A stretch of 64,000 bases of DNA, taken from Methylomonas montana. Lineage in GTDB: Bacteria; Pseudomonadota; Gammaproteobacteria; Methylococcales; Methylomonadaceae. This document shows, piece after piece, positions 1 through 64,000 of the stretch. Under the pieces are notes generated by a model that worked only from the letters and a program-made list of their open reading frames with translations, was not told where the DNA came from and searched no databases. A program made the position numbers and the translations under genes. The stretch's first letter is position 1, and every line of letters starts with the position of its first letter. The stretch spans positions 186,001 through 250,000 of the forward strand of contig NZ_CP129884.1 in assembly GCF_030490285.1 (NCBI RefSeq), in the 5' to 3' direction.

Positions 1-962
1 CGGATCAACGTAGCGGTGCCAACCCGATCAAGTTGCGGATGGATTATCTGAATTTATCGGCGATGGATGGCTTGAATTTCGACGCCGCCGAGGAAGTGGT
101 CACCGACTTGCCGCTGATCGATATCGACAGTAAGCAACTGTTATGGCGCGGCGTGGATTTAGGCAATCTGAAGCTGGATACCGAGCGGCTGATCAACGGC
201 ATTCATTTCAAGCATGTGCAGCTGGCCAGCGTCGCCGGCACCATAGACCTGAGTGCGGATTGGGTCAAACTGGTCGGCGGCAGCTCGACGCAATTGACCG
301 GCAAGCTGAACATGAACGGTTTCGGCTTGTTTTTATCGCAATTGGGTTATACCGACGATATCCGGGGTACGCATGCCGAAATCAGCTTTAACGGCGGTTG
401 GCGCGGCGCGCCGCAGCAATTTTCGCTGGCTAATCTGAACGGTCAAATGCAGGTCAAACTCAGCGACGGCCGCATCTCCAGCATCGAACCGGGTTTCGGG
501 CGTCTGTTGGGTTTGATCGCGATGGAACAGTGGGCCAAGCGCTTGAGCCTGGATTTCAGCGACGTATACCGGCAAGGCTTGGCGTTTGATCAGATTACCG
601 GCAATTTCACCATCGGTAACGGCCTGGCCTATACCGACGATTTATTGATCGACGCGGTGTCCGCCAAACTCAGCGTGGCCGGCACCGTCGATCTTCTGAA
701 AAAGACCATGGATCATCGGGTGGCGGTGGTGCCCAAGAGTTCCGGGGCGTTGCCGATTGCTGGTACAATCGTCGGAGGCGTCGCCGCCATCATTACTCAA
801 GTTGTGACGGACGATTATAAAGAAGGTTATTTTTTCGGCTCGCAATACAAACTGGCCGGGCCATGGGGAAATGTCGAAGTCACGCCGCTGCACGATCAGG
901 ATGGCTTGGTGCAAAAAGCCTGGCGCAGCCTGACCGGTTTCGGTTGGCTGACCGGCAATTGA
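1..962 (+). CDS. yhdP: YhdP-like AsmA-family envelope protein, C-terminal part
   Basis: The reading frame is open from the first bases of the window, so this is the 3' end of a longer gene. About 320 residues are seen, against roughly 1,270 for full-length YhdP. The visible part has the AsmA/DUF3971-like alternation of short beta strands and ends with the typical pattern: an MDHRVAVVP-like strand, a glycine/isoleucine-rich segment (residues PIAGTIVGGVAAII), then a GPWGNVEVTP-like terminal strand. YhdP homologues are inner-membrane-anchored periplasmic bridges implicated in phospholipid transport to the outer membrane. The next gene is a nitrilase-family hydrolase, a common neighbour of yhdP in gammaproteobacteria. 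Family assignment is good; the exact role here is inferred. Confidence 0.75.
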   Translation, partial: DQRSGANPIKLRMDYLNLSAMDGLNFDAAEEVVTDLPLIDIDSKQLLWRGVDLGNLKLDTERLINGIHFKHVQLASVAGTIDLSADWVKLVGGSSTQLTGKLNMNGFGLFLSQLGYTDDIRGTHAEISFNGGWRGAPQQFSLANLNGQMQVKLSDGRISSIEPGFGRLLGLIAMEQWAKRLSLDFSDVYRQGLAFDQITGNFTIGNGLAYTDDLLIDAVSAKLSVAGTVDLLKKTMDHRVAVVPKSSGALPIAGTIVGGVAAIITQVVTDDYKEGYFFGSQYKLAGPWGNVEVTPLHDQDGLVQKAWRSLTGFGWLTGN

Positions 963-1059
963 TCGGCTTTCGCCGGCTACATGGCCGGCATAATCGGCGT
1001 ATCGCCAAAAATACCCCGCTCAGCATAAGTTATCAAAAACAATTAATCAGGGACCACTC

Positions 1060-1878
1060 ATGACAATATGTGCAGCCATCCAAATGGCTTCCGGACCGCA
1101 AGTCGGCGCCAATTTGCTCGAAGCCGAAAAACTGATCGCCGAAGCCGTCAAAGCCGGCGCAAAACTGGTGGCCTTGCCGGAAAACTTCGCCATCATGGGC
1201 ATGAACGAATACGACAAGCTCAAAGTCAGCGAGCAGGATGGGCAAGGACCGATTCAGGATTTTTTGGCGGCCACTGCTAAAAAATATGGGGTTTGGGTAA
1301 TCGGCGGCACCATGCCGATGCAAGCGACCGTTCCTAACAAGGTGCGCGCGGCCTGCCTGGTTTACAACGAGCAAGGCGAGCGCGTGGCCCGTTACGACAA
1401 GGTACATTTATTCGATGTCAGCGTGCCGGATAGCGCCGAGGAATATCGCGAATCCGATTCGGTAGAGGCTGGCGATGTTCCCTGCGTGATCGACACCCCG
1501 TTCGGACGGGTCGGGATTGCGGTTTGTTACGACTTGCGTTTCCCGGAGTATTTTCGGCCCATGACCCGTCACGGGCTGGACATCCTGGTAATTCCTTCCG
1601 CTTTTACCGCCAAGACCGGCGCCGCGCATTGGGAAGTGCTGTTGCGGGCTCGCGCCATCGAAAATCTTTGCTACGTGATCGCCCCGAACCAAGGCGGTTT
1701 TCATATGAATGGCCGGCAGACGTTTGGGCACAGCATGGTGATCGATCCCTGGGGCGTGGTGCTGGATTGTTATAAAACTGGCCCGGGCTTTGTCAGCGCC
1801 GAAATCGATAAAAGCCGTTTGGAAAAAACCCGGCTGTCTTTCCCGGTGCTGGAACATAGACGCTTTTTTTGCGAGTGA
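1060..1878 (+). CDS. Nitrilase-superfamily carbon-nitrogen hydrolase (Nit1-like)
   Basis: A 272-residue soluble protein with the nitrilase catalytic triad: E41 in LPENF, K114 in RYDKVHLFD and C156 in VCYDLRFPE. The RYDKVHLFDV and CYDLRFPE signatures match the Nit1/deaminated-glutathione amidase branch. A housekeeping metabolite-repair role is therefore more likely than nitrile hydrolysis, but the substrate is inferred. The start ATG follows a weak purine-rich stretch about 8 bases upstream. The gene lies between the yhdP-like gene and a BamC-like lipoprotein whose start codon is only a few bases past its stop, so the three probably form one transcription unit. Confidence 0.85.
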   Translation: MTICAAIQMASGPQVGANLLEAEKLIAEAVKAGAKLVALPENFAIMGMNEYDKLKVSEQDGQGPIQDFLAATAKKYGVWVIGGTMPMQATVPNKVRAACLVYNEQGERVARYDKVHLFDVSVPDSAEEYRESDSVEAGDVPCVIDTPFGRVGIAVCYDLRFPEYFRPMTRHGLDILVIPSAFTAKTGAAHWEVLLRARAIENLCYVIAPNQGGFHMNGRQTFGHSMVIDPWGVVLDCYKTGPGFVSAEIDKSRLEKTRLSFPVLEHRRFFCE

Positions 1879-1883
1879 TCCTT

Positions 1884-2459
1884 ATGTTGAGAAAGTTGAC
1901 TTACGGTTTGCCTTGTTTATTGTTGACGGCGTGCGCGGATGCGCCGGACAAGTATCGAGACACACACCATTTGGAACTGCCGCCGGTATTGCCGATAGAG
2001 CATACCAATCCGCAGCCCGCGGTCGAAGCCGACGACTTGAAGCCCAAGTCGGCCTTGGCCAACTTGATGGCGTTTACCGATGCTGGCGGCAAGCCGGTAT
2101 TGACCTTGAAAACCCGCTACGACCGGGCTTGGGAGATGGTGGCGACCGCGCTGAAACTCACCGACATCGAGGTGCTGGATAAAAATCAGGCGGAGAATCG
2201 ATTCCAGGTACGTTATGACCCGGATACCGGCGGTAAAGATGTCGGCTTGTTGCGGGAATTGCTCAATAATCACTACGACGAAGCCGAGTACACGATTACT
2301 CTGAAGGAAGAGAGCGCCGGCGTGGTTGTCAACGCGTCGTTGAACAAGCCGGAGGGAGTGGAGGCCGAGGATGGCTCGGCGGAATTGATCCGGCTGCTGC
2401 ATAAAACCATAGACGAGAAAATCATCAATCGTTCGCCGCAGAAGAAAGGCGAGGAATAA
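1884..2459 (+). CDS. bamC: BamC-like outer-membrane lipoprotein
   Basis: A 191-residue protein beginning MLRKLTYGLPCLLLTAC, a lipoprotein signal peptide with a lipobox (LTAC). The mature part starts CADAPDKYRD, followed by a low-complexity proline/glutamate linker and an alpha/beta domain carrying an AWEMVATALKLTDIEV-type helix. This resembles the N-terminal helix-grip domain of BamC/NlpB, a subunit of the outer-membrane protein assembly complex. It is shorter than E. coli BamC (about 344 residues) and has room for only one helix-grip domain. It starts six bases after the nitrilase stop. An upstream TTG is in frame, but the ATG puts the signal peptide correctly at the N terminus. The lipoprotein call is firm; the BamC name is moderate. 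Confidence 0.6.
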   Translation: MLRKLTYGLPCLLLTACADAPDKYRDTHHLELPPVLPIEHTNPQPAVEADDLKPKSALANLMAFTDAGGKPVLTLKTRYDRAWEMVATALKLTDIEVLDKNQAENRFQVRYDPDTGGKDVGLLRELLNNHYDEAEYTITLKEESAGVVVNASLNKPEGVEAEDGSAELIRLLHKTIDEKIINRSPQKKGEE

Positions 2460-2492
2460 CCGTCTGGTGTCGCTTAACTTGGCACCAGACGG
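2460..2492. terminator. Perfect 10-bp hairpin between convergent genes
   Basis: CCGTCTGGTG at 2460-2469 pairs perfectly with CACCAGACGG at 2483-2492 across a 13-base loop. It begins directly after the stop codon of the BamC-like gene and faces the end of moaC. No clear T run follows on either strand, so it is a likely bidirectional terminator or 3'-end protecting hairpin rather than a textbook intrinsic terminator. Confidence 0.6.
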
Positions 2493-2581
2493 CTAATGCC
2501 GCCAAGCTAGGCGGCGGACGGCTTTTGGGTAAACCCAGGGTTTGCAGCGGTTGTCGGCTGCGAAAACAAGAGTAAATTAGC

Positions 2582-3079
2582 TCAGCCGTCAGTAGGGTCT
2601 TCTCTTTGCCAGTGGCCGGATTTGCCGCCTTGCTTTTCCAATAGCCGTACACCCTGAATCACCATGCCACGATCGACCGCCTTGCACATGTCGTAGACGG
2701 TCAGCAAGGCGATCTGGGTCGCGGTTAGTGCCTCCATTTCCACACCGGTTTGGCCGGTGGTCTTTACGGTGGTCCGGCAATACACCCGGTTAAACTCGGT
2801 TTGCGGCAGTAAGTCGAGCTCGACATGACTGATCGGCAAGGGATGACACAAAGGAATCAGATCGGCGGTTTTTTTGCTGGCCATGATGCCGGCGATCCTG
2901 GCAATGCCCAGTACATCGCCTTTTTTGTGATGGCCGGCCACGATTAGAGCCAAGGTTTCGGCTTGCATTTCGATACAGCCTTCGCATACCGCAATCCGCT
3001 GAGTCGACGGTTTGTCGCCGACATCGACCATATGAGCTTCGCCTGCGGCATTAAAATGGGTGAGAGGCGATTCGGACAT
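2582..3079 (-). CDS. moaC: Cyclic pyranopterin monophosphate synthase MoaC
   Basis: A 165-residue protein carrying the MoaC signatures [15 protein letters not shown] and GVEMEALTA, the conserved [12 protein letters not shown] start and the late [11 protein letters not shown] motif. MoaC converts the cyclised GTP intermediate made by MoaA into cyclic pyranopterin monophosphate in molybdenum cofactor synthesis. It is cytoplasmic and normally hexameric. The length is standard for the family. It is transcribed divergently from moaD-moaE with about 50 bases between the start codons, which must hold both promoters. moaA is not in this window. Confidence 0.95.
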
Positions 3080-3132
3080 GGCATACTGGACAAGTGAAAA
3101 CAGCCAAGCATTGTATTACCGGGTGAATAAAG

Positions 3133-3366
3133 ATGTCGATTAAAGTGCTTTACTTTGCAAGTTTGAAGGACAGCGTGGGTCGGGGCGACGACGAATTAAG
3201 CGTCGAGGCGCCGCTGCCGGTGCGGGAAGTTTGGCGACGGCTCAATCCGGACCGGCCAATGCCGGATACGATGTTGGCGGCCGTGAATATGGAGTATGTC
3301 GGTCTGGATGCGCCGGTTAGCGATGGCGACGAGGTGGCGTTTTTTCCACCGGTCACCGGAGGTTGA
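3133..3366 (+). CDS. moaD: Molybdopterin synthase small subunit MoaD
   Basis: A 77-residue ubiquitin-fold protein ending in VTGG. The C-terminal Gly-Gly is thiocarboxylated and donates sulfur to MoaE during formation of molybdopterin from cyclic pyranopterin monophosphate. The sequence begins MSIKVLYFASLKDSVGRGDD and has the family motif DEVAFFPPVTGG just before the stop. The stop codon is one base upstream of the moaE start, so the two subunits are almost certainly translated together from one mRNA. Confidence 0.93.
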   Translation: MSIKVLYFASLKDSVGRGDDELSVEAPLPVREVWRRLNPDRPMPDTMLAAVNMEYVGLDAPVSDGDEVAFFPPVTGG

Positions 3367-3367
3367 G

Positions 3368-3823
3368 ATGACTGTCATACTGTGCGCCGAAAGCTTCGAT
3401 CCGTGGCAGGAACTGGCCGATTATCAGGCCCAAGCCAGCGAGATGGCCGGCAAATACGGCGCCACCGGCGTGTTTGTCGGCAGCATGCGCGATTTCAATC
3501 AAGGCGACGATGTGCGCAGCATGTATCTGGAGCATTATCCGGGCATGACCGAAAAACAATTGCAGCGCATCGTCGCAGAGGCGCAAAGCCGCTGGCAGCT
3601 GCTGGATACACTGCTTATCCACCGTATCGGTCGGGTATTGCCTAGCGATACGCTGGTGCTGGTGGCGGTCTGGTCCGAGCATCGCGGCGATGCCTTCGAC
3701 GCCAGCCGTTTCATCATGGAAAATCTCAAAAGCCAGGCGCCGTTTTGGAAGCAGGAAACCTTGGAGTCCGGCCAAATGCGCTGGGTCGAAAAGAACAGCG
3801 ACGGCTACAAACGCCAATGCTGA
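3368..3823 (+). CDS. moaE: Molybdopterin synthase catalytic subunit MoaE
   Basis: A 151-residue protein from the ATG at 3368, one base after the moaD stop. A longer frame extends back into moaD, but MTVILCAESFDPWQEL matches the expected MoaE N terminus. Family motifs include GATGVFVGSMRDFNQGD, LEHYPGMTEKQL, HRIGRVLPSDTLVLVAV and the C-terminal LKSQAPFWKQE. The lysines of that last motif are needed for sulfur transfer. MoaE forms a heterotetramer with MoaD and inserts the dithiolene sulfurs. Confidence 0.95.
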   Translation: MTVILCAESFDPWQELADYQAQASEMAGKYGATGVFVGSMRDFNQGDDVRSMYLEHYPGMTEKQLQRIVAEAQSRWQLLDTLLIHRIGRVLPSDTLVLVAVWSEHRGDAFDASRFIMENLKSQAPFWKQETLESGQMRWVEKNSDGYKRQC

Positions 3824-3827
3824 GTGG

Positions 3828-4088
3828 TCAGGACTGGCGCAAATTGCTGGCCGGCTGGGTATCGACAGCATAGCTTGCCACGCCAATATCGCGCAACGAC
3901 TCGGGTTGCAGTTGTTGCTGCAGCTCGGCGATTTGCTGATTGGCTTGATTAACCTGCTGTTTCAAATCGTTGATGGTTTCGTGCAGATATTCGAAATGCA
4001 CTTGAAAATAGCGTGCGGAAGGGAAGCTGGCATCCAGTGCTTCCGGCGACATCTTGTCCAATTTGGTTCGGGATCGTCTTGCTTTCAT
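3828..4088 (-). CDS. Small coiled-coil protein of unknown function
   Basis: An 86-residue frame running toward moaE. It has a basic N terminus (MKARRSRTKLDKMSPE), then about 35 residues predicted by eye as a coiled coil (HETINDLKQQVNQANQQIAE), then a Gln-rich stretch. An AGGTG box lies about 7 bases upstream of the ATG. Nothing recognisable links it to a named family. It is likely a real small gene because it fills the space between moaE and the GH5 gene and has normal codon use for the region. Confidence 0.5.
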   Translation of the reverse strand: MKARRSRTKLDKMSPEALDASFPSARYFQVHFEYLHETINDLKQQVNQANQQIAELQQQLQPESLRDIGVASYAVDTQPASNLRQS

Positions 4089-4218
4089 AATACACCTGAG
4101 ATCATTGCTTTAGGCCAAATCATGCCGCTCGGGCATGAATGTTATGATTTCCTAATGATAAGACGTTTCAGAACTAAAATTCCACACTTAAAATATGAAA
4201 ATTTAAGCGCGTATCCGT

Positions 4219-5340
4219 TCAGGTGAATTGGTTCGGTAACCAGCCGCGTTCGACGCAATCGCGAAAACTCCATTGCGGCATGGTTTCGGTTTTATAGCTC
4301 CAGAAAAACCAGCCCAGATATTTTTCGAACACCGCCAATTGCGCCGCCGCGTAACCGCGGTAGGCGATATCGAACTGAAAATTATCCATGGCCGGCTGGT
4401 CGTGATCGAACGGACCTTCTGCCCACAGCTCGGCCATTTTTAAATCCAGACCCAAGCTCCATTCTCCGACATAGCTCCAAAGGCCTGACTCGCTAATGAT
4501 GTCGTCAGCCTCGGTTTTCCAATTGATAGCCGCTTTTTGCATGTGCCGATAAATGTCCATATTGACATCTTCGGCCACGAAACACTGGTAGCGATGAATA
4601 TCGAAAATCACATTGCTATGTTCCGGCCTTTGCAGGAATCCAGCATATTCGCGGAAAGAGCGGAAGCCGTCGTGAAACACCACCGCCACCTGGTCGGCCG
4701 GACAATATTGGCGGATGCGCCGGTAGGCCGCCGCGGTATAACGCTTAAGCAGTACGGTATCCAGATCCCAGCGCGGTTCGTTCAATACTTCTATGCCGTG
4801 CAGGGCCGGTCGTTGGCCATAACGTTCGGCCAGGCGTTCCAGTACCGTCAAGGAATAATCGATATAGTCCTCGCGGGTATGCCATTCGCAAATATCCTTG
4901 ATGCCGCCGTTATCGAAACCATTCTGGCAGCCTGGCGCCGCATGCAGGTCCAGTAGCACAAGCAGGCCGTAGCGTTCGGCCCAATCGAAAGCCCGATCCA
5001 GCACCTCGACCCCACCATTCACATAGGGGTAGGCATTTTCGCCGTAGCTGCGGTGGTAGGGATAGTCCGGGCCGAACAGCCAATGGCCAACCGGAATGCG
5101 TACTGCATTGATGCCGAGAGCGGCTAGCCAGTTAAAATCGTCTTCCGTGATAAAACTGTTCCAATGTTGCTTGAGGCGGGTTTCGGCGTCGCAGCCTAGT
5201 TCCACGCACCAGCCGGTTTCGTCTTCGGCTTGTAAGTCTTCGAACAGGCTGGGCGTCATCCATTTTTCCAATACCAGCCAACCGCCCAGGTTGACGCCAC
5301 GTAGTTTTTTGCCGAATTTGTTAGCGAAATCGTGCGGCAT
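4219..5340 (-). CDS. GH5-family beta-glucanase (exo-1,3-glucanase type)
   Basis: A 373-residue TIM-barrel glycoside hydrolase. RGVNLGGWLVLEKWMTPSLF near the N terminus is the hallmark of the fungal-type exo-beta-1,3-glucanase subgroup of GH5. The acid/base is E188 in EVLNEPRWD and the nucleophile E293 in YVGEWSLG; HRYQCF and the terminal WSYKTE/WSFRD motifs complete the active site. There is no signal peptide, so it appears cytoplasmic and may act on internal or imported glucan oligosaccharides. It ends with GWLPNQF, typical of the subgroup. The transporter-like gene at 5363 lies 22 bases upstream on the same strand, so they may be co-transcribed. Confidence 0.85.
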   Translation of the reverse strand: MPHDFANKFGKKLRGVNLGGWLVLEKWMTPSLFEDLQAEDETGWCVELGCDAETRLKQHWNSFITEDDFNWLAALGINAVRIPVGHWLFGPDYPYHRSYGENAYPYVNGGVEVLDRAFDWAERYGLLVLLDLHAAPGCQNGFDNGGIKDICEWHTREDYIDYSLTVLERLAERYGQRPALHGIEVLNEPRWDLDTVLLKRYTAAAYRRIRQYCPADQVAVVFHDGFRSFREYAGFLQRPEHSNVIFDIHRYQCFVAEDVNMDIYRHMQKAAINWKTEADDIISESGLWSYVGEWSLGLDLKMAELWAEGPFDHDQPAMDNFQFDIAYRGYAAAQLAVFEKYLGWFFWSYKTETMPQWSFRDCVERGWLPNQFT

Positions 5341-5362
5341 GGGCGATGTCCTTACTGTCGGG

Positions 5363-7063
5363 TTAGCAGAGTGTAATTTGCCGTTTGTGCAACGCTTGTA
5401 TGGTCGGTTGCTTGGTGATAGTCAACATTGCCGAATCCGGCAATTTTTTATGGATCAGATTGACCATGGCGACTTCGCCTTCCGGGTCTAGCGAATCGAA
5501 GGCTTCTTGCATCAATATCCATTTAGGTTTGTGCAATAGCAGCCGCACCAGGCCCAGACGCTGCTTTTGCTCGCGTTCGAGATTTTTTTCCCAATCGCCG
5601 ATTTCGTCGAGTTGCTCGACAAGTTCTTTAACACCAGCCAGCTCCATAGTGTTTTCCAGAATGGCCTGATCGAATGCGGCACTGTCGGATGGATAGCAAA
5701 TGGATGCGCGCAAGGTGTCGGTCGGTAGATAAGGCCGTGGCGGCATGAAGAACATCGATTCGTCGTCCGGCAGCTCGATGACGCCTTCGCCCCAGGGCCA
5801 TAAGCCGGCAATCGCCTTAAACAGTTTGTTACCGGAAAATGCGTTACCGGCAATCAACACCTGTTCACCGGCTTTGATCTCTTCATTAAGACAAGGCACA
5901 CAGACGATGCTATCCAGTCGGGTGATACATAAATCGCGGAAAGCCAATACTGATCGATCTGTCTTTTCCAGGCGGATGCGATGAGGGTCCGGCTTGGCGA
6001 TTTCCCGTTCGAGTTGCTCCAGGGCTTTGCTCAGTCCGAGGATCCGTTCCACGGACGCGCGCCACTCAGCCACCTTGCCCATGTTGTCTACCGGCCAGGA
6101 GAGTGCGGCTACCATTTGCTGGAACGCTTGAGCCGACTGCATCAGCGCGCCCAGGCTGATGGAGCCCAAAATGTAGCGGGGCGCCGATACCAGGATAGGA
6201 AACGCCATTGACAATATCGAGTAACCGGAGCTGAACATGGTAATCCGTTTCCAGGCCTGGGTTTGTTGATCCCAGGCGTCGACGATATTGCCGAACAAAC
6301 TATGAAAATGCGGGCTCTCGTGGCGCTCGCCGTGAATCAACGCTATGGCTTGGGCGTTTTCGCGGGCTTTGACCAAGGCAAAGCGAAAATTGGCTTCCAC
6401 CGTTTGTCGGTTGTCGGTAGCGGTCGTCAAAGGCCGGCCTATCCACCAACCCAAGGTCGATGCGCTGGCGGCGTAAATCAACGCCAACCAGACCAGATGG
6501 CCTTGAATAGGGATTTCGACCAAGCCCAGGTTCAGAGTGACCGTGCCGGATAAAGTCCACAAAATCTCGGTAAAACTGATCAATAGCAACAGACAATAAA
6601 AGACAGTATGCAACAGATCAATGGCATATTCGGTGGAAATCCGGATGTCCTCAGCGATCCTGCCGTCGGGATTGTCGTGCTGGCCTGGAATATGGGTGAC
6701 CAGATAATGGCGACCGTCGCGCATCCATTGACCGATCAGTTGATCGGTTAACCAGCCGCGCCAACCCAGTTGCAATCGGCGCTTGATCACCAGATGAGTG
6801 GCGGTAATCGCCATATTGGCGAGGAAAATCAACACGATTAGTCCGACTTGAGTAAACAGTCTCGACATCGAACGCTGTTCCAATGCATCGAATAACGCGG
6901 CGCTCCATTCGGTGATGATCACCGATATCGCAATCTGCGCTACCGTTAACGCCACTAAAGCCGCCGATAGGCCTCGAATAGTGGTCTTATTTTCAGAGCA
7001 CCAAAAAGGTCCCGCCAATCGGACGAACGGCATAAAAAATTGACTGGTTGTTCGCAAGGCCAT
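5363..7063 (-). CDS. SbmA/BacA-type ABC transporter with degenerate ATPase motifs
   Basis: A 566-residue fused transporter. The N-terminal half (about residues 1-330) is an SbmA/BacA-like membrane domain with several hydrophobic helices; the C-terminal half aligns by eye with the ABC domain of the YddA/ABCD type. The nucleotide-binding motifs are abnormal. The Walker A position reads GNAFSGNKL (about 406-414) instead of a GKS/T loop. The Q-loop reads MPPRPYLP. The signature region reads LEREQKQRL. Walker B is WILMQEAFDSLD with Q for the metal-binding D, and the H-loop position reads TKQP. The frame is nevertheless intact and the length normal. It may be a non-hydrolysing or proton-driven carrier. 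Substrate unknown. Confidence 0.75.
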   Translation of the reverse strand: MALRTTSQFFMPFVRLAGPFWCSENKTTIRGLSAALVALTVAQIAISVIITEWSAALFDALEQRSMSRLFTQVGLIVLIFLANMAITATHLVIKRRLQLGWRGWLTDQLIGQWMRDGRHYLVTHIPGQHDNPDGRIAEDIRISTEYAIDLLHTVFYCLLLLISFTEILWTLSGTVTLNLGLVEIPIQGHLVWLALIYAASASTLGWWIGRPLTTATDNRQTVEANFRFALVKARENAQAIALIHGERHESPHFHSLFGNIVDAWDQQTQAWKRITMFSSGYSILSMAFPILVSAPRYILGSISLGALMQSAQAFQQMVAALSWPVDNMGKVAEWRASVERILGLSKALEQLEREIAKPDPHRIRLEKTDRSVLAFRDLCITRLDSIVCVPCLNEEIKAGEQVLIAGNAFSGNKLFKAIAGLWPWGEGVIELPDDESMFFMPPRPYLPTDTLRASICYPSDSAAFDQAILENTMELAGVKELVEQLDEIGDWEKNLEREQKQRLGLVRLLLHKPKWILMQEAFDSLDPEGEVAMVNLIHKKLPDSAMLTITKQPTIQALHKRQITLC

Positions 7064-7225
7064 ACTCCTCGTTTAAGGTCGGCAGGCAATATAACAAAAT
7101 TAAACGCATCCATAACCATCAAATATGTCGGATCGATTACAGTCGCGACTTAGGATGGAAATAGGCTGTTGTGTTTGCTTGGGAAATCGAAAGGGGGAGA
7201 GGGTATGGAGTGTTTGGCAGGGTAG

Positions 7226-7255
7226 CGACGAGCGACCAGATGGTGTCGCTCGTCG
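7226..7255 (-). terminator. Hairpin downstream of rho
   Basis: CGACGAGCGAC at 7226-7236 pairs perfectly over 11 bases with GTCGCTCGTCG at 7245-7255, with an 8-base loop. It lies 15 bases beyond the rho stop codon on the transcribed strand. No T tract follows, so it may be an RNA 3'-end stabiliser or a Rho-assisted terminator. The rest of 7064-7269 shows no gene. Confidence 0.5.
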
Positions 7256-7269
7256 GATCGAGATTGGAC

Positions 7270-8526
7270 TTAGCGCTTCATCGAATCGAAAAATGCCGCG
7301 TTAGTTTTGAAATCCTTTAGTTTGCCCAGCAAAAATTCGGATGCCGCCAATTCGTCCATCGGTTGCAGAATTTTGCGCAAAATCCAGGTTTTTTGCAGTT
7401 CGTCGGGATCGACCAGATATTCTTCGCGGCGGGTGCCGGAGCGGTTGATGTTGATGGCCGGATACACCCGTTTCTCGGCGATTTTGCGTTCCAGATGCAA
7501 TTCCATATTACCGGTACCCTTGAACTCTTCAAAGATCACCTCGTCCATCCGCGAGCCGGTTTCGACCAGCGCAGTGGCAATGATGGTCAAGCTGCCGCCT
7601 TCTTCGATATTCCGGGCCGCGCCGAAAAAGCGTTTGGGTTTTTCCAGCGCGTTGGCGTCGACACCGCCCGACAACAGCTTGCCGGAAGAAGGCACTACCA
7701 TGTTGTAAGCCCTGGCCAGTCGAGTAATCGAGTCTAACAAAATAACCACGTCGTGCTTATGCTCGACCATGCGTCGGGCTTTTTCGATGACCATGTCGGC
7801 CACCTGAACGTGGCGGGTAGCCGGTTCGTCGAAAGTGCTGGAGACCACTTCGCCGCGCACGCAACGTTCCATCTCGGTGACCTCTTCCGGGCGTTCGTCG
7901 ATCAACAACACGATCAGATAACATTCGGGATTGTTCTCGGCAATTGCATGGGCGATGCTCTGCATGATCATGGTTTTACCGGCTTTCGGCGGCGAGACGA
8001 TCAGGCCGCGCTGGCCCTTGCCGATGGGGGCGATCAGGTCGATGATGCGGGCGGTCAAGTCTTCGCTGGTGCCGTTGCCTTGCTCCAGACGGAAGCGTTT
8101 GTTGGCGAACAGCGGTGTCAGGTTGGAAAAGGAAATCTTGTTTTTGGATTGCTCGGGGGACTCGAAGTTGATGCTTTCCACTTTCAGCATCGCGAAGTAA
8201 CGTTCGCCTTCCTTGGGCGGCCGAATCTTGCCGCTGACCGTGTCGCCCGTGCGCAGGCCAAAGCGTCTGATTTGGCTGGGCGATACGTAAATATCGTCCG
8301 GCCCTGCGAGATAGGAACAACCGGGTGTCCTTAAAAAACCGAATCCGTCCGCCAGTATCTCCAAAACCCCGTCGCCAAAAATGTCTTCGCCGCTTTTCGC
8401 CTGCTTTTTCAGAATCGAGAAAATCAATTCCTGCTTTCTGGCTCTGTCGATATTTTCCAGTCCTAGGGACTCGGCAATGGCGATAATTTCGGTGGCTTGT
8501 TTTAGTTTTAACTCGGTAAGGTTCAT
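7270..8526 (-). CDS. rho: Transcription termination factor Rho
   Basis: A 418-residue hexameric RNA-dependent ATPase that ends Rho-dependent transcripts. It has the N-terminal Rho/SAP-like helical region starting [14 protein letters not shown], the cold-shock-like RNA-binding domain ([21 protein letters not shown]) and the RecA-like ATPase core with Walker [18 protein letters not shown], Walker [15 protein letters not shown] and the [18 protein letters not shown] segment. Length is the standard 418-419 residues. trxA lies just upstream on the same strand, the arrangement seen in enterobacteria and many other gammaproteobacteria. A 177-base gap separates them. Confidence 0.98.
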
Positions 8527-8703
8527 GTTGATAAAGGGAAATGAAAGAAATGCAAAACAGCAGAAAGCTGTTTACAGCGGAAGGTGGTTGTTGGATAAAC
8601 TAAGGACGATTAGGATGCGAAGGTGCAAGCGCAGAAAATTCTAGCGCAATAACCGGACTTATCAAAAACATTTTTAATAAATCCGGTCGATTCAGCTTAA
8701 ATC

Positions 8704-9030
8704 TTAGAGGTTGCTATCGATGAACGCAGCCAATTGGGATTTGGTTAACGCGCCGACTTTGGTCGCTTCCACTTCGCCGCCCTTGAAGATCATCAAGGTC
8801 GGGATGCCGCGCACGCCATAGTGTTGAGGAGTTTTGGGGTTTTCGTCGATATTCAACTTGGCAACGGTCAGTTTGCCTTTATATTCGGATGCAATCTCAT
8901 CCAGAACCGGGGCAATCATTTTGCAGGGTCCACACCATTCCGCCCAATAATCGACCAATACCGGCGTACCGGCTTTCAACACAGTTTCATTAAAATCAGC
9001 ATCTGATACATGAAGGACTAGGTCGCTCAC
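8704..9030 (-). CDS. trxA: Thioredoxin 1
   Basis: A 108-residue cytoplasmic thioredoxin with the WCGPC redox motif inside [20 protein letters not shown], and the GIRGIPTL-equivalent cis-proline loop ([13 protein letters not shown]). It reduces protein disulfides using thioredoxin reductase. A longer frame begins with ATG at 9042, but a GGAG box sits within that leader at the right distance for the GTG at 9030. That start gives [10 protein letters not shown], the usual thioredoxin N terminus, so I chose it. The gene sits between the divergent rhlB and the downstream rho. Confidence 0.95.
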
Positions 9031-9131
9031 GCCATTCTCCATTAGTTTACAAAGTCAAGACTATAGTTTCGCCGCGCTTTAATTGTCAATCGATTTCAAC
9101 CGTGCGGCTTTTTAGTTTATTCTATCGCGCT

Positions 9132-10472
9132 ATGAAAAAAACACATTTGACGGAAACGCGTTTTAGCAATCTGGAGCTGTCCGACTCCATCATTAAAAGT
9201 CTGAAAGAAGCAGGATTTATCAACTGCACACCCATTCAGGATAAGTCACTGCCGTTGGCGTTACGCGATAAAGATGTCGCCGGCCAGGCCCAAACCGGTA
9301 CCGGTAAGACCGCCAGTTTTTTGTTGGCGACTTTTCAGCGCCTGCTCAACGACGAAAGCGAAAAAATCAAAAATCCGCGTGCGTTGATTCTGGCGCCCAC
9401 CCGGGAACTGGCGATCCAGATCCATAAGGATGCGCTGGTGCTCGGCAAATACCTGAATCTGAAATTCGCGCTGATTTACGGTGGCACCGATTATCAAAAG
9501 CAGCTGGATAAAATCAAAACCAACGTCGACATTATCATCGGTACGCCAGGCCGAATCATCGACTTCTACCGGCAAGGCGCCTTCACGCTGGATAACATCC
9601 AGGTCACGGTGATGGACGAAGCCGACCGCATGTTCGATCTGGGCTTCATCAAGGATATTCGCTTTCTGTTACGCCGCATGCCGCCACCGGAAAAACGCCT
9701 GAATCTGTTGTTTTCCGCGACCTTGTCCTACAAGGTTACCGAACTGGCTTACGAGCACATGAACAACCCGGTGCTGATCCGCATCGAGTCAGAAGAAGTC
9801 ACCTCAAAAGCTATCAACCAGGTGGCCTATTGCCCGGCCAACGAGCAGAAAATCCCGCTGTTGCTGGGCTTGCTGAAACAGCATCAACCGCAGCGCAGCA
9901 TCGTCTTCGTCAACACCAAGCGTTGCGCCGAACAACTGGACGATTATCTGCAAGCCAACGGCCACAAGACCGCGATGCTCAGCGGCGACGTGCCTCAGGA
10001 AAAACGCCAGCGCCTGCTCAACGATTTCCAGGAAAACCGGGTGACATTGCTGATTGCCACCGACGTGGCGGCGCGCGGGCTGCATATTCCGGACGTTTCG
10101 CATGTCTTCAATTACGACCTGCCGCAGGATGTCGAGGATTATGTGCATCGCATCGGTCGTACCGCCCGTTTCGGTGCCAGCGGCGAGGCTATCAGTTTTA
10201 TTTGCGAGGAATATGCTTATTCGATGCCGGACATTGAGGATTACATCGGCGAGAAAGTGCCTGTGCAAGCCATCACGCCGGAATTGATGGTGGAAGACGT
10301 GGCCAAACCCGAGCGCCGTGAGCCGCGCGAACGGGTCATGCAGCGTGACAAACGCCCGCCACGTTCAGAGCACAAACCCAGAGAACATAGGCCGCCGCGC
10401 CCCACATCCGCTACAAGCCAGGCATCAGCGCCCGAAAATCCTCCACAGCCGGAAATTCCTCAATCAGTCTGA
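9132..10472 (+). CDS. rhlB: DEAD-box RNA helicase RhlB-like
   Basis: A 446-residue DEAD-box helicase from the ATG at 9132 (an upstream in-frame start lacks support). Motifs in order: Q motif FINCTPIQDKSLPL, Walker A AQTGTGKT, PTRELAIQ, GTPGRIIDF, a DEAD-position motif reading DEAD (MDEADRMFDLGF), SAT (LFSATLSYKV), then domain 2 with TDVAARGLHIP and HRIGRTARFG. After about residue 390 there is a basic, proline-rich tail. RhlB unwinds RNA in the degradosome; its position next to trxA-rho supports the name. Its 3' end overlaps the converging HAD gene by 62 bases. Confidence 0.93.
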   Translation: MKKTHLTETRFSNLELSDSIIKSLKEAGFINCTPIQDKSLPLALRDKDVAGQAQTGTGKTASFLLATFQRLLNDESEKIKNPRALILAPTRELAIQIHKDALVLGKYLNLKFALIYGGTDYQKQLDKIKTNVDIIIGTPGRIIDFYRQGAFTLDNIQVTVMDEADRMFDLGFIKDIRFLLRRMPPPEKRLNLLFSATLSYKVTELAYEHMNNPVLIRIESEEVTSKAINQVAYCPANEQKIPLLLGLLKQHQPQRSIVFVNTKRCAEQLDDYLQANGHKTAMLSGDVPQEKRQRLLNDFQENRVTLLIATDVAARGLHIPDVSHVFNYDLPQDVEDYVHRIGRTARFGASGEAISFICEEYAYSMPDIEDYIGEKVPVQAITPELMVEDVAKPERREPRERVMQRDKRPPRSEHKPREHRPPRPTSATSQASAPENPPQPEIPQSV

Positions 10473-11067
10473 CCGGTCGTTGGCTGTCCGGTTTGCTGAT
10501 CGAGACCAGGTGAGCGATGCCGAAGGTTTCGGCCGAGCGCAACACGGCCAGGCTGTCGTCAACCAGTAGGGTTCTATGCTTTTCGAAAACATGTCTGTCC
10601 TGCAGGGTTTGCCAAAAGTCTTGGTGCTCCTTGGCAAAGCCGAAATCATGCGACGAGATAATTGCGTCGAAAAACTGGTGCAGACAAGTTTTTTCCATTT
10701 TCAGATTGAGGCTGTCGCGGTGAGCGTTGGTCACCAGCAATAAGCGCTTGCCGCTGCCGCGCACCGCGTCCAGAAACTCGCTGACATGCGGGTGCACCGC
10801 GATCAGTCCGGCCAGCTCCTGCTTCAAGCCGGCGATATTCAACGCCAGCTCGGCGCTCCAAAAATCCAGGCAATACCATTCCAGTTTGCCTTCCATCGCT
10901 TTGAAACGTGGCGCCAGCTGCTGCTTGGCTTCCTCTAGCGACAGACCATGCAGTTCGGCGAAGCGCAGGGGTACAAATTCTTGCCAGAAATGATTGTCAA
11001 AATTCAGATCCAGCAAGGTGCCGTCCATGTCCAGTAAAACGGTATCGATTTGTTTCCAATCGAGCAT
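10411..11067 (-). CDS. yrfG: HAD-family nucleotidase, YrfG-like GMP/IMP phosphatase
   Basis: A 218-residue haloacid dehalogenase-type phosphatase. Motif I is LLDMDGTLLDLNFD (nucleophile and acid aspartates), motif II VTNAHRD, and motif III/IV the late LLVDDSLAVL. The cap and the FDNHFWQEFVP stretch are typical of the YrfG/GMP-IMP nucleotidase group, which hydrolyses purine 5'-monophosphates. Its last 62 bases lie antisense to the tail of rhlB, so both 3' ends share sequence. It starts divergently from the chemoreceptor gene. Confidence 0.85.
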   Translation of the reverse strand: MLDWKQIDTVLLDMDGTLLDLNFDNHFWQEFVPLRFAELHGLSLEEAKQQLAPRFKAMEGKLEWYCLDFWSAELALNIAGLKQELAGLIAVHPHVSEFLDAVRGSGKRLLLVTNAHRDSLNLKMEKTCLHQFFDAIISSHDFGFAKEHQDFWQTLQDRHVFEKHRTLLVDDSLAVLRSAETFGIAHLVSISKPDSQRPVRLIEEFPAVEDFRALMPGL

Positions 11068-11257
11068 TCCTTTTCCCTCATAAAAAGCGTGGCGTGGCGC
11101 ACCGATGATGTCGACGGATTGTCAAGGCAGCGCAGCCGGTGTTTAGCGCGCCAGGCTGTTATTCTAACCGGAAAATCTCGAAGTTCGGCTAAGCTTGATG
11201 GCGGAGAGGAAAACCCTTAAAAATATCAATATATGGTCGGACAATAGGAGTGTAACC

Positions 11258-12769
11258 ATGAGTGCCATGAAAGTACGGACCCGCTTGGGCTTGGGTTTTG
11301 GCGGCGTGTTGCTGTTACTGGTGATGATCGCCGGGATTAGCATCAACGCGATGAGCAATCTGCTGGCCGATATCGACAATATGGTCAACGACAAATTTCC
11401 GAAAACGGTTTGGGCCAATAACGTCATCGATAATATCAACGTGATCGCCCGCTCGATGCGCAACACCCTGATCGTTAAGGACCAGGCGACGATTGAAAAA
11501 GAACTGGGCCGGATCCAGGATGCGCGCAAGACTATTAAGGGAAACCTGGATAAACTCGACGAGACCATTAACACGGTCGAAGGCAAGGCCGCACTGAAAG
11601 CGGTGCAGGATGCCAGGGCGCCGTATGTTGCCGCTCAAGACCAATTCATCACCCTGGCCGGCTCCGGTAAACAACAGGAAGCGGCCGAATATTTGCTGAC
11701 CAGCGTTCGGAAACTGCAAACCACTTATTTCGATGCGGTTACCGTTTTAATCGACTATCAAGTCAAATTGATGCAACAAACCGGAGAGGCGGCCAAGCTG
11801 ACGGTCAGCAGTATCGTCAATACCATTAGCATGCTGGCAATAACCTCGGTGCTGGTCGGGGCGATGGCCGGCTATTTGATTACCAAGGGCTTAATGAAGC
11901 AGCTGGGCGGCGAACCGGCTTATGCGGCCGAAGCGGTGAAAACCATAGCCGGCGGCGATCTTTCCGTTGATATCGAGCTGCGGGAGGGTGACAGTAGCAG
12001 TTTGTTATACGACTTAAAAATGATGCGAGACCAGTTGAGCGATGTGGTCGAGCAAGTGTTGGGCAATGCTGATGTATTAAGTTCCGCGTCCAAGGAAGTC
12101 AGTTCCACCGCGCAATCGATCAGCCAGGCGACCACGCAGCAGGCGGCCAGCGTTGAGGAAACCACTAGCGCCATCGAGCAACTCAACGCTTCTGTACAAC
12201 AAAATACCGAAAATGCCCATATTACCGAAAAGATCGCCGGTAAATCGGCTGGCGAGGCCAAGCAAGGCGGCGAAGCGGTGGTGGAAACCGTCAGCGCGAT
12301 GAAACATATCGCCAAGAAAATTGGCCTAATCGAAGACATTGCCTACAAGACCAATCTATTGTCTCTGAACGCGGCGATCGAAGCCGCTTCGGCTGGCGAA
12401 CACGGCAAAGGCTTCGCGGTGGTGGCCGCCGAAGTCCGCAAGTTAGCGGAAAGCAGCCGCACCACCGCCGAGGAAATCAACGAACTGGCCTCCAACAGCG
12501 TGGCGATTGCCGAAAAAGCCGGGGTATTGATCGGCAATGTGTTGCCTAGCATCGATAAAACCGCCGATCTGGTGCAAGAGATCAATGCCGCTTCCAACGA
12601 GCAGGCTGAAGGCATCAAACAAATCGGCGAAGCCATGCGTCAGCTGGATAGGGTGACTCAACAAAATGCCGCAGCCTCGGAGGAAATGGCGGCAACCGCC
12701 GAAGAGTTGAACGGCCAAGCCGAACAGTTGCAACAGGTTGTCGGTTTTTTTACCTTGGATAAACGCTGA
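11258..12769 (+). CDS. Methyl-accepting chemotaxis protein
   Basis: A 503-residue chemoreceptor. I start it at 11258, where an AGGAG box precedes the ATG; an upstream in-frame start adds 21 residues that precede the cytoplasmic lysine/arginine-rich stub. A first membrane helix ([16 protein letters not shown]) is followed by a four-helix-bundle periplasmic sensor of about 150 residues, a second helix ([19 protein letters not shown]), a HAMP region and the signalling domain. The conserved hairpin tip reads [20 protein letters not shown]. There is no C-terminal receptor pentapeptide for methylation-enzyme docking. It stands alone, with no che genes nearby. Ligand unknown. Confidence 0.92.
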
Positions 12770-12863
12770 GCAGGCCGCGTTAGGCCCAGCAACTTCTTGC
12801 CAGACTGGCTGGTGGCTGGGTTATAGTGTGTTCATCCGATAACCCGCATTGTCGAGCCAGCCG

Positions 12864-13415
12864 ATGTCCAATAGACCAAAAATTCTGAAACAGACCGTCG
12901 TCGCCCAAACTCGCCAGTTTCGCATCGAGGCGCTGGATTTAGAGTTTAGCAACGGCGAGCGCCGTCAATACGAGCGCTTGGCCCGCAACGCTTCCAGCGG
13001 CGCGGTGCTGATCGTGCCGATGCTGGATCCGGAGACGGTATTGCTGGTCAGGGAATACGCGGCCGGTATCCATCGTTACGAATTGGGCTTACCGAAGGGC
13101 AAGCTCGATGCCGGTGAAGATATGTTGACCGCCGCGAATCGGGAGCTGAAAGAGGAAATCGGTTACGGCGCCGCCAAGTTGCGGCATTTGCATCGAGTCT
13201 CGTTGGCGCCGGCCTATTTGGAACACACCATAGACATCATTCTGGCTGAGGAGCTTTATCCGGAAAAACTGGTCGGTGACGAGCCGGAAGAGCTGCAAGT
13301 GGTGCCGTGGCCGTTGCGGCGCATAGACACCTTGCTGGCTAGCTGCGAATGTAGTGAGGCTCGTTCGATTGCCGCGTTGTATATGGCTTTGGCGCATCTG
13401 AACGGCCGCGACTAA
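12864..13415 (+). CDS. nudE: Nudix hydrolase NudE (ADP compounds hydrolase)
   Basis: A 183-residue Nudix protein. The Nudix box reads GLPKGKLDAGEDMLTAANREL followed by KEEIGYG, matching GX5EX7REUXEEXGU. Flanking motifs (RYELGLPKGK, HRVSLAPAYLEH, IDIILAEELYPE) match NudE, which hydrolyses ADP-ribose, NADH and diadenosine polyphosphates. The chosen ATG gives the usual length of about 185; an upstream in-frame TTG would add five residues. Converges with batD, leaving about 60 bases between stops. Confidence 0.88.
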   Translation: MSNRPKILKQTVVAQTRQFRIEALDLEFSNGERRQYERLARNASSGAVLIVPMLDPETVLLVREYAAGIHRYELGLPKGKLDAGEDMLTAANRELKEEIGYGAAKLRHLHRVSLAPAYLEHTIDIILAEELYPEKLVGDEPEELQVVPWPLRRIDTLLASCECSEARSIAALYMALAHLNGRD

Positions 13416-13477
13416 AGCGCCACTTATACCGCATCGCTGGAAACGCAAGATTTTACGTCTCTACAGCTTTTTGATTG

Positions 13478-15172
13478 TTAAATCTTGAACAAGGGCTCTA
13501 AACCGTCGTCGCTTTTCCTGTCGGCGTTTTCCGCCAATGGTTTAGCGGAAAACGCCTGCCATAGATTTTGGCCTTGCCAGTCCTGATGTTGTCCGGAATA
13601 TAACAAGCGATTCAGCGCCAGGATTTCCTCGCCTAGCGCAGCCGGACAGCGCGCCGCCAGGCTGCCTAGGCTCCCGGTTGCAAATTCGGTCTTGCCCCAT
13701 TGCAATAAAGCCTGCTTAGCGGCTTGCGGATTGTTTTCCCAGCACGCGCGTTTCAGCGTCCTTTCCAACAAGGATTCCGATGCTGCCGTGCCGGACTTCG
13801 GTCCTGATGGTTTAGCCGCCGGTCGCCGATAGAACAGCACAATGGTCAGCAACCAGCCGGCCGCCAAGGTCGCCGATACCGCCTGCCAAATGCGGGTGTC
13901 GCTGTCGGAGGCCACGGTAATCGGCGTACTGGCGATGCTGTCGGACGCCGGTTCGGCCGGCGCGGTGGCCGTTGCTGGCGCTGGATGGGTTGCAGCGCCG
14001 CTGGCCAAAGCCTTGATCTTCACGCTGGGCAAACTGGCCACTTCCGTTTTTTGAGTCTGGGTATTGAACCAGGCGATTTCCAGTGCCGGTAAGGTGTAGT
14101 CGCCGGGCTTAGACGGAATGAAGGCGATTTTCTCCTCGCGCAGCGCGGTCAGACCGTCGATTTGCTTGTCTTCTTTCAGCAGCGGTTGATCGGGATAGGT
14201 CTTGATGCCGTCGATGGCGGTTTTACCCAACAGTTCCGGCAGCTGGCCAACCGTGGCACCCTTGGCGCTTAGTGTCAAAGTGCGTGTCAAGGGTTCGCCG
14301 ACTTTGACTTGTAGACTGGTGTCGGACCAGGTTTCGCTGAGTTGTAAGGCCTCGGCCGCCAGCCAATTCGGGCCTTTAAAGCCGGCCGGTACCGCCTGCA
14401 CGTTCAATGTAATCGCTTTCGAGGCTATGCGACGGCTTTCGGTGCTGGGGCGGTTGAAAAAGCCGTTGAAGCGCCGCTGCTGCTGGTTACTGACAAATTC
14501 GGCGTTCAGGATCAAGGGTGCGATGGTAAACACTCCGCTTTGCTGCGGAAAAATCGCATATTTGCGCTCGGTCACCCAATAATCGACACCCTTGACTTGG
14601 GTGGCGTAAGTACTGTCCTCGCCCAGCTTTTCGACCAGCGCATCCTTGATCTCAGGTTCGCTGAGGCTGGCCTGGGTGATCTGCACCTTACGGAATAGCT
14701 TCAGCGTGCATAGCACTTGCGACTGCACATAAGGCTTTTCCGGTGCGGCATTGACTTCCAGAAATATCTCGTCGTTGCTCTGCGGCGTCACGGTGTTTTC
14801 GCTGACGGTCAGTTTCAAGGGCTTACTGTTGTCGGCGCCGAAAGCGATGGGCGGAATCAATAACTCGCCGGCTTGCTTGGCCATCGCATTGACGATCCAC
14901 TGTTCGCTACGGCTGCTTTTGCCGTTGACCCACGACGAACTGCTGCTGCGCTGCTGATTGATGATCTCGAAATTGTCCTGCAAGGGCGAAAAATCCGGGC
15001 TGCCGTCCGGCTCCTCGCTGGCGGTGAAGGTGATCTGAAACGATTCGCCGAGGCCGACCGGATTGCGGTCCACCGTCACTTCAATTTCCGCCGCGTCGAT
15101 TGCGCTCGCCAACAACATTAACAGGCTAAACAGAATCCGCGAGCAATAATGTCTATGCATAAAGTTGATCAT
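13478..15172 (-). CDS. batD: BatD-family aerotolerance/membrane protein
   Basis: A 564-residue protein with a signal peptide (ILFSLLMLLASAIDAAEIEV), tandem beta-sandwich repeats typical of BatD (for example PVGLGESFQITFTASEE and VKVGEPLTRTLTLSAKG), a Pro/Ala-rich linker near residue 390, one membrane helix (AVSATLAAGWLLTIVLFY) and a helical cytoplasmic tail. BatD works with BatA, BatB and MoxR in a poorly understood envelope or stress system. It starts immediately after the czcA stop with no gap. The rest of its cluster lies 5.8 kb upstream beyond corC and czcBA, so the cluster is split. Confidence 0.85.
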   Translation of the reverse strand: MINFMHRHYCSRILFSLLMLLASAIDAAEIEVTVDRNPVGLGESFQITFTASEEPDGSPDFSPLQDNFEIINQQRSSSSSWVNGKSSRSEQWIVNAMAKQAGELLIPPIAFGADNSKPLKLTVSENTVTPQSNDEIFLEVNAAPEKPYVQSQVLCTLKLFRKVQITQASLSEPEIKDALVEKLGEDSTYATQVKGVDYWVTERKYAIFPQQSGVFTIAPLILNAEFVSNQQQRRFNGFFNRPSTESRRIASKAITLNVQAVPAGFKGPNWLAAEALQLSETWSDTSLQVKVGEPLTRTLTLSAKGATVGQLPELLGKTAIDGIKTYPDQPLLKEDKQIDGLTALREEKIAFIPSKPGDYTLPALEIAWFNTQTQKTEVASLPSVKIKALASGAATHPAPATATAPAEPASDSIASTPITVASDSDTRIWQAVSATLAAGWLLTIVLFYRRPAAKPSGPKSGTAASESLLERTLKRACWENNPQAAKQALLQWGKTEFATGSLGSLAARCPAALGEEILALNRLLYSGQHQDWQGQNLWQAFSAKPLAENADRKSDDGLEPLFKI

Positions 15173-18100
15173 CTACTTCATTGAAAAAGGTTTATGGGTG
15201 TCATGACGATTGTCGAACCAGCCGTATAACACCGGCAACACCAACAGCGTCAACAGCGTCGAACTAGCCAAGCCGCCAATTACCACGATGGCCAGCGGTT
15301 TTTGTACTTCCGAGCCGGGACCTACGGCGAACAAAAACGGCACCAGGCCCAGCAATGCTACGGTGGCGGTCATCATCACCGGTCTAAAGCGCTGTTCGCA
15401 GCCGCGCCGAATTGCATATTCCAGGCTCAAGCCGCTCTCGCGCTGCGAACGGATATACGAGACCAGCACGACGCCGTTCAGCACTGCGATCCCCCACAAG
15501 GCGATGAAACCGACCGAGGCCGGTACCGACAGATATTCGCCGCTGAGAAACAGCGTGATAATGCCGCCTATCGACGCGAACGGCAGCACCAGAATAATCA
15601 AGGTGGCGAAGCGCAGCGATTTAAACAGCATGAACAACAAAAAGAAAATCGCCGCGATGGTGACCGGAATGATCATTTTCAGGTGACCCAAGGCCCGTTC
15701 CATGTTCTGGAACTGGCCGCCCCATTGCAGATAATAGCCTTCCGGCAATTTGACCTTGTCGGCCACGGCTTTTTGCAACTCGGCGACGAAACCGCCCAAA
15801 TCCCGGTCGCGAACATTAATACCTACCACGATGCGGCGCTTACCCATTTCTCGGCTGATCAAGGCCGGGCCGTCGTTCAGGCTGATCTTGGTGACATCGC
15901 CCAACGGCACCCGCGCCCCGTTTGCCGAAGTCAGCATCAAAGCTTCGATGGCGCCGGTATTATTGCGAAATTGCGCCGGCAGACGTACCGCCGCCGAAAA
16001 GCGCCGTTCGCCCTGATAAATCTCGGTAGCCACCTTGCCGGCTATCGCGGTTTCGATCACGTCGTGAATATCGGCGGCATTCAAGCCGTGGCGGGCGATG
16101 GCTTGCCTATCGACAGTGATATTCAAATATTGCTGGCCGGTCAGCCGTTCGACGCGAATGTCGCGGGCGCCGTTCACGTTGTTGGCGACGCCGGCAATCT
16201 CGTCGGCCAGCCGTTTCAGCTCCGCCAGATCGTCGCCGAATACTTTCACGGCCACGTCGGAACGTACGCCGGTGACCATTTCGTCGACCCGGTCGGAAAT
16301 CGGTTGAGCCATCACTACTTGCATACCCGGCAGGTTCGCGGTGAGTTTGGCGCTCATCGCGTCGGCGATATCGTCCTGATTCCAGCCTTTCGGCCATTCT
16401 TCGCGCGGCTTCAACGTGACGATGGGCGTCGATTCGTTTTGCGCTTGCGGGTCGGCCGGACTTTCGCCGCGGCCGACGCCGCTGACCACGGTTTTGACGC
16501 CGGGAATCTCCATCACCATTTTCATCGCCTGCATTTCCACATGAATGCTTTCTTCCAAGGAAATATTCGGCATCCGGTTAATGCCGGGCACGATGGAGCC
16601 TTCCTTCATTTCCGGAATAAACGAAGTACCCAGCAGGGGCAACAAAGCCAGCGTGGCGGCAAATACCGCCACCGCGCCGCCCACGACCTTGAGCCGATTG
16701 GCCATTGCCCAATCCAGCATGCGCAGATAATAGCGTTTGATGAAGGCGATCAGCAGGGTATCGTGTTCGCCGTCGTGGCCTTCCAGCAGGAAGGCGCATA
16801 GCACTGGCGACAGCGTCAAGGACAGCACCAGCGAAATCAACAAGGCAATGGCGATGGTATAGGCCAGCGGCGCGAACATCTTGCCTTCCATGCCTTGCAA
16901 GGTCATTAAGGGCAAAAACACCAGGATGATGATGCCGACCCCGAACAGGACCGGTGTCGCTACTTCCTGGGCGGCGGTCATCACCACTTTTACTCGGCTG
17001 GTGGCGCGGCCCTTGCGTTCGCCCAACAAGCGGAAGGCGTTTTCCACCACCACCACGGAGCCATCCACCATTAAGCCGATCGCAATCGCCAAGCCGCCCA
17101 AGGACATCAAATTGGCCGACAAACCCAGCTGATTCATCGCGATAAAAGTCACCAAGGGCGTGACGATCAAGGTGCTGACCACGATCAAACTGGAGCGCAC
17201 ATCGCCCAGAAACAGGAACAACACGATCACCACCAGCACGATACCTTCCAGCAACACCTTGGTGACGGTATGCAAGGCGGCATCGACCAGGTCGCTGCGG
17301 TCGTAATAAGAAACGATTTTCAAGCCATTTGGCAGCATGCCTTTGTCGTTGATTTCCGCCACCCGCTCCTTGATCCGGCTCACCACTTCCTTGGCATTAC
17401 CGCCGCGCAGCATCATCACCACGCCGCCGACCGATTCGGTATAGCCGTCCTTGAGCACCGCGCCGACTCGCACTTCGTGGCCGATCTTCACTTCCGCAAC
17501 GTCGTGCATATGCACCGGCACGGCGTTTTCTTCCTTCAAGACGATATTGCCGATGTCGTTGACGTCGTTGATCAAGCCGACGCCGCGAATCAGATATTGC
17601 TCGGCATAATGCGGCAGCACGCCGCCGCCGCTGTTGGCGTTATTGTGAGCCAAAGCCTCGAACACCTCGTTCAAGGAAATCCGGTAATGATGCAGGCGGT
17701 TGGGATTGACCAAGACTTGGTATTGCTTGACGTAACCGCCTTGGGAGTTGATTTCGGCGACACCGGGTATGCCGCGCAGCAGGGGCCGTACCACCCAGTC
17801 CTGAGCTTCGCGACGCAGTTGCAATTCTTCCTGGGTCAAGGCCTTCTGGCCGTCGTCGTCGCGATCCAGCGTGTATTGATAAACCTCGCCCAAACCGGTC
17901 GATACCGGACCCAATACCGGATTCACGCCGTCCGGCATCTGCTGTTTGACTTCGATCAGCCGTTCCATCACCAATTGGCGGGCGAAATAGACTTCGGTGC
18001 TGTCGGTGAAAATCAGCGTGATCAACGACAGCCCGTTTTTATTCATCGAGCGCATTTCTTCCAAACCGGGCAGGCCGGCCATCGCGATTTCCAGCGGCAC

Positions 18101-18298
18101 GGTGATCAGGCGTTCGACTTCGTCCGGCGAGCGGCCGGTGGCTTCGGTGGCAATTTGTACCTGAATATTGGTGACGTCCGGAAACGCATCCACCGACAAT
18201 TGCTGCACGGCGCGGGCGCCGAATAAAGTAATGGCTACTGCCAGCACCGCGACCAGGATGCGTTGTTGCAGGGCCGCTTGGATCAGTCCATTGATCAT
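15173..18298 (-). CDS. Heavy-metal efflux RND transporter (CzcA/CusA family)
   Basis: A 1,041-residue inner-membrane RND pump with the usual twelve-helix layout and two large periplasmic loops. The N terminus IQAALQQRILVAVLAVAI, FPDVTNIQVQI and the TM4 motif AIGLMVDGSVVVVEN place it in the heavy-metal efflux (HME) subfamily. The TM4 motif is closer to CzcA-like than CusA-like sequences, but the metal cannot be decided from sequence alone. It drives proton-coupled export of a divalent or monovalent metal with the adaptor encoded just upstream. No outer-membrane channel gene is adjacent. Confidence 0.93.
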   Translation of the reverse strand: MINGLIQAALQQRILVAVLAVAITLFGARAVQQLSVDAFPDVTNIQVQIATEATGRSPDEVERLITVPLEIAMAGLPGLEEMRSMNKNGLSLITLIFTDSTEVYFARQLVMERLIEVKQQMPDGVNPVLGPVSTGLGEVYQYTLDRDDDGQKALTQEELQLRREAQDWVVRPLLRGIPGVAEINSQGGYVKQYQVLVNPNRLHHYRISLNEVFEALAHNNANSGGGVLPHYAEQYLIRGVGLINDVNDIGNIVLKEENAVPVHMHDVAEVKIGHEVRVGAVLKDGYTESVGGVVMMLRGGNAKEVVSRIKERVAEINDKGMLPNGLKIVSYYDRSDLVDAALHTVTKVLLEGIVLVVIVLFLFLGDVRSSLIVVSTLIVTPLVTFIAMNQLGLSANLMSLGGLAIAIGLMVDGSVVVVENAFRLLGERKGRATSRVKVVMTAAQEVATPVLFGVGIIILVFLPLMTLQGMEGKMFAPLAYTIAIALLISLVLSLTLSPVLCAFLLEGHDGEHDTLLIAFIKRYYLRMLDWAMANRLKVVGGAVAVFAATLALLPLLGTSFIPEMKEGSIVPGINRMPNISLEESIHVEMQAMKMVMEIPGVKTVVSGVGRGESPADPQAQNESTPIVTLKPREEWPKGWNQDDIADAMSAKLTANLPGMQVVMAQPISDRVDEMVTGVRSDVAVKVFGDDLAELKRLADEIAGVANNVNGARDIRVERLTGQQYLNITVDRQAIARHGLNAADIHDVIETAIAGKVATEIYQGERRFSAAVRLPAQFRNNTGAIEALMLTSANGARVPLGDVTKISLNDGPALISREMGKRRIVVGINVRDRDLGGFVAELQKAVADKVKLPEGYYLQWGGQFQNMERALGHLKMIIPVTIAAIFFLLFMLFKSLRFATLIILVLPFASIGGIITLFLSGEYLSVPASVGFIALWGIAVLNGVVLVSYIRSQRESGLSLEYAIRRGCEQRFRPVMMTATVALLGLVPFLFAVGPGSEVQKPLAIVVIGGLASSTLLTLLVLPVLYGWFDNRHDTHKPFSMK

Positions 18299-18301
18299 TG
18301 T

Positions 18302-19438
18302 TTACTCCAATGTGCCGCGCAGGCGCTCGTTATTCAAGTGAAACGCGCCGCTGACCACGATCTTCTCGCCGGCTTTCAAGCCTTCCAGCAGCGGTCGTTT
18401 TTGGGCTTCCTCGCGTCCCAGCCGCACCGGCCGCAGTTCGAAATTGGTCGGTGCGGTTTGCACGAACACATAGTCCTTGTCGTTATCGCGTACCACCGCC
18501 TGGCTGGGCACCGTTAAGGTTTGCGAGCCGGGTTTGCTGATCTTCAAGGTGGCCAGCATCTGCGGTTTGAACAAGCGTTGCGGATTGGCCAGTTCCATCC
18601 GTACCGTGACGGTGCGGGTGTCCGCATCGACTAGGTCGGCGACATAAATCAGCTTGCCGCTGACTTCCTGGCCCGGCAATGCAGGTACCTCGGCTAGCGC
18701 CTTATCGCCTTGCCGCGCCCAATGCGCTTGCTGTTCGGGAATTTCCGCGACCAGCCACAGCTGCGATAAATCGGCCACCGTATAGAGGCTGTCGGCCGGT
18801 TGTACTACCTGACCGATGGCGACGTTACGCTCGATTACCACGCCGTCGATGCTGGCAGTGACCGGCGAAAAGGAATGGATGCTGCGTTGCTTGTCCAGCC
18901 GTTTCAAATCGGTTTCGCTCATGCCCATCACCCGCAAACGGTCGCTGGCGGCGCGTAAATCGACTTCGGCCTCGGTCAACACGCCTTGGCGTTCCTGCAA
19001 TTCGGCTTCGGCAATCACACCGCTTTCCAATAGCCGTTCGGCGCGTTTGACGGTGATGCGCCGCAAATTGACCTGCGAAGTGGCTTTTAAATAATCTGAT
19101 TGCGCCTGGCTCAGTTCGGTACTGTTCAACAAGGCCAGACGTTCGCCTTTCTTGACGTTTTGACCCAGCATCGCGTTGATTTCGGTAATCCGGCCGGTCA
19201 CGGACGCGCCGATCCGTGCCACCCTATGTTGATCCAGTTCCACCCTGGCCGATAGATTCAACGACTCGCTGACTTCGCTGGGTTTCACTTCCGCCACGTC
19301 GAGCAACTTCAACAAGGCCGGTGAGGCCTCCAGCAACGGTTTCATTTCCGCGCCGGCGGCGGGCAGTGTAAAGCTCAGTAACAGCAGCCCTTTCGAAAAC
19401 AGCCTGGGGCGGCAGAGAGTAAAGCGCTTCGCTTTCAT
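18302..19438 (-). CDS. Periplasmic adaptor of RND metal efflux (CzcB/CusB type)
   Basis: A 378-residue membrane-fusion protein. The ATG at 19438 follows a GGAA box and gives a signal sequence (RLFSKGLLLLSFTLPAAGA). Next come a first barrel/lipoyl half (RIGASVTGRITEINAMLGQNV), an alpha-hairpin (LSQAQSDYLKATSQVN through TEAEVDLRAASDRL), and the second lipoyl half and beta-barrel (DGVVIERNVAIGQVVQ). It connects the RND pump to an outer-membrane channel. It lacks the methionine-rich N-terminal metal site of E. coli CusB. Three bases separate its stop from czcA. Confidence 0.9.
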   Translation of the reverse strand: MKAKRFTLCRPRLFSKGLLLLSFTLPAAGAEMKPLLEASPALLKLLDVAEVKPSEVSESLNLSARVELDQHRVARIGASVTGRITEINAMLGQNVKKGERLALLNSTELSQAQSDYLKATSQVNLRRITVKRAERLLESGVIAEAELQERQGVLTEAEVDLRAASDRLRVMGMSETDLKRLDKQRSIHSFSPVTASIDGVVIERNVAIGQVVQPADSLYTVADLSQLWLVAEIPEQQAHWARQGDKALAEVPALPGQEVSGKLIYVADLVDADTRTVTVRMELANPQRLFKPQMLATLKISKPGSQTLTVPSQAVVRDNDKDYVFVQTAPTNFELRPVRLGREEAQKRPLLEGLKAGEKIVVSGAFHLNNERLRGTLE

Positions 19439-19575
19439 GGTATTTCCTATAATGAACGGTAATCTTTTCATAACTATCCAGTGATCGAGTCTCCCACAGT
19501 CTGAATAGTTTCCTGTTTAAGCCAACATAAGGACGATGACGGACGTCCGGTCCGGGGGTCGCCGCTCGAGAAGGC

Positions 19576-20874
19576 TTACACCGCCTCGTCGGCCGGTTTT
19601 TGGCTGATCAGCACCTTATCGATGCGAATGCCGTCGATATCGACGATTTCGAAACGCCATTGCCGGTATTCGAAAGCATCGGCGACTTGCGGAATTTTTT
19701 CCAAGTAGAACAGGATAAAGCCGCCGACCGTGTGATAGTCGTTGTCGGCTTCGCCGGGTAACTGGCCGTCCATGCCGATCACCGACTTCATGCGCTGAAT
19801 CGACAGGCCGCCGTCCACTAGCCAGGAGCCATCGGCGCGCTGCATCACATCGATATCCAGATTGCCTTCGCTCGGCAAATGGCCGACGATGGCTTTCAAC
19901 ACATCACTGAGCGTCACCAAACCTTCGATGTCGCCGTATTCGTTGACGATCAGCGCCAGATCGGTGCGTTTTTCCTTAAAATATTCCAGCAATTGGGGCA
20001 GCGTGATCGATTCCGGCACATACAGCGGCGCGTGCAGGATAGGCATAATGTCGATGGCCGCACCGGACATGGCCGGTTTCAACAATTCGCTGCGCTGCAA
20101 GATGCCCACCACGTTTTCCAAACCGTCTCGGCAAATGACCGCCCGCGCATACGGACAGTCGGCGATTTCGGTATGTACCTTAGCCTCGTCGCTGCTCAGA
20201 TCGATCGCAAAAATTTGCTGTCTGGGCGTCATCACCGCGCCGACCCGTTGTTCGTCCAGTCTCAAGACATTGGAGACTAAGTGGCTTTCGCTAGCATGAA
20301 ATACGCCAATTTCAGCGCCGATTTCCATCAAGAGCTTGATTTCTTCGTTAGTGATCGTCGTCTGCGGCGGTTGGTGGGCGCCGAAGATGCGCAGGAGCAA
20401 CGTGCTGGAAGACGATAACAGCCAGACCAGCGGGCTGGTGATCAGGGAAAGAGTATTCATCGGTCGGGCCATGACCACCGCGATATTTTCCGGATGCAGC
20501 AGCGCCAGGCGTTTGGGCACCAGTTCACCGACCACCACCGAAAAATAGGTAATCAGGAACACGGTCGAAATCAGCGCGATGGTCTCCGCATAGGGTGCCA
20601 GCAAGGGGATGTTCTGTAATTGACGATACAGCGGCTCTTTCAAGGTTTCCTCGCCCAAAGCGCCGCTGAGGATGCCCACCGAGGTGATGCCGACCTGGAC
20701 GGTGGACAGGAAGCGGGACGGATCTTTGTGCAGTTTCAAGGCCGATCGGGCGCCGGCGCGTTTCTCGGTGGCCAGCTTTTGCAGGCGGGCCAGCCGGGAA
20801 GACACCAGCGACATTTCCGACATGGCGAACACACCGTTGATCAGGATTAAAATCAGTATCAGGCCAATATCCAT
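19576..20874 (-). CDS. CNNM/CorC-HlyC family membrane protein with CBS pair
   Basis: A 432-residue protein with a DUF21/CNNM membrane domain (about residues 1-180; four hydrophobic helices starting MDIGLILILILINGVFAMSE and the GELVPKRLAL motif), a CBS-domain pair (VGAVMTPRQQIFAID and LALIVNEYGDIEGLVTLSDV) and a C-terminal CorC/HlyC domain. Family members are linked to magnesium, cobalt or sodium handling. It lies between batB and the metal-efflux pair on the same strand, which may hint at ion homeostasis, but this is inference. The start matches the first hydrophobic helix. Confidence 0.9.
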   Translation of the reverse strand: MDIGLILILILINGVFAMSEMSLVSSRLARLQKLATEKRAGARSALKLHKDPSRFLSTVQVGITSVGILSGALGEETLKEPLYRQLQNIPLLAPYAETIALISTVFLITYFSVVVGELVPKRLALLHPENIAVVMARPMNTLSLITSPLVWLLSSSSTLLLRIFGAHQPPQTTITNEEIKLLMEIGAEIGVFHASESHLVSNVLRLDEQRVGAVMTPRQQIFAIDLSSDEAKVHTEIADCPYARAVICRDGLENVVGILQRSELLKPAMSGAAIDIMPILHAPLYVPESITLPQLLEYFKEKRTDLALIVNEYGDIEGLVTLSDVLKAIVGHLPSEGNLDIDVMQRADGSWLVDGGLSIQRMKSVIGMDGQLPGEADNDYHTVGGFILFYLEKIPQVADAFEYRQWRFEIVDIDGIRIDKVLISQKPADEAV

Positions 20875-20966
20875 CGTGTCATCGTTTCAGTTGTCTTGAA
20901 TGGGGGAGCGCCATAACCGCACGAAACGCGAGGATGGCGCGAAATCAGCCCGGCTGTCGTATTTGC

Positions 20967-22772
20967 TTACCAAGTTGGGCCCGACGGTGATTGTTGTCTG
21001 CGCTGGTTGTACTGATATTTGAATTTGCGCTTCAGCAGTCCGGTCGGCTCGTCGGGAATGCGTTTCAGCAATTGTTCGTTGGCGCGTTCGGTTTCGTTTT
21101 TCTCGGCAGATTCGGCGGCTTTCGTTGGCTCGGACTCATCTTTTTCTGGCTTGGACGGCTGCGCTGGCTGCTTGGCTTCCGCCTCCGAAGACTGTTTATC
21201 CTCGGCAGCTTTGCTTTGCTCGGCGTCCTGCTGGGCTTGGGGTGGCTGGCTGTCTTCGGGCTTTTGCTCGTGCTGTTGGTCGGCATCGGACTGGCCGGGC
21301 TGTTGATCCTGTTGTTTTTGCTGTTGTTCGGACGATTGCGTTTTATCTTTTTGTTGCTGGTCTTGTGGTTGATTGTCCTGCTGCTGATTGTTGGGCGGCT
21401 GCTGTTGTTCCTGCTCTTTCAGTTTCCTCTCGACGATATCCTTGTTGTATTGCGCATCCCGATGGCCGGGATCGAGTTTCAGTGCCTGCTGATAAGCTTG
21501 TAGCGCTTCCTGCAACTGGCCGGCCTGGGCTAGCGCATTACCGCGATTGTAATGGCCTTCTGCATTTTGGGTGTCTTTCAGGGTTTCGGCGGCTTGTTGG
21601 TATTGGCCGGCCTTGTACTGCGCGGCGGCGCGCCAGTCCGGGTTATCGAACTGATCGGCGGCTTGCTGGTATTGTTGCTGGTTGAAGGCCTGTTGGGCGC
21701 GTTGATTGGGGGTTTGCCAGAGGCTTTGCCAATCCAGCGCATAGCTGTCTTGGGGGATGGGCCATAAAAACAACAATCCCCACAACAATAAGCCTTTTCT
21801 GAATTGCCAGGCCGCCCACGGCAACACCAGCAACAGCAGCCACGGGCCTTTTTCGTCCCATTGTTGCAGCAATAAATTGCCGTCTTGATTCTCGGTGCCG
21901 GTGTCGGCGGCATTGAATAAACGGCCGAGATTCTCGACGTCCTCGTCGTCGGCCGCCACCGGCTGATAAATTCCCCGGCCATGCTCGGCCAGCGTGGCCA
22001 GAGCCGATTCGTCCAGCTTGGCGACCACGATAGCGCCATGGTTGTCTTTCACGAAACCGCCGCCCGGCACGGGTATCGGTGCACCCTCCGGCGTGCCAAG
22101 CGCCAGCACCGAGAGCCGGTAATCGCCCAGCCAGTGTTCGGCTTGCTCGGCGACGTCGGCATCGACGCCATCGCTGACCAGCAAAATATGACCCTTGGCC
22201 AGACCGGCCTGGCGCAGCAAGGCCGCGGCTTTATCCAATGCCACTCCGGTGTTGCTGCCGGGGCTGGGCATGATGTCGGTGGTTAGCGCCACCAGCTGGC
22301 TGTCGATGGTGGCGGTATCGTTGGTCAACGGTGTCACGGTAAAGGCATCGCCGCCGTAGACCAGCAATGCGGTCTGGCCGTCCTTGCGCTGTTTCAGCAA
22401 GTCGGCGATCTTGTAGCGGGCCTTGGCGATGCGGCTGGGTTTGATGTCGGCGGCATCCATGGATTTGGATAAATCCAAAGCAATCACCAAGGCCGCATCG
22501 TTTCTAAAAGCCGGGCTGGGCAAACGCTGCCAGGTCGGGCCGGCCAATGCAACTATCGTCAGCAGGGCGGCGAGGCCGGCGCCGAACAGATGAGTGCGCG
22601 ATTGTTGCAGCGGCTTGTCTTGCAAAATGAAAGGCAGCAATTCCGCGTCGCAGACTTCGCTCCAGTTACCGCGTCCTTGCCGGTGCCTGATCAGCGCGGC
22701 CAGTAACAGAGCGGCAGGCAGTAAAGCCAGCAACCACCAGGGCCGCAGAAAATGAAAATCAGAAAAACTCAT
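20967..22772 (-). CDS. batB: BatB/BatC-like VWA and TPR membrane protein
   Basis: A 601-residue protein. Residues 1-85 hold two membrane helices; residues about 90-290 are a VWA domain with the MIDAS motif DLSKS (VIALDLSKSMDAADI); a membrane helix follows near 315. Tetratricopeptide repeats (GHYNRGNALAQAGQLQEAL and AYQQALKLDPGHRDAQYN) lead into a tail of about 130 residues made largely of Q, K, E, P and S. This is BatB fused to a BatC-like TPR part. The ATG overlaps the batA stop as ATGA, indicating translational coupling. VWA domains bind metal and partner proteins. Confidence 0.9.
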   Translation of the reverse strand: MSFSDFHFLRPWWLLALLPAALLLAALIRHRQGRGNWSEVCDAELLPFILQDKPLQQSRTHLFGAGLAALLTIVALAGPTWQRLPSPAFRNDAALVIALDLSKSMDAADIKPSRIAKARYKIADLLKQRKDGQTALLVYGGDAFTVTPLTNDTATIDSQLVALTTDIMPSPGSNTGVALDKAAALLRQAGLAKGHILLVSDGVDADVAEQAEHWLGDYRLSVLALGTPEGAPIPVPGGGFVKDNHGAIVVAKLDESALATLAEHGRGIYQPVAADDEDVENLGRLFNAADTGTENQDGNLLLQQWDEKGPWLLLLVLPWAAWQFRKGLLLWGLLFLWPIPQDSYALDWQSLWQTPNQRAQQAFNQQQYQQAADQFDNPDWRAAAQYKAGQYQQAAETLKDTQNAEGHYNRGNALAQAGQLQEALQAYQQALKLDPGHRDAQYNKDIVERKLKEQEQQQPPNNQQQDNQPQDQQQKDKTQSSEQQQKQQDQQPGQSDADQQHEQKPEDSQPPQAQQDAEQSKAAEDKQSSEAEAKQPAQPSKPEKDESEPTKAAESAEKNETERANEQLLKRIPDEPTGLLKRKFKYQYNQRRQQSPSGPTW

Positions 22773-23755
22773 GACCACCTCAAGCGGGCCAGCGTCAACC
22801 AGCCCGTCAATAGCAAAGCCAGCGCCAGCGGCCAGTGAAACAGCTCGCTACGCGGCCGGAAATATTGTTTGTCCTTTTCCACCGGCTCCAATTGGTCCAG
22901 CATCCGGTAAATCTTGTCCAGTTCTTCGGTATTGCGGGCGCGGAAGTAATGGCCGCCGGTGGTATCGGCTATTGCCGTCAGGGTTTTTTCGTCCAGGTCG
23001 GCGGACGGGTTGACCCGGCGGGTGCCGAACAGGCTGCGCACCAGGATTTCGTCGGCGCCTATGCCTATCGTATAAATTTTGAGCTTATGTTCGGCGGCCA
23101 GTTCGGCGGCTTTCAAGGGCATTAATTCGCCGGCGGTATTGGCGCCGTCGGTCAGCAGAATCAAGACCCGGCTGGCGTCTTTTTGATCTTGCAGGCGCTT
23201 GATTGCCAGGCCGATCGCATCGCCGATCGAGGTTTTCGGTTCGTCCTCGGTAATGCCGATAAAGGCTTCGTTGAGCAGGGTTTGTACGGTCTTGCGGTCG
23301 AAGGTTAGCGGTACGTGCAGATAAGCCTGAGTGCCGAACAGGATCAAGCCTAGCCGGTCGCCGATTCGGCGTTGAATAAACTCGCCGGCCACTTGTTTGA
23401 TGGCGGTTAGACGGTCCACCCGTTGCTTGTCGAGGATGAAGTCTTCTTCCTGCATGCTGCCGGATACGTCCACCGCCAGCATCAAGTCGCGGCCGCTGAC
23501 CGCTTGCTCCAAGGGTTCGCCTAGCCATTGCGGCCGGGCGGAGGCGAATACCAGACAGGTCCAGGCCAACGCGGCCAGCCATAGCGGCCAGCGGCGAGGC
23601 TGGCTGACCACCCGGCTTTCGCCGCTGCCGAAATCGTCCAGAAAAGGTACTTTCAGTGCCGCTTGTTCGGCAACGGTCCGCGCCGGCAGCCACCAACGCA
23701 ACAGCGCCGGCAGCGGCAGCAACCATAACAATATGGGCCATTCCAGTTCGATCAT
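22769..23755 (-). CDS. batA: BatA-like VWA-domain membrane protein
   Basis: A 328-residue protein with membrane helices near both ends (ILLWLLPLPALLRWWLPA; WPLALALLLTGWLTLARL) and a VWA domain whose MIDAS motif is VDVSGSMQEEDF. Further conserved positions are GLILFGTQAYLHVPLT and LILLTDGANTAGE. A longer frame extends 55 residues upstream into the DUF4381 gene, but the ATG at 23755 overlaps that gene's stop as ATGA and gives the standard BatA start. It is the middle gene of the bat run DUF58 - DUF4381 - batA - batB. Confidence 0.92.
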   Translation of the reverse strand: MIELEWPILLWLLPLPALLRWWLPARTVAEQAALKVPFLDDFGSGESRVVSQPRRWPLWLAALAWTCLVFASARPQWLGEPLEQAVSGRDLMLAVDVSGSMQEEDFILDKQRVDRLTAIKQVAGEFIQRRIGDRLGLILFGTQAYLHVPLTFDRKTVQTLLNEAFIGITEDEPKTSIGDAIGLAIKRLQDQKDASRVLILLTDGANTAGELMPLKAAELAAEHKLKIYTIGIGADEILVRSLFGTRRVNPSADLDEKTLTAIADTTGGHYFRARNTEELDKIYRMLDQLEPVEKDKQYFRPRSELFHWPLALALLLTGWLTLARLRWS

Positions 23756-24219
23756 GGTTTCTTCGCCTGTTGTTTGAGCCAGCGTTCGCACAGTTCGAAC
23801 AACGCCTCCAGCTCGGCTTCGGCCGGCGGCGTTTGCCGATAATGGCCATCGGCCAAACAGCGGCCAGGACCTTGGCTGAACGGCGCATCGGCTAGCGACT
23901 GGTCCAGATAAGCCAGCCAAGCCTCGCCGCGCAGACTGGCCACATCCTGGCGCGGCGCGGTGCTGATCGCCACCCGCCGCAACAGCGCCGACAACGCCGC
24001 CAGGGTCTGTTTGATATCGGACGGGTTATCCCGGCGAATTTCGGATAGCAGCTTGGCGGCGGTCTTGGCGGCTGTGCGTCGGCGGATGCGCTTATAAACA
24101 GTCCGAAGCAAAACGGCCAGCAGCGGCAGCAATATCGCCAAGCACCACCAACCGGGCGCCGGTGGCCAGAAGTTGATCGGGCTGGGCAGATGAATATCTT
24201 TTAAAGGCAGTGTTTCCAT
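23752..24219 (-). CDS. DUF4381 membrane protein of the bat/moxR cluster
   Basis: A 155-residue protein beginning METLPLKDIHLPSPINFWPPAPGWW, then a single membrane helix (CLAILLPLLAVLLRTVYKRI) and a helical cytoplasmic domain rich in Leu and Ala. The N-terminal LPLxDIHLP signature and the position just before batA match DUF4381. Function is unknown beyond its constant association with MoxR and VWA genes. Its stop overlaps the batA start. Confidence 0.85.
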   Translation of the reverse strand: METLPLKDIHLPSPINFWPPAPGWWCLAILLPLLAVLLRTVYKRIRRRTAAKTAAKLLSEIRRDNPSDIKQTLAALSALLRRVAISTAPRQDVASLRGEAWLAYLDQSLADAPFSQGPGRCLADGHYRQTPPAEAELEALFELCERWLKQQAKKP

Positions 24220-24246
24220 GCTTAGTGTTCTCTACGCATACAGACC

Positions 24247-27200
24247 TTAGAGTGGGGTATACAAAATCAGTTGATCGTCGATCTGTTGCTGGATGGCTTG
24301 CAAACTAGCGAATTCAACCCGTGCCGCTTCAATCTGACCGGCATCGAACTGTTGCCTGAGCTCCTCGGCTAGCGCATGCAACCGGTGTTGCAACTGTTCG
24401 ATGCCTTCCAGCCAGTCGTGGGCATATTGTCTGTCGTGTTGGGCTTGCTTTAGCCAGCGGCCCAAATGGGTACGGCGTTGATCCATGATGGGCCAGTTTC
24501 TGGCGTAGTCATGCTGTTCCGCAAACAGACAGGCTTGCACGCGTTGCAGCCAGCGGCGGGTGTCGAAGCGTCGAATCGCAATAGTGGCTTGCTCGGGCGA
24601 TAATTCGGCATCGGCATAAAAGCGCCAATCGGCAAAAGGTTGATAAGCTAGCACCCAAGCGGCAATCGCTTCGGCCGGCATTGGCCGGGCGATGGCATAG
24701 CCTTGCAGCAAGTGGCAACCCAATAGTAATAGCACGATGCCTTGTTCCTGGCTTTCCACGCCTTCAGCCACCACCTCGCGATTGAATGCCTGGCTCAGAT
24801 CGATGACGCTTTCGATGATGGCATAGTCGTCGGGGTCGTCGAGCATGTCGCGGACAAAGGTCTGGTCGATTTTGACGGTATCCACCGACAAGTGCCGCAG
24901 ATGAGTCAACGAGGAATAGCCGGTGCCGAAGTCGTCCAGCGCCACGCTGATGCCGAGTTGTTCCCGGCAGCTTTTGACGATGCCATTCACTGCGGTTAAA
25001 TCGTCCAGCGCGGTACTTTCCAGGATTTCCAATTGCAGATACTGGGAGGCTATTTCGGGATACTGGCTTAGCGTAGTTTCGATATATTCTTGAATGCCTG
25101 GCCAGAGCAGGTGATAGGAGGAAATATTCACGCTGACCGCGAATTGCAAGCCCTGGTCCTGCCAAGCCGCCATTTGCCGGCAGGCTTGAGAGATCACCCA
25201 GTTGCCGATGCGGATTTCCAAATCGGTCGAGGCGATGGCTGGCAAATACTCCAGGGGCGGCACCATGCCGCGTTGCGGGTGCTGCCAGCGGATCAAGGCT
25301 TCGACGCCGCTAACCTGGCCGGTTTTGATGTTGACCTTGGGTTGGTAGTACAAGCACATCTGCTCGTTCAAAAACGCTTCTTCGATGTTGCGCAATTGCT
25401 GGTGGCGATGCATGATCTGCTGATCCTGGCTGGCGTCGAACAACTGGCAACGGTTCTTGCCGGACAGTTTGGCCTGATACATGGCATGATCGGCATGCCG
25501 CAACAACGCGTCGGGGTCGGCATCATCCAAGGGATACAGCGTGTAACCGCTACTGGCGCCGACCGTGACCGGCTGGCCTTCGATGTAGTAAGGCTGGGCG
25601 ATCGCCAGATGGATGCGCATGATGGCTTGTTCGCAGTGCTCGATAGACTCGATGTCGCCCAGCAATAGCGCAAATTCATCACCGCCGTGCCGGGACACGC
25701 TGTCTTCTTCGCGGATGGCATTTTTGATGCGTTCGGCTACTTCAACCAGCACCCGGTCGCCGGCGTCGTGGCCGAATTGATCGTTGACCGGCTTGAAGCC
25801 GTCCAGATCCAGAAAACAGATTGCCAGCAGGGATTTTTCCCGCCTGCTGTGGGCAATGGCATGATTCAAACGGTCGGCGAACAAGATCCGGTTCGGCAAG
25901 CGGGTCAACGGATCGTAATGAGCGATCAGCTCCAATAACTGTTGCTGTTGTTTGGCGTGGGTGACGTCGGAAAACAAACCGATGTAGTGGGTGAGGTTGC
26001 CGTCGCCATCGCACAGCGCCGAAATCGTCAGCCTCTCCGCGTACAGTTCGCCATTTTTTTTCCGGTTCCACAACTCGCCAAGCCAATGCTGATCGGTCTT
26101 TAGTGACCGCCACATGTCGGCATAGTAGGCCGAGTCGTACTTGCCGGATTGCAACACTCTTGGGTTTTTGCCGATGATTTCTTCGCGGCTGTAGCCGGTG
26201 ATCTCGCAAAAGGTCGGATTGACATCGATGATGATCGCGGCAGCATCGGTGATCAGAATGCCTTCGTGCGCTTCGCTGAATACCCTTGCCGCCAGTTTGA
26301 GATGTTCCTCGGCTTGTTTGCGGACGGTAATATCACGGGTCAAGCCCAATAGTGCGGTGATATTGCCCTCCGCGTCCCGCATCGGTACCGCATGGGTATC
26401 CAGCCAATGCTGACCGCCTTTCAAACCGACGATTTCAAATTCCAATGTGTCGGAGGCGCCGGCAAATACCCGTCTAGTCAACTTTTTGAATGCCGTTAGA
26501 TACTTGGGCACAATCAAGTCCTCAAGCCGGCCTTGTTGGGCCTGTTCCAGAGAATCGGCTTCCATCATCTCCAATCCGGCACGATTCATCTGCAACAGGC
26601 TACCATCGCGGGCCAGTAGTTTCACACATTCCGGTTCGGATTCGACGACGGTACGCAGCTTCAATTCCGATTCTCGGGCGATACTGGCCGAGGTTTCCAG
26701 CTCGGCAACCGCTTTTTCCAGCTCTTTGGTACGTTCATCCACCAGGGCTTCCACCGAGGCGGTCCGGCCGCTGATGGTCAGCAGCAAAATGCTCAATAAA
26801 CTAGTAAAACACAAGCCACCGGTCAAGGTAATCCAGGGTAGGGAAGAGCCTTGCTCGATGACGAAAAGGCTATCCGCAGCAATGGTGATTTGCCAGTGGC
26901 GGTCGGCAAACGCGAAGCTGCGTTGCCATTCTTTTAATCCGTAATTGAGGGCGAGCGTGTTGCGTAGCGGTTTTGAAAATAATAAGGAGGTATCACTGGA
27001 AGCGCTGAGGTCGCGGATGGCGATACCCAGACTTTGGGTATTCAGGCCTCTGGTGACGATTTCCACCATACGGACCGGTAGAATGACCGTCGAGACAAAA
27101 CCGCTAAGTTCAGGTGTGTCGGTACTGTTTTTATACACCGGAATCGAAACCAAAATGCCCGGCTGTGAATCCGGGCGCTGCATGAGTTGTAGCCCTTGCG

Positions 27201-28392
27201 AAGCACTGGGTTTGCCGGTGCGGCGGGCTATTTCCTTGGATTGTCGGCTGAGCGGGTTAGAGATGGAATCCAGACCAAAGGCGCTTTCATTGCCGGCCAT
27301 AGGCTCCACGAACGTAACAGGAAAATACTCCGGCCTTGATGCGGCTGGAACCGCAAGCCCCTGGTTGTCGCGCTCGGTCACCTGGAAATTCGGATAACCT
27401 TGGCTACGGATCTTTTTTTCGAAGGCGGGTAAATTGTCGCGGGTTATGCGCGGTAGCCATTCCAACGCCTGGATTTCCGGATGACGTTGCAATATGCCCC
27501 GAGAGAATACGGAGAATTCATTTCTATCCACTTTGTCAGAGGCCAGAAATACATCTCTCAGTGCCAGACTGCTGTCGATCGCGTTGGCAGCATATTCCAC
27601 CAACAGCCTATCGATTGTCCCGGCCTGGCTATCGAAAGTCTGCTGAATTCGAGCGCGTTCGGCTTGAAACACTTGCAGAAACACCAATACCAGTGCCAGC
27701 AGCGTACCTAACAGCGGCAGGGCCACGCTCAGCCGCCGAGCTCGCCAAAGTTCGCTCGGCCGGCCGAAACAGCAAAACAGCAAGGGCGAAACGATAATCA
27801 CGCCCAAGCTGTCGCCTATCCACCAGTTGCGCCAGGAAATCCAGAGTTCCTTCGATGTCATCATATCCAACAAGCACAAAGCGCCGATACCGACACTGGG
27901 TGCTACCAAGCAAGCCAATGGCCCGACCAATACGAAGAACAACAGGATGGAACCAGGACTATCCAGTTTGGGTAAGCCAGGGTGTAGGTATCTTCCGGAT
28001 AAACCCAGGGCGGCCAATACTTGCAAGGTACTGCCGCCGCCAATAATAAAAGCCGAAAGCATGCCACTAGTCGTTAAGTGGCCGGAAAACTCGATTGCCG
28101 CCAAAAAATTGCTGAGCATCGCACCCAACCATACGCCCGGCCATAATTGACGTCCCCACTGCAACAGAGCGGCCAGCGCGATGCCGGCCGGGGGCCACAG
28201 CGGACTGGCATAACCGGGCGGAATTGCCATTTCCATGCCCAACCAGCCGCCAGCGAACATCACCAGACCCAATAAGCCAATACGGATTAACAGGGCCGGC
28301 CAGCTAATCGGCGCGAACGGCTGGTCCGTGCTTTGCGCTTGTGACAAGTCTGCTGGGTGGATTAAGTTTGAGTTGCGCATGGCCTGAGTCAT
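24247..28392 (-). CDS. MASE1-CHASE-PAS-GGDEF-EAL c-di-GMP signalling protein
   Basis: A 1,381-residue protein. Residues about 25-270 form a MASE1-type integral membrane sensor (several helices; MFAGGWLGMEMAIPPGYASP), followed by a CHASE extracellular domain (IQALEWLPRI, SIPVYKN) and a membrane helix near 520. Two PAS domains follow (VVESEPECVKLLARDGSLLQ; VFSEAHEGILITDAAA). The GGDEF domain has an intact RHGGDEF site and an upstream REED inhibitory-site pattern. The EAL domain is complete (GVEALIRWQHP, LEILESTALDD, DDFGTGYSS, AEGVESQEQ). A C-terminal helical stretch of about 130 residues weakly resembles a CZB-type domain, but the usual Cys is not present. Both c-di-GMP activities look possible. 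It sits inside the bat/moxR cluster. Confidence 0.92.
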   Translation of the reverse strand: MTQAMRNSNLIHPADLSQAQSTDQPFAPISWPALLIRIGLLGLVMFAGGWLGMEMAIPPGYASPLWPPAGIALAALLQWGRQLWPGVWLGAMLSNFLAAIEFSGHLTTSGMLSAFIIGGGSTLQVLAALGLSGRYLHPGLPKLDSPGSILLFFVLVGPLACLVAPSVGIGALCLLDMMTSKELWISWRNWWIGDSLGVIIVSPLLFCCFGRPSELWRARRLSVALPLLGTLLALVLVFLQVFQAERARIQQTFDSQAGTIDRLLVEYAANAIDSSLALRDVFLASDKVDRNEFSVFSRGILQRHPEIQALEWLPRITRDNLPAFEKKIRSQGYPNFQVTERDNQGLAVPAASRPEYFPVTFVEPMAGNESAFGLDSISNPLSRQSKEIARRTGKPSASQGLQLMQRPDSQPGILVSIPVYKNSTDTPELSGFVSTVILPVRMVEIVTRGLNTQSLGIAIRDLSASSDTSLLFSKPLRNTLALNYGLKEWQRSFAFADRHWQITIAADSLFVIEQGSSLPWITLTGGLCFTSLLSILLLTISGRTASVEALVDERTKELEKAVAELETSASIARESELKLRTVVESEPECVKLLARDGSLLQMNRAGLEMMEADSLEQAQQGRLEDLIVPKYLTAFKKLTRRVFAGASDTLEFEIVGLKGGQHWLDTHAVPMRDAEGNITALLGLTRDITVRKQAEEHLKLAARVFSEAHEGILITDAAAIIIDVNPTFCEITGYSREEIIGKNPRVLQSGKYDSAYYADMWRSLKTDQHWLGELWNRKKNGELYAERLTISALCDGDGNLTHYIGLFSDVTHAKQQQQLLELIAHYDPLTRLPNRILFADRLNHAIAHSRREKSLLAICFLDLDGFKPVNDQFGHDAGDRVLVEVAERIKNAIREEDSVSRHGGDEFALLLGDIESIEHCEQAIMRIHLAIAQPYYIEGQPVTVGASSGYTLYPLDDADPDALLRHADHAMYQAKLSGKNRCQLFDASQDQQIMHRHQQLRNIEEAFLNEQMCLYYQPKVNIKTGQVSGVEALIRWQHPQRGMVPPLEYLPAIASTDLEIRIGNWVISQACRQMAAWQDQGLQFAVSVNISSYHLLWPGIQEYIETTLSQYPEIASQYLQLEILESTALDDLTAVNGIVKSCREQLGISVALDDFGTGYSSLTHLRHLSVDTVKIDQTFVRDMLDDPDDYAIIESVIDLSQAFNREVVAEGVESQEQGIVLLLLGCHLLQGYAIARPMPAEAIAAWVLAYQPFADWRFYADAELSPEQATIAIRRFDTRRWLQRVQACLFAEQHDYARNWPIMDQRRTHLGRWLKQAQHDRQYAHDWLEGIEQLQHRLHALAEELRQQFDAGQIEAARVEFASLQAIQQQIDDQLILYTPL

Positions 28393-28398
28393 GAAACG

Positions 28399-29316
28399 TT
28401 AGGCAACCGGACCAGAGCGGGTGCCGTTTAACGTTTCCAGAGGGGTTTGTTGAGTGCTGCAGGGTATCAGCAGCAGACGCAATTTGCTGGCGAGTTTTTG
28501 TAAATATAGTCGCCGATCTTGAAATTGCTGGCGATAGGCTTGCAGGCGCTGTTTGTCGCCGCTGTCAATCAATACGTCGCGCCAGCCGTCGGTGAAACGA
28601 TAACGGCCGTGGTTAGGCAATTGGCTTTCCAAGGGGTCGGCGATATGCACCAACACCACTTCGCAATGCCGGGCCAAATTGGCCAAATGGTTTTCGGCGA
28701 GTTGATTCAGGCCGCGAAAATCGCTAAGGATATACACTCGGCTGCCGGGATGGGCGTGATGCAGCAATCTGGCCAGTGGCTTATCGAGTCCGGTCACCGG
28801 CTCGCCGTTCAAGAGCGGATGGGCCAGCGCATTGAAGAAACGCAACAGGGCCGATTTGCCGGTCTGCGGTTTCAACTCCTGGCAGCCGTTGTCGCTGAAA
28901 ATTTGCCCGCCGATTCGGTCGCCTTGCTTTAAGGCGGCCCAGGCCAGCAAACCGGCCAGCCGGGCGGCCTGTACCGATTTGAATACGCCACGCGTGGCAA
29001 ATGCCATCGTCGAACGATAATCCACCGCGATAAACAACGGCCTTTCCCGTTCTTCCTTGAAAATCTTGCTGTGCGGTTTGTCGGTGCGGGCCGTGACTCG
29101 CCAGTCGATTCGACGCACATCGTCGCCAGGCTGATAGAGGCGGGTTTCGTCGAAAGCCATGCCGCGGCCCTTGAGATGCGACAGATAATTGCCGCTCTGG
29201 GCCGCGCGGATATTGGCGTGGCCCAGGTTGAGCATGCCGGCCGGTTTGGCCAGGTCGACCAGGGCTTTCAGGGTAACCGCAACCCGTGGGTTGTCGGCCG
29301 CTAGCGGTTTAGTCAT
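28399..29316 (-). CDS. DUF58 protein of the moxR/bat cluster
   Basis: A 305-residue protein with the DUF58 core motif GMAFDETRLYQPGDDVRRIDWRVTART, followed by KEERERPLFIAVDYRSTMAF, a VWA-like fold with a degenerate MIDAS, and DRIGGQIFSD. DUF58 proteins always travel with MoxR ATPases and are thought to be their substrates or partners. Its ATG overlaps the moxR stop (TAATG), and six bases separate its end from the GGDEF-EAL gene, which suggests that gene is transcribed with the cluster. Confidence 0.92.
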   Translation of the reverse strand: MTKPLAADNPRVAVTLKALVDLAKPAGMLNLGHANIRAAQSGNYLSHLKGRGMAFDETRLYQPGDDVRRIDWRVTARTDKPHSKIFKEERERPLFIAVDYRSTMAFATRGVFKSVQAARLAGLLAWAALKQGDRIGGQIFSDNGCQELKPQTGKSALLRFFNALAHPLLNGEPVTGLDKPLARLLHHAHPGSRVYILSDFRGLNQLAENHLANLARHCEVVLVHIADPLESQLPNHGRYRFTDGWRDVLIDSGDKQRLQAYRQQFQDRRLYLQKLASKLRLLLIPCSTQQTPLETLNGTRSGPVA

Positions 29317-30302
29317 TACGGTACGGCAATTCTGGCGATCAACTCTTTAATCACGTGATCAGGGGTGATGCCTTCCGCTTCGGCCTCGTAAGACAAAATC
29401 AGGCGGTGGCGCAATACGTCGTAAGCCATATCCTGAATGTCGCCGGGATCGACGAAATCGCGCTGTTGCAGCCAAGCCTTGGCGCGCGCGCAGCGATCCA
29501 GTGCAATACTGGCGCGCGGACTGGCGCCGTATTGGATCCAACCGGCCAAGTCGGCGCCGTAAGCAGCCGGATTGCGGGTGGCCAGCACGATTTGCAGTAA
29601 ATACTGTTCCAGGCTTTCGGCCAGATATAAATCCAGCACTTCGGCGCGCGCCGCAAACACGGTTTGCTGGCTGATTTTCTGGAAAGCATTGCCGGTGTGT
29701 AGCAAGGAGCCCTTGGCTTCGGCGCGGGCCAGATGCAGAATCGCCTGCTCATGCTCGGCATTGGGATAATCGATTTTGACATGCAGCAAAAAACGGTCGA
29801 GTTGCGCTTCCGGCAGCGGATAAGTGCCTTCCTGCTCGATCGGGTTCTGGGTGGCCATCACCATGAATAAAGGGGGCAGCGGATAAGTGGCCTTGCCGAC
29901 CGTGATCTGCCGTTCCGCCATGGCCTCCAGTAGCGCGGCCTGCACCTTGGCCGGGGCGCGGTTGATTTCGTCGGCCAGGATCAGATTGTGGAACAGCGGG
30001 CCTTTTTGAAATTCGAAACTGCCTTGCTGCGGCCGGTAAATCTCGGTGCCGGTCAAATCGGCCGGCAACAGGTCCGGGGTGAATTGCACCCGATGAAAAT
30101 CGGCTTCTATACCCTGGCTAAGTACATTGATGGCCCTGGTTTTCGCCAGACCGGGCGCGCCTTCCACCAGCAGGTGGCCGTCGGCCAGCAAGGCGATCAA
30201 CATCCGTTCGACCAGCACTTCCTGGCCGATGATTTGGGTGTTGATGTGGTCTTTGAGTGGTTGCAGGGCGGTTTGGCTGGGGCTGGGACTTGTCGCAGTC
30301 AT
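29316..30302 (-). CDS. moxR: MoxR-family AAA+ ATPase
   Basis: A 328-residue AAA+ protein. Walker A is VEGAPGLAKT, Walker B is LILADEINRAPAKVQAALLEAMAE, sensor 1 is VMATQNPIEQEGTYPLPEAQLDRF, and sensor 2 is in the C-terminal helical lid near GASPRASIALDR. MoxR ATPases act as chaperones for VWA-domain proteins, and four such or related genes follow on the same strand. Length is normal. The protein begins MTATSPSPSQTALQPLKDHI. Confidence 0.95.
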   Translation of the reverse strand: MTATSPSPSQTALQPLKDHINTQIIGQEVLVERMLIALLADGHLLVEGAPGLAKTRAINVLSQGIEADFHRVQFTPDLLPADLTGTEIYRPQQGSFEFQKGPLFHNLILADEINRAPAKVQAALLEAMAERQITVGKATYPLPPLFMVMATQNPIEQEGTYPLPEAQLDRFLLHVKIDYPNAEHEQAILHLARAEAKGSLLHTGNAFQKISQQTVFAARAEVLDLYLAESLEQYLLQIVLATRNPAAYGADLAGWIQYGASPRASIALDRCARAKAWLQQRDFVDPGDIQDMAYDVLRHRLILSYEAEAEGITPDHVIKELIARIAVP

Positions 30303-30368
30303 GTGTATAAAAAATCCTTATGTTTGAAGGGTCTGTGACTGAGTTGGGCCTTGAAAGTTGCGCGGCGC

Positions 30369-31073
30369 TTAATTTTTGCGTTGCAGGTCTTTCCACTCGC
30401 GATGGGCAATCATGATGTCGACCACTTTTTGCGGATCGTCGGTGACGGTGATCAAGGCTAAATCTTCCTCGGAAATTGTGCCGTATTCCAGCATCTTGGT
30501 TTTCATCCAGCCCATCAGGCCGCTCCAGAAATCGGTGCCGAACAATACCAGCGGAATCGGGTAGATCTTGTGAGTTTGCATCAGCGTCAAGGCTTCGAAG
30601 AACTCGTCCAGTGTGCCGAAACCGCCGGGCATGCAGACATAGCCGATCGAGTAGCGCACGAACATCACCTTACGGACGAAAAAATAGCGAAAATTCAGCG
30701 AAATATTCTGGTACGGATTGGGCTTTTGTTCCATCGGCAATTCGATGTTCAAACCGATAGACGGTTGATCGTGCAGGATGGCGCCTTTGTTGGCGGCTTC
30801 CATCACACCCGGACCGCCACCGCTGATCACCGCAAAACCTTCCTTGCTGAGCATTTCCGCGAGTTCCACGGTTTTTTGATAATAAAAATGCTCGGGCGGC
30901 AAACGCGCCGAACCGAAAATCGAGATGGCGTCGCACAAGCCGGACAATTCGTCGAAGCCTTCGGTAAATTCGCTGATGATCCGAAAAATCCGCCAGGATT
31001 GGTCGCCTTTCAGGTCGTCGATGATGCTGGACGAAGTCGAGCCGTCGCCACGGCGGTTTTTGATACAACTCAT
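30369..31073 (-). CDS. LOG-family protein (TIGR00730 Rossmann fold)
   Basis: A 234-residue protein with the two LOG signatures: SGGGPGVMEAANKGA and CMPGGFGTLDEFFEALT. LOG proteins are cytokinin-activating phosphoribohydrolases in plants; bacterial ones are nucleotide 5'-monophosphate nucleosidases or of unknown role. The N-terminal 40 residues (polar, SSSIIDDLKGDQSWRIFRII) are usual for the longer proteobacterial form. It lies 67 bases downstream of pyrC' on the same strand and may share its transcript, but this is not certain. Confidence 0.88.
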   Translation of the reverse strand: MSCIKNRRGDGSTSSSIIDDLKGDQSWRIFRIISEFTEGFDELSGLCDAISIFGSARLPPEHFYYQKTVELAEMLSKEGFAVISGGGPGVMEAANKGAILHDQPSIGLNIELPMEQKPNPYQNISLNFRYFFVRKVMFVRYSIGYVCMPGGFGTLDEFFEALTLMQTHKIYPIPLVLFGTDFWSGLMGWMKTKMLEYGTISEEDLALITVTDDPQKVVDIMIAHREWKDLQRKN

Positions 31074-31140
31074 GGTTTATTCCTTAACGAGCATGCGATG
31101 CTCTATGCACAGAGCTTGATGGCGGGCAATCCAAACTTGT

Positions 31141-32430
31141 TCACGACGCCTCCGCCAAACGATAAACAACGTTGCCGGCCAGCAAGGTATGGGTCACCCG
31201 ACCGGTCAGGGTTTGCTGCCAATAGGGCGTGTTGCAACCGGCGCTGTGCCAGGTGGCGCGGTTGACTTGCCAGTTGGCGCGAGGATCGAAAATGCAGACA
31301 TCGGCGTTAAAACCCGGCGTCAACGCCCCGCTGGTCAGGCCCAGAATTTGCGCCGGTTTACAGCTCAGCGCCGCGATGACTTGCGACAGTCCGATGCGAT
31401 GTTGTTCAGTGAGCGCCAAGCTGAGCGGGAGTAAGGTTTCCAATGAGGCTATGCCGGGCTCGGTTTCCGGAAACGCACCGAGTTTGGCGTCCAGATCGTG
31501 CGGTTGGTGATCGGAACAAATCGCGTCCAGGGTGCCGTTAACCAGACCTTCGCGTAAATACTGGCGGTCGATGGTGCTGCGTAGCGGCGGTATTACGTGG
31601 TAGTTGCTGTCGAACGGGGTAATGTCGTTCTCGGTCAAATGCAGCTGATGAATCGCAACATCAGCCGTGACATTCAAACCGTATTTCTTGGCCTGCTGCA
31701 ATTTAATGACCGATTGTTTGCAACTGACCTGACTGATATGTACGCGGCAACCGGTCAATTCCGCCAGTTCCAGGCATTGGGCCAAGGCAATCGATTCAGC
31801 GGCTTCCGGTATCCCAGGCAAACCGTAACGGCTGGCGACTGCGCCTTCGTGGGCGCAACCCTTGCCGGACAAGGCTGCTTCATTGGCGCGGAACATCAGC
31901 AATAAATCATGGCTGCTGGCGTACTCCATTGCCCGCCGCAAAATCAACAGGTTGCCGAGCGGTTCGCTGGCATTGCTGACGGCAATGCAGCCAGCCTGCT
32001 TCAACGCGAACATCGCACTGAGTTCGTTACCGGCAAGACGTTGGGTCAATGCGCCTATGCTGTGGATTTGCGGGTAATTGGCCTTTTCGGCCTTGTCCTT
32101 GATGAACTCGACCACCGCCGGGCTATCGATGCAGGGCTTGGTGTCGGGCGGCAGACACAGCGAGGTGACGCCGGCGCTGAGTGCGGCGCGGGTTTCCGAT
32201 TGAATGTTGCCTTTTTGGGTATGGCCGGGCTCGCGCAAGCGTACGCTGAGATCGATGAAGCCGGGACAAACGATTTGGTTGGTGGCGTCGATAATTTGCT
32301 CGGCCGTGAAATCGGCCGCCTGCTCCAGTACCGAGACGATCTTGCCGTCGGCAATACAGACAGTGCCGATGGCGTCGACGTTGTTGGCTGGATCGATGAC
32401 GCGGCCGTTTTTAATCAAAATTTTGCTCAT
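31141..32430 (-). CDS. pyrC': Dihydroorotase-like protein PyrC' lacking the HxH metal site
   Basis: A 429-residue amidohydrolase of the type I dihydroorotase class. Where active enzymes read DLHVHLREPG, this one reads DLSVRLREPG: the two zinc histidines are S62 and R64. Later metal-site positions (VHISQVS, IHQLHLTEND, CSDHQPHDL) are partly kept. Such inactive homologues are known as PyrC' or PyrX in pseudomonads, where six subunits form a dodecamer with PyrB and are needed for aspartate transcarbamoylase activity. The neighbouring pyrB and pyrR support this. A functional dihydroorotase should be elsewhere in the genome. Confidence 0.93.
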   Translation of the reverse strand: MSKILIKNGRVIDPANNVDAIGTVCIADGKIVSVLEQAADFTAEQIIDATNQIVCPGFIDLSVRLREPGHTQKGNIQSETRAALSAGVTSLCLPPDTKPCIDSPAVVEFIKDKAEKANYPQIHSIGALTQRLAGNELSAMFALKQAGCIAVSNASEPLGNLLILRRAMEYASSHDLLLMFRANEAALSGKGCAHEGAVASRYGLPGIPEAAESIALAQCLELAELTGCRVHISQVSCKQSVIKLQQAKKYGLNVTADVAIHQLHLTENDITPFDSNYHVIPPLRSTIDRQYLREGLVNGTLDAICSDHQPHDLDAKLGAFPETEPGIASLETLLPLSLALTEQHRIGLSQVIAALSCKPAQILGLTSGALTPGFNADVCIFDPRANWQVNRATWHSAGCNTPYWQQTLTGRVTHTLLAGNVVYRLAEAS

Positions 32431-32518
32431 GACGCACCTCCGTGTGCGTCACCCTTACGGGCCGCCGCTGGCGGTGCAAAATTGCTGTCCTGAAATTTTG
32501 TCATGCCGCACCTCCCTG
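32417..32518 (-). repeat. Duplicated translation start region of pyrC'
   Basis: Read on the minus strand, GGAGGTGCGGCATGA (around 32515-32501) followed by CAAAATTT is repeated about 74 bases later as GGAGGTGCGTCATGA (around 32441-32427) followed by GCAAAATTT. This looks like a tandem duplication of a Shine-Dalgarno box plus start codon and first codons. It generates the short ORF between pyrB and pyrC'. Confidence 0.7.
32427..32504 (-). CDS. 25-codon coupling ORF between pyrB and pyrC'
   Basis: A short frame encoding [20 protein letters not shown] and five further residues. Its ATG overlaps the pyrB stop (ATGA) and its stop overlaps the pyrC' start (ATGA). A GGAGGT box precedes its ATG by six bases, and a second GGAGGT inside it serves pyrC'. 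The two start regions are near copies. It may be a translational coupler rather than a functional peptide. Confidence 0.4.
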
Positions 32519-33466
32519 GCTGTGCATGGCCATCGACATGATCGCCATCCTGACCGCGACGCCGTTGCTGACTTGTTGCAGGATCACCGATTGCGGGCCG
32601 TCGGCGACGCTGGAGGCGATTTCCACGCCTCGGTTGATCGGCCCAGGATGCATCACGATGGCATCTGGCTTGGCGCGTTTCAGCTTGGCTTCGGTCAGGC
32701 CAAAGCAGCGGAAAAACTCGCTCTCGCTGGGCAGAAACGCCGAGTTCATGCGTTCTTTTTGCAAACGCAGCATGATGACCACATCCACATCGGTTAAACC
32801 TTCGTCCATATCGTGTAGGGGTGTCACGCCCATGGTTTTCACTTGTGCCGGCAGCAGCGTCTTCGGGGCGATCACCCTCACTTCGGCAACGCCCAATGCG
32901 TTTAAAGCTAAAATCTGCGAACGTGCCACCCGCGAGTGGAGGATGTCGCCGACGATGGCCACTTTCAGACTCTCGAATTGTTTTTTATGCTGGCGGATCG
33001 TGAACATATCCAGCATGGCCTGGGTCGGGTGGGCATGCTGACCGTCGCCGGCATTGATCACGCTGATGTGCGGCGCGGTATGCTGGGCAATGAAATGGGC
33101 GGCGCCGCTCAGTGCATGCCTGACCACGAACATATCGACATGCATCGCTTCCAGATTATGGATGGTATCCAATAGGCTTTCGCCTTTGGAGGTGGCGGAA
33201 GTGGCGATGTTCATGCTAAGCACGTCTGCCGACAGCCGGGTGGCTGCCAGTTCGAAGGTGGTGCGGGTGCGGGTGCTGTTCTCGAAAAACAGGTTGACGA
33301 TGGTCTTGCCGCGCAACAGCGGCACTTTCTTGACCTGATGTTCGGACATGCCGGCAAACGATTCGGCGGTATCCAATATCTCGGTGAGCAGTTCTTTATC
33401 CAGACCTTCGATAGTCAGGAAATGCTTGAGCTTGCCTTGCTCGGTCAGCTGAATATGCCGGGTCAT
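32501..33466 (-). CDS. pyrB: Aspartate carbamoyltransferase catalytic subunit PyrB
   Basis: A 321-residue transcarbamoylase that makes N-carbamoyl-aspartate. The carbamoyl phosphate motif is [13 protein letters not shown], followed by [29 protein letters not shown] and the aspartate-side loop MRLQKERM; the late [11 protein letters not shown] is also conserved. It belongs to the class that pairs with a PyrC-like partner and no PyrI. The start overlaps the pyrR stop as ATGA, so pyrR, pyrB and pyrC' are translationally coupled. Confidence 0.96.
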
Positions 33467-33984
33467 GCCGCCACCACTTGCGGAGATTGGATCTCGATGC
33501 CCAAAGGATCGGGTCCGGTGAGTTTGATACGTTGGTCGCCGGCCAAATCGATGCGGATGCCGTGGCAGTCGGGTTGGAGTGGAATTTGCCGGCCGTTGCG
33601 TTCAATCAATACCGCCAGCACCACTTGGCTGGGGCGGCCGTAGTCGAAAATCTCGTTGAGCGCGGCGCGAATGGTGCGGCCGGTGTAAAACACGTCATCG
33701 ATCAGAATGATGTCGCGGCCTTCCAGATGCGGTGGCAGTTCGCTGGTCTTGACCTTGGGATGCATGCCGATTTGCGAAAAATCGTCTCGGTAAAAAGTGA
33801 TGTCCAGTAAACCCAACGCTTCAGTGATTCCCAGGCGTTGGTGCATATGGCGGGCGATCCAGGCGCCGCCGCTATGAATGCCGATCAGTAAAGGGCTATG
33901 TAATTTTCTATCGACAATCTGCTGGCGAATCGCCGATTCCAGGTTGTCGAGCAGGATGTCGATGTTGAGTGAGGCGGTTGGCAT
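33463..33984 (-). CDS. pyrR: PyrR bifunctional pyrimidine regulator/uracil phosphoribosyltransferase
   Basis: A 173-residue phosphoribosyltransferase-fold protein. The PRPP-binding motif is [39 protein letters not shown] and the [13 protein letters not shown] region match PyrR. In Gram-positive bacteria PyrR attenuates pyr mRNA; in gammaproteobacteria its regulatory role is less clear. No obvious PyrR-binding anti-antiterminator was identified in the 100 bases upstream. Confidence 0.92.
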
Positions 33985-34085
33985 GTCGAGTAACAGTTTG
34001 CAGTCTTGTTTTTGGTATAAAGTTCAGAGGCCAGGCGAAACAGGCAAGAGGAAGGGATTATCGCCCTAAACTATCTGTCGTCTTT

Positions 34086-34532
34086 TTATTTATCAAACCA
34101 ACTTTGCAGAATTAACTGGGCGGCAAGTTGATCTTGTACGGCCCATAGTTTAGCAGCGCTGACTTTTAGGTCGTCGAACAGCATTTGTTTGGCGGCGAAC
34201 GTGGTTAGGGTTTCGTCGACTTGATGCACCGGCAGATTGTATCGGCCATTCAGTTGCCGGCAGAATTTTTGCATTCTGGGCGTGACAATATTGTCGGAGC
34301 CGTCGTCTTGCCGAGAGATGCCGACCACCAAGCCGATGGGCCGCCACTCGTCGATTAGCTGGCCGATTTTTTGCCAGTCGGGGGTTTGGTTCAGCGAGCG
34401 GATGGTTTGTAGCGGGCTGGCGATGCCGGTATCGGCGTAACCGACCGCGACGCCGATTTTCTTGTTGCCGAAATCGAAACCCAGATAGGCATCGCCGCGG
34501 AATTTTGCCGCCAGCGGATCGGCCTTAACCAT
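34086..34532 (-). CDS. ruvX: Putative pre-16S rRNA nuclease / Holliday junction resolvase-like YqgF
   Basis: A 148-residue RNase H-fold protein with GFDFGNKKIGVAVG (the first catalytic Asp), LVVGISRQDDGS and the late VDETLTTFAAKQML motif, all YqgF signatures. It matures the 5' end of 16S rRNA. Its start overlaps the 3' end of yqgE by eight bases, a pairing seen across gammaproteobacteria. A gap of about 100 bases separates it from pyrR. Confidence 0.92.
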   Translation of the reverse strand: MVKADPLAAKFRGDAYLGFDFGNKKIGVAVGYADTGIASPLQTIRSLNQTPDWQKIGQLIDEWRPIGLVVGISRQDDGSDNIVTPRMQKFCRQLNGRYNLPVHQVDETLTTFAAKQMLFDDLKVSAAKLWAVQDQLAAQLILQSWFDK

Positions 34533-35091
34533 GGCCCGCAGGTGTGGTCAATCGATTGATGTCGATACCCAGTTGGCCGGCTGCCGCGTTCCAGCGCTGG
34601 CTGATCGGTGTCTCGTAGAGTATCGCTTCGCCGCAAGGCGTGTTAAGCCAGGCGTTTTCGACCATTTCCTTTTCCAGTTGGCCGCTGCCCCAACCGGCAT
34701 AGCCGAGCGCGATCAAATAGTGGTTGGGGCCCTTGCCTTCGGCGATAGCCTCCAGAATGTCGCGAGAACTGGTCAGCGTGATATTGTCGGCGGTGCTGAT
34801 GCTGGAGTCCCAGCGCTGCTCGCAGTGATCGTGGATCACGAAGCCGCGTTCCTGCTGCACCGGGCCGCCAGCGAATACCGGGGTTTCCAGCACGTTTTCC
34901 AGCTCGGTTTTGATGCCCATTTGCTCGAAAATATCGCGCAGTTTCATGCCGGTCGGCCGGTTGATGACGATGCCGAGCGCACCTTCTTCGTTGTGCTGGC
35001 ACAGATAAGTAACGGTGTGAAAGAAATGCGGGTCTGCCAAGCCGGGCATCGCAATCAAAAACTGGTTATTTAAATAAGTTACGTCTGTCAT
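34525..35091 (-). CDS. yqgE: YqgE/AlgH family protein
   Basis: A 188-residue protein beginning NQFLIAMPGLADPHFFHTVTYLC, with GALGIVINRPTGMKLRDIFEQ, PVFAGGPVQQERGFVIHD and ALGYAGWGSGQLEKE, all diagnostic of the YqgE/AlgH family. Function is unknown; the Pseudomonas member is named for an alginate link. Located between tonB and ruvX as in Pseudomonas, probably in one transcript. Confidence 0.93.
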   Translation of the reverse strand: MTDVTYLNNQFLIAMPGLADPHFFHTVTYLCQHNEEGALGIVINRPTGMKLRDIFEQMGIKTELENVLETPVFAGGPVQQERGFVIHDHCEQRWDSSISTADNITLTSSRDILEAIAEGKGPNHYLIALGYAGWGSGQLEKEMVENAWLNTPCGEAILYETPISQRWNAAAGQLGIDINRLTTPAGHG

Positions 35092-35107
35092 TGGAGTACG
35101 GTAAGGG

Positions 35108-36001
35108 CTAGCGGGCAGTCATGCCGGTTTCGTCTGAGAATTTCCAGACCCTGGTAATCACCAAAACGTTCACTTCTCGCAACAAGTCATCGGGTAGCGC
35201 GGCAAATGGCGCACTCATCTTCACAATACGTTTAGCGGCTTCGTCCAACGCGGTATTGCCGGAGGACTTGACGATACGCATGCTGTAAATACTGCCATCG
35301 GCGTTGATGCCGACGTCCAGGGTCAAGGCTTGCGAAACGCCTTTTTTGCGCGCGGCCTCAGGATAGTTCAGATTACCGGTCCGCTCAACCTTGTCCTCCC
35401 AATCCTTAACGTATTGTGCCGCCAAATATTTATGGGTGCTGATCGAGTTGACGAATTTGATCTTGGTGTCCTGCGAACTTTGTTGGCTATTGCGGATACG
35501 TTCGCCAAGTTGGGAGATTTGTTGTTGCAGGGCTTCCGGCGATAACTTGGGGGCGGATTCCTGAACTTCAACGGCTTCCTGTAATTCTACGGGTTGTTCG
35601 GGTTCGGCCACCACTTTAACGGGAGCCTTGGCTTGGGTAAGAATTTTCTCGGTGACCGGTTTGGCTTGCGCCGCGACTGGCTGAGGCACGACTTTTTTTA
35701 CTGGCGGACTGAGCTGTTGCTCCTGGCTCGCCAGCTTTTGCTGGGGCGGTTCCGGTTTGTGCGTTTCCGCGCCGGCGCCGATCTGATGTTCGGCGGCTAG
35801 ATATTTCGCTTCTTTGGGCGCCTTTTTGACTGGCGCGTGGGCGACGGTGATCTCGATCGAACGGTTGGCCTTGGGTGGCCGCGGCGCGGTGAAGTTGATA
35901 CCCAGCAAAATAAACACATGCACGACCGCAGCCAAGAACAGAGCGGTTAACAACGAATCGCCCTGCGATAGCGGAGTAGGTGTCAATTCCGGTGCATGCA
36001 T
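35108..36001 (-). CDS. tonB: TonB-family energy transducer
   Basis: A 297-residue protein: one N-terminal membrane helix (LLTALFLAAVVHVFILLGINF), a long Pro/Lys/Glu-rich periplasmic linker, a coiled-coil-like stretch (EALQQQISQLGERIRNSQQ), and a C-terminal TonB domain with YPEAARKKGVSQALTLDVGI and IVKSSGNTALDEAA. It transmits proton-motive force to outer-membrane receptors. No exbB/exbD is adjacent. Two bases separate its start from the gshB stop; this gshB-tonB pairing is known from pseudomonads. Confidence 0.92.
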   Translation of the reverse strand: MHAPELTPTPLSQGDSLLTALFLAAVVHVFILLGINFTAPRPPKANRSIEITVAHAPVKKAPKEAKYLAAEHQIGAGAETHKPEPPQQKLASQEQQLSPPVKKVVPQPVAAQAKPVTEKILTQAKAPVKVVAEPEQPVELQEAVEVQESAPKLSPEALQQQISQLGERIRNSQQSSQDTKIKFVNSISTHKYLAAQYVKDWEDKVERTGNLNYPEAARKKGVSQALTLDVGINADGSIYSMRIVKSSGNTALDEAAKRIVKMSAPFAALPDDLLREVNVLVITRVWKFSDETGMTAR

Positions 36002-36002
36002 A

Positions 36003-36953
36003 TTAGGCGTGTAGCTTGGCGGCGATGTGGTCCATTAATTGGGCGCTGATATTAATACCGAACTGCTTATCCAGTTCCTGTACGCAAGTCGGGCTGGTGA
36101 CGTTAACTTCGGTAAGATAATCGCCGATCACATCCAGGCCGACGAATATCAAACCTTTTTCGCGCAGGGTCGGGCCGACTTGTTCGGCGATCCAGCGGTC
36201 CCGTTCGCTCAATTCGCGGCCTTCGCCGCGCCCGCCGGCGGCCAGATTGCCGCGGCTTTCGCCGCTGGCTGGAATCCGCGCCAGGCAATAAGGCACTGGC
36301 TCGCCGTTGACCACCAGGATGCGCTTGTCGCCGTCTTTCACGGCTGGCAAATATTTCTGTGCCATGATGAAGCTGGTGCCGTGCTGGGTCATGGTTTCCA
36401 GGATCACGCTGAGGTTGGGGTCGTTTTCGCGAACGTAAAAGATCGATGCGCCGCCCATGCCATCCAGCGGCTTGAGGATGATTTCCTTGTGTTCTTGTAG
36501 AAAGTCGCGGATTTTTTGCGGATCTCTGGCCACCAGCGTGTCGGTGCAGCATTGCGGAAACCAGGCGGTGAACATTTTTTCGTTGGCGTCGCGCAGCGAT
36601 TGCGGCTTATTGACCACGTAAACGCCTTGGCGCTCGGCCTGCTCCAGCATATAGGTGGCGTAAATATATTCCTGGTTGAAAGGCGGGTCCTTGCGCATGA
36701 TGATCGCATCGAGCTCGGCCAGCGGAATTTGCTGCTCGCCGAGAAAACGGTGCCATTGCTTTTCGTCGCGTTGCACTTCCAGCAAGCGCGTGCGGGCGTA
36801 AGCGCCGCCGTTGTGCATAAACAGGTCAGACAGTTCCATGTAATGCAATTCCCAACCGCGCGCCTGGGCTTCCAGTAGCATCGCGAAACTGGTGTCTTTT
36901 TTGATGTTGATTTGGTCGATGGGGTCCATGACCATGCCGAGTTTGATAGCCAT
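36003..36953 (-). CDS. gshB: Glutathione synthetase
   Basis: A 316-residue ATP-grasp enzyme joining gamma-glutamylcysteine and glycine. The ATG at 36953 with an AGGAC box gives MAIKLGMVMDPIDQINIKKD, the usual N terminus, and a length equal to the E. coli enzyme; an upstream in-frame start lies in a less likely leader. Motifs: IMRKDPPFNQEYIYATYMLE, KPLDGMGGASIFYV and the metal/ATP site GLDVIGDYLTEVNVTSPTC. First gene of the probable gshB-tonB-yqgE-ruvX transcript; divergent from rpmB. Confidence 0.96.
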   Translation of the reverse strand: MAIKLGMVMDPIDQINIKKDTSFAMLLEAQARGWELHYMELSDLFMHNGGAYARTRLLEVQRDEKQWHRFLGEQQIPLAELDAIIMRKDPPFNQEYIYATYMLEQAERQGVYVVNKPQSLRDANEKMFTAWFPQCCTDTLVARDPQKIRDFLQEHKEIILKPLDGMGGASIFYVRENDPNLSVILETMTQHGTSFIMAQKYLPAVKDGDKRILVVNGEPVPYCLARIPASGESRGNLAAGGRGEGRELSERDRWIAEQVGPTLREKGLIFVGLDVIGDYLTEVNVTSPTCVQELDKQFGINISAQLMDHIAAKLHA

Positions 36954-37023
36954 TAAAGTCCTGTAATATCCGAAGCAAGTGGAAATAAAAGCGATTTTAT
37001 CAAATTTATTTTCCAGGCTGTTG

Positions 37024-37052
37024 TTTACCAACAAAAGTTTTTTTGATATAAA
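37024..37052 (+). promoter_or_regulatory. Candidate sigma-70 promoter of rpmB-rpmG
   Basis: TTTACC at 37024-37029 and TATAAA at 37047-37052 are separated by exactly 17 bases, and the start codon of rpmB is 41 bases downstream. A run of seven T lies in the spacer. No better match was seen between gshB and rpmB. Prediction by eye only. Confidence 0.45.
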
Positions 37053-37092
37053 GCGCGGCTATTTTGAATTAAAAGCTCGCATTGAGGTAGTC

Positions 37093-37329
37093 ATGTCCAG
37101 AGTATGCCAAGTAACAGGTAAACGCCCGATCAGCGGGCACAACGTTTCACACGCGATGAACAGAACCAAAAGACGTTTTACGCCTAATCTGCATCACCAC
37201 AGATTTTGGGTGGAAAGCGAAAACCGTTGGGTTCGTTTGAGAGTATCGTCTAAAGGCATGCGTATCATCGACAAAAACGGCATCGATGCCGTATTGGCCG
37301 ATATGCGCAAACGCGGCGAACAATTTTAA
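37093..37329 (+). CDS. rpmB: 50S ribosomal protein L28
   Basis: A 78-residue ribosomal protein beginning [20 protein letters not shown] with the L28 motif [21 protein letters not shown] longer frame starts upstream but the ATG at 37093 gives exactly the family length. rpmG follows 11 bases later, the usual operon. Confidence 0.97.
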
Positions 37330-37340
37330 GGAGACTGAAA

Positions 37341-37496
37341 ATGCGTGACAAAATCAAACTGGTTTCTAGCGAAGGCACCGGCCATTTCTATACCACCACC
37401 AAAAACAAAAAAACCATGCCTGAAAAAATGGAGATCAAAAAATTTGATCCCGTGGTTCGCAGACATGTAATCTACAAAGAAGCCAAAATCAAATAA
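37341..37496 (+). CDS. rpmG: 50S ribosomal protein L33
   Basis: A 51-residue protein starting [20 protein letters not shown] and ending [12 protein letters not shown]. It is the zinc-free form, lacking the CxxC pairs of zinc-binding L33. An AAGGAG box lies eight bases before the ATG, overlapping the rpmB stop. The pair is the standard rpmBG operon. Confidence 0.97.
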
Positions 37497-37530
37497 CTCT
37501 GCGTTATTGATCTGCTTTAAGGCGTTGGCG

Positions 37531-37555
37531 GGCTAGCGGATTTGTCCGGCTAGCC
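37531..37555. terminator. Hairpin between rpmG and a converging gene
   Basis: GGCTAGC at 37531-37537 pairs with GCTAGCC at 37549-37555, with further GGA/TCC pairing in the loop. It lies 35 bases after rpmG and overlaps the last codons of the converging cNMP/rhodanese gene. A bidirectional terminator is plausible, though there is no T run. Confidence 0.4.
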
Positions 37556-38920
37556 GCTGCCATCGGCTTTCTTGATCGCTTCCAGTTCCGCCTTTAGCGA
37601 CTCTGTATACTTGGCAAGCGCTAAATACTTCATCTCCAAAGCCTTTTTTTCAGCTTCCAAAATATTGTATTTGGTTTTAAGTTGCTGAAGAAAACGACGC
37701 AAACGCTCTAAATCGTCTTGGGCCGAAGGTTGTTCAGACAACACTTGGGTGCTAGCGGTTTCGCTGATAACTTCTCTAAAATTGCTGGTTTCGATGCCGT
37801 CATCGATCTGAAACGACGAAGGCGCTTTCAATTGGTCGGGACTAATGGCGTTGATCCCGCCTTGCAAAATCAACGCATTGAATTTATGCCGCATCAAGAT
37901 AAATGCCGCTGTTTCACTGATTTTGCCATTCTGACAAACCACCACAATCGGATGTTGGCGATTCAAGGTTTTGATCTGCATCCGAAGCGAAAAAAACGGC
38001 AGATTCATGCTCATCGGCAGGTGTCTGGGCTTATATTCGTCAGGCTCTCTGACATCGATTAAATCGGCGCCTTTGGCAACCAGATCTTGTGCTTCTTGAT
38101 AGCTGATATATTTCAGGGTTGGCTTTTTGATCAGCGTCAGGAATTGCTCTCTACCCAAACGCAGCAAGGTCATGTCCGTCAAAGCGGTAACAGAGACATT
38201 CCGAGGTTCCCCGGAGATCAAGGCATCCTCGCCAAAGGTATCTTGATCCGTCAATTGTGCTAGCTTGATTTCCTTGGCATTAGCGGACGGCTTTCTACTA
38301 ACCAGGCATTGACCTTTTTTGATGATGTAAAAAAAGTCGCCGGCATCGCCTTGGTTAACGATGATCTCGCCGGCATCCACGCTAACTTCTTCCATGCCGA
38401 TCAAAATCTTTTGCAAATTGGCTGGAGGCAGCGCTCGAAATACTGGCGACTTCAATAAAGTCGTCATCCAATCGTCATTGCCCTCTGCGTCGTCAACTAC
38501 CATATAACTCTCGGTTTCTTCATACGGAACATCTTGAGCGAATTTCATCATATCAGCATTTAATCGCAAAAAACGAATTCTGCTATTAGCGACCGCGTTC
38601 ACTTTTCTGGGGATTTGATGAGCCAGCGCAAAGCGCGCGGAAGGGCTATCGGATTTAATCGTCTCGATTTTTAACGCGTCGGTTTGTAAGGTTACGCTAC
38701 CGTCTATCAGATAAACCAAATCATTGCGCTCGTCGCCACACTTGAATAAAAATTGGCCTGTTTCCGCTTCCTCAATCTTGATTTGCGCGCATAGCGCCTC
38801 AAATTTATTGAAAGGCAAAGTGGATAACGGAATTAATTGCCGGATGGCACGGCCTTCAGCAGAATGGATGTCGACAGCCACGTACTCGTTGCAGATAAAA
38901 AAGTGAAAGGAATCCAACAA
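37550..38920 (-). CDS. Double cNMP-binding-domain protein with rhodanese domain and coiled-coil tail
   Basis: A 456-residue protein. A first, divergent cyclic-nucleotide-like domain (residues about 30-130) is followed by a second, better one with IVNQGDAGDFFYIIKKGQCLV and FGEDALISGEPRNVSVTAL. A rhodanese domain (about 270-360) reads LIDVREPDEYKPRHLPMSMN and keeps a cysteine in VVCQNGKISETAAF. The last 60 residues look like a coiled coil. Regulatory domains linked to a sulfurtransferase-like domain suggest a signalling protein; no DNA-binding domain is seen. The first codon is a TTG with no strong ribosome site; GTG at 38881 is an alternative start. Confidence 0.8.
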   Translation of the reverse strand: MLDSFHFFICNEYVAVDIHSAEGRAIRQLIPLSTLPFNKFEALCAQIKIEEAETGQFLFKCGDERNDLVYLIDGSVTLQTDALKIETIKSDSPSARFALAHQIPRKVNAVANSRIRFLRLNADMMKFAQDVPYEETESYMVVDDAEGNDDWMTTLLKSPVFRALPPANLQKILIGMEEVSVDAGEIIVNQGDAGDFFYIIKKGQCLVSRKPSANAKEIKLAQLTDQDTFGEDALISGEPRNVSVTALTDMTLLRLGREQFLTLIKKPTLKYISYQEAQDLVAKGADLIDVREPDEYKPRHLPMSMNLPFFSLRMQIKTLNRQHPIVVVCQNGKISETAAFILMRHKFNALILQGGINAISPDQLKAPSSFQIDDGIETSNFREVISETASTQVLSEQPSAQDDLERLRRFLQQLKTKYNILEAEKKALEMKYLALAKYTESLKAELEAIKKADGSG

Positions 38921-39024
38921 GAAAACTTGATCTATGATAGTCGATTATTAAGTAAACTCTCAGTGAAACATTTTGTCACCCAGCATGTCCATGCTGGCAA
39001 CTTAACTGCCTAGAATGCAAAACC

Positions 39025-40374
39025 ATGATGAACATAAGCAAACTATTCCTGATTATTTTGTTTAGCCTGAGCAGTTGGCAGGTCAATGCGGTATTGCCAG
39101 GACAAGTCGACGGTTCACCCTTGCCGTCCCTGGCGCCGATGTTGGAGCAAAGCATGCCGGCGGTCGTCAATATTTCTACCTCCACCAATGTGCGGGTACA
39201 GGAAAATCCGTTGATGAACGATCCGGTATTCCGGCGTTTTTTCAACATTCCCAATAACCCAAAGCAGCAACAACGCAATAGCCTTGGTTCTGGGGTGATT
39301 ATCGATAAGGATCAAGGCTATGTGTTGACCAATAATCATGTGATCGACAAGGCGGACAAAATCACTGTAACGCTGGCCGACGGCCGCCAGCTCAACGCTA
39401 AACTGTTGGGCACCGATCCCGAGGCGGACGTGGCGGTGATTCAAATCCCTGCCGACAACCTGACCGCGCTGAAAATCGCCGATTCCGGCCAGCTTAAGGT
39501 GGGCGATTTCGTCGTGGCGATCGGAAATCCTTTCGGCCTCGGTCAAACCGTAACCTCAGGTATCGTCAGCGCCTTGGGCCGCTCCGGACTGGGCATAGAA
39601 GGCTACGAAGACTTCATCCAAACCGATGCCTCGATCAATCCGGGCAACTCCGGCGGTGCATTGGTCAATTTGCGTGGCGAATTCATTGGCATGAACACCG
39701 CGATTTTGGCACCGAGCGGCGGCAACGTCGGTATTGGTTTCGCGATTCCGTCCAATATGGCGGTCAGACTGATGGAGTCTTTGGTGCAGCACGGCGAAGT
39801 CCGTAGAGGCCTGCTCGGCGTCACTACCCAGGATTTGACGCCGGAACTGGTGAAAGCCTTTGCCTTGAAAAGCCAACACGGCGCGGTCGTGAGTAGAGTC
39901 GAAGCCGGTTCGCCCGCCGAAAAAGCCGGTCTGGAACCGGGCGATATTATCCTGGCTATCAACGGTCAGGATGTCAAAGGCGGTAGTAGCCAGATTCGTA
40001 ATGCGGTCGGCTTGTTGCAAATCGGCGATACCGCCACGCTGGAAGTGATGCGCGGTGAGGAACGTAAATCCTTGCAAGCTACTATAGGCAAGCCGAAAAG
40101 GCCGCAACTGGACGGCGGCAAACTGCATCCGACGCTAAGCGGCGCCGTGCTCGGCGTCACGCCCAAGGATCAGGTGGAAGGCATCATGATCGAAAAAGTC
40201 GAACAGAACTCCAAAGCCTGGAAAACCGGCTTACGGCCGGGCGACGTTATTGTCACCGCCAATCGCTACCGCGTCAGAAACCTGGACGAGATCAAGCAAG
40301 TGGTCAATCCGAATACCCCGTTGCTGGTCAATCTGCAACGCGGCGGCGAGGCGTTTTTCGTGGTGTTGCAATAA
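39025..40374 (+). CDS. degQ: DegQ/DegP-family periplasmic serine protease
   Basis: A 449-residue HtrA protease. A signal peptide (ISKLFLIILFSLSSWQVNA) precedes the protease domain with H105 in LTNNHVI, D135 in DPEADVAV and S209 in PGNSGGAL. Two PDZ domains follow (VVSRVEAGSPAEKAGLEPGD; MIEKVEQNSKAWKTGLRPGD). It degrades or refolds damaged periplasmic proteins. The length and Q-linker fit DegQ. It is divergent from the cNMP/rhodanese gene and converges with the helicase gene, with one base between the two stops. Confidence 0.95.
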   Translation: MMNISKLFLIILFSLSSWQVNAVLPGQVDGSPLPSLAPMLEQSMPAVVNISTSTNVRVQENPLMNDPVFRRFFNIPNNPKQQQRNSLGSGVIIDKDQGYVLTNNHVIDKADKITVTLADGRQLNAKLLGTDPEADVAVIQIPADNLTALKIADSGQLKVGDFVVAIGNPFGLGQTVTSGIVSALGRSGLGIEGYEDFIQTDASINPGNSGGALVNLRGEFIGMNTAILAPSGGNVGIGFAIPSNMAVRLMESLVQHGEVRRGLLGVTTQDLTPELVKAFALKSQHGAVVSRVEAGSPAEKAGLEPGDIILAINGQDVKGGSSQIRNAVGLLQIGDTATLEVMRGEERKSLQATIGKPKRPQLDGGKLHPTLSGAVLGVTPKDQVEGIMIEKVEQNSKAWKTGLRPGDVIVTANRYRVRNLDEIKQVVNPNTPLLVNLQRGGEAFFVVLQ

Positions 40375-40375
40375 G

Positions 40376-42382
<2,007 letters not shown>

Positions 42383-42644
42383 TATGACGGCTGCTGAACA
42401 CAAATAACGAGGCGCTTATTATCTCAGGCTAACGGGTTTTATGCTGAGGCCATTTGGGGGCATTCTAAGAAACCAGTTAAAACGAAAATAGGGAGTTGCG
42501 TTATATTTTAGTTTTTCCGTAGAATCGGAATCACATTGAGCAGTAGCCCATCGGTAGCCAGTGTTATTTTGTAAGAGCTAATCCCTTTTGCCGCACAATA
42601 ATTTAACTTGCGCCCTTATTTGCAATGATTTGCCGAGGTGATTC

Positions 42645-43235
42645 ATGTCCGCCGTGCTTCAACAAACCCACTATACCGCCGAAGAATACTTAAGCCTGGA
42701 ACGTAGCGCGTCCATTAAAAGCGAATTCCACGACGGACAAATCTATGCCATGACCGGAGCCAGCCGAGCGCACAATTTGATAACCATCAATATTGCTCGT
42801 GAACTCAGCCAACAACTCAAACAACGCCCCTGCGAAGCCTATATCAACGACATGCGGGTTAAGGCCGCCAAGGCCCGCAGCTATCATTACCCGGACATCG
42901 CCGTGGTCTGCGGCACACCGGAATTTGAAGACGCCCAGATGGACACCCTGCTCAATCCAACGTTGCTGATTGAAGTGTTGTCACCGTCCACCGAAGCCTA
43001 CGACCGCGGCGGCAAGTTTTCTCATTATCGAAAAATCGCCAGTTTGCGCGAATATCTGCTGGTAACGCAGGATCAAGCCGGCATCGAGCGCTATCTGCGC
43101 CAAGGCGAAGTCTGGATATTGAGCGAAGCGCAGGGGCTGGATGCGAGCGTGTCGTTGGAAAGTATCGATTGCCAGCTCAGCTTGCGCGAGGTTTATGACA
43201 AGGTGTTCGAGGATGGCGAAAATCAGGCGGGTTAA
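42645..43235 (+). CDS. Uma2-family (DUF820) putative nuclease-fold protein
   Basis: A 196-residue protein with TAEEYLSLERS, YPDIAVVCGTPEF and LLIEVLSPSTEAYDRGGKF, the Uma2 family pattern that includes the D...ExL residues of a PD-(D/E)XK nuclease-like fold. No biological function is established. An AGGTG box lies about six bases upstream of the ATG. Uma2 genes are mobile and often multicopy in methanotrophs and cyanobacteria. It adjoins the integron integrase, 140 bases away and converging. Confidence 0.88.
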   Translation: MSAVLQQTHYTAEEYLSLERSASIKSEFHDGQIYAMTGASRAHNLITINIARELSQQLKQRPCEAYINDMRVKAAKARSYHYPDIAVVCGTPEFEDAQMDTLLNPTLLIEVLSPSTEAYDRGGKFSHYRKIASLREYLLVTQDQAGIERYLRQGEVWILSEAQGLDASVSLESIDCQLSLREVYDKVFEDGENQAG

Positions 43236-43376
43236 GCTGTCGTGTTTCCGACAGCTGCGCTATAGCCATCGGTAACTATCATGCGGAGAAACGCCTATCG
43301 GCTTACGCGGGATGGTGATGTTTTGGCAAGACCTGGCGCCGATGAATTTCCGCTGATTTGTTGCTCGGTTTGGTGG

Positions 43377-44372
43377 TCATTTAATTAAATCCAGCGGACT
43401 GGTCACGCCTTTACCGCCTTTGTTGAGGACGTGGGTGTAAATCATGGTAGTCGCCACATCGCTGTGGCCGAGCAATTCCTGCACGGTACGAATGTCGTAA
43501 CCGGCTTGCAATATATGGGTCGCAAAAGAATGGCGCAGGGTATGCGGCGAAGTCGGTTTGACAATGCCCGCCGCCGCGGCCGCTTTTTTGACATAGCGCT
43601 GCACCTGCTTTTCATCGACATGGTGGCGGCGTTCGACCTTGGAACGCGGATCGACGGAATAATTTGCCGCTGCAAACACATATTGCCAACCCCATTCCCT
43701 TGCCGCGTTGGGATATTTGACCGCCAGCGCGTCGGGCAACCAGACATCGACTTTCCCCAAGCGCAAATCCTCGTCGTGCCAAGACTTGCGCAGCGCCAGT
43801 TGCGTCCGCATCGGCTCCAACAAGCTATCCGGCAACATCGTTACGCGGTCTTTGCCGCCCTTGCCGTCGCGAACCACAATCTCCTTGCGGGATAACTCCA
43901 CATCCTTGACCCGCAAACGAACCGCTTCCATCAATCGCATGCCGGTGCCGTAAAGCAAGCGAATGAGGAGGCCTATGGGCGGCGGCGCCGATTCCGCGTG
44001 TTTGAGCAGTTGCTGTACTTCGGCCGTGGTCAACACCACCGGCAATCTGCGCGGCTTTTTCGAGCGCTCGAAGCCGTCCAACCAAGGCAATTGCACCGCT
44101 AGCACGTCGCGATACAAAAACAGAATGGCCGACAAAGCCTGATTTTGCGTGGAACTGGAGACATGCCGCTCGGTTGCCAGATAGGTCAAGAACCGTTCGA
44201 CTTCGGCCGCGCCCATCTCTGTCGGATGACGCTTGCCGTTAAACAAAATAAATTGCTTAATCCACGAGACGTAGGTATCCTCGGTACTCAGGCTGTAGTG
44301 CTTGAAACGAATTTTATCGCGCACCTGATCCAGTAGTTTTTTAGGCGGCGCCGATGTCGTATTTGTTTCCAT
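43377..44372 (-). CDS. intI: Integron integrase IntI
   Basis: A 331-residue tyrosine recombinase. Catalytic residues are R146 ([10 protein letters not shown]), K171 region (DGKGGKDR), H277 and R280 (SPHTLRHSF), H303 ([10 protein letters not shown]) and Y312 (MIYTHVLN); the R/H/R/Y positions equal those of IntI1. Residues 215-233 ([19 protein letters not shown]) are the extra helix patch that distinguishes integron integrases from other Xer-like recombinases and lets them bind folded attC. It recombines attC with attI. The frame is intact, so the integron may be active. It is transcribed away from the array, the common arrangement, with attI just upstream of its start. Confidence 0.97.
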
Positions 44373-44482
44373 AACATGTCCCGTTTGCCCGAGCCAATTC
44401 GTTTACAAACAATAACTTGCCATCATGAAAAAAGGATTATACGACATTATGCCCTGGATTATAGGACAAGTGATGTCGTATA
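44354..44482. repeat. Three copies of a 9-bp motif around the intI start and attI
   Basis: ATGTCGTAT occurs at 44354-44362 (inside the first codons of intI) and again at 44473-44481. Its reverse complement ATACGACAT occurs at 44439-44447. The last two form a 10-base inverted repeat (TATACGACAT at 44438-44447 with ATGTCGTATA at 44473-44482) around a 25-base spacer. They may be integrase-binding repeats of attI or an operator for intI. Confidence 0.6.
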
Positions 44483-44495
44483 CATTACGTTGGGC
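44430..44495 (+). other. attI-like insertion site
   Basis: GTTGGGC at 44489-44495 fits the GTTRRRY core and is the last core before the first cassette gene. The region upstream has no attC-like R'' box or long palindrome, as expected for attI rather than attC. An inverted repeat around TATACGACAT lies just 5' of it. Recombination should occur between G44489 and T44490. The outer boundary is not determined. Confidence 0.6.
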
Positions 44496-44534
44496 AATGC
44501 AGACTATGCTGACTCAATCTCGGGAGGGAACAAA

Positions 44535-45374
44535 ATGAAAGACATCGCGAATTCGTTTGGTGTAGCTGCTTGTGGCCTTGTTACTTCCGTTTTGACGGCG
44601 CTCGCCGTTGTTGTTATGTCGAGAATGACCGGGTTCGATTTTTTCACATTCAGCATATGGGTCGTAGTACCCGTTGGTGCGCTACTAACAGGGTTCGCCG
44701 CAGCCTCCGGCTATTATTTCGGTAGCCTGTATTTTCATAAGCGGGCGGGCTTGTCGTTGCTGGCCCAAATGATTGTTATCGCCGGGCTTACACAACTCCT
44801 GATCTACTACATGGGCTATAGCACGCTTGTGCTCAACGACGGTCGACGAGTATCCGACTTTATTCCGTTTGGACAGTATCTCGACATCTCACTCACATCG
44901 GCGCACTACAGCATCGGTCGCGCCATGACGGACACCGGCGAGGTTGGTTCGTTTGGCTATTGGCTCGCTGCCTTCCAGTTCGTCGGGTTCCTCGTCGGGG
45001 GTCTCAGCGTGTATGGCTTCCTCGCGACGAAACCAGTCTGCGAGAAATGCAACCTGTATCTTCGCCCGCTCTCCAAACGTGAGAAAACCTTTTCCGATGG
45101 AGATTCGGCCTCGCCCTACTACGATGCATTATTCGAGCATCCAGTCGACGGCCCAGAGTTCGCGGCATTGATTCGTTCCGAGGAAAAGGCAAAAGCCGAA
45201 AAAGGAGTCGTCCTCGTCAAAACGGTTCTCCATGGTTGTCCGAAATGCAAGTCGCAACTGATCGAGGAGAAAGTTCAAGTCCACAACGGAAGTGAGTGGA
45301 AAGATGCCGACAAACTCAATCGCCGCGTCACCATCCCGGATGGGGTAGACCTGCTCAGCATTTTCAGGCCATAA
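44535..45374 (+). CDS. Cassette gene: four-helix membrane protein with C-terminal zinc ribbon
   Basis: A 279-residue protein. An excellent GGGAGGG ribosome box precedes the ATG at 44535; a longer frame from 44376 crosses attI and is not used. Hydrophobic helices lie at about residues 6-28 (GVAACGLVTSVLTALAVVVM), 32-55, 65-83 and 135-155. The C-terminal part has a C-x2-C (VCEKCNL) and a second C-x2-C (GCPKCKSQL) about 65 residues later, a zinc-ribbon pattern. It is the first gene of the first cassette and ends directly before a rhomboid protease start. No named family recognised. Confidence 0.75.
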   Translation: MKDIANSFGVAACGLVTSVLTALAVVVMSRMTGFDFFTFSIWVVVPVGALLTGFAAASGYYFGSLYFHKRAGLSLLAQMIVIAGLTQLLIYYMGYSTLVLNDGRRVSDFIPFGQYLDISLTSAHYSIGRAMTDTGEVGSFGYWLAAFQFVGFLVGGLSVYGFLATKPVCEKCNLYLRPLSKREKTFSDGDSASPYYDALFEHPVDGPEFAALIRSEEKAKAEKGVVLVKTVLHGCPKCKSQLIEEKVQVHNGSEWKDADKLNRRVTIPDGVDLLSIFRP

Positions 45375-46064
45375 ATGTTCCCCTACCGCGACAACTTAGT
45401 GGTGGGTGGCCGTGCGTGGGCCGTACTCGCTCTCGTGGCCATCCTGTTGCTTATCAATCTTCCGCTATTCTTTGTGGGCTCGTGGCATGCAGCGGCCATG
45501 ACTGCCTTAGCGTTCTTCCCCCTGCGATTTTCCCTACACCCGTTTGTCGAGTCTTACACGCTCGTCACGGCTTCCATCCTGCACGGAGACGTCTTCCACC
45601 TCGCCGGAAATTGTCTCTTTCTCGTTGTGTTTGGTCGAACGTTGGAAAGACTGTTCGGCCCGCGACTCTTGCTTGGACTGTTCCCCGCCCTCGGCATCGC
45701 AGGTTTTCTTCTACACTGGGCGTTCTTTCCTGACTCACCCGTCCCCGTCGTCGGTTCTTCTGGAGCCATCGCTGCCCTCATGGGAGCCTACCTTCCGCTG
45801 TTCCCCGAAGCGCGGATTCGCATGGTGGTTTTCTTCGGTTGGTTCTGGAAGAGGTTCACTGTTCCGGCTTGGGTATTTCTTCCCTATTGGGGTAGCCTGC
45901 AATTGATCTCCCTCGCCCTTGGCTCACAGGACGGTGTGGCGTACGCCGTCCATGCTGGCAGTTTCGCGGCCGGCACCCTCGGCGCCATCGTGTGGAAAAC
46001 ATCCTACCCTTTGGCTGAGGAAAGGCTCACAGCATTCACCGGCACCTCGTTCGAGAAGGCTTGA
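45375..46064 (+). CDS. Cassette gene: rhomboid-family intramembrane serine protease
   Basis: A 229-residue protein with six or so hydrophobic helices. The rhomboid active site is complete: HLAGN (H75, N79), GSSGA with the catalytic S129 in VPVVGSSGAIAALMG, and H193 in YAVHAGSFAAG. Rhomboids cut transmembrane substrates. Its ATG follows the upstream stop with no gap, so it is co-translated with the zinc-ribbon membrane protein, a candidate substrate or regulator. The stop precedes the cassette attC. Rhomboids are rare cassette cargo. Confidence 0.88.
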   Translation: MFPYRDNLVVGGRAWAVLALVAILLLINLPLFFVGSWHAAAMTALAFFPLRFSLHPFVESYTLVTASILHGDVFHLAGNCLFLVVFGRTLERLFGPRLLLGLFPALGIAGFLLHWAFFPDSPVPVVGSSGAIAALMGAYLPLFPEARIRMVVFFGWFWKRFTVPAWVFLPYWGSLQLISLALGSQDGVAYAVHAGSFAAGTLGAIVWKTSYPLAEERLTAFTGTSFEKA

Positions 46065-46087
46065 CGTGTTGTGTATCTAAGCCATTT

Positions 46088-46156
46088 GCCCAACCCATCA
46101 ATCCACCGGACGCTGCGCGATAAAGCCGCGCAGCGCCGGTCACCTCTACGTTAGGC
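46088..46156 (+). repeat. attC site 1
   Basis: R'' GCCCAAC (46088-46094) and R' GTTAGGC (46150-46156) bound 69 bases. The centre reads CGGACGCTGCGCG, a short loop, then CGCGCAGCGCCGG, giving a long stem. Nearly identical centres recur in attC 6, 9 and 11. Confidence 0.9.
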
Positions 46157-46444
46157 ATGAATATGGATGTGCGTTCACTTGTTGTACATCTTGAATCACC
46201 AGTATCGAATTACGTCTCAACTGAAGCTGGTGCACGTGACGTTGTTCTCGCTGGGCTCAATTGGCCAACTGAGTATTGGGCGGCTTTAGCTGTAGGCTGG
46301 TTGGAGCAAGGCGTGCCGGTTGACGCTGAAATACTTTCAGTGCTCAATTTGCTGGTTGAAAATAAACATTACTCGCAAGCTATTCGCCACAGGGCGTTTG
46401 CAATAGTCCGGCGTTATGAAAAAGGGGGGAGTGTAAATGCCTAA
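46157..46444 (+). CDS. Cassette gene: 95-residue protein of unknown function
   Basis: A small soluble protein beginning MNMDVRSLVVHLESPVSNYV with a WPTEYWAALAVGWLEQG stretch and a basic C-terminal helix (HRAFAIVRRYEK). The ATG is the first base after R' of attC 1, leaving no room for a ribosome site, and the TAA stop lies within R'' of attC 2. This fit between both sites supports it being the real cassette gene. No family recognised. Confidence 0.7.
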   Translation: MNMDVRSLVVHLESPVSNYVSTEAGARDVVLAGLNWPTEYWAALAVGWLEQGVPVDAEILSVLNLLVENKHYSQAIRHRAFAIVRRYEKGGSVNA

Positions 46445-46498
46445 CCTTGCAGTCAAGAGGGACGCGCCTTCGGCGCGCCCCTTACTTTCACGTTAGGC
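46439..46498 (+). repeat. attC site 2
   Basis: R'' GCCTAAC (46439-46445) and R' GTTAGGC (46492-46498), 60 bases. The stem centre is GGACGCGCC, a TTC loop, then GGCGCGCCCC. It contains the stop codon of the preceding gene. Confidence 0.9.
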
Positions 46499-46501
46499 CC
46501 T

Positions 46502-46810
46502 ATGAATTACACACTCGACAACGGAGAAGATTTGCACCGGGAGTTTCCCGAAACTTTCTATCTTCCTACTCGCGAGGCGCGCGAGGCATTATTGCCCGGC
46601 GAAATAGTTAAGGTAATTTTCCGTTTCTCTATCGGGGATGAAGTGCACGTTGAGCGCATGTGGGTTTGTGTTCAGTCAAGAGCTGAGGGTGGATACATCG
46701 GGTTACTCGACAATGACCCCTACTGCACAAAAGAGCTTCAGTCAGGTGCTTCAGTAGCTTTCGGCCCAGAACATGTCATCCAAATCTATGAGCAACCAGC
46801 CAAGGCCTAA
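46502..46810 (+). CDS. Cassette gene: DUF2314-like protein
   Basis: A 102-residue protein. RMWVCVQSRAEGGYIGLLDN followed by DPYCTKELQSGASVAF and EHVIQI resembles the DUF2314 pattern (ERMWV, G-LDNDP, G-x-V-F). DUF2314 proteins are often found in integrons and near toxin-immunity loci; activity unknown. The start is four bases after attC 2; the stop overlaps R'' of attC 3. Confidence 0.65.
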   Translation: MNYTLDNGEDLHREFPETFYLPTREAREALLPGEIVKVIFRFSIGDEVHVERMWVCVQSRAEGGYIGLLDNDPYCTKELQSGASVAFGPEHVIQIYEQPAKA

Positions 46811-46891
46811 CATTGTGGTCAAGGCCGCTGCGGCCTTCGGCCTCCGCTGGACGTCCCGCAAGCGGGCCGCACCTTACCCAAAACGTTAGCC
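46805..46891 (+). repeat. attC site 3
   Basis: R'' GCCTAAC (46805-46811) and R' GTTAGCC (46885-46891), 87 bases, with a GC-rich imperfect palindrome (AAGGCCGCTGCGGCCTTCGG) in the left arm. The R' ends GCC rather than GGC, a one-base variant. Confidence 0.8.
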
Positions 46892-46895
46892 ATAT

Positions 46896-47150
46896 ATGGA
46901 CGAAACTTACATTACCATCGAATACCTTCGAGAAATTTTGGCCAAGTGCGGAAGTACAACACCTGGACCGTGGGTGTCCTTCATTGAAGGTCGCGATCAT
47001 GACAGCGGTTCAAGTTTTATTCGCACCGCAGGAAATGACATAGAGCTTTCAGGCGCAACTGATGCCGACCAAGACTTCATGGCAAACGCCAAACAAGATA
47101 TACCCGCTTTGGTCGCGGAGATAGTAAGGCTTAAGGGGTGGTCTCTGTGA
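46896..47150 (+). CDS. Cassette gene: 84-residue PGPW-motif protein
   Basis: MDETYITIEYLREILAKCGS is followed by TPGPWVSFIEGRDHDSGSSF and an acidic C-terminal part (DADQDFMANAKQDIPALVAE). The TPGPW and D-F-x-A-x-A-x-x-DIP-x-L pattern recurs in small cassette and phage-associated proteins of unknown role. The start is five bases after attC 3. Confidence 0.65.
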   Translation: MDETYITIEYLREILAKCGSTTPGPWVSFIEGRDHDSGSSFIRTAGNDIELSGATDADQDFMANAKQDIPALVAEIVRLKGWSL

Positions 47151-47163
47151 CTTTTCAGCGTTT

Positions 47164-47226
47164 GGCTAACCCAGCGCTCAAGTGGGACGGTCGCTATCGC
47201 GCCCGCCCCTTAGCTTTACGTTAGGT
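47164..47226 (+). repeat. attC site 4
   Basis: R'' GGCTAAC (47164-47170; one base off RYYYAAC) and R' GTTAGGT (47220-47226), 63 bases, with GGACGGTCGCTATCGCGCC as the central hairpin. Confidence 0.8.
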
Positions 47227-47236
47227 TACAACCGCC

Positions 47237-47563
47237 ATGAATACCTATGCAATTCAGCTCGTACTGCATTACCAGGATACTTCGCCAGATGACACGCGGT
47301 TTGCCGGTTTTCTGAAAGACCTCCACGGACTAGCCGAGCGGCATGGCATCTCCTTCGATGACTATCAATCGTTTCGGCTCAGCGGTGAGGATTACAAAAT
47401 CAGGTCATGTCACCAATGTGGGCATTTAACAGTCAATCGAGAAGATGTTCGGGATGGTATCGAAAATATCCTGCCCGACTTCTGGTTTTATGTTCGTCGT
47501 GGAAAAGTCGCGGATGACATTGCATTCTGTGAATTTTGCGAGCATTCAACAAATGTCACCTAA
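47237..47563 (+). CDS. Cassette gene: 108-residue double-CxxC protein
   Basis: A small protein beginning MNTYAIQLVLHYQDTSPDDT with two C-x2-C pairs (SCHQCGH near residue 60 and CEFCEH near 99) that could bind one zinc. The middle is acidic and helical. Start is 11 bases after attC 4; the stop lies inside R'' of attC 5. No family recognised. Confidence 0.65.
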   Translation: MNTYAIQLVLHYQDTSPDDTRFAGFLKDLHGLAERHGISFDDYQSFRLSGEDYKIRSCHQCGHLTVNREDVRDGIENILPDFWFYVRRGKVADDIAFCEFCEHSTNVT

Positions 47564-47646
47564 CATGGCGCTCAACCGGAGCGCGGTCATAATGCGGTTT
47601 TATTTTTCAGCTTTCCGGGCCGCGCCCGGTTAGCTCTACATTGGGC
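47558..47646 (+). repeat. attC site 5 with altered R' core
   Basis: R'' ACCTAAC (47558-47564). The R' reads ATTGGGC (47640-47646), so the G next to the crossover is an A. The right arm CGGTTAGCTCTAC matches attC 6 and 9. Recombination at this R' may be impaired. Confidence 0.7.
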
Positions 47647-47775
47647 GTCTAAACATCATGCCGCGTAGAAAACGACTCCGGAGCGTGTGTCACAGCATTG
47701 CCCACCATGCAGTGAGCGGCCTGTCCTGTGTCCATCCGCACGTCATGCGCGCCTGCCGCAATGCGGGCGTTAGCT
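47647..47775 (+). other. ORF-less cassette or degenerate attC stretch
   Basis: Between attC 5 and the next gene, 129 bases end in another GTTAGCT core (47769-47775) preceded by the palindrome GCCTGCCGCAATGCGGGC. No plausible gene fits. The open frame crossing it (from 47658) lacks a good start context, so I begin the gene after the core. Confidence 0.5.
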
Positions 47776-47777
47776 GC

Positions 47778-48098
47778 ATGCAAGTCAATTTACTTTTAGC
47801 CGACCCTTGCCCTCTTCAGTTCGCTGAAATCGAGCCCTTGAGGTCGTCACTGAAAAGCCTACGCGAGAAATTTGAAACCATTTTGGCCTCCGAAGGGTTT
47901 TCCGTATCTGATCTCTCGCTCGCCACTCTTTGTTTCACGCCTGACCCAGGCAAGGATGATTACTGCACCGTCTGCCATGCGACCCTCCAAAGCAAAGATC
48001 AAGAGCCTGTGGAGTACATCGTGAACTATCTTGGGCAAACACTATCTGCCCAACCCGTCCCTGAGCTAGTACGTTATGTTGCAGGGAGAATCGCATGA
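47778..48098 (+). CDS. Cassette gene: 106-residue protein of unknown function
   Basis: Starts MQVNLLLADPCPLQFAEIEP just after the GTTAGCT core and ends AGRIA. A helical N-terminal half is followed by DDYCTVCHATLQSKDQEP. No known family. Its TGA overlaps the ATG of the next gene (ATGA), so it is the first gene of a two-gene cassette. Confidence 0.6.
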   Translation: MQVNLLLADPCPLQFAEIEPLRSSLKSLREKFETILASEGFSVSDLSLATLCFTPDPGKDDYCTVCHATLQSKDQEPVEYIVNYLGQTLSAQPVPELVRYVAGRIA

Positions 48099-48412
48099 GC
48101 CTTGAAATGCAGGTCTTTGCACCGTCGGCAGACGATTCGCTAATCCCCCGATGGGTTGAACGTCTCAACGGCCTGGGAATGCGCTGCGAAATTCACCCCA
48201 CATTTTCATTCCAGACCCACACGGGGTTTCTTCCATTCAAAGTGGAAATCGAGAAGCCGCATCACAAGGAGCTTCTTGGAAGATCATTCCTCACAGGCTT
48301 TGAGTTCTACATGCGGGAATTCGACCTTGCTCAGGAACTCGATGCAGTTCGTCCCAAACCAACTTTCTTCGACAGGCTCAAAGGCAAGAAAGCAGAGCCG
48401 CTCTTCTTCTGA
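48095..48412 (+). CDS. Cassette gene: 105-residue protein of unknown function
   Basis: A small protein beginning MSLEMQVFAPSADDSLIPRW with GFLPFKVEIEKPHHKELLGR and a basic C terminus (FFDRLKGKKAEPLFF). Coupled by ATGA to the gene before. The stop is two bases before the left end of the IS element, so a changed C terminus cannot be excluded. No family recognised; the pairing with the upstream gene suggests a two-component function such as toxin-immunity, but this is only inference. Confidence 0.6.
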   Translation: MSLEMQVFAPSADDSLIPRWVERLNGLGMRCEIHPTFSFQTHTGFLPFKVEIEKPHHKELLGRSFLTGFEFYMREFDLAQELDAVRPKPTFFDRLKGKKAEPLFF

Positions 48413-48414
48413 AA

Positions 48415-48444
48415 TGGTTTAATGAAACCGGACACTTCTAAAGG
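48415..48444 (+). repeat. IS3 element left terminal repeat
   Basis: TGGTTTAATGAAACCGGACA and ten further bases pair with the reverse complement of 49650-49679. The strongest block is AAACCGGACAC. Confidence 0.8.
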
Positions 48445-48473
48445 CAGATTTTATACTGTCAGTGGAGGTGACC

Positions 48474-48788
48474 ATGAAAAACGAGAATAAACACAACCGT
48501 CCTAAATACAGTTTGGAATTTAGGCAAGATGCTGCCAAGCTGGTTCTGGAAAAAGGTTACAGTCAACAGCAGGCTGCGGATCATCTGGGCGTATCGCTAA
48601 GCGCAATGGGACGCTGGGTTCGTGCGGAACGCAAGCCCTCTGTCATGGGTTCGGTAACGAAAAAAATCAGCGTGACGTTGGGTGAGCATGACGAATTGAT
48701 TCGCTTGCGCAAGGAAAATGAACAGTTGCGGATGGAGCGCGAAATATTAAAAAAGGCGGCCGTCTTCTTTGCGAAAGAAACCGAATAA
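48474..48788 (+). CDS. IS3-family transposase OrfA
   Basis: A 104-residue protein starting MKNENKHNRPKYSLEFRQDA after a GGAGG box. It has the helix-turn-helix AADHLGVSLSAMGRWVRAER and a leucine-zipper-like tail (ENEQLRMEREILKKAA). The slippery heptamer AAAAAAG (48749-48755, read A AAA AAG) near the end allows a -1 shift into orfB, giving a fused transposase of about 393 residues. Confidence 0.9.
   Translation: MKNENKHNRPKYSLEFRQDAAKLVLEKGYSQQQAADHLGVSLSAMGRWVRAERKPSVMGSVTKKISVTLGEHDELIRLRKENEQLRMEREILKKAAVFFAKETE
48749..48755 (+). promoter_or_regulatory. -1 programmed frameshift site
   Basis: AAAAAAG in the frame TTA AAA AAG of orfA, the usual IS3-family slippery heptamer. A -1 shift continues KKGGRLLCERNRIKYGFIRE into orfB, matching the expected fused transposase linker. 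Confidence 0.8.
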
Positions 48789-48826
48789 AGTACGGGTTTA
48801 TTCGAGAGCAAGAGAAGACGTATCCA

Positions 48827-49654
48827 GTGACCGTGCTGTGTCGAGTGATGCAGGTGAGTACCAGCGCCTATTACGATTGGTTAAAAGCCCCGAAAGACAG
48901 CGATAAAGATCAACAAGATCGAAAAATCGCCGAAACAGCCAAGCAGATTTTTATCGACAATAAGCAGTGCTTTGGTTCGCGTCGCCTAGCCGATCGTTTG
49001 CAAAAACAGGGGATTACTGCCGGTCGCTTTAAAACGCGGCGGATCATGCGGGAGTTGAAGTTAAAAGTTCGCTACCCCAAACGATTTAAAGTGACCACGG
49101 ACAGCAACCACAATGAGGCCATATCACCCAATCGGCTGGACCGCCAATTCAAGGTCGCTCAGCCGAATCAAGTGTGGACGACGGATATTACCTATGTCTG
49201 GACGCTACAGGGCTGGCTTTATGTCGCGGTCGTGATCGATCTGTTCTCCCGGCAAGTGGTGGGCTGGGCGATTGACGACCACATACGAACTTCGCTCTGT
49301 GTCAACGCCTTACAAATGGCCTTCTGGCGTCGTAAACCGTCGCCTGGTCTGCTGCATCACTCGGATCGTGGTAGTCAGTATGCGAGTCGGGAATATCGCC
49401 AACATCTGGCCGTGATGCGCATGGAGCAAAGCATGAGCCGAAAAGGCAATTGCTGGGACAATTCGCCGACGGAACGCTTTTTCCGTAGCTTGAAGCATGA
49501 ACAGCTCAACTACGAAAAATTCAAAACCCAAGAGGCGGCAAAACTGAGCGTGATCGACTATTTGGCTTTTTACAACGGTCGTCGATCGCACTCAACATTG
49601 GGCTATCAATCCCCGATCGAATTCGAGCGGGAATTTTATAGAAACGCTGCCTGA
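48827..49654 (+). CDS. IS3-family transposase OrfB (DDE integrase domain)
   Basis: A 275-residue catalytic half, in the -1 frame of orfA and normally made as the fused protein. The N-terminal HTH_21-like part has CFGSRRLADRLQKQGI, followed by the rve core with the three catalytic acids in TTDITYV, HHSDRGSQY and NSPTERFFRSLK; the last two are about 35 residues apart. It also keeps the YNGRRSHSTLGYQSP tail. Intact. Confidence 0.92.
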   Translation: MTVLCRVMQVSTSAYYDWLKAPKDSDKDQQDRKIAETAKQIFIDNKQCFGSRRLADRLQKQGITAGRFKTRRIMRELKLKVRYPKRFKVTTDSNHNEAISPNRLDRQFKVAQPNQVWTTDITYVWTLQGWLYVAVVIDLFSRQVVGWAIDDHIRTSLCVNALQMAFWRRKPSPGLLHHSDRGSQYASREYRQHLAVMRMEQSMSRKGNCWDNSPTERFFRSLKHEQLNYEKFKTQEAAKLSVIDYLAFYNGRRSHSTLGYQSPIEFEREFYRNAA

Positions 49655-49679
49655 ACAGGTGTCCGGTTTTTGTTGACCA
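49650..49679 (-). repeat. IS3 element right terminal repeat
   Basis: Read on the minus strand it begins TGGTCAACAAAAACCGGACA. It shares AAACCGGACAC and the outer TGGT with the left end. Confidence 0.8.
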
Positions 49680-49750
49680 TTACATGAAGCATCTGTTCGC
49701 GCAAGACAGTTGAAGCTTCACGAGGTCGAGAAATGGTTGTGACCGTTGCA

Positions 49751-49837
49751 ACATAACATGGCGCTCAACCTCGCTCCCTTCGGTCGCTGGACGCTGCGCG
49801 ATAAAGCCGCGCAGCGCCGGTTAGCTCTACGTTAGGC
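49751..49837 (+). repeat. attC site 6
   Basis: R'' ACATAAC (49751-49757; one mismatch) and R' GTTAGGC (49831-49837), 87 bases. The centre and right arm are nearly identical to attC 1, 9 and 11. It is the first attC after the IS element and probably belonged to the interrupted cassette. Confidence 0.85.
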
Positions 49838-49850
49838 GCATAGGATCCCG

Positions 49851-50189
49851 ATGTACTCCGTAGCGATCAACGCAGGCACGAGCGACAGCGGAGCGGCGTA
49901 CTTCTTCGTCAAGTTGAACAGCCCGGATTGTGAGTTCAACGTGATGGTGTCGGAGCTCGAGCTTGAGCGGCTTCGCTCGGTCGGCGACGCACGTTGGCTC
50001 GCACGCCAATCCGTCGCCGCCGGCAAGTGTCTCGGCAGCTCCGCGTTCTGGTCCTGCCAAGATGGCCGCTTGACGGTGCTAGTTGGCCCTGACGACGAAG
50101 CGTGGGAGGTTTGCTTTTCGGCGCCTGAAGCGCTCGTCAATGAGCTTTTGCAGGAGATCGCACGTGCGCGAGCCAACTGGCCCCAATAG
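49851..50189 (+). CDS. Cassette gene: 112-residue protein of unknown function
   Basis: Starts MYSVAINAGTSDSGAAYFFV, has ELELERLRSVGDARWLARQS in the middle and ends ARANWPQ. Predominantly beta then helical. It starts 13 bases after attC 6. No family recognised. Confidence 0.65.
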   Translation: MYSVAINAGTSDSGAAYFFVKLNSPDCEFNVMVSELELERLRSVGDARWLARQSVAAGKCLGSSAFWSCQDGRLTVLVGPDDEAWEVCFSAPEALVNELLQEIARARANWPQ

Positions 50190-50204
50190 TTCCCGTGTGC
50201 CAGC

Positions 50205-50264
50205 GCCTAACAAGCAGTTGCAGCGGCCGCGCTGGACACGTGGCCGCTCACTTCCACGTTAGGG
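50205..50264 (+). repeat. attC site 7
   Basis: R'' GCCTAAC (50205-50211) and R' GTTAGGG (50258-50264), 60 bases, with the stem GCGGCCGCGCTGGACACGTG then GCCGC. Confidence 0.85.
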
Positions 50265-50266
50265 CA

Positions 50267-50563
50267 ATGGAAAAAGACGTACAACCGGACATTCGCCTCT
50301 GCGCGCAAAGAGCCCTTTGGGGCCGTGTGCCATGTTCATTGCGGGCGTTCTCTGTAGAGGTGGGCGCCACGGTGATTCATACTCGCAGCATTTTTGACGA
50401 AACGGCAACAGATGCAGATAAGGAGCTATTGAGTGAAGCTGGCGCGGAAATCATTGCGGACTTCGCTGCCCCCTTCAGAATTGAGGAAGAATTCCTGGTC
50501 ATCCCTAAAGGCCAGGAAATGTACCATCTCCCATCGCTCATTTTCTTGCACTATGAGCCCTAA
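50267..50563 (+). CDS. Cassette gene: 98-residue protein of unknown function
   Basis: Starts MEKDVQPDIRLCAQRALWGR at 50267, two bases after R' of attC 7; a longer frame beginning upstream of attC 7 is an artefact of crossing the site. The pattern FDETATDADKELLSEAGAEI and EEFLVIPKGQEMYHLPSLIF looks like a small alpha/beta protein. Its stop overlaps R'' of attC 8. No family recognised. Confidence 0.65.
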   Translation: MEKDVQPDIRLCAQRALWGRVPCSLRAFSVEVGATVIHTRSIFDETATDADKELLSEAGAEIIADFAAPFRIEEEFLVIPKGQEMYHLPSLIFLHYEP

Positions 50564-50644
50564 CCACGCCATGAACTCGGGCAGTGTGGAGCGGCGCGAA
50601 AAATATGCGCCGCTCCACACTGCCGGTTATGACTGCCGTTGGGC
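50558..50644 (+). repeat. attC site 8 with a perfect 17-bp stem
   Basis: R'' CCCTAAC (50558-50564) and R' GTTGGGC (50638-50644), 87 bases. GCAGTGTGGAGCGGCGC (50581-50597) and its exact reverse complement (50607-50623) form a 17-base perfect stem, longer and more regular than in the other sites. Confidence 0.85.
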
Positions 50645-50687
50645 AACAAGAGACCGCGAACGAAAACAAACGCAGAGGAAATGACGC

Positions 50688-51671
50688 GTGAAAGCAATCG
50701 TCTTTGAAACCTATGGGTCGACCGAGGTTCTTCGCATGAGGGACGTTGAGAAGCCGTTGCCCAAGGACAACGAAGTACTGGTAAGAGTCCATGCCGCATC
50801 CGTGAATGCTGCTGACTGGCGGATGCTGAGGGCCGATCCATTTCTGGTTCGCTTTTACGCGGGGCTCTTGAAGCCGACAAAATTCCAAACCCTCGGTGCG
50901 GACATCGCCGGGCGGGTTGAGGCGGTGGGCAAGAATGTCCACCAGTTTCAACCGGGAGATGAGGTGTTCGGGGATGTATTCGCAAGTGGCTTTGGCGGTT
51001 TTGCCGAATATAAATGCGCTCGCGAAAGTGAGTTGGTTTTGAAACCGGCCAACATTTCCTTTGAGGAGGCGGCAGCCGTGCCGTTGGCTGCACTCACCGC
51101 TTTGCATGGTCTGCGCGACAAGGGGCGGATACAGGCGGGGCAAAAGGTATTGATCAATGGCGCTTCCGGTGGTGTCGGCACGTTTGCGGTACAGCTTGCC
51201 AAGTATTTCGGGGCTGAAGTCACCGCCGTGTGTAGCACGGGAAAGATTGATTTGGCGCTCTCTCTCGGCGCCGACCATGTGATTGACTACACGCAGGAGG
51301 ATTTCACCAGAAGCAGACGGCAATACGACCTGATCCTTGCGGTGAACGGAAATCGCTCCATCTTCGATTACAGGGGAGCCCTCACCCCCAGTGGTGCGTA
51401 TGTGATGGCCGGGGGCAGCACGGGGCAGCTATTTCAAGCCCTGCTGCTGGGGCCTTGGATTTCCCTGATTGGGAAGCAGAAAATGGGAGCGCTGACCTCG
51501 ACGCCAAACCAGAAGGATTTGCTGTTCATGAAGGCACTTCTGGAATCCGGCAAGATAAAGCCCATTATCGATAGGCATTACCCGCTGAGCGAGGTATCCA
51601 AGGCGATCCGCTACGTTGAAGAAGGACATGCCAAGGGGAAAGTAGCAATAATTTTGGAGTGTAGTGAATGA
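50688..51671 (+). CDS. Cassette gene: medium-chain NAD(P)H-dependent oxidoreductase
   Basis: A 327-residue MDR-family protein of the quinone oxidoreductase/zeta-crystallin-like group. It has VLVRVHAASVNAADWRMLRA, LGADIAGRVEAVGKNVHQF, PGDEVFGDV, the Rossmann motif VLINGASGGVGTFAVQLAK and a C-terminal GKVAIIL. It lacks the structural-zinc cysteines of classical alcohol dehydrogenases. The start is a GTG with an AGAGGAAA box, so it carries its own ribosome site. It is the largest single-gene cassette here. The substrate is unknown. Confidence 0.88.
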   Translation: MKAIVFETYGSTEVLRMRDVEKPLPKDNEVLVRVHAASVNAADWRMLRADPFLVRFYAGLLKPTKFQTLGADIAGRVEAVGKNVHQFQPGDEVFGDVFASGFGGFAEYKCARESELVLKPANISFEEAAAVPLAALTALHGLRDKGRIQAGQKVLINGASGGVGTFAVQLAKYFGAEVTAVCSTGKIDLALSLGADHVIDYTQEDFTRSRRQYDLILAVNGNRSIFDYRGALTPSGAYVMAGGSTGQLFQALLLGPWISLIGKQKMGALTSTPNQKDLLFMKALLESGKIKPIIDRHYPLSEVSKAIRYVEEGHAKGKVAIILECSE

Positions 51672-51722
51672 ACCTGGGAGTGCTTGCTCACGCATGCAAC
51701 TATCTGAAACTCAAACGGCCTT

Positions 51723-51792
51723 GCCCAACCCGGCAGTCCACACGGACGCTGCGCGATAAATCCGCGCAGCGCCGGTTAGCTCTACGTTAGGG
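51723..51792 (+). repeat. attC site 9
   Basis: R'' GCCCAAC (51723-51729) and R' GTTAGGG (51786-51792), 70 bases. Centre nearly identical to attC 1 with one change (ATAAATCC for ATAAAGCC). Confidence 0.9.
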
Positions 51793-51811
51793 TTCTCACT
51801 CTTTGCTGCGT

Positions 51812-52234
51812 ATGTCTTTCAATCAATCTCTCGGTTTAGTGTCTTTGGTAGTGCGCGACTACGACGAAGCTCTGTCGTTCTTTGTCGGGAAGCTCGGTTT
51901 TACTCTGGTAGAAGATACTCCTGTGCCGGAGCAAAATAAAAGGTGGGTCGTCGTAAAACCGAGGGGTAGTCAAGGGGCTTGTCTTCTCTTGGCACAAGCG
52001 TCTACGCCGCGTCAAGCCGAGGATATCGGAAACCAAACAGGTGGCCGTGTCTTCTTGTTCCTATACACGGACAACTTCTGGCAAGACTATGAAAACTATA
52101 AAGGTAAGGGTGTCGAGTTCATTCGCTCCCCGGAAAACCAAGCTCATGGCATAGTTGCGGTATTCAAGGACTTATGCGGTAATTCATGGGATCTCATACA
52201 ACCCAACAACAACAACAGGAGTTGGCAACAGTGA
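51812..52234 (+). CDS. Cassette gene: VOC/glyoxalase-fold protein
   Basis: A 140-residue protein from the ATG at 51812 (an upstream TTG is in frame). LGLVSLVVRDYDEALSFFVG and the paired second half (VFLFLYTDNFWQDYENYKGK; VAVFKDLCGNSWDLIQP) are the two betaalphabetabetabeta units of the VOC fold. Such cassette proteins include antibiotic-resistance and detoxification enzymes, but no substrate can be assigned. The TGA overlaps a GTG of the next frame. Confidence 0.8.
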   Translation: MSFNQSLGLVSLVVRDYDEALSFFVGKLGFTLVEDTPVPEQNKRWVVVKPRGSQGACLLLAQASTPRQAEDIGNQTGGRVFLFLYTDNFWQDYENYKGKGVEFIRSPENQAHGIVAVFKDLCGNSWDLIQPNNNNRSWQQ

Positions 52235-52503
52235 ATCCTAACTCGGTAGTCGAAAGGGACGCCAATCAAGCGGCGGCTCTCCGGTTTTTCCGCCTCGCGC
52301 GGCGCTCCTCACTTACACGTTGTAGCCAATCGCAAATACGTTCATGGATAATCATCGCACTACAGCAAGACAGTTACCTGCACGCGCCTGAGGGTGTAGG
52401 TAGGTCGAAACTGGCCGCAAGCTCTGAGAAGCTCTTGGGTGTCCCAATGACTGATCGCAATTGGAGAACGGTATGCAAAGTCATGGAAATGGCAGGAAAG
52501 TGA
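52231..52503 (+). CDS. Possible ORF reading through attC 10
   Basis: A 90-residue frame starting at a GTG that overlaps the VOC stop (GTGA), with AGGAG nine bases upstream. It passes in frame through attC 10 and ends MEMAGK. Its C-terminal part (HAPEGVGRSKLAASSEKLLG; TDRNWRTVCKVMEM) looks protein-like, but no canonical start lies between attC 10 and that part. It may be real by read-through or a remnant. Confidence 0.35.
   Translation: MNPNSVVERDANQAAALRFFRLARRSSLTRCSQSQIRSWIIIALQQDSYLHAPEGVGRSKLAASSEKLLGVPMTDRNWRTVCKVMEMAGK
52236..52325 (+). repeat. attC site 10
   Basis: R'' TCCTAAC (52236-52242; R is T) and R' GTTGTAG (52319-52325; two mismatches), about 90 bases. A weaker, possibly decaying site. 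Confidence 0.6.
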
Positions 52504-52510
52504 GCGCGAC

Positions 52511-52579
52511 ACTAAACTCTGCGGTCAATCGGACGCTACGCGATAAAGCCGCGCAATGCCGGTTAGCTCTACGCTAGGC
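52511..52579 (+). repeat. attC site 11 with altered R' core
   Basis: R'' ACTAAAC (52511-52517) and R' GCTAGGC (52573-52579), 69 bases. The conserved GTT is GCT. The centre copies attC 1 with two changes in the stem. Confidence 0.7.
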
Positions 52580-52580
52580 C

Positions 52581-53003
52581 ATGCCTACATCGTTCGCCAT
52601 GGACGCTTCGGGTGCTTGGAAATACCTCGCCGCATGGTTCGTCATGCTGCTTGTTTCAATAGCAAATGGTGCCGCTCGCGACCTCAGCTATGGCAAATAC
52701 ATGAGTGAGCTTGCCGCGCATCAAGTGTCGACGGCGACCAGCGTTCTGTCGCTCGGGGCCGTTATCTGGGTATTCCTTCGCTTTTACCCGCCGTGTTCCG
52801 CTCGCCACGCCATTACCATTGGCCTGGCGTGGGCCGCACTTACCGTGGCATTTGAATTTCTCTTCTTCCATTTTATCGGCGGACACTCTTGGTCCGAATT
52901 GCTCGCGAATTACAACATTTTCGAGGGGCGAGTCTGGGTCGTTGTCCTACTCTGGGTTGCCGTTGCACCCTATGTTTTCTTTCGTTTCCGCTGCTTGGCC
53001 TAG
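52581..53003 (+). CDS. Cassette gene: small membrane protein of unknown function
   Basis: A 140-residue protein with about four hydrophobic helices (YLAAWFVMLLVSIANGAARD; ATSVLSLGAVIWVFLRF; GLAWAALTVAFEFLFFHFIG; VWVVVLLWVAVAPYVFF). ATG at 52581, immediately after R' of attC 11; a second ATG at 52599 is also possible. No family recognised. Confidence 0.65.
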   Translation: MPTSFAMDASGAWKYLAAWFVMLLVSIANGAARDLSYGKYMSELAAHQVSTATSVLSLGAVIWVFLRFYPPCSARHAITIGLAWAALTVAFEFLFFHFIGGHSWSELLANYNIFEGRVWVVVLLWVAVAPYVFFRFRCLA

Positions 53004-53071
53004 CCGTTCGGCCAATCGGACGCCCGGCAAGCTGCATTGGCCTGACTCTCAGCGCTGCGGTCGCCACATCT
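53004..53071 (+). repeat. Degenerate attC-like stretch
   Basis: GCCAATCGGACGCCCGGCAA resembles the left arm of attC 11 (GGTCAATCGGACGCTACGCG). The right core is missing. Likely a decayed attC that once separated the membrane gene from the next small ORF. Confidence 0.4.
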
Positions 53072-53275
53072 ATGCCTTCGCGAAAAACGAGCGGCAAATC
53101 GAATTGGGAGGTCGTTGACGATGAGTTACGGAGGCGTTACTTGCTCAAGTCGCGTGGCATTATTCAAGAGGGTGTCACTTGTATGCAGTCCGGTTGTCAA
53201 AAATCCGCACTCAAAGGCGTTGCCTTTAGCCTTGATCGCTTTTACACATGGGATGGCGAGAGTAATGTGCTCTAA
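53072..53275 (+). CDS. Small ORF at the end of the cassette array
   Basis: A 67-residue frame beginning MPSRKTSGKSNWEVVDDELR, with RRYLLKSRGIIQEGVTCMQS and a C-terminal YTWDGESNVL. Its TAA lies inside a CTCTAAT box that resembles a degenerate R'', as for other cassette genes, which supports it being a real cassette ORF. Unknown function. Confidence 0.45.
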   Translation: MPSRKTSGKSNWEVVDDELRRRYLLKSRGIIQEGVTCMQSGCQKSALKGVAFSLDRFYTWDGESNVL

Positions 53276-53299
53276 TATGGCGCTCGGCTTGCGTTAGGG
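53270..53299 (+). repeat. Truncated attC remnant at the array end
   Basis: CTCTAATATGGCGCTCGG joins directly to CTTGCGTTAGGG: the left arm resembles attC 5 and 6 (TAACATGGCGCTCAACC), but the middle of the site is gone, leaving only 30 bases. It marks the probable end of the array. Confidence 0.55.
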
Positions 53300-53305
53300 G
53301 GGCGA

Positions 53306-53725
53306 ATGTCGGAGACATTTGTATATCGGCTACTTGCCGATCTGGTGCTGTTGTTGCACGCGGCCTTGGTGGTGTTTGTGGTTGGCGGACTTGCGATAAT
53401 CGTCGCCGGCAACCTGCTGGCTTGGCGCTGGGTCAATGCTTTGTGGTTTAGATTGGCGCATCTTGGCGTAATCGCCATCGTGGTAGCGGAGTCCTGGTTC
53501 GGGTTGGTTTGCCCGCTCACGTCTCTGGAAATGTGGCTGCGGGCAAAGGCTAAAGGTGGTGCTTACGTCGGCAGCTTCGTTGCGCATTGGTTGCGGAGCG
53601 TTCTTTTCTATGAGGCGCCGGCATGGGTTTTTACTGTCGTCTACTCGCTATTCGGTTTGTTGGTCGTCGCCGCTTGGCGGTTGTTTCCGCCTCGGTTCGG
53701 GCGGAACCGCCATGAAGATTTCTGA
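53306..53725 (+). CDS. DUF2784 membrane protein
   Basis: A 139-residue protein with four hydrophobic helices. LLADLVLLLHAALVVFVVGG, WFRLAHLGVIAIVVAESWFG and VCPLTSLEMWLR are the DUF2784 pattern. Function unknown. It starts seven bases after the attC remnant but no attC follows its stop, so it is either a trapped last cassette or the first native gene beyond the array. Confidence 0.8.
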   Translation: MSETFVYRLLADLVLLLHAALVVFVVGGLAIIVAGNLLAWRWVNALWFRLAHLGVIAIVVAESWFGLVCPLTSLEMWLRAKAKGGAYVGSFVAHWLRSVLFYEAPAWVFTVVYSLFGLLVVAAWRLFPPRFGRNRHEDF

Positions 53726-53819
53726 ATCAATCCGTTGCGAGTTTCAGCAGCAAGGTGGCAATTTTGGCGCCAGCGGGTAACAATGGGGTTCGGTGAATAA
53801 TAAGAAAAAAGGGGGACGG

Positions 53820-54806
53820 ATGTCGCTAAATAAAATCACGCTGGATGATCGCGAACTGTATTGCGAAGACGACGAATCATTGCTTGACGCCTTAATACGC
53901 GCAAACGTGGAAATTGCGCACAATTGCCGCCAAGGCCGTTGTCATAATTGCTTGGTGCGTTGTTTACAGGGTACACCGCCGCCAGGGGCGCAAAAAGGCT
54001 TAAGGGAAGCGTTACGCCATCAAAATTATTTTCTGGCTTGTCGGTGTTTCCCGCAGCAAGATGTGGCCATCAGCCTGAAGCCAGTTGAGGATTGTTTTAC
54101 TGAAGCGACGGTGATCGGCAAGCGATTATTGAATATCGATACGATGTTGGTAAGCGTACGCTGTAAAGCCGCGCTGGATCATTACGCTGGGCAATTTGTG
54201 AACTTAAAGCGGGGCGATGGCTTGACGCGTAGCTACGCGATAGCCAATAGCCGCATTCATGGCGAAAAATTGTCGTTCCATATCCGCCGTTTGGCTGGAG
54301 GCCGCTTTAGCGAATGGGTGCATCAAGAGCTAAACATCGGCGACAGCATAGCGGTATCCGAACCGCAAGGACTTTGCTACTACTGGCCGGGCGATAAAAA
54401 CCAGGGCCTGCTGTTGATCGGCACCGGTAGCGGACTGGCGCCCTTGGCCGCTATCGCCGCCGAAGCGCTGCATCAGGGCCACGCTGGCCCTGTCCATCTT
54501 TATCATGGCGGCGGGGAAATGGATGGGTTGTATTGGATAGATGAAATGATGGAGATGGCCAGTCAATATGCCAATTTTCATTATACGCCTTGCGTATCGC
54601 GAGGCGATGCGCCGGCCGGCGTAGCCGCGGGCAGAGCCAACAATGTGGCTATGGCGGACATGCCCAGCTTGAAAGGCTGGCGGGTGTATTTGTCCGGCCA
54701 TCCGGAAATGGTCGACGAAACCAAGCGCATGGCCATGCTGAAAGGCGCATGGAATCAGGATATCTACACCGAAGCGTTTCACTTCGCTTCGTCGACCTTG
54801 GATTGA
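53820..54806 (+). CDS. Ferredoxin-type 2Fe-2S oxidoreductase with FAD/NAD domains
   Basis: A 328-residue protein starting MSLNKITLDDRELYC after a GGGGGA box (a GTG 27 bases earlier is also in frame). Residues 1-80 form a plant-type 2Fe-2S domain with C36, C41, C44 and C74 or C76 (NCRQGRCHNC...ACRC). Then the FAD-binding RSYAIANS and NAD-binding LLIGTGSGLAPL parts follow. This is the reductase layout of phenol hydroxylase/MmoC-type electron-transfer components, but there is no oxygenase gene nearby. Partner unknown. Confidence 0.85.
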   Translation: MSLNKITLDDRELYCEDDESLLDALIRANVEIAHNCRQGRCHNCLVRCLQGTPPPGAQKGLREALRHQNYFLACRCFPQQDVAISLKPVEDCFTEATVIGKRLLNIDTMLVSVRCKAALDHYAGQFVNLKRGDGLTRSYAIANSRIHGEKLSFHIRRLAGGRFSEWVHQELNIGDSIAVSEPQGLCYYWPGDKNQGLLLIGTGSGLAPLAAIAAEALHQGHAGPVHLYHGGGEMDGLYWIDEMMEMASQYANFHYTPCVSRGDAPAGVAAGRANNVAMADMPSLKGWRVYLSGHPEMVDETKRMAMLKGAWNQDIYTEAFHFASSTLD

Positions 54807-55184
54807 CTACATACGCATGGCGTAAGGAATCGCCGCCCTCGTGCTTGATACACCGGCAAGCTTAATTTCAATCGGCTAAACCTCCCCAGCTTATGCCCGC
54901 TTATTGCGATTGTTATGTGACAACAATCGTGGCAGCGCGGCTTTGTTTCTCAATTTTCGACCTCCATTCCTCTGATGCCCGCGATCCGCTGATTCAGGCT
55001 AATCAGCGCAATGGCCCTTCGCGCCGCCAAAACTGCACCAAAAGAGCCATTTTCTGCAATGCAATGCTTGTTTTATATTTCTAACGTCGTGTTTGGCGTT
55101 GCTGCGCCGGACCGGCGAGTACGCTGAAAACATTTCGTGGCGCGGCGCACCGAATCCCAAATACCTATGCAGGAGAAACATATC
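54807..55184. other. Intergenic region with two perfect hairpins
   Basis: No convincing gene. CGATTGTT (54907-54914) and AACAATCG (54922-54929) form an 8-base perfect inverted repeat with a 7-base loop. CGCTGATT (54987-54994) and AATCAGCG (55001-55008) form another with a 6-base loop. Either could end the oxidoreductase transcript or bind a regulator of the next gene. Confidence 0.5.
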
Positions 55185-55850
55185 ATGAACAAAACCTTGA
55201 GACAGGCGCTGGCGATGGCCTGGATGATCGGCGTAGTCAACGTGGCGCAAGCAACGCCAATAGCGCTGCTGTCGGACAACTTTGACCTGGAAAATGGCGG
55301 CGCGGGTGCGGCCGAGTACAGCCGTTTTACAAATTTCACCGCGGCTAATATTGATCTGTTGGCGCCGGGCTATTTTGCTACGCTGTGTCAGAGCGCGGGT
55401 GGCGGCACTCCCTGTGTCGACATGGAGGGAAGTGGTAACGGATCTCTTACCACCAAGATCGCTTTCGATTTGGCTGCCAACAGCCTTTTCATCGCGCAGT
55501 TCGATCTTGCCGGCGATCAGCGTGGCCGTAGCGGCAATCAGGTGACTGCCGAGCTGGTCAGCATCACCGGGGAAATGCTGTACCAGGAAGTCTTCGCGTT
55601 GGCCTCAGACGCCGGCTTCACCACCTTCATCCGCAGCATCTATATCCCAGATGCGGGGCAGGCTCGCTTTAAGTTTTTCAGTGGTGGGCCAGCTGATTCC
55701 ATGGGCATGCTGCTGGACAATGTGGTGCTGTCTGCCAATAGCCTGACGGCTGTGCCCGTACCCCCAGCTGCCTTGCTGTTCGCCTCGGGGATGGCGGTGC
55801 TGGGCTTACGCCGCCGCTCAGCCCATGGCTCAGTGCGTATAGGCGTATGA
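55185..55850 (+). CDS. PEP-CTERM/VPxP-type exported protein
   Basis: A 221-residue protein from the ATG after an AGGAGAAA box. A signal peptide (LRQALAMAWMIGVVNVAQA) is followed by a beta-rich body and a C-terminal sorting tail: VPVPPAALLFASGMAVLGL then RRRS. That is the PEP-CTERM layout (short VPxPP-like motif, hydrophobic helix, Arg cluster) recognised by exosortase/XrtA-type systems in EPS-forming bacteria. No exosortase is in the window. The function of the body is unknown. Confidence 0.85.
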   Translation: MNKTLRQALAMAWMIGVVNVAQATPIALLSDNFDLENGGAGAAEYSRFTNFTAANIDLLAPGYFATLCQSAGGGTPCVDMEGSGNGSLTTKIAFDLAANSLFIAQFDLAGDQRGRSGNQVTAELVSITGEMLYQEVFALASDAGFTTFIRSIYIPDAGQARFKFFSGGPADSMGMLLDNVVLSANSLTAVPVPPAALLFASGMAVLGLRRRSAHGSVRIGV

Positions 55851-56038
55851 CAGGTCATGCGTGGGCGGCTGGCTGACCTGTCGACGATCTTCTAGCGGTA
55901 TCGCGGTTGCCAAGCCGGAGGGCTTAAAAGGGTAGAGCGAGATAGTTAGCAAATGAGGTTGGTATCTAATGCACGCAGGCATAGAAAAAGTAGGCGAGAT
56001 AATCGCCAGTATTGAAATTTCATAGCAGGAGAAATTCC

Positions 56039-56827
56039 ATGGCAGATCGATTGAATTTAGAGCAAACATTAATGCCCGGACAAAGTATTAAGTCTAATAA
56101 TGGCAAGGCGCAGCTAGTTATGCAGGGCGACGGTAATCTTGTGCTTTACGAATCCATCATAGGGGGCGGGAGGGCGCTTTGGGCATCGGACACCTGGAAC
56201 ATGGCGGATGCCTCTGGTTCCCGACTTGTTCTGCAGAGTGACGGAAACCTGGTGATTTACACGCCGAACGATCAGCCGATCTGGGATTCGGGAACCTGGA
56301 ACGTTGCCGGGGCGAGCCTCGTTATGCAGGACGACGGGAATTTGGTCATCTATGCTTCGGATGGGCGTGCGGTGTGGGCGTCCGATACGAGGTTGGGTAG
56401 CCTGGGAGGACCTCTGCATATCAGCAATGAGTGGCGTCATCCCAATGGGTTTCACATGGCGGGTGACGGCTATCTCACCGCGCAAGGGCAACTGAGGATG
56501 GACATTACCACCTGGACTTCGTCTTGGGGCCTTGGCTTTACCGGAGGCGGCATCTTGGCGGTGATTGACGCCGGCGAAAACGTTATTCACAAATTCGAAG
56601 TCTGGCCCTTGGGGGTTGATGCGCGAGGTGTCTTGTGGGCACGAAGCCGTAGGACGGACCATGTGGATACACAGATTGATCCGGCTCTTGCTGCGCAAGC
56701 TGCGCGGATTGAACTTTGGCTTGGACATATGCCAAAGAATCGCTGGGACCAGATCATGGCAGAGACGCGGCAGAAGGTAGAGGATTTGAAGCGGCTTTAC
56801 GACGATCTTTTGCAGGTAACGGCTTAA
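56039..56827 (+). CDS. Bulb-type (monocot mannose-binding) lectin-domain protein
   Basis: A 262-residue protein from the ATG at 56039 after an AGGAGAAA box. Residues 1-118 are a B_lectin domain with three QxDxNxVxY-type sugar sites: QGDGNLVLY (29-37), QSDGNLVIY (66-74) and QDDGNLVIY (97-105). Residues about 125-262 are a second domain of unknown fold with several Trp and a helical tail (RQKVEDLKRLYDDLLQV). There is no signal peptide. Lectin-like bacteriocins of pseudomonads have tandem lectin domains; this one has one. Role unknown. Confidence 0.8.
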   Translation: MADRLNLEQTLMPGQSIKSNNGKAQLVMQGDGNLVLYESIIGGGRALWASDTWNMADASGSRLVLQSDGNLVIYTPNDQPIWDSGTWNVAGASLVMQDDGNLVIYASDGRAVWASDTRLGSLGGPLHISNEWRHPNGFHMAGDGYLTAQGQLRMDITTWTSSWGLGFTGGGILAVIDAGENVIHKFEVWPLGVDARGVLWARSRRTDHVDTQIDPALAAQAARIELWLGHMPKNRWDQIMAETRQKVEDLKRLYDDLLQVTA

Positions 56828-56975
56828 GCTTGCAAGTTTCAAAGGATTAACGTTGCAATTCAACCATAATGTTGAATAGCGGTATAGCTGGACCGGTAGG
56901 CAATAGCGATCTCTGACACCATTCAAGCTGGCAAGCTGGGTTTACGCTGTCGCGTCAAATCCAGCCCGCCAATGC

Positions 56976-58391
56976 TTATTTTTTAACGTACAAATCCGTA
57001 ATCGTTCCTTCGATCATCTCCGCCGCAAACGCGAAGGTTTCCGACAAAGTCGGATGCGGATGAATGCTCAGGCTGATGTCGGTGGCGTCAGCGCCCATTT
57101 CCAGGGCCAGCACCGCTTCCGCGACCAACTCGCCGGCACCGGGGCCGGTAAAACCAGCACCGAGGATGCGGCCTGTGGTTTTGTCGGTGAGGATTTTGGT
57201 AATGCCTTCGCTACGGCCCAAAGCAAGCGAACGGCCACTGGCCGCCCAAGGGAATACGGCTTTGTCGAATTCCACGCCTTGTTGCTGAGCCTGGGTTTCG
57301 GTCAAGCCCATCCAGGCCACTTCCGGGTCGGTGTAAGCCACTGATGGAATGGTCAGCGCGTCGAAACCGGCTTTGTGGCCGGCGATGGTTTCGGCGGCGA
57401 TTTTGCCTTCGTGGGTGGCTTTGTGAGCCAACATCGGGTTGCCGACGATGTCGCCGATCGCGAAGATGTTGCTGACGTTGGTACGGCCTTGTTTATCGAC
57501 CGGGATAAAGCCGCGTTCGTCGACGTTGACGCCGGCTTGTTCGGCAGCTATCAGTTTGCCATTGGGGCGGCGGCCGACGGCGACCAATACGGCATCGAAT
57601 ACTTCCGACTCCGGCGCATCCTTGCCTTCCATCGTCACTTTGATGCCGGCATCGGTCGGCTCCATCGCCTTGACGCTGGTTTTCAGCCACAGATTGTCGT
57701 ATTGCTTCTTGATCTTACGTTGCAGCGGTGTGACCAAATCCTTGTCGCAGCCGGGGATGATTTGATCCATCAACTCGACGACGCTGATTTTGGAACCCAG
57801 CGCGTGATAAACCGTCGCCATTTCCAAGCCGATGATGCCGCCGCCAACGATTAATAGTTTCTCGGGTACCGATTTCAGTTCCAGCGCATCGGTGGAATCC
57901 CATACTCTAGGGTCGTCGTGCGGAAAGCTGGGAATTTTGGTTGGCTGCGAGCCAGCGGCGATGATGGCATTGTCGAAGGTCACGGTTTGGACGCCGGCTT
58001 CGCTTTCTATCGTCAGGCTGTTGGCGCTGGCAAATTTGCCCAGCCCGTTAATCACGGTGACTTTGCGCTGCTTGGCCAGTTTCGCCAGGCCTTGATTCAA
58101 ACTCTGGCTGACGCTTTGTTTCCAGCCCCTGATTTTATTCAGATCGACAGTCGGTTTGCCAAAGCTGACGCCGTGTTCCGCCATCGCTTCGGCTTCGTGG
58201 ATGATTTGCGCGGCATGCAGCAAGGCTTTGGACGGGATGCAGCCGACGTTCAGACAGACACCGCCCAACACCGGGTAGCGTTCGACCAAAACCACTTGCT
58301 TACCCAAATCGGCGGCGCGAAACGCTGCCGTGTAACCGCCGGGGCCACCGCCCAGAACCAATACTTCGGCGTGCGTGACAGAATTGCTCAT
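56976..58391 (-). CDS. lpd: Dihydrolipoyl dehydrogenase (E3)
   Basis: A 471-residue flavoprotein. FAD motif LVLGGGPGGYTAAFRAADLG, redox-active C46/C51 in GGVCLNVGCIPSK, the NAD motif LLIVGGGIIGLEMATVYHALG and the catalytic HPHPTLSE near the C terminus. It reoxidises the lipoyl groups of pyruvate dehydrogenase. It has no N-terminal lipoyl domain of its own. It follows aceF by 10 bases in the operon aceE-aceF-lpd. Confidence 0.97.
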   Translation of the reverse strand: MSNSVTHAEVLVLGGGPGGYTAAFRAADLGKQVVLVERYPVLGGVCLNVGCIPSKALLHAAQIIHEAEAMAEHGVSFGKPTVDLNKIRGWKQSVSQSLNQGLAKLAKQRKVTVINGLGKFASANSLTIESEAGVQTVTFDNAIIAAGSQPTKIPSFPHDDPRVWDSTDALELKSVPEKLLIVGGGIIGLEMATVYHALGSKISVVELMDQIIPGCDKDLVTPLQRKIKKQYDNLWLKTSVKAMEPTDAGIKVTMEGKDAPESEVFDAVLVAVGRRPNGKLIAAEQAGVNVDERGFIPVDKQGRTNVSNIFAIGDIVGNPMLAHKATHEGKIAAETIAGHKAGFDALTIPSVAYTDPEVAWMGLTETQAQQQGVEFDKAVFPWAASGRSLALGRSEGITKILTDKTTGRILGAGFTGPGAGELVAEAVLALEMGADATDISLSIHPHPTLSETFAFAAEMIEGTITDLYVKK

Positions 58392-58401
58392 ATCCCTACT
58401 C

Positions 58402-59703
58402 CTACAATAACAGCCGGCGAATATCGCCCAGATAAGATTTCAATGCTTCCATGAAACGCGCGCCTTCGGCGCCGTCGATGACGCGGTGGTCGTAAGTAAT
58501 GTCCAGTGGCAGCATCAATTTCGGTTCGAAGGTCGAGCCATTCCAAACGGGCTGCATCTTGGAACGGGTCACGCCCAGAATCGCGACCTCTGGTGCGTTG
58601 ACGATAGGGGTAAACGCAGTGCCGCCGATGCCGCCCAGGCTGGAGATGGTCATGCAACCACCCTGCATATCGGCCGGTTTCAACTTGCCGGTTCTGGCCA
58701 GTTCGCTTTTCTCGGCCAGTTCGTTGGAGAGTTGGAAAATGCCTTTTTTATCGACATCGCGAATCACCGGTACCACCAGGCCATTCGGAGTGTCAACGGC
58801 TATGCCGATATGGAAGTATTTCTTGAAATACAGCTTGTCGCCTTCCGGAGACAATGAGCTATTGAAGGCGGGATATTTCTGCATCGCCGCCACCAAGGCC
58901 TTCATGATGAAGATCAGGCCGGTGATTTTGACGGCATCTTTGGCCAAGCCGGCATTGACTGACTTGCGGAAGTCTTCCATCGCGCCGATATCGACTTCAT
59001 CGTGATAGGTCACCAGCGGTAGGTTCAGCCAGACGCGGGTCAGATTTTGGCCGGTCAGGCGCTTGATTTTGCTGAGTGGTTTTTCTTCGATTTCGCCGAA
59101 TTGGGTGAAATCCACGGCCGGAATCGACGGTATGCCGGCGCCGCCGCTAACCGCGCCGCCGGAGCTCATAGCCTGTTTGACGAAGTTTTTCACGTCGTCT
59201 TGCAGGATACGGCCCTTGCGGCCACTGCCGGTTTGGATCTTACTCAGATCGACACCCAGTTCGCGGGCGAATAGTCTGACGCTGGGCGTGGCGTGTGGTT
59301 TAAAACCCTCGCTGCTAACCGCAACCGGGGCTGCCGGAGCGACCGCGGGTTTTGCCGGTTCGACTTTCGGCGTTTCGGCCACGGGTGCAGGCGTTGGTGC
59401 GGGCTCGGCTGGAGCGGCGACGGCTGTTGCAACTTCTGCTGGCGCCGCCGCAGCAACAGTTTCACCGACTTCGACGGTTGCAATCAGGGTGCCTTCGGAG
59501 ACTTTATCGCCCGGTTTGATATGGACTGTCTTGATGGTGCCGGCCGCGCTGGACGGCAGATCCATGGTGGCCTTGTCGGTTTCCATTACTGCCAGGGTTT
59601 GTTCCAGGGTCACCACGTCGCCGGGCTGGATCAACACTTCGACGATGTCGATCTCGGGGACATTGCCGACGTCGGGAACCTTTACTTCGATTATAGAACT
59701 CAT
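58402..59703 (-). CDS. aceF: Pyruvate dehydrogenase E2 (dihydrolipoyl acetyltransferase)
   Basis: A 433-residue protein with one N-terminal lipoyl domain (lipoyl lysine K44 in METDKATMDLP), an Ala/Pro-rich linker, an E1/E3-binding domain (ATPSVRLFARELGVDLSKIQ) and a C-terminal acetyltransferase domain with the catalytic DHRVIDGAEGARFMEAL. E. coli AceF has three lipoyl domains; this one has a single one. Second gene of the operon. Confidence 0.97.
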   Translation of the reverse strand: MSSIIEVKVPDVGNVPEIDIVEVLIQPGDVVTLEQTLAVMETDKATMDLPSSAAGTIKTVHIKPGDKVSEGTLIATVEVGETVAAAAPAEVATAVAAPAEPAPTPAPVAETPKVEPAKPAVAPAAPVAVSSEGFKPHATPSVRLFARELGVDLSKIQTGSGRKGRILQDDVKNFVKQAMSSGGAVSGGAGIPSIPAVDFTQFGEIEEKPLSKIKRLTGQNLTRVWLNLPLVTYHDEVDIGAMEDFRKSVNAGLAKDAVKITGLIFIMKALVAAMQKYPAFNSSLSPEGDKLYFKKYFHIGIAVDTPNGLVVPVIRDVDKKGIFQLSNELAEKSELARTGKLKPADMQGGCMTISSLGGIGGTAFTPIVNAPEVAILGVTRSKMQPVWNGSTFEPKLMLPLDITYDHRVIDGAEGARFMEALKSYLGDIRRLLL

Positions 59704-59728
59704 GTGTCGCTTTCCGTTAAATCAGCCG

Positions 59729-62401
59729 TTAAATCAACCAAGGCGCGGTGGCGTCGGGATTGATGTTGTATTTGGCAATCGCCACTTCGACTTTCGCGGC
59801 ATCGAACTCGCCGGCTTGCGCCAAGCTATGCAGCGCAGCCACGGTAACGTGGTGTCTGTCTACCTCGAAGAAGCTGCGCAGATTGGCGCGGGTGTCGGAA
59901 CGGCCGAAACCGTCGGTGCCCAACACCGTGTAAGGGCGTTTCACCCAAGGGCGGATTTGCTCGGCGAACACGCGCATGTAGTCGGTAGCGGCAATCACCG
60001 GACCTTTAGTGTTGTCCAGGCAATGTTCGATATGGGTAATGCGTGGCTTTTCGGTGGGATGCAGGCGGTTCCAGCGCTCGCAACTTTGGCCGTCGCGGCC
60101 CAGTTCGGTAAAGCTTGGGCAGCTCCACAAATCGGCGTCCACCCCCCAGTCGTCGTGCAGTAATTTGGCGGCTTCGATGACTTCGATGAAGATGGTGCCG
60201 GAACCCAGCAATTGTACGCGCGGCTTCTTGCTGTTCGGGCCTTTCTTGAACAAGTACATGCCTTTTAGAATGTCGCTTTCGGCGCCTTCCGGCATCGCCG
60301 GTTGGTCGTAATTTTCGTTCATCAGGGTAATGTAATAGAAAATATCTTCCTGTTCGACATACATGCGGCGCAGGCCGTCATGGATGATCACCGCCAGTTC
60401 GCAAGCGAAGGTTGGATCGTAGGAATAGCAGTTCGGCACGGTGGCTGACATCAGATGGCTGTGGCCGTCTTCGTGTTGCAAACCTTCGCCGTTCAAGGTG
60501 GTCCGGCCGGCGGTGCCGCCCAGCAGGAAGCCGCGGGTGCGTTGATCGGCCGCCGCCCAGATCAGGTCGCCGACCCGTTGGAAGCCGAACATCGAGTAAT
60601 AGATGAAAAACGGGATCATCGGCACGCCGTGGGTCGAATACGAAGTGCCGGCCGCGATCCAGTCGCACAGACCGCCCGCCTCGTTAATGCCTTCCTGCAA
60701 GACTTGGCCGTGCTTGTCTTCCTTATAGAACATCAGTTGTTCGGCGTCTTGCGGCGTATACAGCTGGCCGACCTGCGACCAGATACCCAACTGGCGGAAC
60801 ATGCCTTCCATACCAAAGGTACGCGATTCGTCGGGGACGATGGGTACCACGCGCTTGCCGATCTGCTTGTCTTTGACCAGGATGTTCAGGATACGGACGA
60901 AAGCCATGGTGGTGGAAATTTCGTGACCTTCGCCGGTGCCTTCCAACAGGCCTTTGAAGGCCGACAAGGCTGGAATTTCCAAGGGATAGGACTTGGTACG
61001 GCGAGCCGGCAAATAACCGCCCAGGTCGACGCGGCGTTGGCGCAGGTAATTGAGTTCTGCGGAATCTTCGGCGAAACGGATGTAAGGCAGATTGATCAAT
61101 TCTTCGTCGCTGACCGGCAACTGGTAACGGTCGCGGATGTATTTGATCGATTCCATGCTCATCTTTTTCTGTTGATGGCTGGTGTTTTGCGCCTGGCCGG
61201 AGTCGCCCATGCCGTAACCTTTAATGGTTTTAGCCAGAACCACGGTGGGTTGACCTGTGTGGTTGACGGCGGCATTGAAGGCGGCGAAGACTTTAATCGG
61301 GTCGTGGCCGCCGCGATTCAGCTCCCAAATATCGCGGTCGGTGTAGTCTTTCACCAGCTCCTGCAATTCCGGGCTGTTGAAGAATTTTTCCCGGACGTAG
61401 GCGCCGTCCTTGGATTTGAAGGTTTGGTAATCGCCGTCCACGCATTCCATCATGCGTTTGACGATCAGGCCGTCTTTGTCGCGGGACAGGATGGCGTCCC
61501 AGCGCCGCCCCCAGATCACTTTGATCACGTTCCAGTTGGCACCGCGGAAGTTGGCTTCCAGCTCTTGAATGATCTTGCCGTTGCCGCGTACCGGGCCATC
61601 CAGGCGTTGCAGATTGCAGTTGACCACGAAAATCAGATTATCCAGTTTTTCGCGGCCGGCCATGCCGATTGCGCCCAGGGTTTCCGGTTCGTCGGTTTCG
61701 CCGTCGCCCAGGAAAGCCCAGACTTTACGGCCGTCGGTGTTGGCGAAGCCGCGGTCTTGCATATAACGCATGAAGCGGGCTTGGTAAATTGCCATGATCG
61801 GACCAAGACCCATCGATACGGTCGGGAATTGCCAGAAATCGGGCATCAACCAGGGGTGCGGATAGGACGACAAACCGTTGCCGCCGACTTCCTGTCTGAA
61901 ACTGTCCATTTGCTCTTCGCTGAGACGGCCCAGCAAAAAGGCGTGGGCATAAGTGCCTGGCGCGGAATGGCCTTGGGAGAAAATCAGGTCGCCGCCGTGT
62001 TTATCGGAAGGTGCGCTCCAGAAATGATTTTGACCAACGTCGTACAAGGTGACGGCGGAAGCGAAACTGGCGATATGGCCGCCGACATTGGTGTACTTGT
62101 TCGCACGCAACACCATCATCATCGCATTCCAGCGTACATAGGAGCGGATGGTGCGCTCGATGTCGGTATTGCCGGGAAATTTGGGTTGTTGATCGATCGA
62201 GATGGTGTTGATGTAAGGCGTATTGGCAGAGAACGGGATGTCCATGCCGGCTTGTCTGGCGGTGCTGAGCAGGGTTTCGATGAGAAAGTTGGCGCGATCG
62301 CTGCCTTCTTTTTCTATCACCGCTTGCAGCGCCTCCATCCACTCCTGGGTTTCGGCAGGATCAATATCGTGTTTGGCGGCAATATCGGTATTGTTGGTCA
62401 T
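59729..62401 (-). CDS. aceE: Pyruvate dehydrogenase E1 component, homodimeric type
   Basis: An 890-residue thiamine diphosphate enzyme of the homodimeric AceE type. Conserved regions include GDLIFSQGHSAPGTYAHAFL, the ThDP-binding FLGDGETDEPETLGAIGMA, RKLDNLIFVVNCNLQRLDGPV-type motifs and WAAADQRTRGFLLGGTAGRT. It decarboxylates pyruvate and acetylates E2. First gene of the operon; the promoter must lie in the 166 bases between it and the selO end. Confidence 0.97.
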   Translation of the reverse strand: MTNNTDIAAKHDIDPAETQEWMEALQAVIEKEGSDRANFLIETLLSTARQAGMDIPFSANTPYINTISIDQQPKFPGNTDIERTIRSYVRWNAMMMVLRANKYTNVGGHIASFASAVTLYDVGQNHFWSAPSDKHGGDLIFSQGHSAPGTYAHAFLLGRLSEEQMDSFRQEVGGNGLSSYPHPWLMPDFWQFPTVSMGLGPIMAIYQARFMRYMQDRGFANTDGRKVWAFLGDGETDEPETLGAIGMAGREKLDNLIFVVNCNLQRLDGPVRGNGKIIQELEANFRGANWNVIKVIWGRRWDAILSRDKDGLIVKRMMECVDGDYQTFKSKDGAYVREKFFNSPELQELVKDYTDRDIWELNRGGHDPIKVFAAFNAAVNHTGQPTVVLAKTIKGYGMGDSGQAQNTSHQQKKMSMESIKYIRDRYQLPVSDEELINLPYIRFAEDSAELNYLRQRRVDLGGYLPARRTKSYPLEIPALSAFKGLLEGTGEGHEISTTMAFVRILNILVKDKQIGKRVVPIVPDESRTFGMEGMFRQLGIWSQVGQLYTPQDAEQLMFYKEDKHGQVLQEGINEAGGLCDWIAAGTSYSTHGVPMIPFFIYYSMFGFQRVGDLIWAAADQRTRGFLLGGTAGRTTLNGEGLQHEDGHSHLMSATVPNCYSYDPTFACELAVIIHDGLRRMYVEQEDIFYYITLMNENYDQPAMPEGAESDILKGMYLFKKGPNSKKPRVQLLGSGTIFIEVIEAAKLLHDDWGVDADLWSCPSFTELGRDGQSCERWNRLHPTEKPRITHIEHCLDNTKGPVIAATDYMRVFAEQIRPWVKRPYTVLGTDGFGRSDTRANLRSFFEVDRHHVTVAALHSLAQAGEFDAAKVEVAIAKYNINPDATAPWLI

Positions 62402-62567
62402 TACGGAACCTTGAAAAACGTTGGATTAGCTTGAAAAGGATACCCGAAATGACCGGTTTGAGCATGTGTTTTTTGCTTTATGCCTCGCGTCTTGCAGGAT
62501 GGAATAAGGGGTGTAGGCCCATGACAGTGTTGGTAATCACTTCATTGCCAGCGTATCCGGAGCCGGC

Positions 62568-64000
62568 TCATGAACTGCAAGACAGCATCGAACAGCCGGC
62601 GCGTTGTTTGGCCCAATCCGGGCGTTTGGCGGCAAAGCTCTCCTTGTCGGCTTGCTCGGCGTAAGGATGGCGCAACAGATCGAGCAAGTCCCGGACTAAA
62701 CTAAAATCGCCTTGCTCGGCCTGGTCGATGGCGAGTTGTGCCAGATAATTGCGCAACACGTATTTGGGATTGACGGCATTCATCGCCGCTCGGCGTTCCG
62801 GTTGCGGTCTGCTGTCGCGCTGGCTGCGAGTCTGATAGGTTTCGAACCAGATCGTGGCGCGTTCGATGACTTCGTCGCTTAAAGGCTCATAGCTGGTTTG
62901 CTGCAACATCGCTAAAAATTGCCGAACTGCGTCGGATTCCTGGCTTAAGTCGATATCGGCCAGTTGCCGATAAAACAAGCTCATGTCGGTCTCGGCGGCT
63001 TGTAATAATTGCAAAAGCTCGTTGACCAAGGCATCGTCTTCCGCCGGTTCGAAAGCCAGTAATCCCAGCTTGGCCGCCATCATGGCCTGCCAACCCTTAT
63101 CAAAAGTTTCGGTATAAGCCAAAAGGGCTTGCTGCAAACTTTCCGCGCGTTTGATCAGCGGGTACAAGGCGTTGGCCAACTGCACCAAGTTCCAGTAAGC
63201 GATTTTCGGCTGGTTGCCGAAACGGTAGCGGCGGCCTTGGGCATCGGTGGTATTGGGAGTCCAGTCCGGATCGTAATTTTCCAGCCAGCCGTAGGGGCCA
63301 TAATCGATGGTCAGGCCTAGAATGGACATATTGTCGGTGTTCATCACGCCGTGCACGAAACCGACCCGCTGCCAATGCACGATCATCTCGGCGGTTTTGC
63401 GGCAGACTTCTTCAAACCAACTGAGATAGACAGGAATCGACGGTTCGCCCAACGCCGGAAAATCGGTGCGTATCGTGTAATCGACCAGTTTTTTCAAGGA
63501 GTCCAGGTCGTCGCGGGCGGTGAAAATTTGAAAATTGCCGAAGCGGATGAACGACGGCGCCACCCGGCATACCACCGCGCCGGCTTCGATTTGCGGATTG
63601 CCGTCGTAAAACATATCGCGCACCACCTGTTTGCCGGTCAGCATCACGCTTAAGGCGCGAGTGGTCGGTACGCCGAGATGATGCATGGCTTCGCTGCATA
63701 AAAATTCCCGGACCGATGAACGCAACACCGCCAAACCGTCGGCGCTGCGCGAATAAGGCGTCAGCCCGGCGCCTTTCAGTTGCAAGGCATAATGCTGGCC
63801 GCGGCTGTTGACGACTTCGCCGAGATTAATGGCGCGGCCGTCGCCGAGCTGACCGGCCCATTGGCCGAACTGATGGCCGCCGTAGCACATCGCGTAAGCT
63901 TCCATGCCTTTCGCCAAACGGCTGCCGGCGAAGACTTGGCAAAAATCTGCCGATTCGCAGGTCTCGGCCGACAGCTCCAAATCTTCCGCCACTTCCCTGG
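62568..64000 (-). CDS. selO: Protein adenylyltransferase SelO (YdiU), 5' partial
   Basis: About 477 residues are seen; the frame stays open to the window edge, so the N terminus is missing. SelO motifs: YGGHQFGQWAGQLGDGRAIN, LQLKGAGLTPYSR (nucleotide binding), VREFLCSEAMHHLGVPTTRA, FVHGVMNTDNMSILGLTIDYGPYGW and the C-terminal LSCSS. SelO is a pseudokinase that transfers AMP from ATP to redox proteins. It has the Cys form of the C-terminal selenocysteine position. Divergent or read-through neighbours are outside the window. Confidence 0.95.
   Translation of the reverse strand, partial: REVAEDLELSAETCESADFCQVFAGSRLAKGMEAYAMCYGGHQFGQWAGQLGDGRAINLGEVVNSRGQHYALQLKGAGLTPYSRSADGLAVLRSSVREFLCSEAMHHLGVPTTRALSVMLTGKQVVRDMFYDGNPQIEAGAVVCRVAPSFIRFGNFQIFTARDDLDSLKKLVDYTIRTDFPALGEPSIPVYLSWFEEVCRKTAEMIVHWQRVGFVHGVMNTDNMSILGLTIDYGPYGWLENYDPDWTPNTTDAQGRRYRFGNQPKIAYWNLVQLANALYPLIKRAESLQQALLAYTETFDKGWQAMMAAKLGLLAFEPAEDDALVNELLQLLQAAETDMSLFYRQLADIDLSQESDAVRQFLAMLQQTSYEPLSDEVIERATIWFETYQTRSQRDSRPQPERRAAMNAVNPKYVLRNYLAQLAIDQAEQGDFSLVRDLLDLLRHPYAEQADKESFAAKRPDWAKQRAGCSMLSCSS

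What the first reader, a model, noticed from the sequence alone, without database searches (positions are those of the whole stretch)
44535..46064. First cassette pairs a rhomboid protease with a zinc-ribbon membrane protein
The attI-proximal cassette carries two genes with zero intergenic distance: a 279-residue four-helix protein with two C-x2-C pairs and a complete rhomboid protease (S129/H193). Rhomboids are unusual integron cargo. The membrane partner could be its substrate, chaperone or activity controller, and the pair could form a membrane-quality-control or phage-defence module. The attI-proximal position favours expression.
Basis: partly seen in the sequence, partly recalled or inferred. 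Interest (0 to 1): 0.65.

Follow-up and report, generated by a model that had tools for sequence, protein, structure and literature searches.

The report
Integron cassette with rhomboid and orphan protein
A mobile gene cassette in a bacterium with a methane- or ammonia-oxidising enzyme carries a normal-looking membrane-cutting protease directly behind a rare, unclassified membrane protein; they are probably made together, but no second example of the pair was found, so a shared function is only a guess.

Summary
Next to an integron integrase lies a complete first cassette (44490-46150) with matching core sites. It holds P1 (279 aa: four membrane helices, then a domain with two CxxC pairs) and, with zero gap, P2, a rhomboid with S129/H193 and H75/N79. 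P1 reaches no Pfam or NCBIfam cut-off, has no PADLOC match and no convincing PHROGs or fold match. Relatives found: Xanthomonas floridensis (61%), Hyphomonas polymorpha (52%) and broken remnants in 16 Pseudomonas plasmid records. Codon positions against X. floridensis indicate purifying selection.

A conserved pair is not supported: the one P1 relative with readable DNA downstream has no rhomboid, and none of 29 rhomboid loci holds P1. That second test is weak, because P1 is rare everywhere. No defence family matched. Best reading: a mobile two-gene unit in which P2 is an active protease and P1 recruits or regulates it from the cytosolic side, a separate-gene counterpart of metal-binding domains fused to some rhomboids. 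The anatomy is secure; the functional link is about 40% likely. Two unrelated genes sharing a cassette is nearly as likely.

The parts
43377..44372 (-). integron integrase intI
   Evidence: TIGR02249 465.8 bits, cut-off 265
44373..44489 (.). probable attI region: direct repeat GGATTATA(C/G)GACA at 44434-44446 and 44456-44468; perfect 10-bp inverted repeat 44438-44447 / 44473-44482
   Evidence: the repeat finder; attI role inferred from position between intI and the first core site
44490..46150 (+). first gene cassette (from core GTTGGGC at 44489-44495 to attC R')
   Evidence: R'' GCCCAAC at 46088 is the exact reverse complement of the first core site
44522..44528 (+). GGGAGGG, probable ribosome-binding site of P1
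   Evidence: read from sequence; inference
44535..45374 (+). P1: 279-aa four-helix membrane protein with a Cys4 domain, no known family
   Evidence: relatives; codon-position test
45027..45371 (+). P1 C-terminal domain (residues 165-279) with C169/C172 and C235/C238, possible zinc site
   Evidence: AlphaFold2 pLDDT 82.2, pTM 0.75 from three sequences; no convincing fold match
45375..46064 (+). P2: 229-aa rhomboid intramembrane serine protease, S129/H193
   Evidence: PF01694 E 1.6e-21; alignment A2
46088..46156 (+). attC of cassette 1
   Evidence: bottom-strand fold -21.3 with DNA parameters; 87.5% identical over 72 bases to the attC of a blaOXA-2 family cassette

Best explanation
This is a complete integron gene cassette that moves two membrane-protein genes as one unit. 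Shown: two intact genes with zero gap, one attC, the rhomboid's catalytic and oxyanion residues, and P1's conserved cysteines. Inferred: both are made from one message, with translation of P2 coupled to the end of P1; P2 is an active rhomboid that cuts membrane proteins; P1's Cys4 domain lies in the cytosol and binds zinc. Most likely mechanism: P1 sits beside P2 in the membrane and steers or regulates what P2 cuts. It would be a separate-gene counterpart of the cytosolic metal-binding or zinc-finger domains that are fused to some bacterial rhomboids, the output being turnover of unwanted membrane proteins.
For: One cassette with matching core sites. Zero-gap TAA|ATG, with P1 ending where its Xanthomonas relative ends (FRP versus FRG), so P2 is not joined to a broken P1. 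P2 keeps S129, H193, H75 and N79. P1's cysteines are invariant in 3 of 3 sequences. Codon-position identities of P1 against X. floridensis over 278 codons are 0.68, 0.78 and 0.30, with 24 of 93 fourfold sites equal, i.e. purifying selection on the protein. An even number of helices and a K/R-rich stretch after the last one put P1's Cys domain in the cytosol, where a rhomboid's N-terminus also lies (inference). Precedent: the YqgP cytosolic N-terminal domain binds Mn/Zn and facilitates cleavage of MgtE (PMC7231995, abstract and passages); Streptomyces family A rhomboids in many cases carry an N-terminal cytoplasmic zinc finger (PMC4467639, passages); GlpG/Rhom7 act on orphan membrane subunits (PMC7232013, passages).
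Against: No second example of the pair was found. X. floridensis P1 has no rhomboid downstream. The 29 rhomboid loci lack P1, and P1 is absent from all sampled genomes except known carriers. A control case warns against reading adjacency as function: in L021 a zinc-ribbon protein lies directly upstream of a rhomboid, yet 29 of 30 loci of that protein lack a rhomboid. Zinc binding, co-transcription, protease activity and interaction are untested. No consensus promoter in 44000-46200. The Hyphomonas copy runs into a contig end and the Pseudomonas copies are broken, so they do not inform on the partner.
Confidence: 0.4

Rival explanations
1. Two genes without a shared function were captured in one cassette. 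P1 is an accessory gene of plasmids and other mobile DNA; P2 is a stray rhomboid whose start happened to lie at P1's stop. Each acts alone, or neither matters to the host.
For: P1 occurs without a rhomboid in X. floridensis. In the Pseudomonas plasmid loci opened, P1 remnants directly follow a helix-turn-helix gene in 2 (L006, L047) and a VapC-type gene in 1 (L007); in L046 the record starts just before. Adjacency of a zinc-ribbon protein and a rhomboid in L021 is not conserved (1 of 30), so such neighbours do arise without being kept. GC3 of P1 and P2 differs modestly, 61.1 versus 66.5.
Against: An exact zero-gap junction at P1's natural end, with both products membrane proteins and both frames intact, would be coincidence.
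Confidence: 0.36
2. P1 is the dedicated substrate of P2: the rhomboid cuts one of P1's outward-entering helices and so releases or destroys the cytosolic Cys4 domain, as a regulated signal.
For: By the predicted topology, helices 2 and 4 run out-to-in, the usual orientation for a rhomboid substrate (recalled). Helix 2 has an invariant proline (P46) and helix 4 is glycine-rich; helix-destabilising residues are a feature of known substrates (PMC7232013 passages).
Against: X. floridensis P1 keeps the same residues without a rhomboid next to it. No cleavage was tested. P1 is polytopic.
Confidence: 0.12
3. The cassette is an anti-phage or toxin-antitoxin-like module.
For: Integron cassettes of other bacteria include defence and toxin-antitoxin genes (recalled; no passage read here). 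The Hyphomonas P1 relative lies about 2.2 kb from an AbiEi/AbiEii pair (PF13338 34.4 bits, cut-off 25; PF08843 128.2 bits, cut-off 22.5), one locus only.
Against: No PADLOC match for either protein; no phage record with P1 and no viral contig with it.
Confidence: 0.05

Closest known systems
Rhomboid intramembrane serine proteases (Pfam PF01694; nearest sampled relatives 34-46% identical)
   Same: Ser/His dyad, GxSG and HxxxN motifs, MFPxRD start
   Different: carried by an integron cassette, shorter C-terminal tail, long divergent branch in a tree, preceded by P1
Bacillus subtilis YqgP and zinc-finger (family A) Streptomyces rhomboids
   Same: cytosolic metal-binding or zinc-finger domain associated with a rhomboid core (PMC7231995, PMC4467639; passages)
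   Different: there the domain is part of the protease itself; here it would be on a separate four-helix protein, with no sequence relation shown
Integron gene cassettes, e.g. the blaOXA-2 cassette
   Same: attC 87.5% identical over 72 bases; integron integrase next to the array
   Different: two genes and a different cargo

Membership tests
Integron gene cassette | integron-type integrase next to the array | tested here: met
   TIGR02249 465.8 bits, cut-off 265
Integron gene cassette | attC with complementary core sites; first core matches the cassette's own R'' | tested here: met
   GTTGGGC 44489 versus GCCCAAC 46088; foldable 69-base attC
Integron gene cassette | excision and integration by IntI | not testable with these tools
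   needs a recombination assay
Rhomboid protease | Pfam Rhomboid domain above cut-off | tested here: met
   77.4 bits, cut-off 22.6
Rhomboid protease | catalytic Ser in GxSG and His in a later core helix | tested here: met
   S129 and H193 invariant in 8 of 8
Rhomboid protease | six transmembrane helices | tested here: inconclusive
   a 19-residue hydropathy cut of 1.5 marks four regions; no structure was predicted for P2; the rest follows from the alignment
Rhomboid protease | proteolytic activity | not testable with these tools
   -
Rhombosortase (TIGR03902) | score above cut-off | tested here: not met
   18.9 bits, cut-off 84
GlpG (TIGR04239) | score above cut-off | tested here: not met
   14 bits, cut-off 250
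Zinc-ribbon families (PF23470, PF14690) | score above gathering cut-off | tested here: not met
   P1 14.1 versus 26; Xanthomonas relative 18.8 versus 25.5
Zinc-ribbon protein in the wide sense | binds zinc through four cysteines | not testable with these tools
   two CxxC conserved in 3 of 3 sequences; binding needs an assay
Known anti-phage defence systems | match to a PADLOC model | tested here: not met
   no model matched either protein at E 1

The most novel reading that the evidence does not exclude
P1 and P2 form a mobile, two-gene metal-responsive rhomboid: the Cys4 domain of a new membrane-protein family senses zinc (or its loss) in the cytosol and switches or directs intramembrane cleavage, so that a proteolytic membrane-stress response can be picked up as one cassette.
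Probability: 0.1. Interest if true: 0.62.

Novelty: new member of a known kind. Interest (0 to 1): 0.33.

Why it matters
What bacterial rhomboids do is often unclear. If P1 really works with P2, a small portable pair would give a simple system for studying how a rhomboid is aimed or regulated. P1 also marks a rare, selected and mobile membrane-protein family for which these searches found no named family. If the pair is accidental, the finding is an ordinary rhomboid in an ordinary cassette next to an orphan gene.

Tried and rejected
Known families for P1: Pfam and NCBIfam hits all under cut-off, PADLOC none, PHROGs best E 0.15, PDB sequences best E 0.82 for the whole profile and 0.19 for the C-terminal profile. 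Folds: whole P1 model, best Foldseek E 0.21 and best VIA Z 6.0 (8frn_G, LptB2FG, 140 aligned, rmsd 4.6, within the range of common helical arrangements); C-terminal domain alone, best Foldseek E 0.74 in PDB and 0.13 in viral models, best VIA Z 4.4 (7s6h_B, 72 aligned, rmsd 3.4). None is trusted, and no listed fold is claimed to be absent.

More P1 relatives: beyond the two loci (343 stretches examined; exact octapeptide patterns, so close relatives only) and the 16 plasmid records, none in phages or viral contigs (74 stretches). In 61 relatives, 369 class, 247 family-of-Xanthomonas, 289 class-of-Hyphomonas and 398 phylum genomes the only match each time was the known carrier itself (the samples overlap in part). 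Pseudomonas genomes were not specifically sampled.

Neighbours of the rhomboid loci: one search listed upstream frames by length and CxxC count only; I identified four by Pfam: L013 aldehyde dehydrogenase, L015 RelA/SpoT, L021 sub-threshold zinc-ribbon hits (DUF1451 20.0 bits against 26.1), L011 a frame without a family that looks spurious. L021 looked like a parallel to P1-P2 (zinc-ribbon protein with a C-terminal hydrophobic stretch, rhomboid start 3 bases after its stop). One search found that protein in 133 of 149 genomes of the family; one search examined the 30 loci given (of the matches listed): a rhomboid lies within the flanks in 1 of 30, the starting genome itself. Rejected as a conserved pair.

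Placing P2 by tree: FastTree put it on a very long branch (1.38) with weak deep support; no conclusion on origin. I considered predicting P1-P2 as one chain by reading the TAA as Gln (translation only) and did not, since no paired alignment exists and both prediction jobs went to P1.

Literature: searches. Of the 11 papers holding 'rhomboid' and 'integron' I looked at passages in 3: a clam name, a plot symbol, and a phage-encoded rhomboid. Of the other 8 I saw titles and abstract starts only. A 2025 rhomboid review (PMC12615303) holds no 'integron', 'zinc' or 'operon', and a paper on Xanthomonas integrons (PMC12444791) no 'rhomboid'; term searches only.

Full report
Setting. The window lies at 186001-250000 of a 4.63-Mb single-contig genome that encodes a protein of the particulate methane/ammonia monooxygenase family (PF02461, 424 bits; 0 of 14 control genomes). 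That fits a methanotrophic gammaproteobacterium, but no tool names the organism. An integron integrase lies at 43377-44372 on the minus strand (TIGR02249, 465.8 bits). Between it and the first cassette are a 13-base direct repeat and a perfect 10-base inverted repeat, a plausible attI.

The cassette. The first core site GTTGGGC at 44489 is the exact reverse complement of the R'' site GCCCAAC at 46088, the left end of a 69-base attC that ends at 46156. The cassette is therefore 44490-46150 and holds two genes. In a plasmid search 99 records matched the cassette's DNA; none covers 80% of it, and the 20 listed match only the attC (4% of the query, beside blaOXA-2 family genes). Identity to one of these attCs is 87.5% over 72 bases, and to three other attCs of the same array 90% over 71, 96% over 49 and 88% over 50 bases.

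P1. Residues 1-165 form four hydrophobic helices; the remaining 115 residues form a domain with two CxxC pairs, predicted alone at pLDDT 82.2 and pTM 0.75 from only three sequences. The helix count and the K/R-rich stretch after the last helix place this domain in the cytosol (inference). No family library gives a match above cut-off and no fold match rises above background. Relatives: X. floridensis (61% identity, full length) and H. polymorpha (52%, cut by the contig end) in a scan of 84,980 species genomes that finds close relatives only; 16 of 72,556 plasmid records, all Pseudomonas, match P1 residues 1 to 86-88. In the three checked in detail (L006, L007, L047) the match is in two pieces in different frames, so these are broken remnants. 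In the four records opened (L006, L007, L046, L047) the remnant sits beside the traI relaxase gene; 7 of the 16 rows name a helix-turn-helix gene at the match. Codon-position identities against X. floridensis of 0.68, 0.78 and 0.30 indicate purifying selection. All five cysteines are invariant in the three sequences. P1 is thus a real, rare and apparently mobile gene; wider samples found it only in the known carriers.

P2. A standard rhomboid: PF01694 77.4 bits, with S129, H193, H75 and N79 conserved and an MFPxRD start. It is neither GlpG nor rhombosortase by NCBIfam cut-offs. In 398 phylum genomes 101 (own included) have a match at E 1e-8 or better; the 29 best outside the own genome are 34-46% identical, 21 of them in one unnamed family, f228. 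Named alphaproteobacterial plasmids are among the nearest, so f228 may be alphaproteobacterial (inference). In 61 near relatives, 33 of 36 other same-genus genomes have a match, all only 31-37% identical, like the own genome's second rhomboid (33%); the best order-level match is 43%. So no close copy of P2 was seen in the genus. L048-L052, the order-level rhomboid loci, have no P1 nearby either.

Is it a pair? For: one cassette, zero gap, P1 ending at its natural end, two membrane proteins. Against: the neighbour tests. With a P1 profile at maximum sensitivity, none of 29 rhomboid loci (L011-L039, about 1.5 kb each side) holds P1. No rhomboid lies in the X. floridensis stretches (7.4 and 11.9 kb, overlapping), the Hyphomonas 20 kb, or three Pseudomonas loci (best E 0.81, chance level). 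Of these only X. floridensis is fully informative, because the Hyphomonas gene meets the contig end and the Pseudomonas copies are broken. And since P1 is absent from the sampled genomes altogether, its absence beside their rhomboids is expected on rarity alone.

A parallel that failed. One of the 29 loci, L021, has a protein with several CxxC motifs and a C-terminal hydrophobic stretch ending 3 bases before its rhomboid (Pfam zinc-ribbon hits sub-threshold). If zinc-ribbon membrane proteins commonly travelled with rhomboids, this would support the pair. But the protein is widespread in that family (133 of 149 genomes), and 29 of the 30 loci examined have no rhomboid within the flanks. Adjacency of such proteins can arise without being kept.

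Mechanism. The best-supported step is that P2 is an active protease (residues intact; activity untested). That P1 steers or regulates it is inferred from the genetic coupling and from precedent: YqgP's cytosolic domain binds Mn/Zn and promotes cleavage of MgtE (PMC7231995; abstract and passages), Streptomyces family A rhomboids in many cases have N-terminal cytoplasmic zinc fingers (PMC4467639; passages), and GlpG/Rhom7 act on orphan membrane subunits (PMC7232013; passages). Here the Cys domain ends just before the rhomboid's start codon in the same frame, so the arrangement looks like such a protein cut in two; but no sequence relation between P1 and those domains was found or specifically tested, and P1 exists without a neighbouring rhomboid in X. 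floridensis. I give 0.4 to a functional link with P1 as partner, 0.12 to P1 as substrate, 0.36 to no link, 0.05 to defence.

Expression. The position next to attI is right, but a consensus scan found no sigma-70-like site in 44000-46200 (0 found, mean 1.2 in shuffles), so an integron promoter was not located.

Novelty. Rhomboids and cassettes are known kinds; I saw no description of the combination in the papers found, of which I read passages of three and listings of the rest. A mobile rhomboid is not without precedent: phage DLP3 encodes one (PMC7326821; passages), and P2 itself matches a phage family weakly (phrog_16931, E 3.8e-6). P1 is the more novel half.

Noticed in passing
46088-46156, about 49763-49837, about 51723-51792, about 52511-52579: Four attC sites of this array share a core (GGACGCT.CGCGATAAA) that is also that of blaOXA-2 family cassettes (87.5% over 72 bases for the first); an environmental source of that attC type may be visible here.
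   Followed up: partly
44434-44482: Probable attI holds a 13-base direct repeat spaced 22 bases and a perfect 10-base inverted repeat (TATACGACAT / ATGTCGTATA).
   Followed up: partly
46157-48412 and 49851-50189: The following cassette ORFs tested (seven) have no Pfam family above cut-off; 46502-46810 is just under cut-off for DUF2314 and 47237-47563 has two CxxC pairs.
   Followed up: partly
48462-49654: IS3-type transposase pair (HTH_Tnp_1 and rve domains) inserted within the cassette array.
   Followed up: no
50688-52234: Cassette region with a zinc-type alcohol dehydrogenase and a glyoxalase/bleomycin-resistance-fold protein.
   Followed up: no
50580-50624: Perfect 18-bp inverted repeat with a 9-base spacer, just before the alcohol dehydrogenase gene.
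   Followed up: no
L044:2917-8491: Near the Hyphomonas P1 relative, an AbiEi/AbiEii pair and an ORF with an NAD:arginine ADP-ribosyltransferase domain (PF01129, E 1.1e-11).
   Followed up: partly
L021 (reverse strand, frame 316-1497 and rhomboid 1501-2241 of the reverse complement): A zinc-ribbon protein with a C-terminal hydrophobic stretch lies 3 bases upstream of a rhomboid; widespread protein, but the adjacency was seen in 1 of 30 loci.
   Followed up: yes
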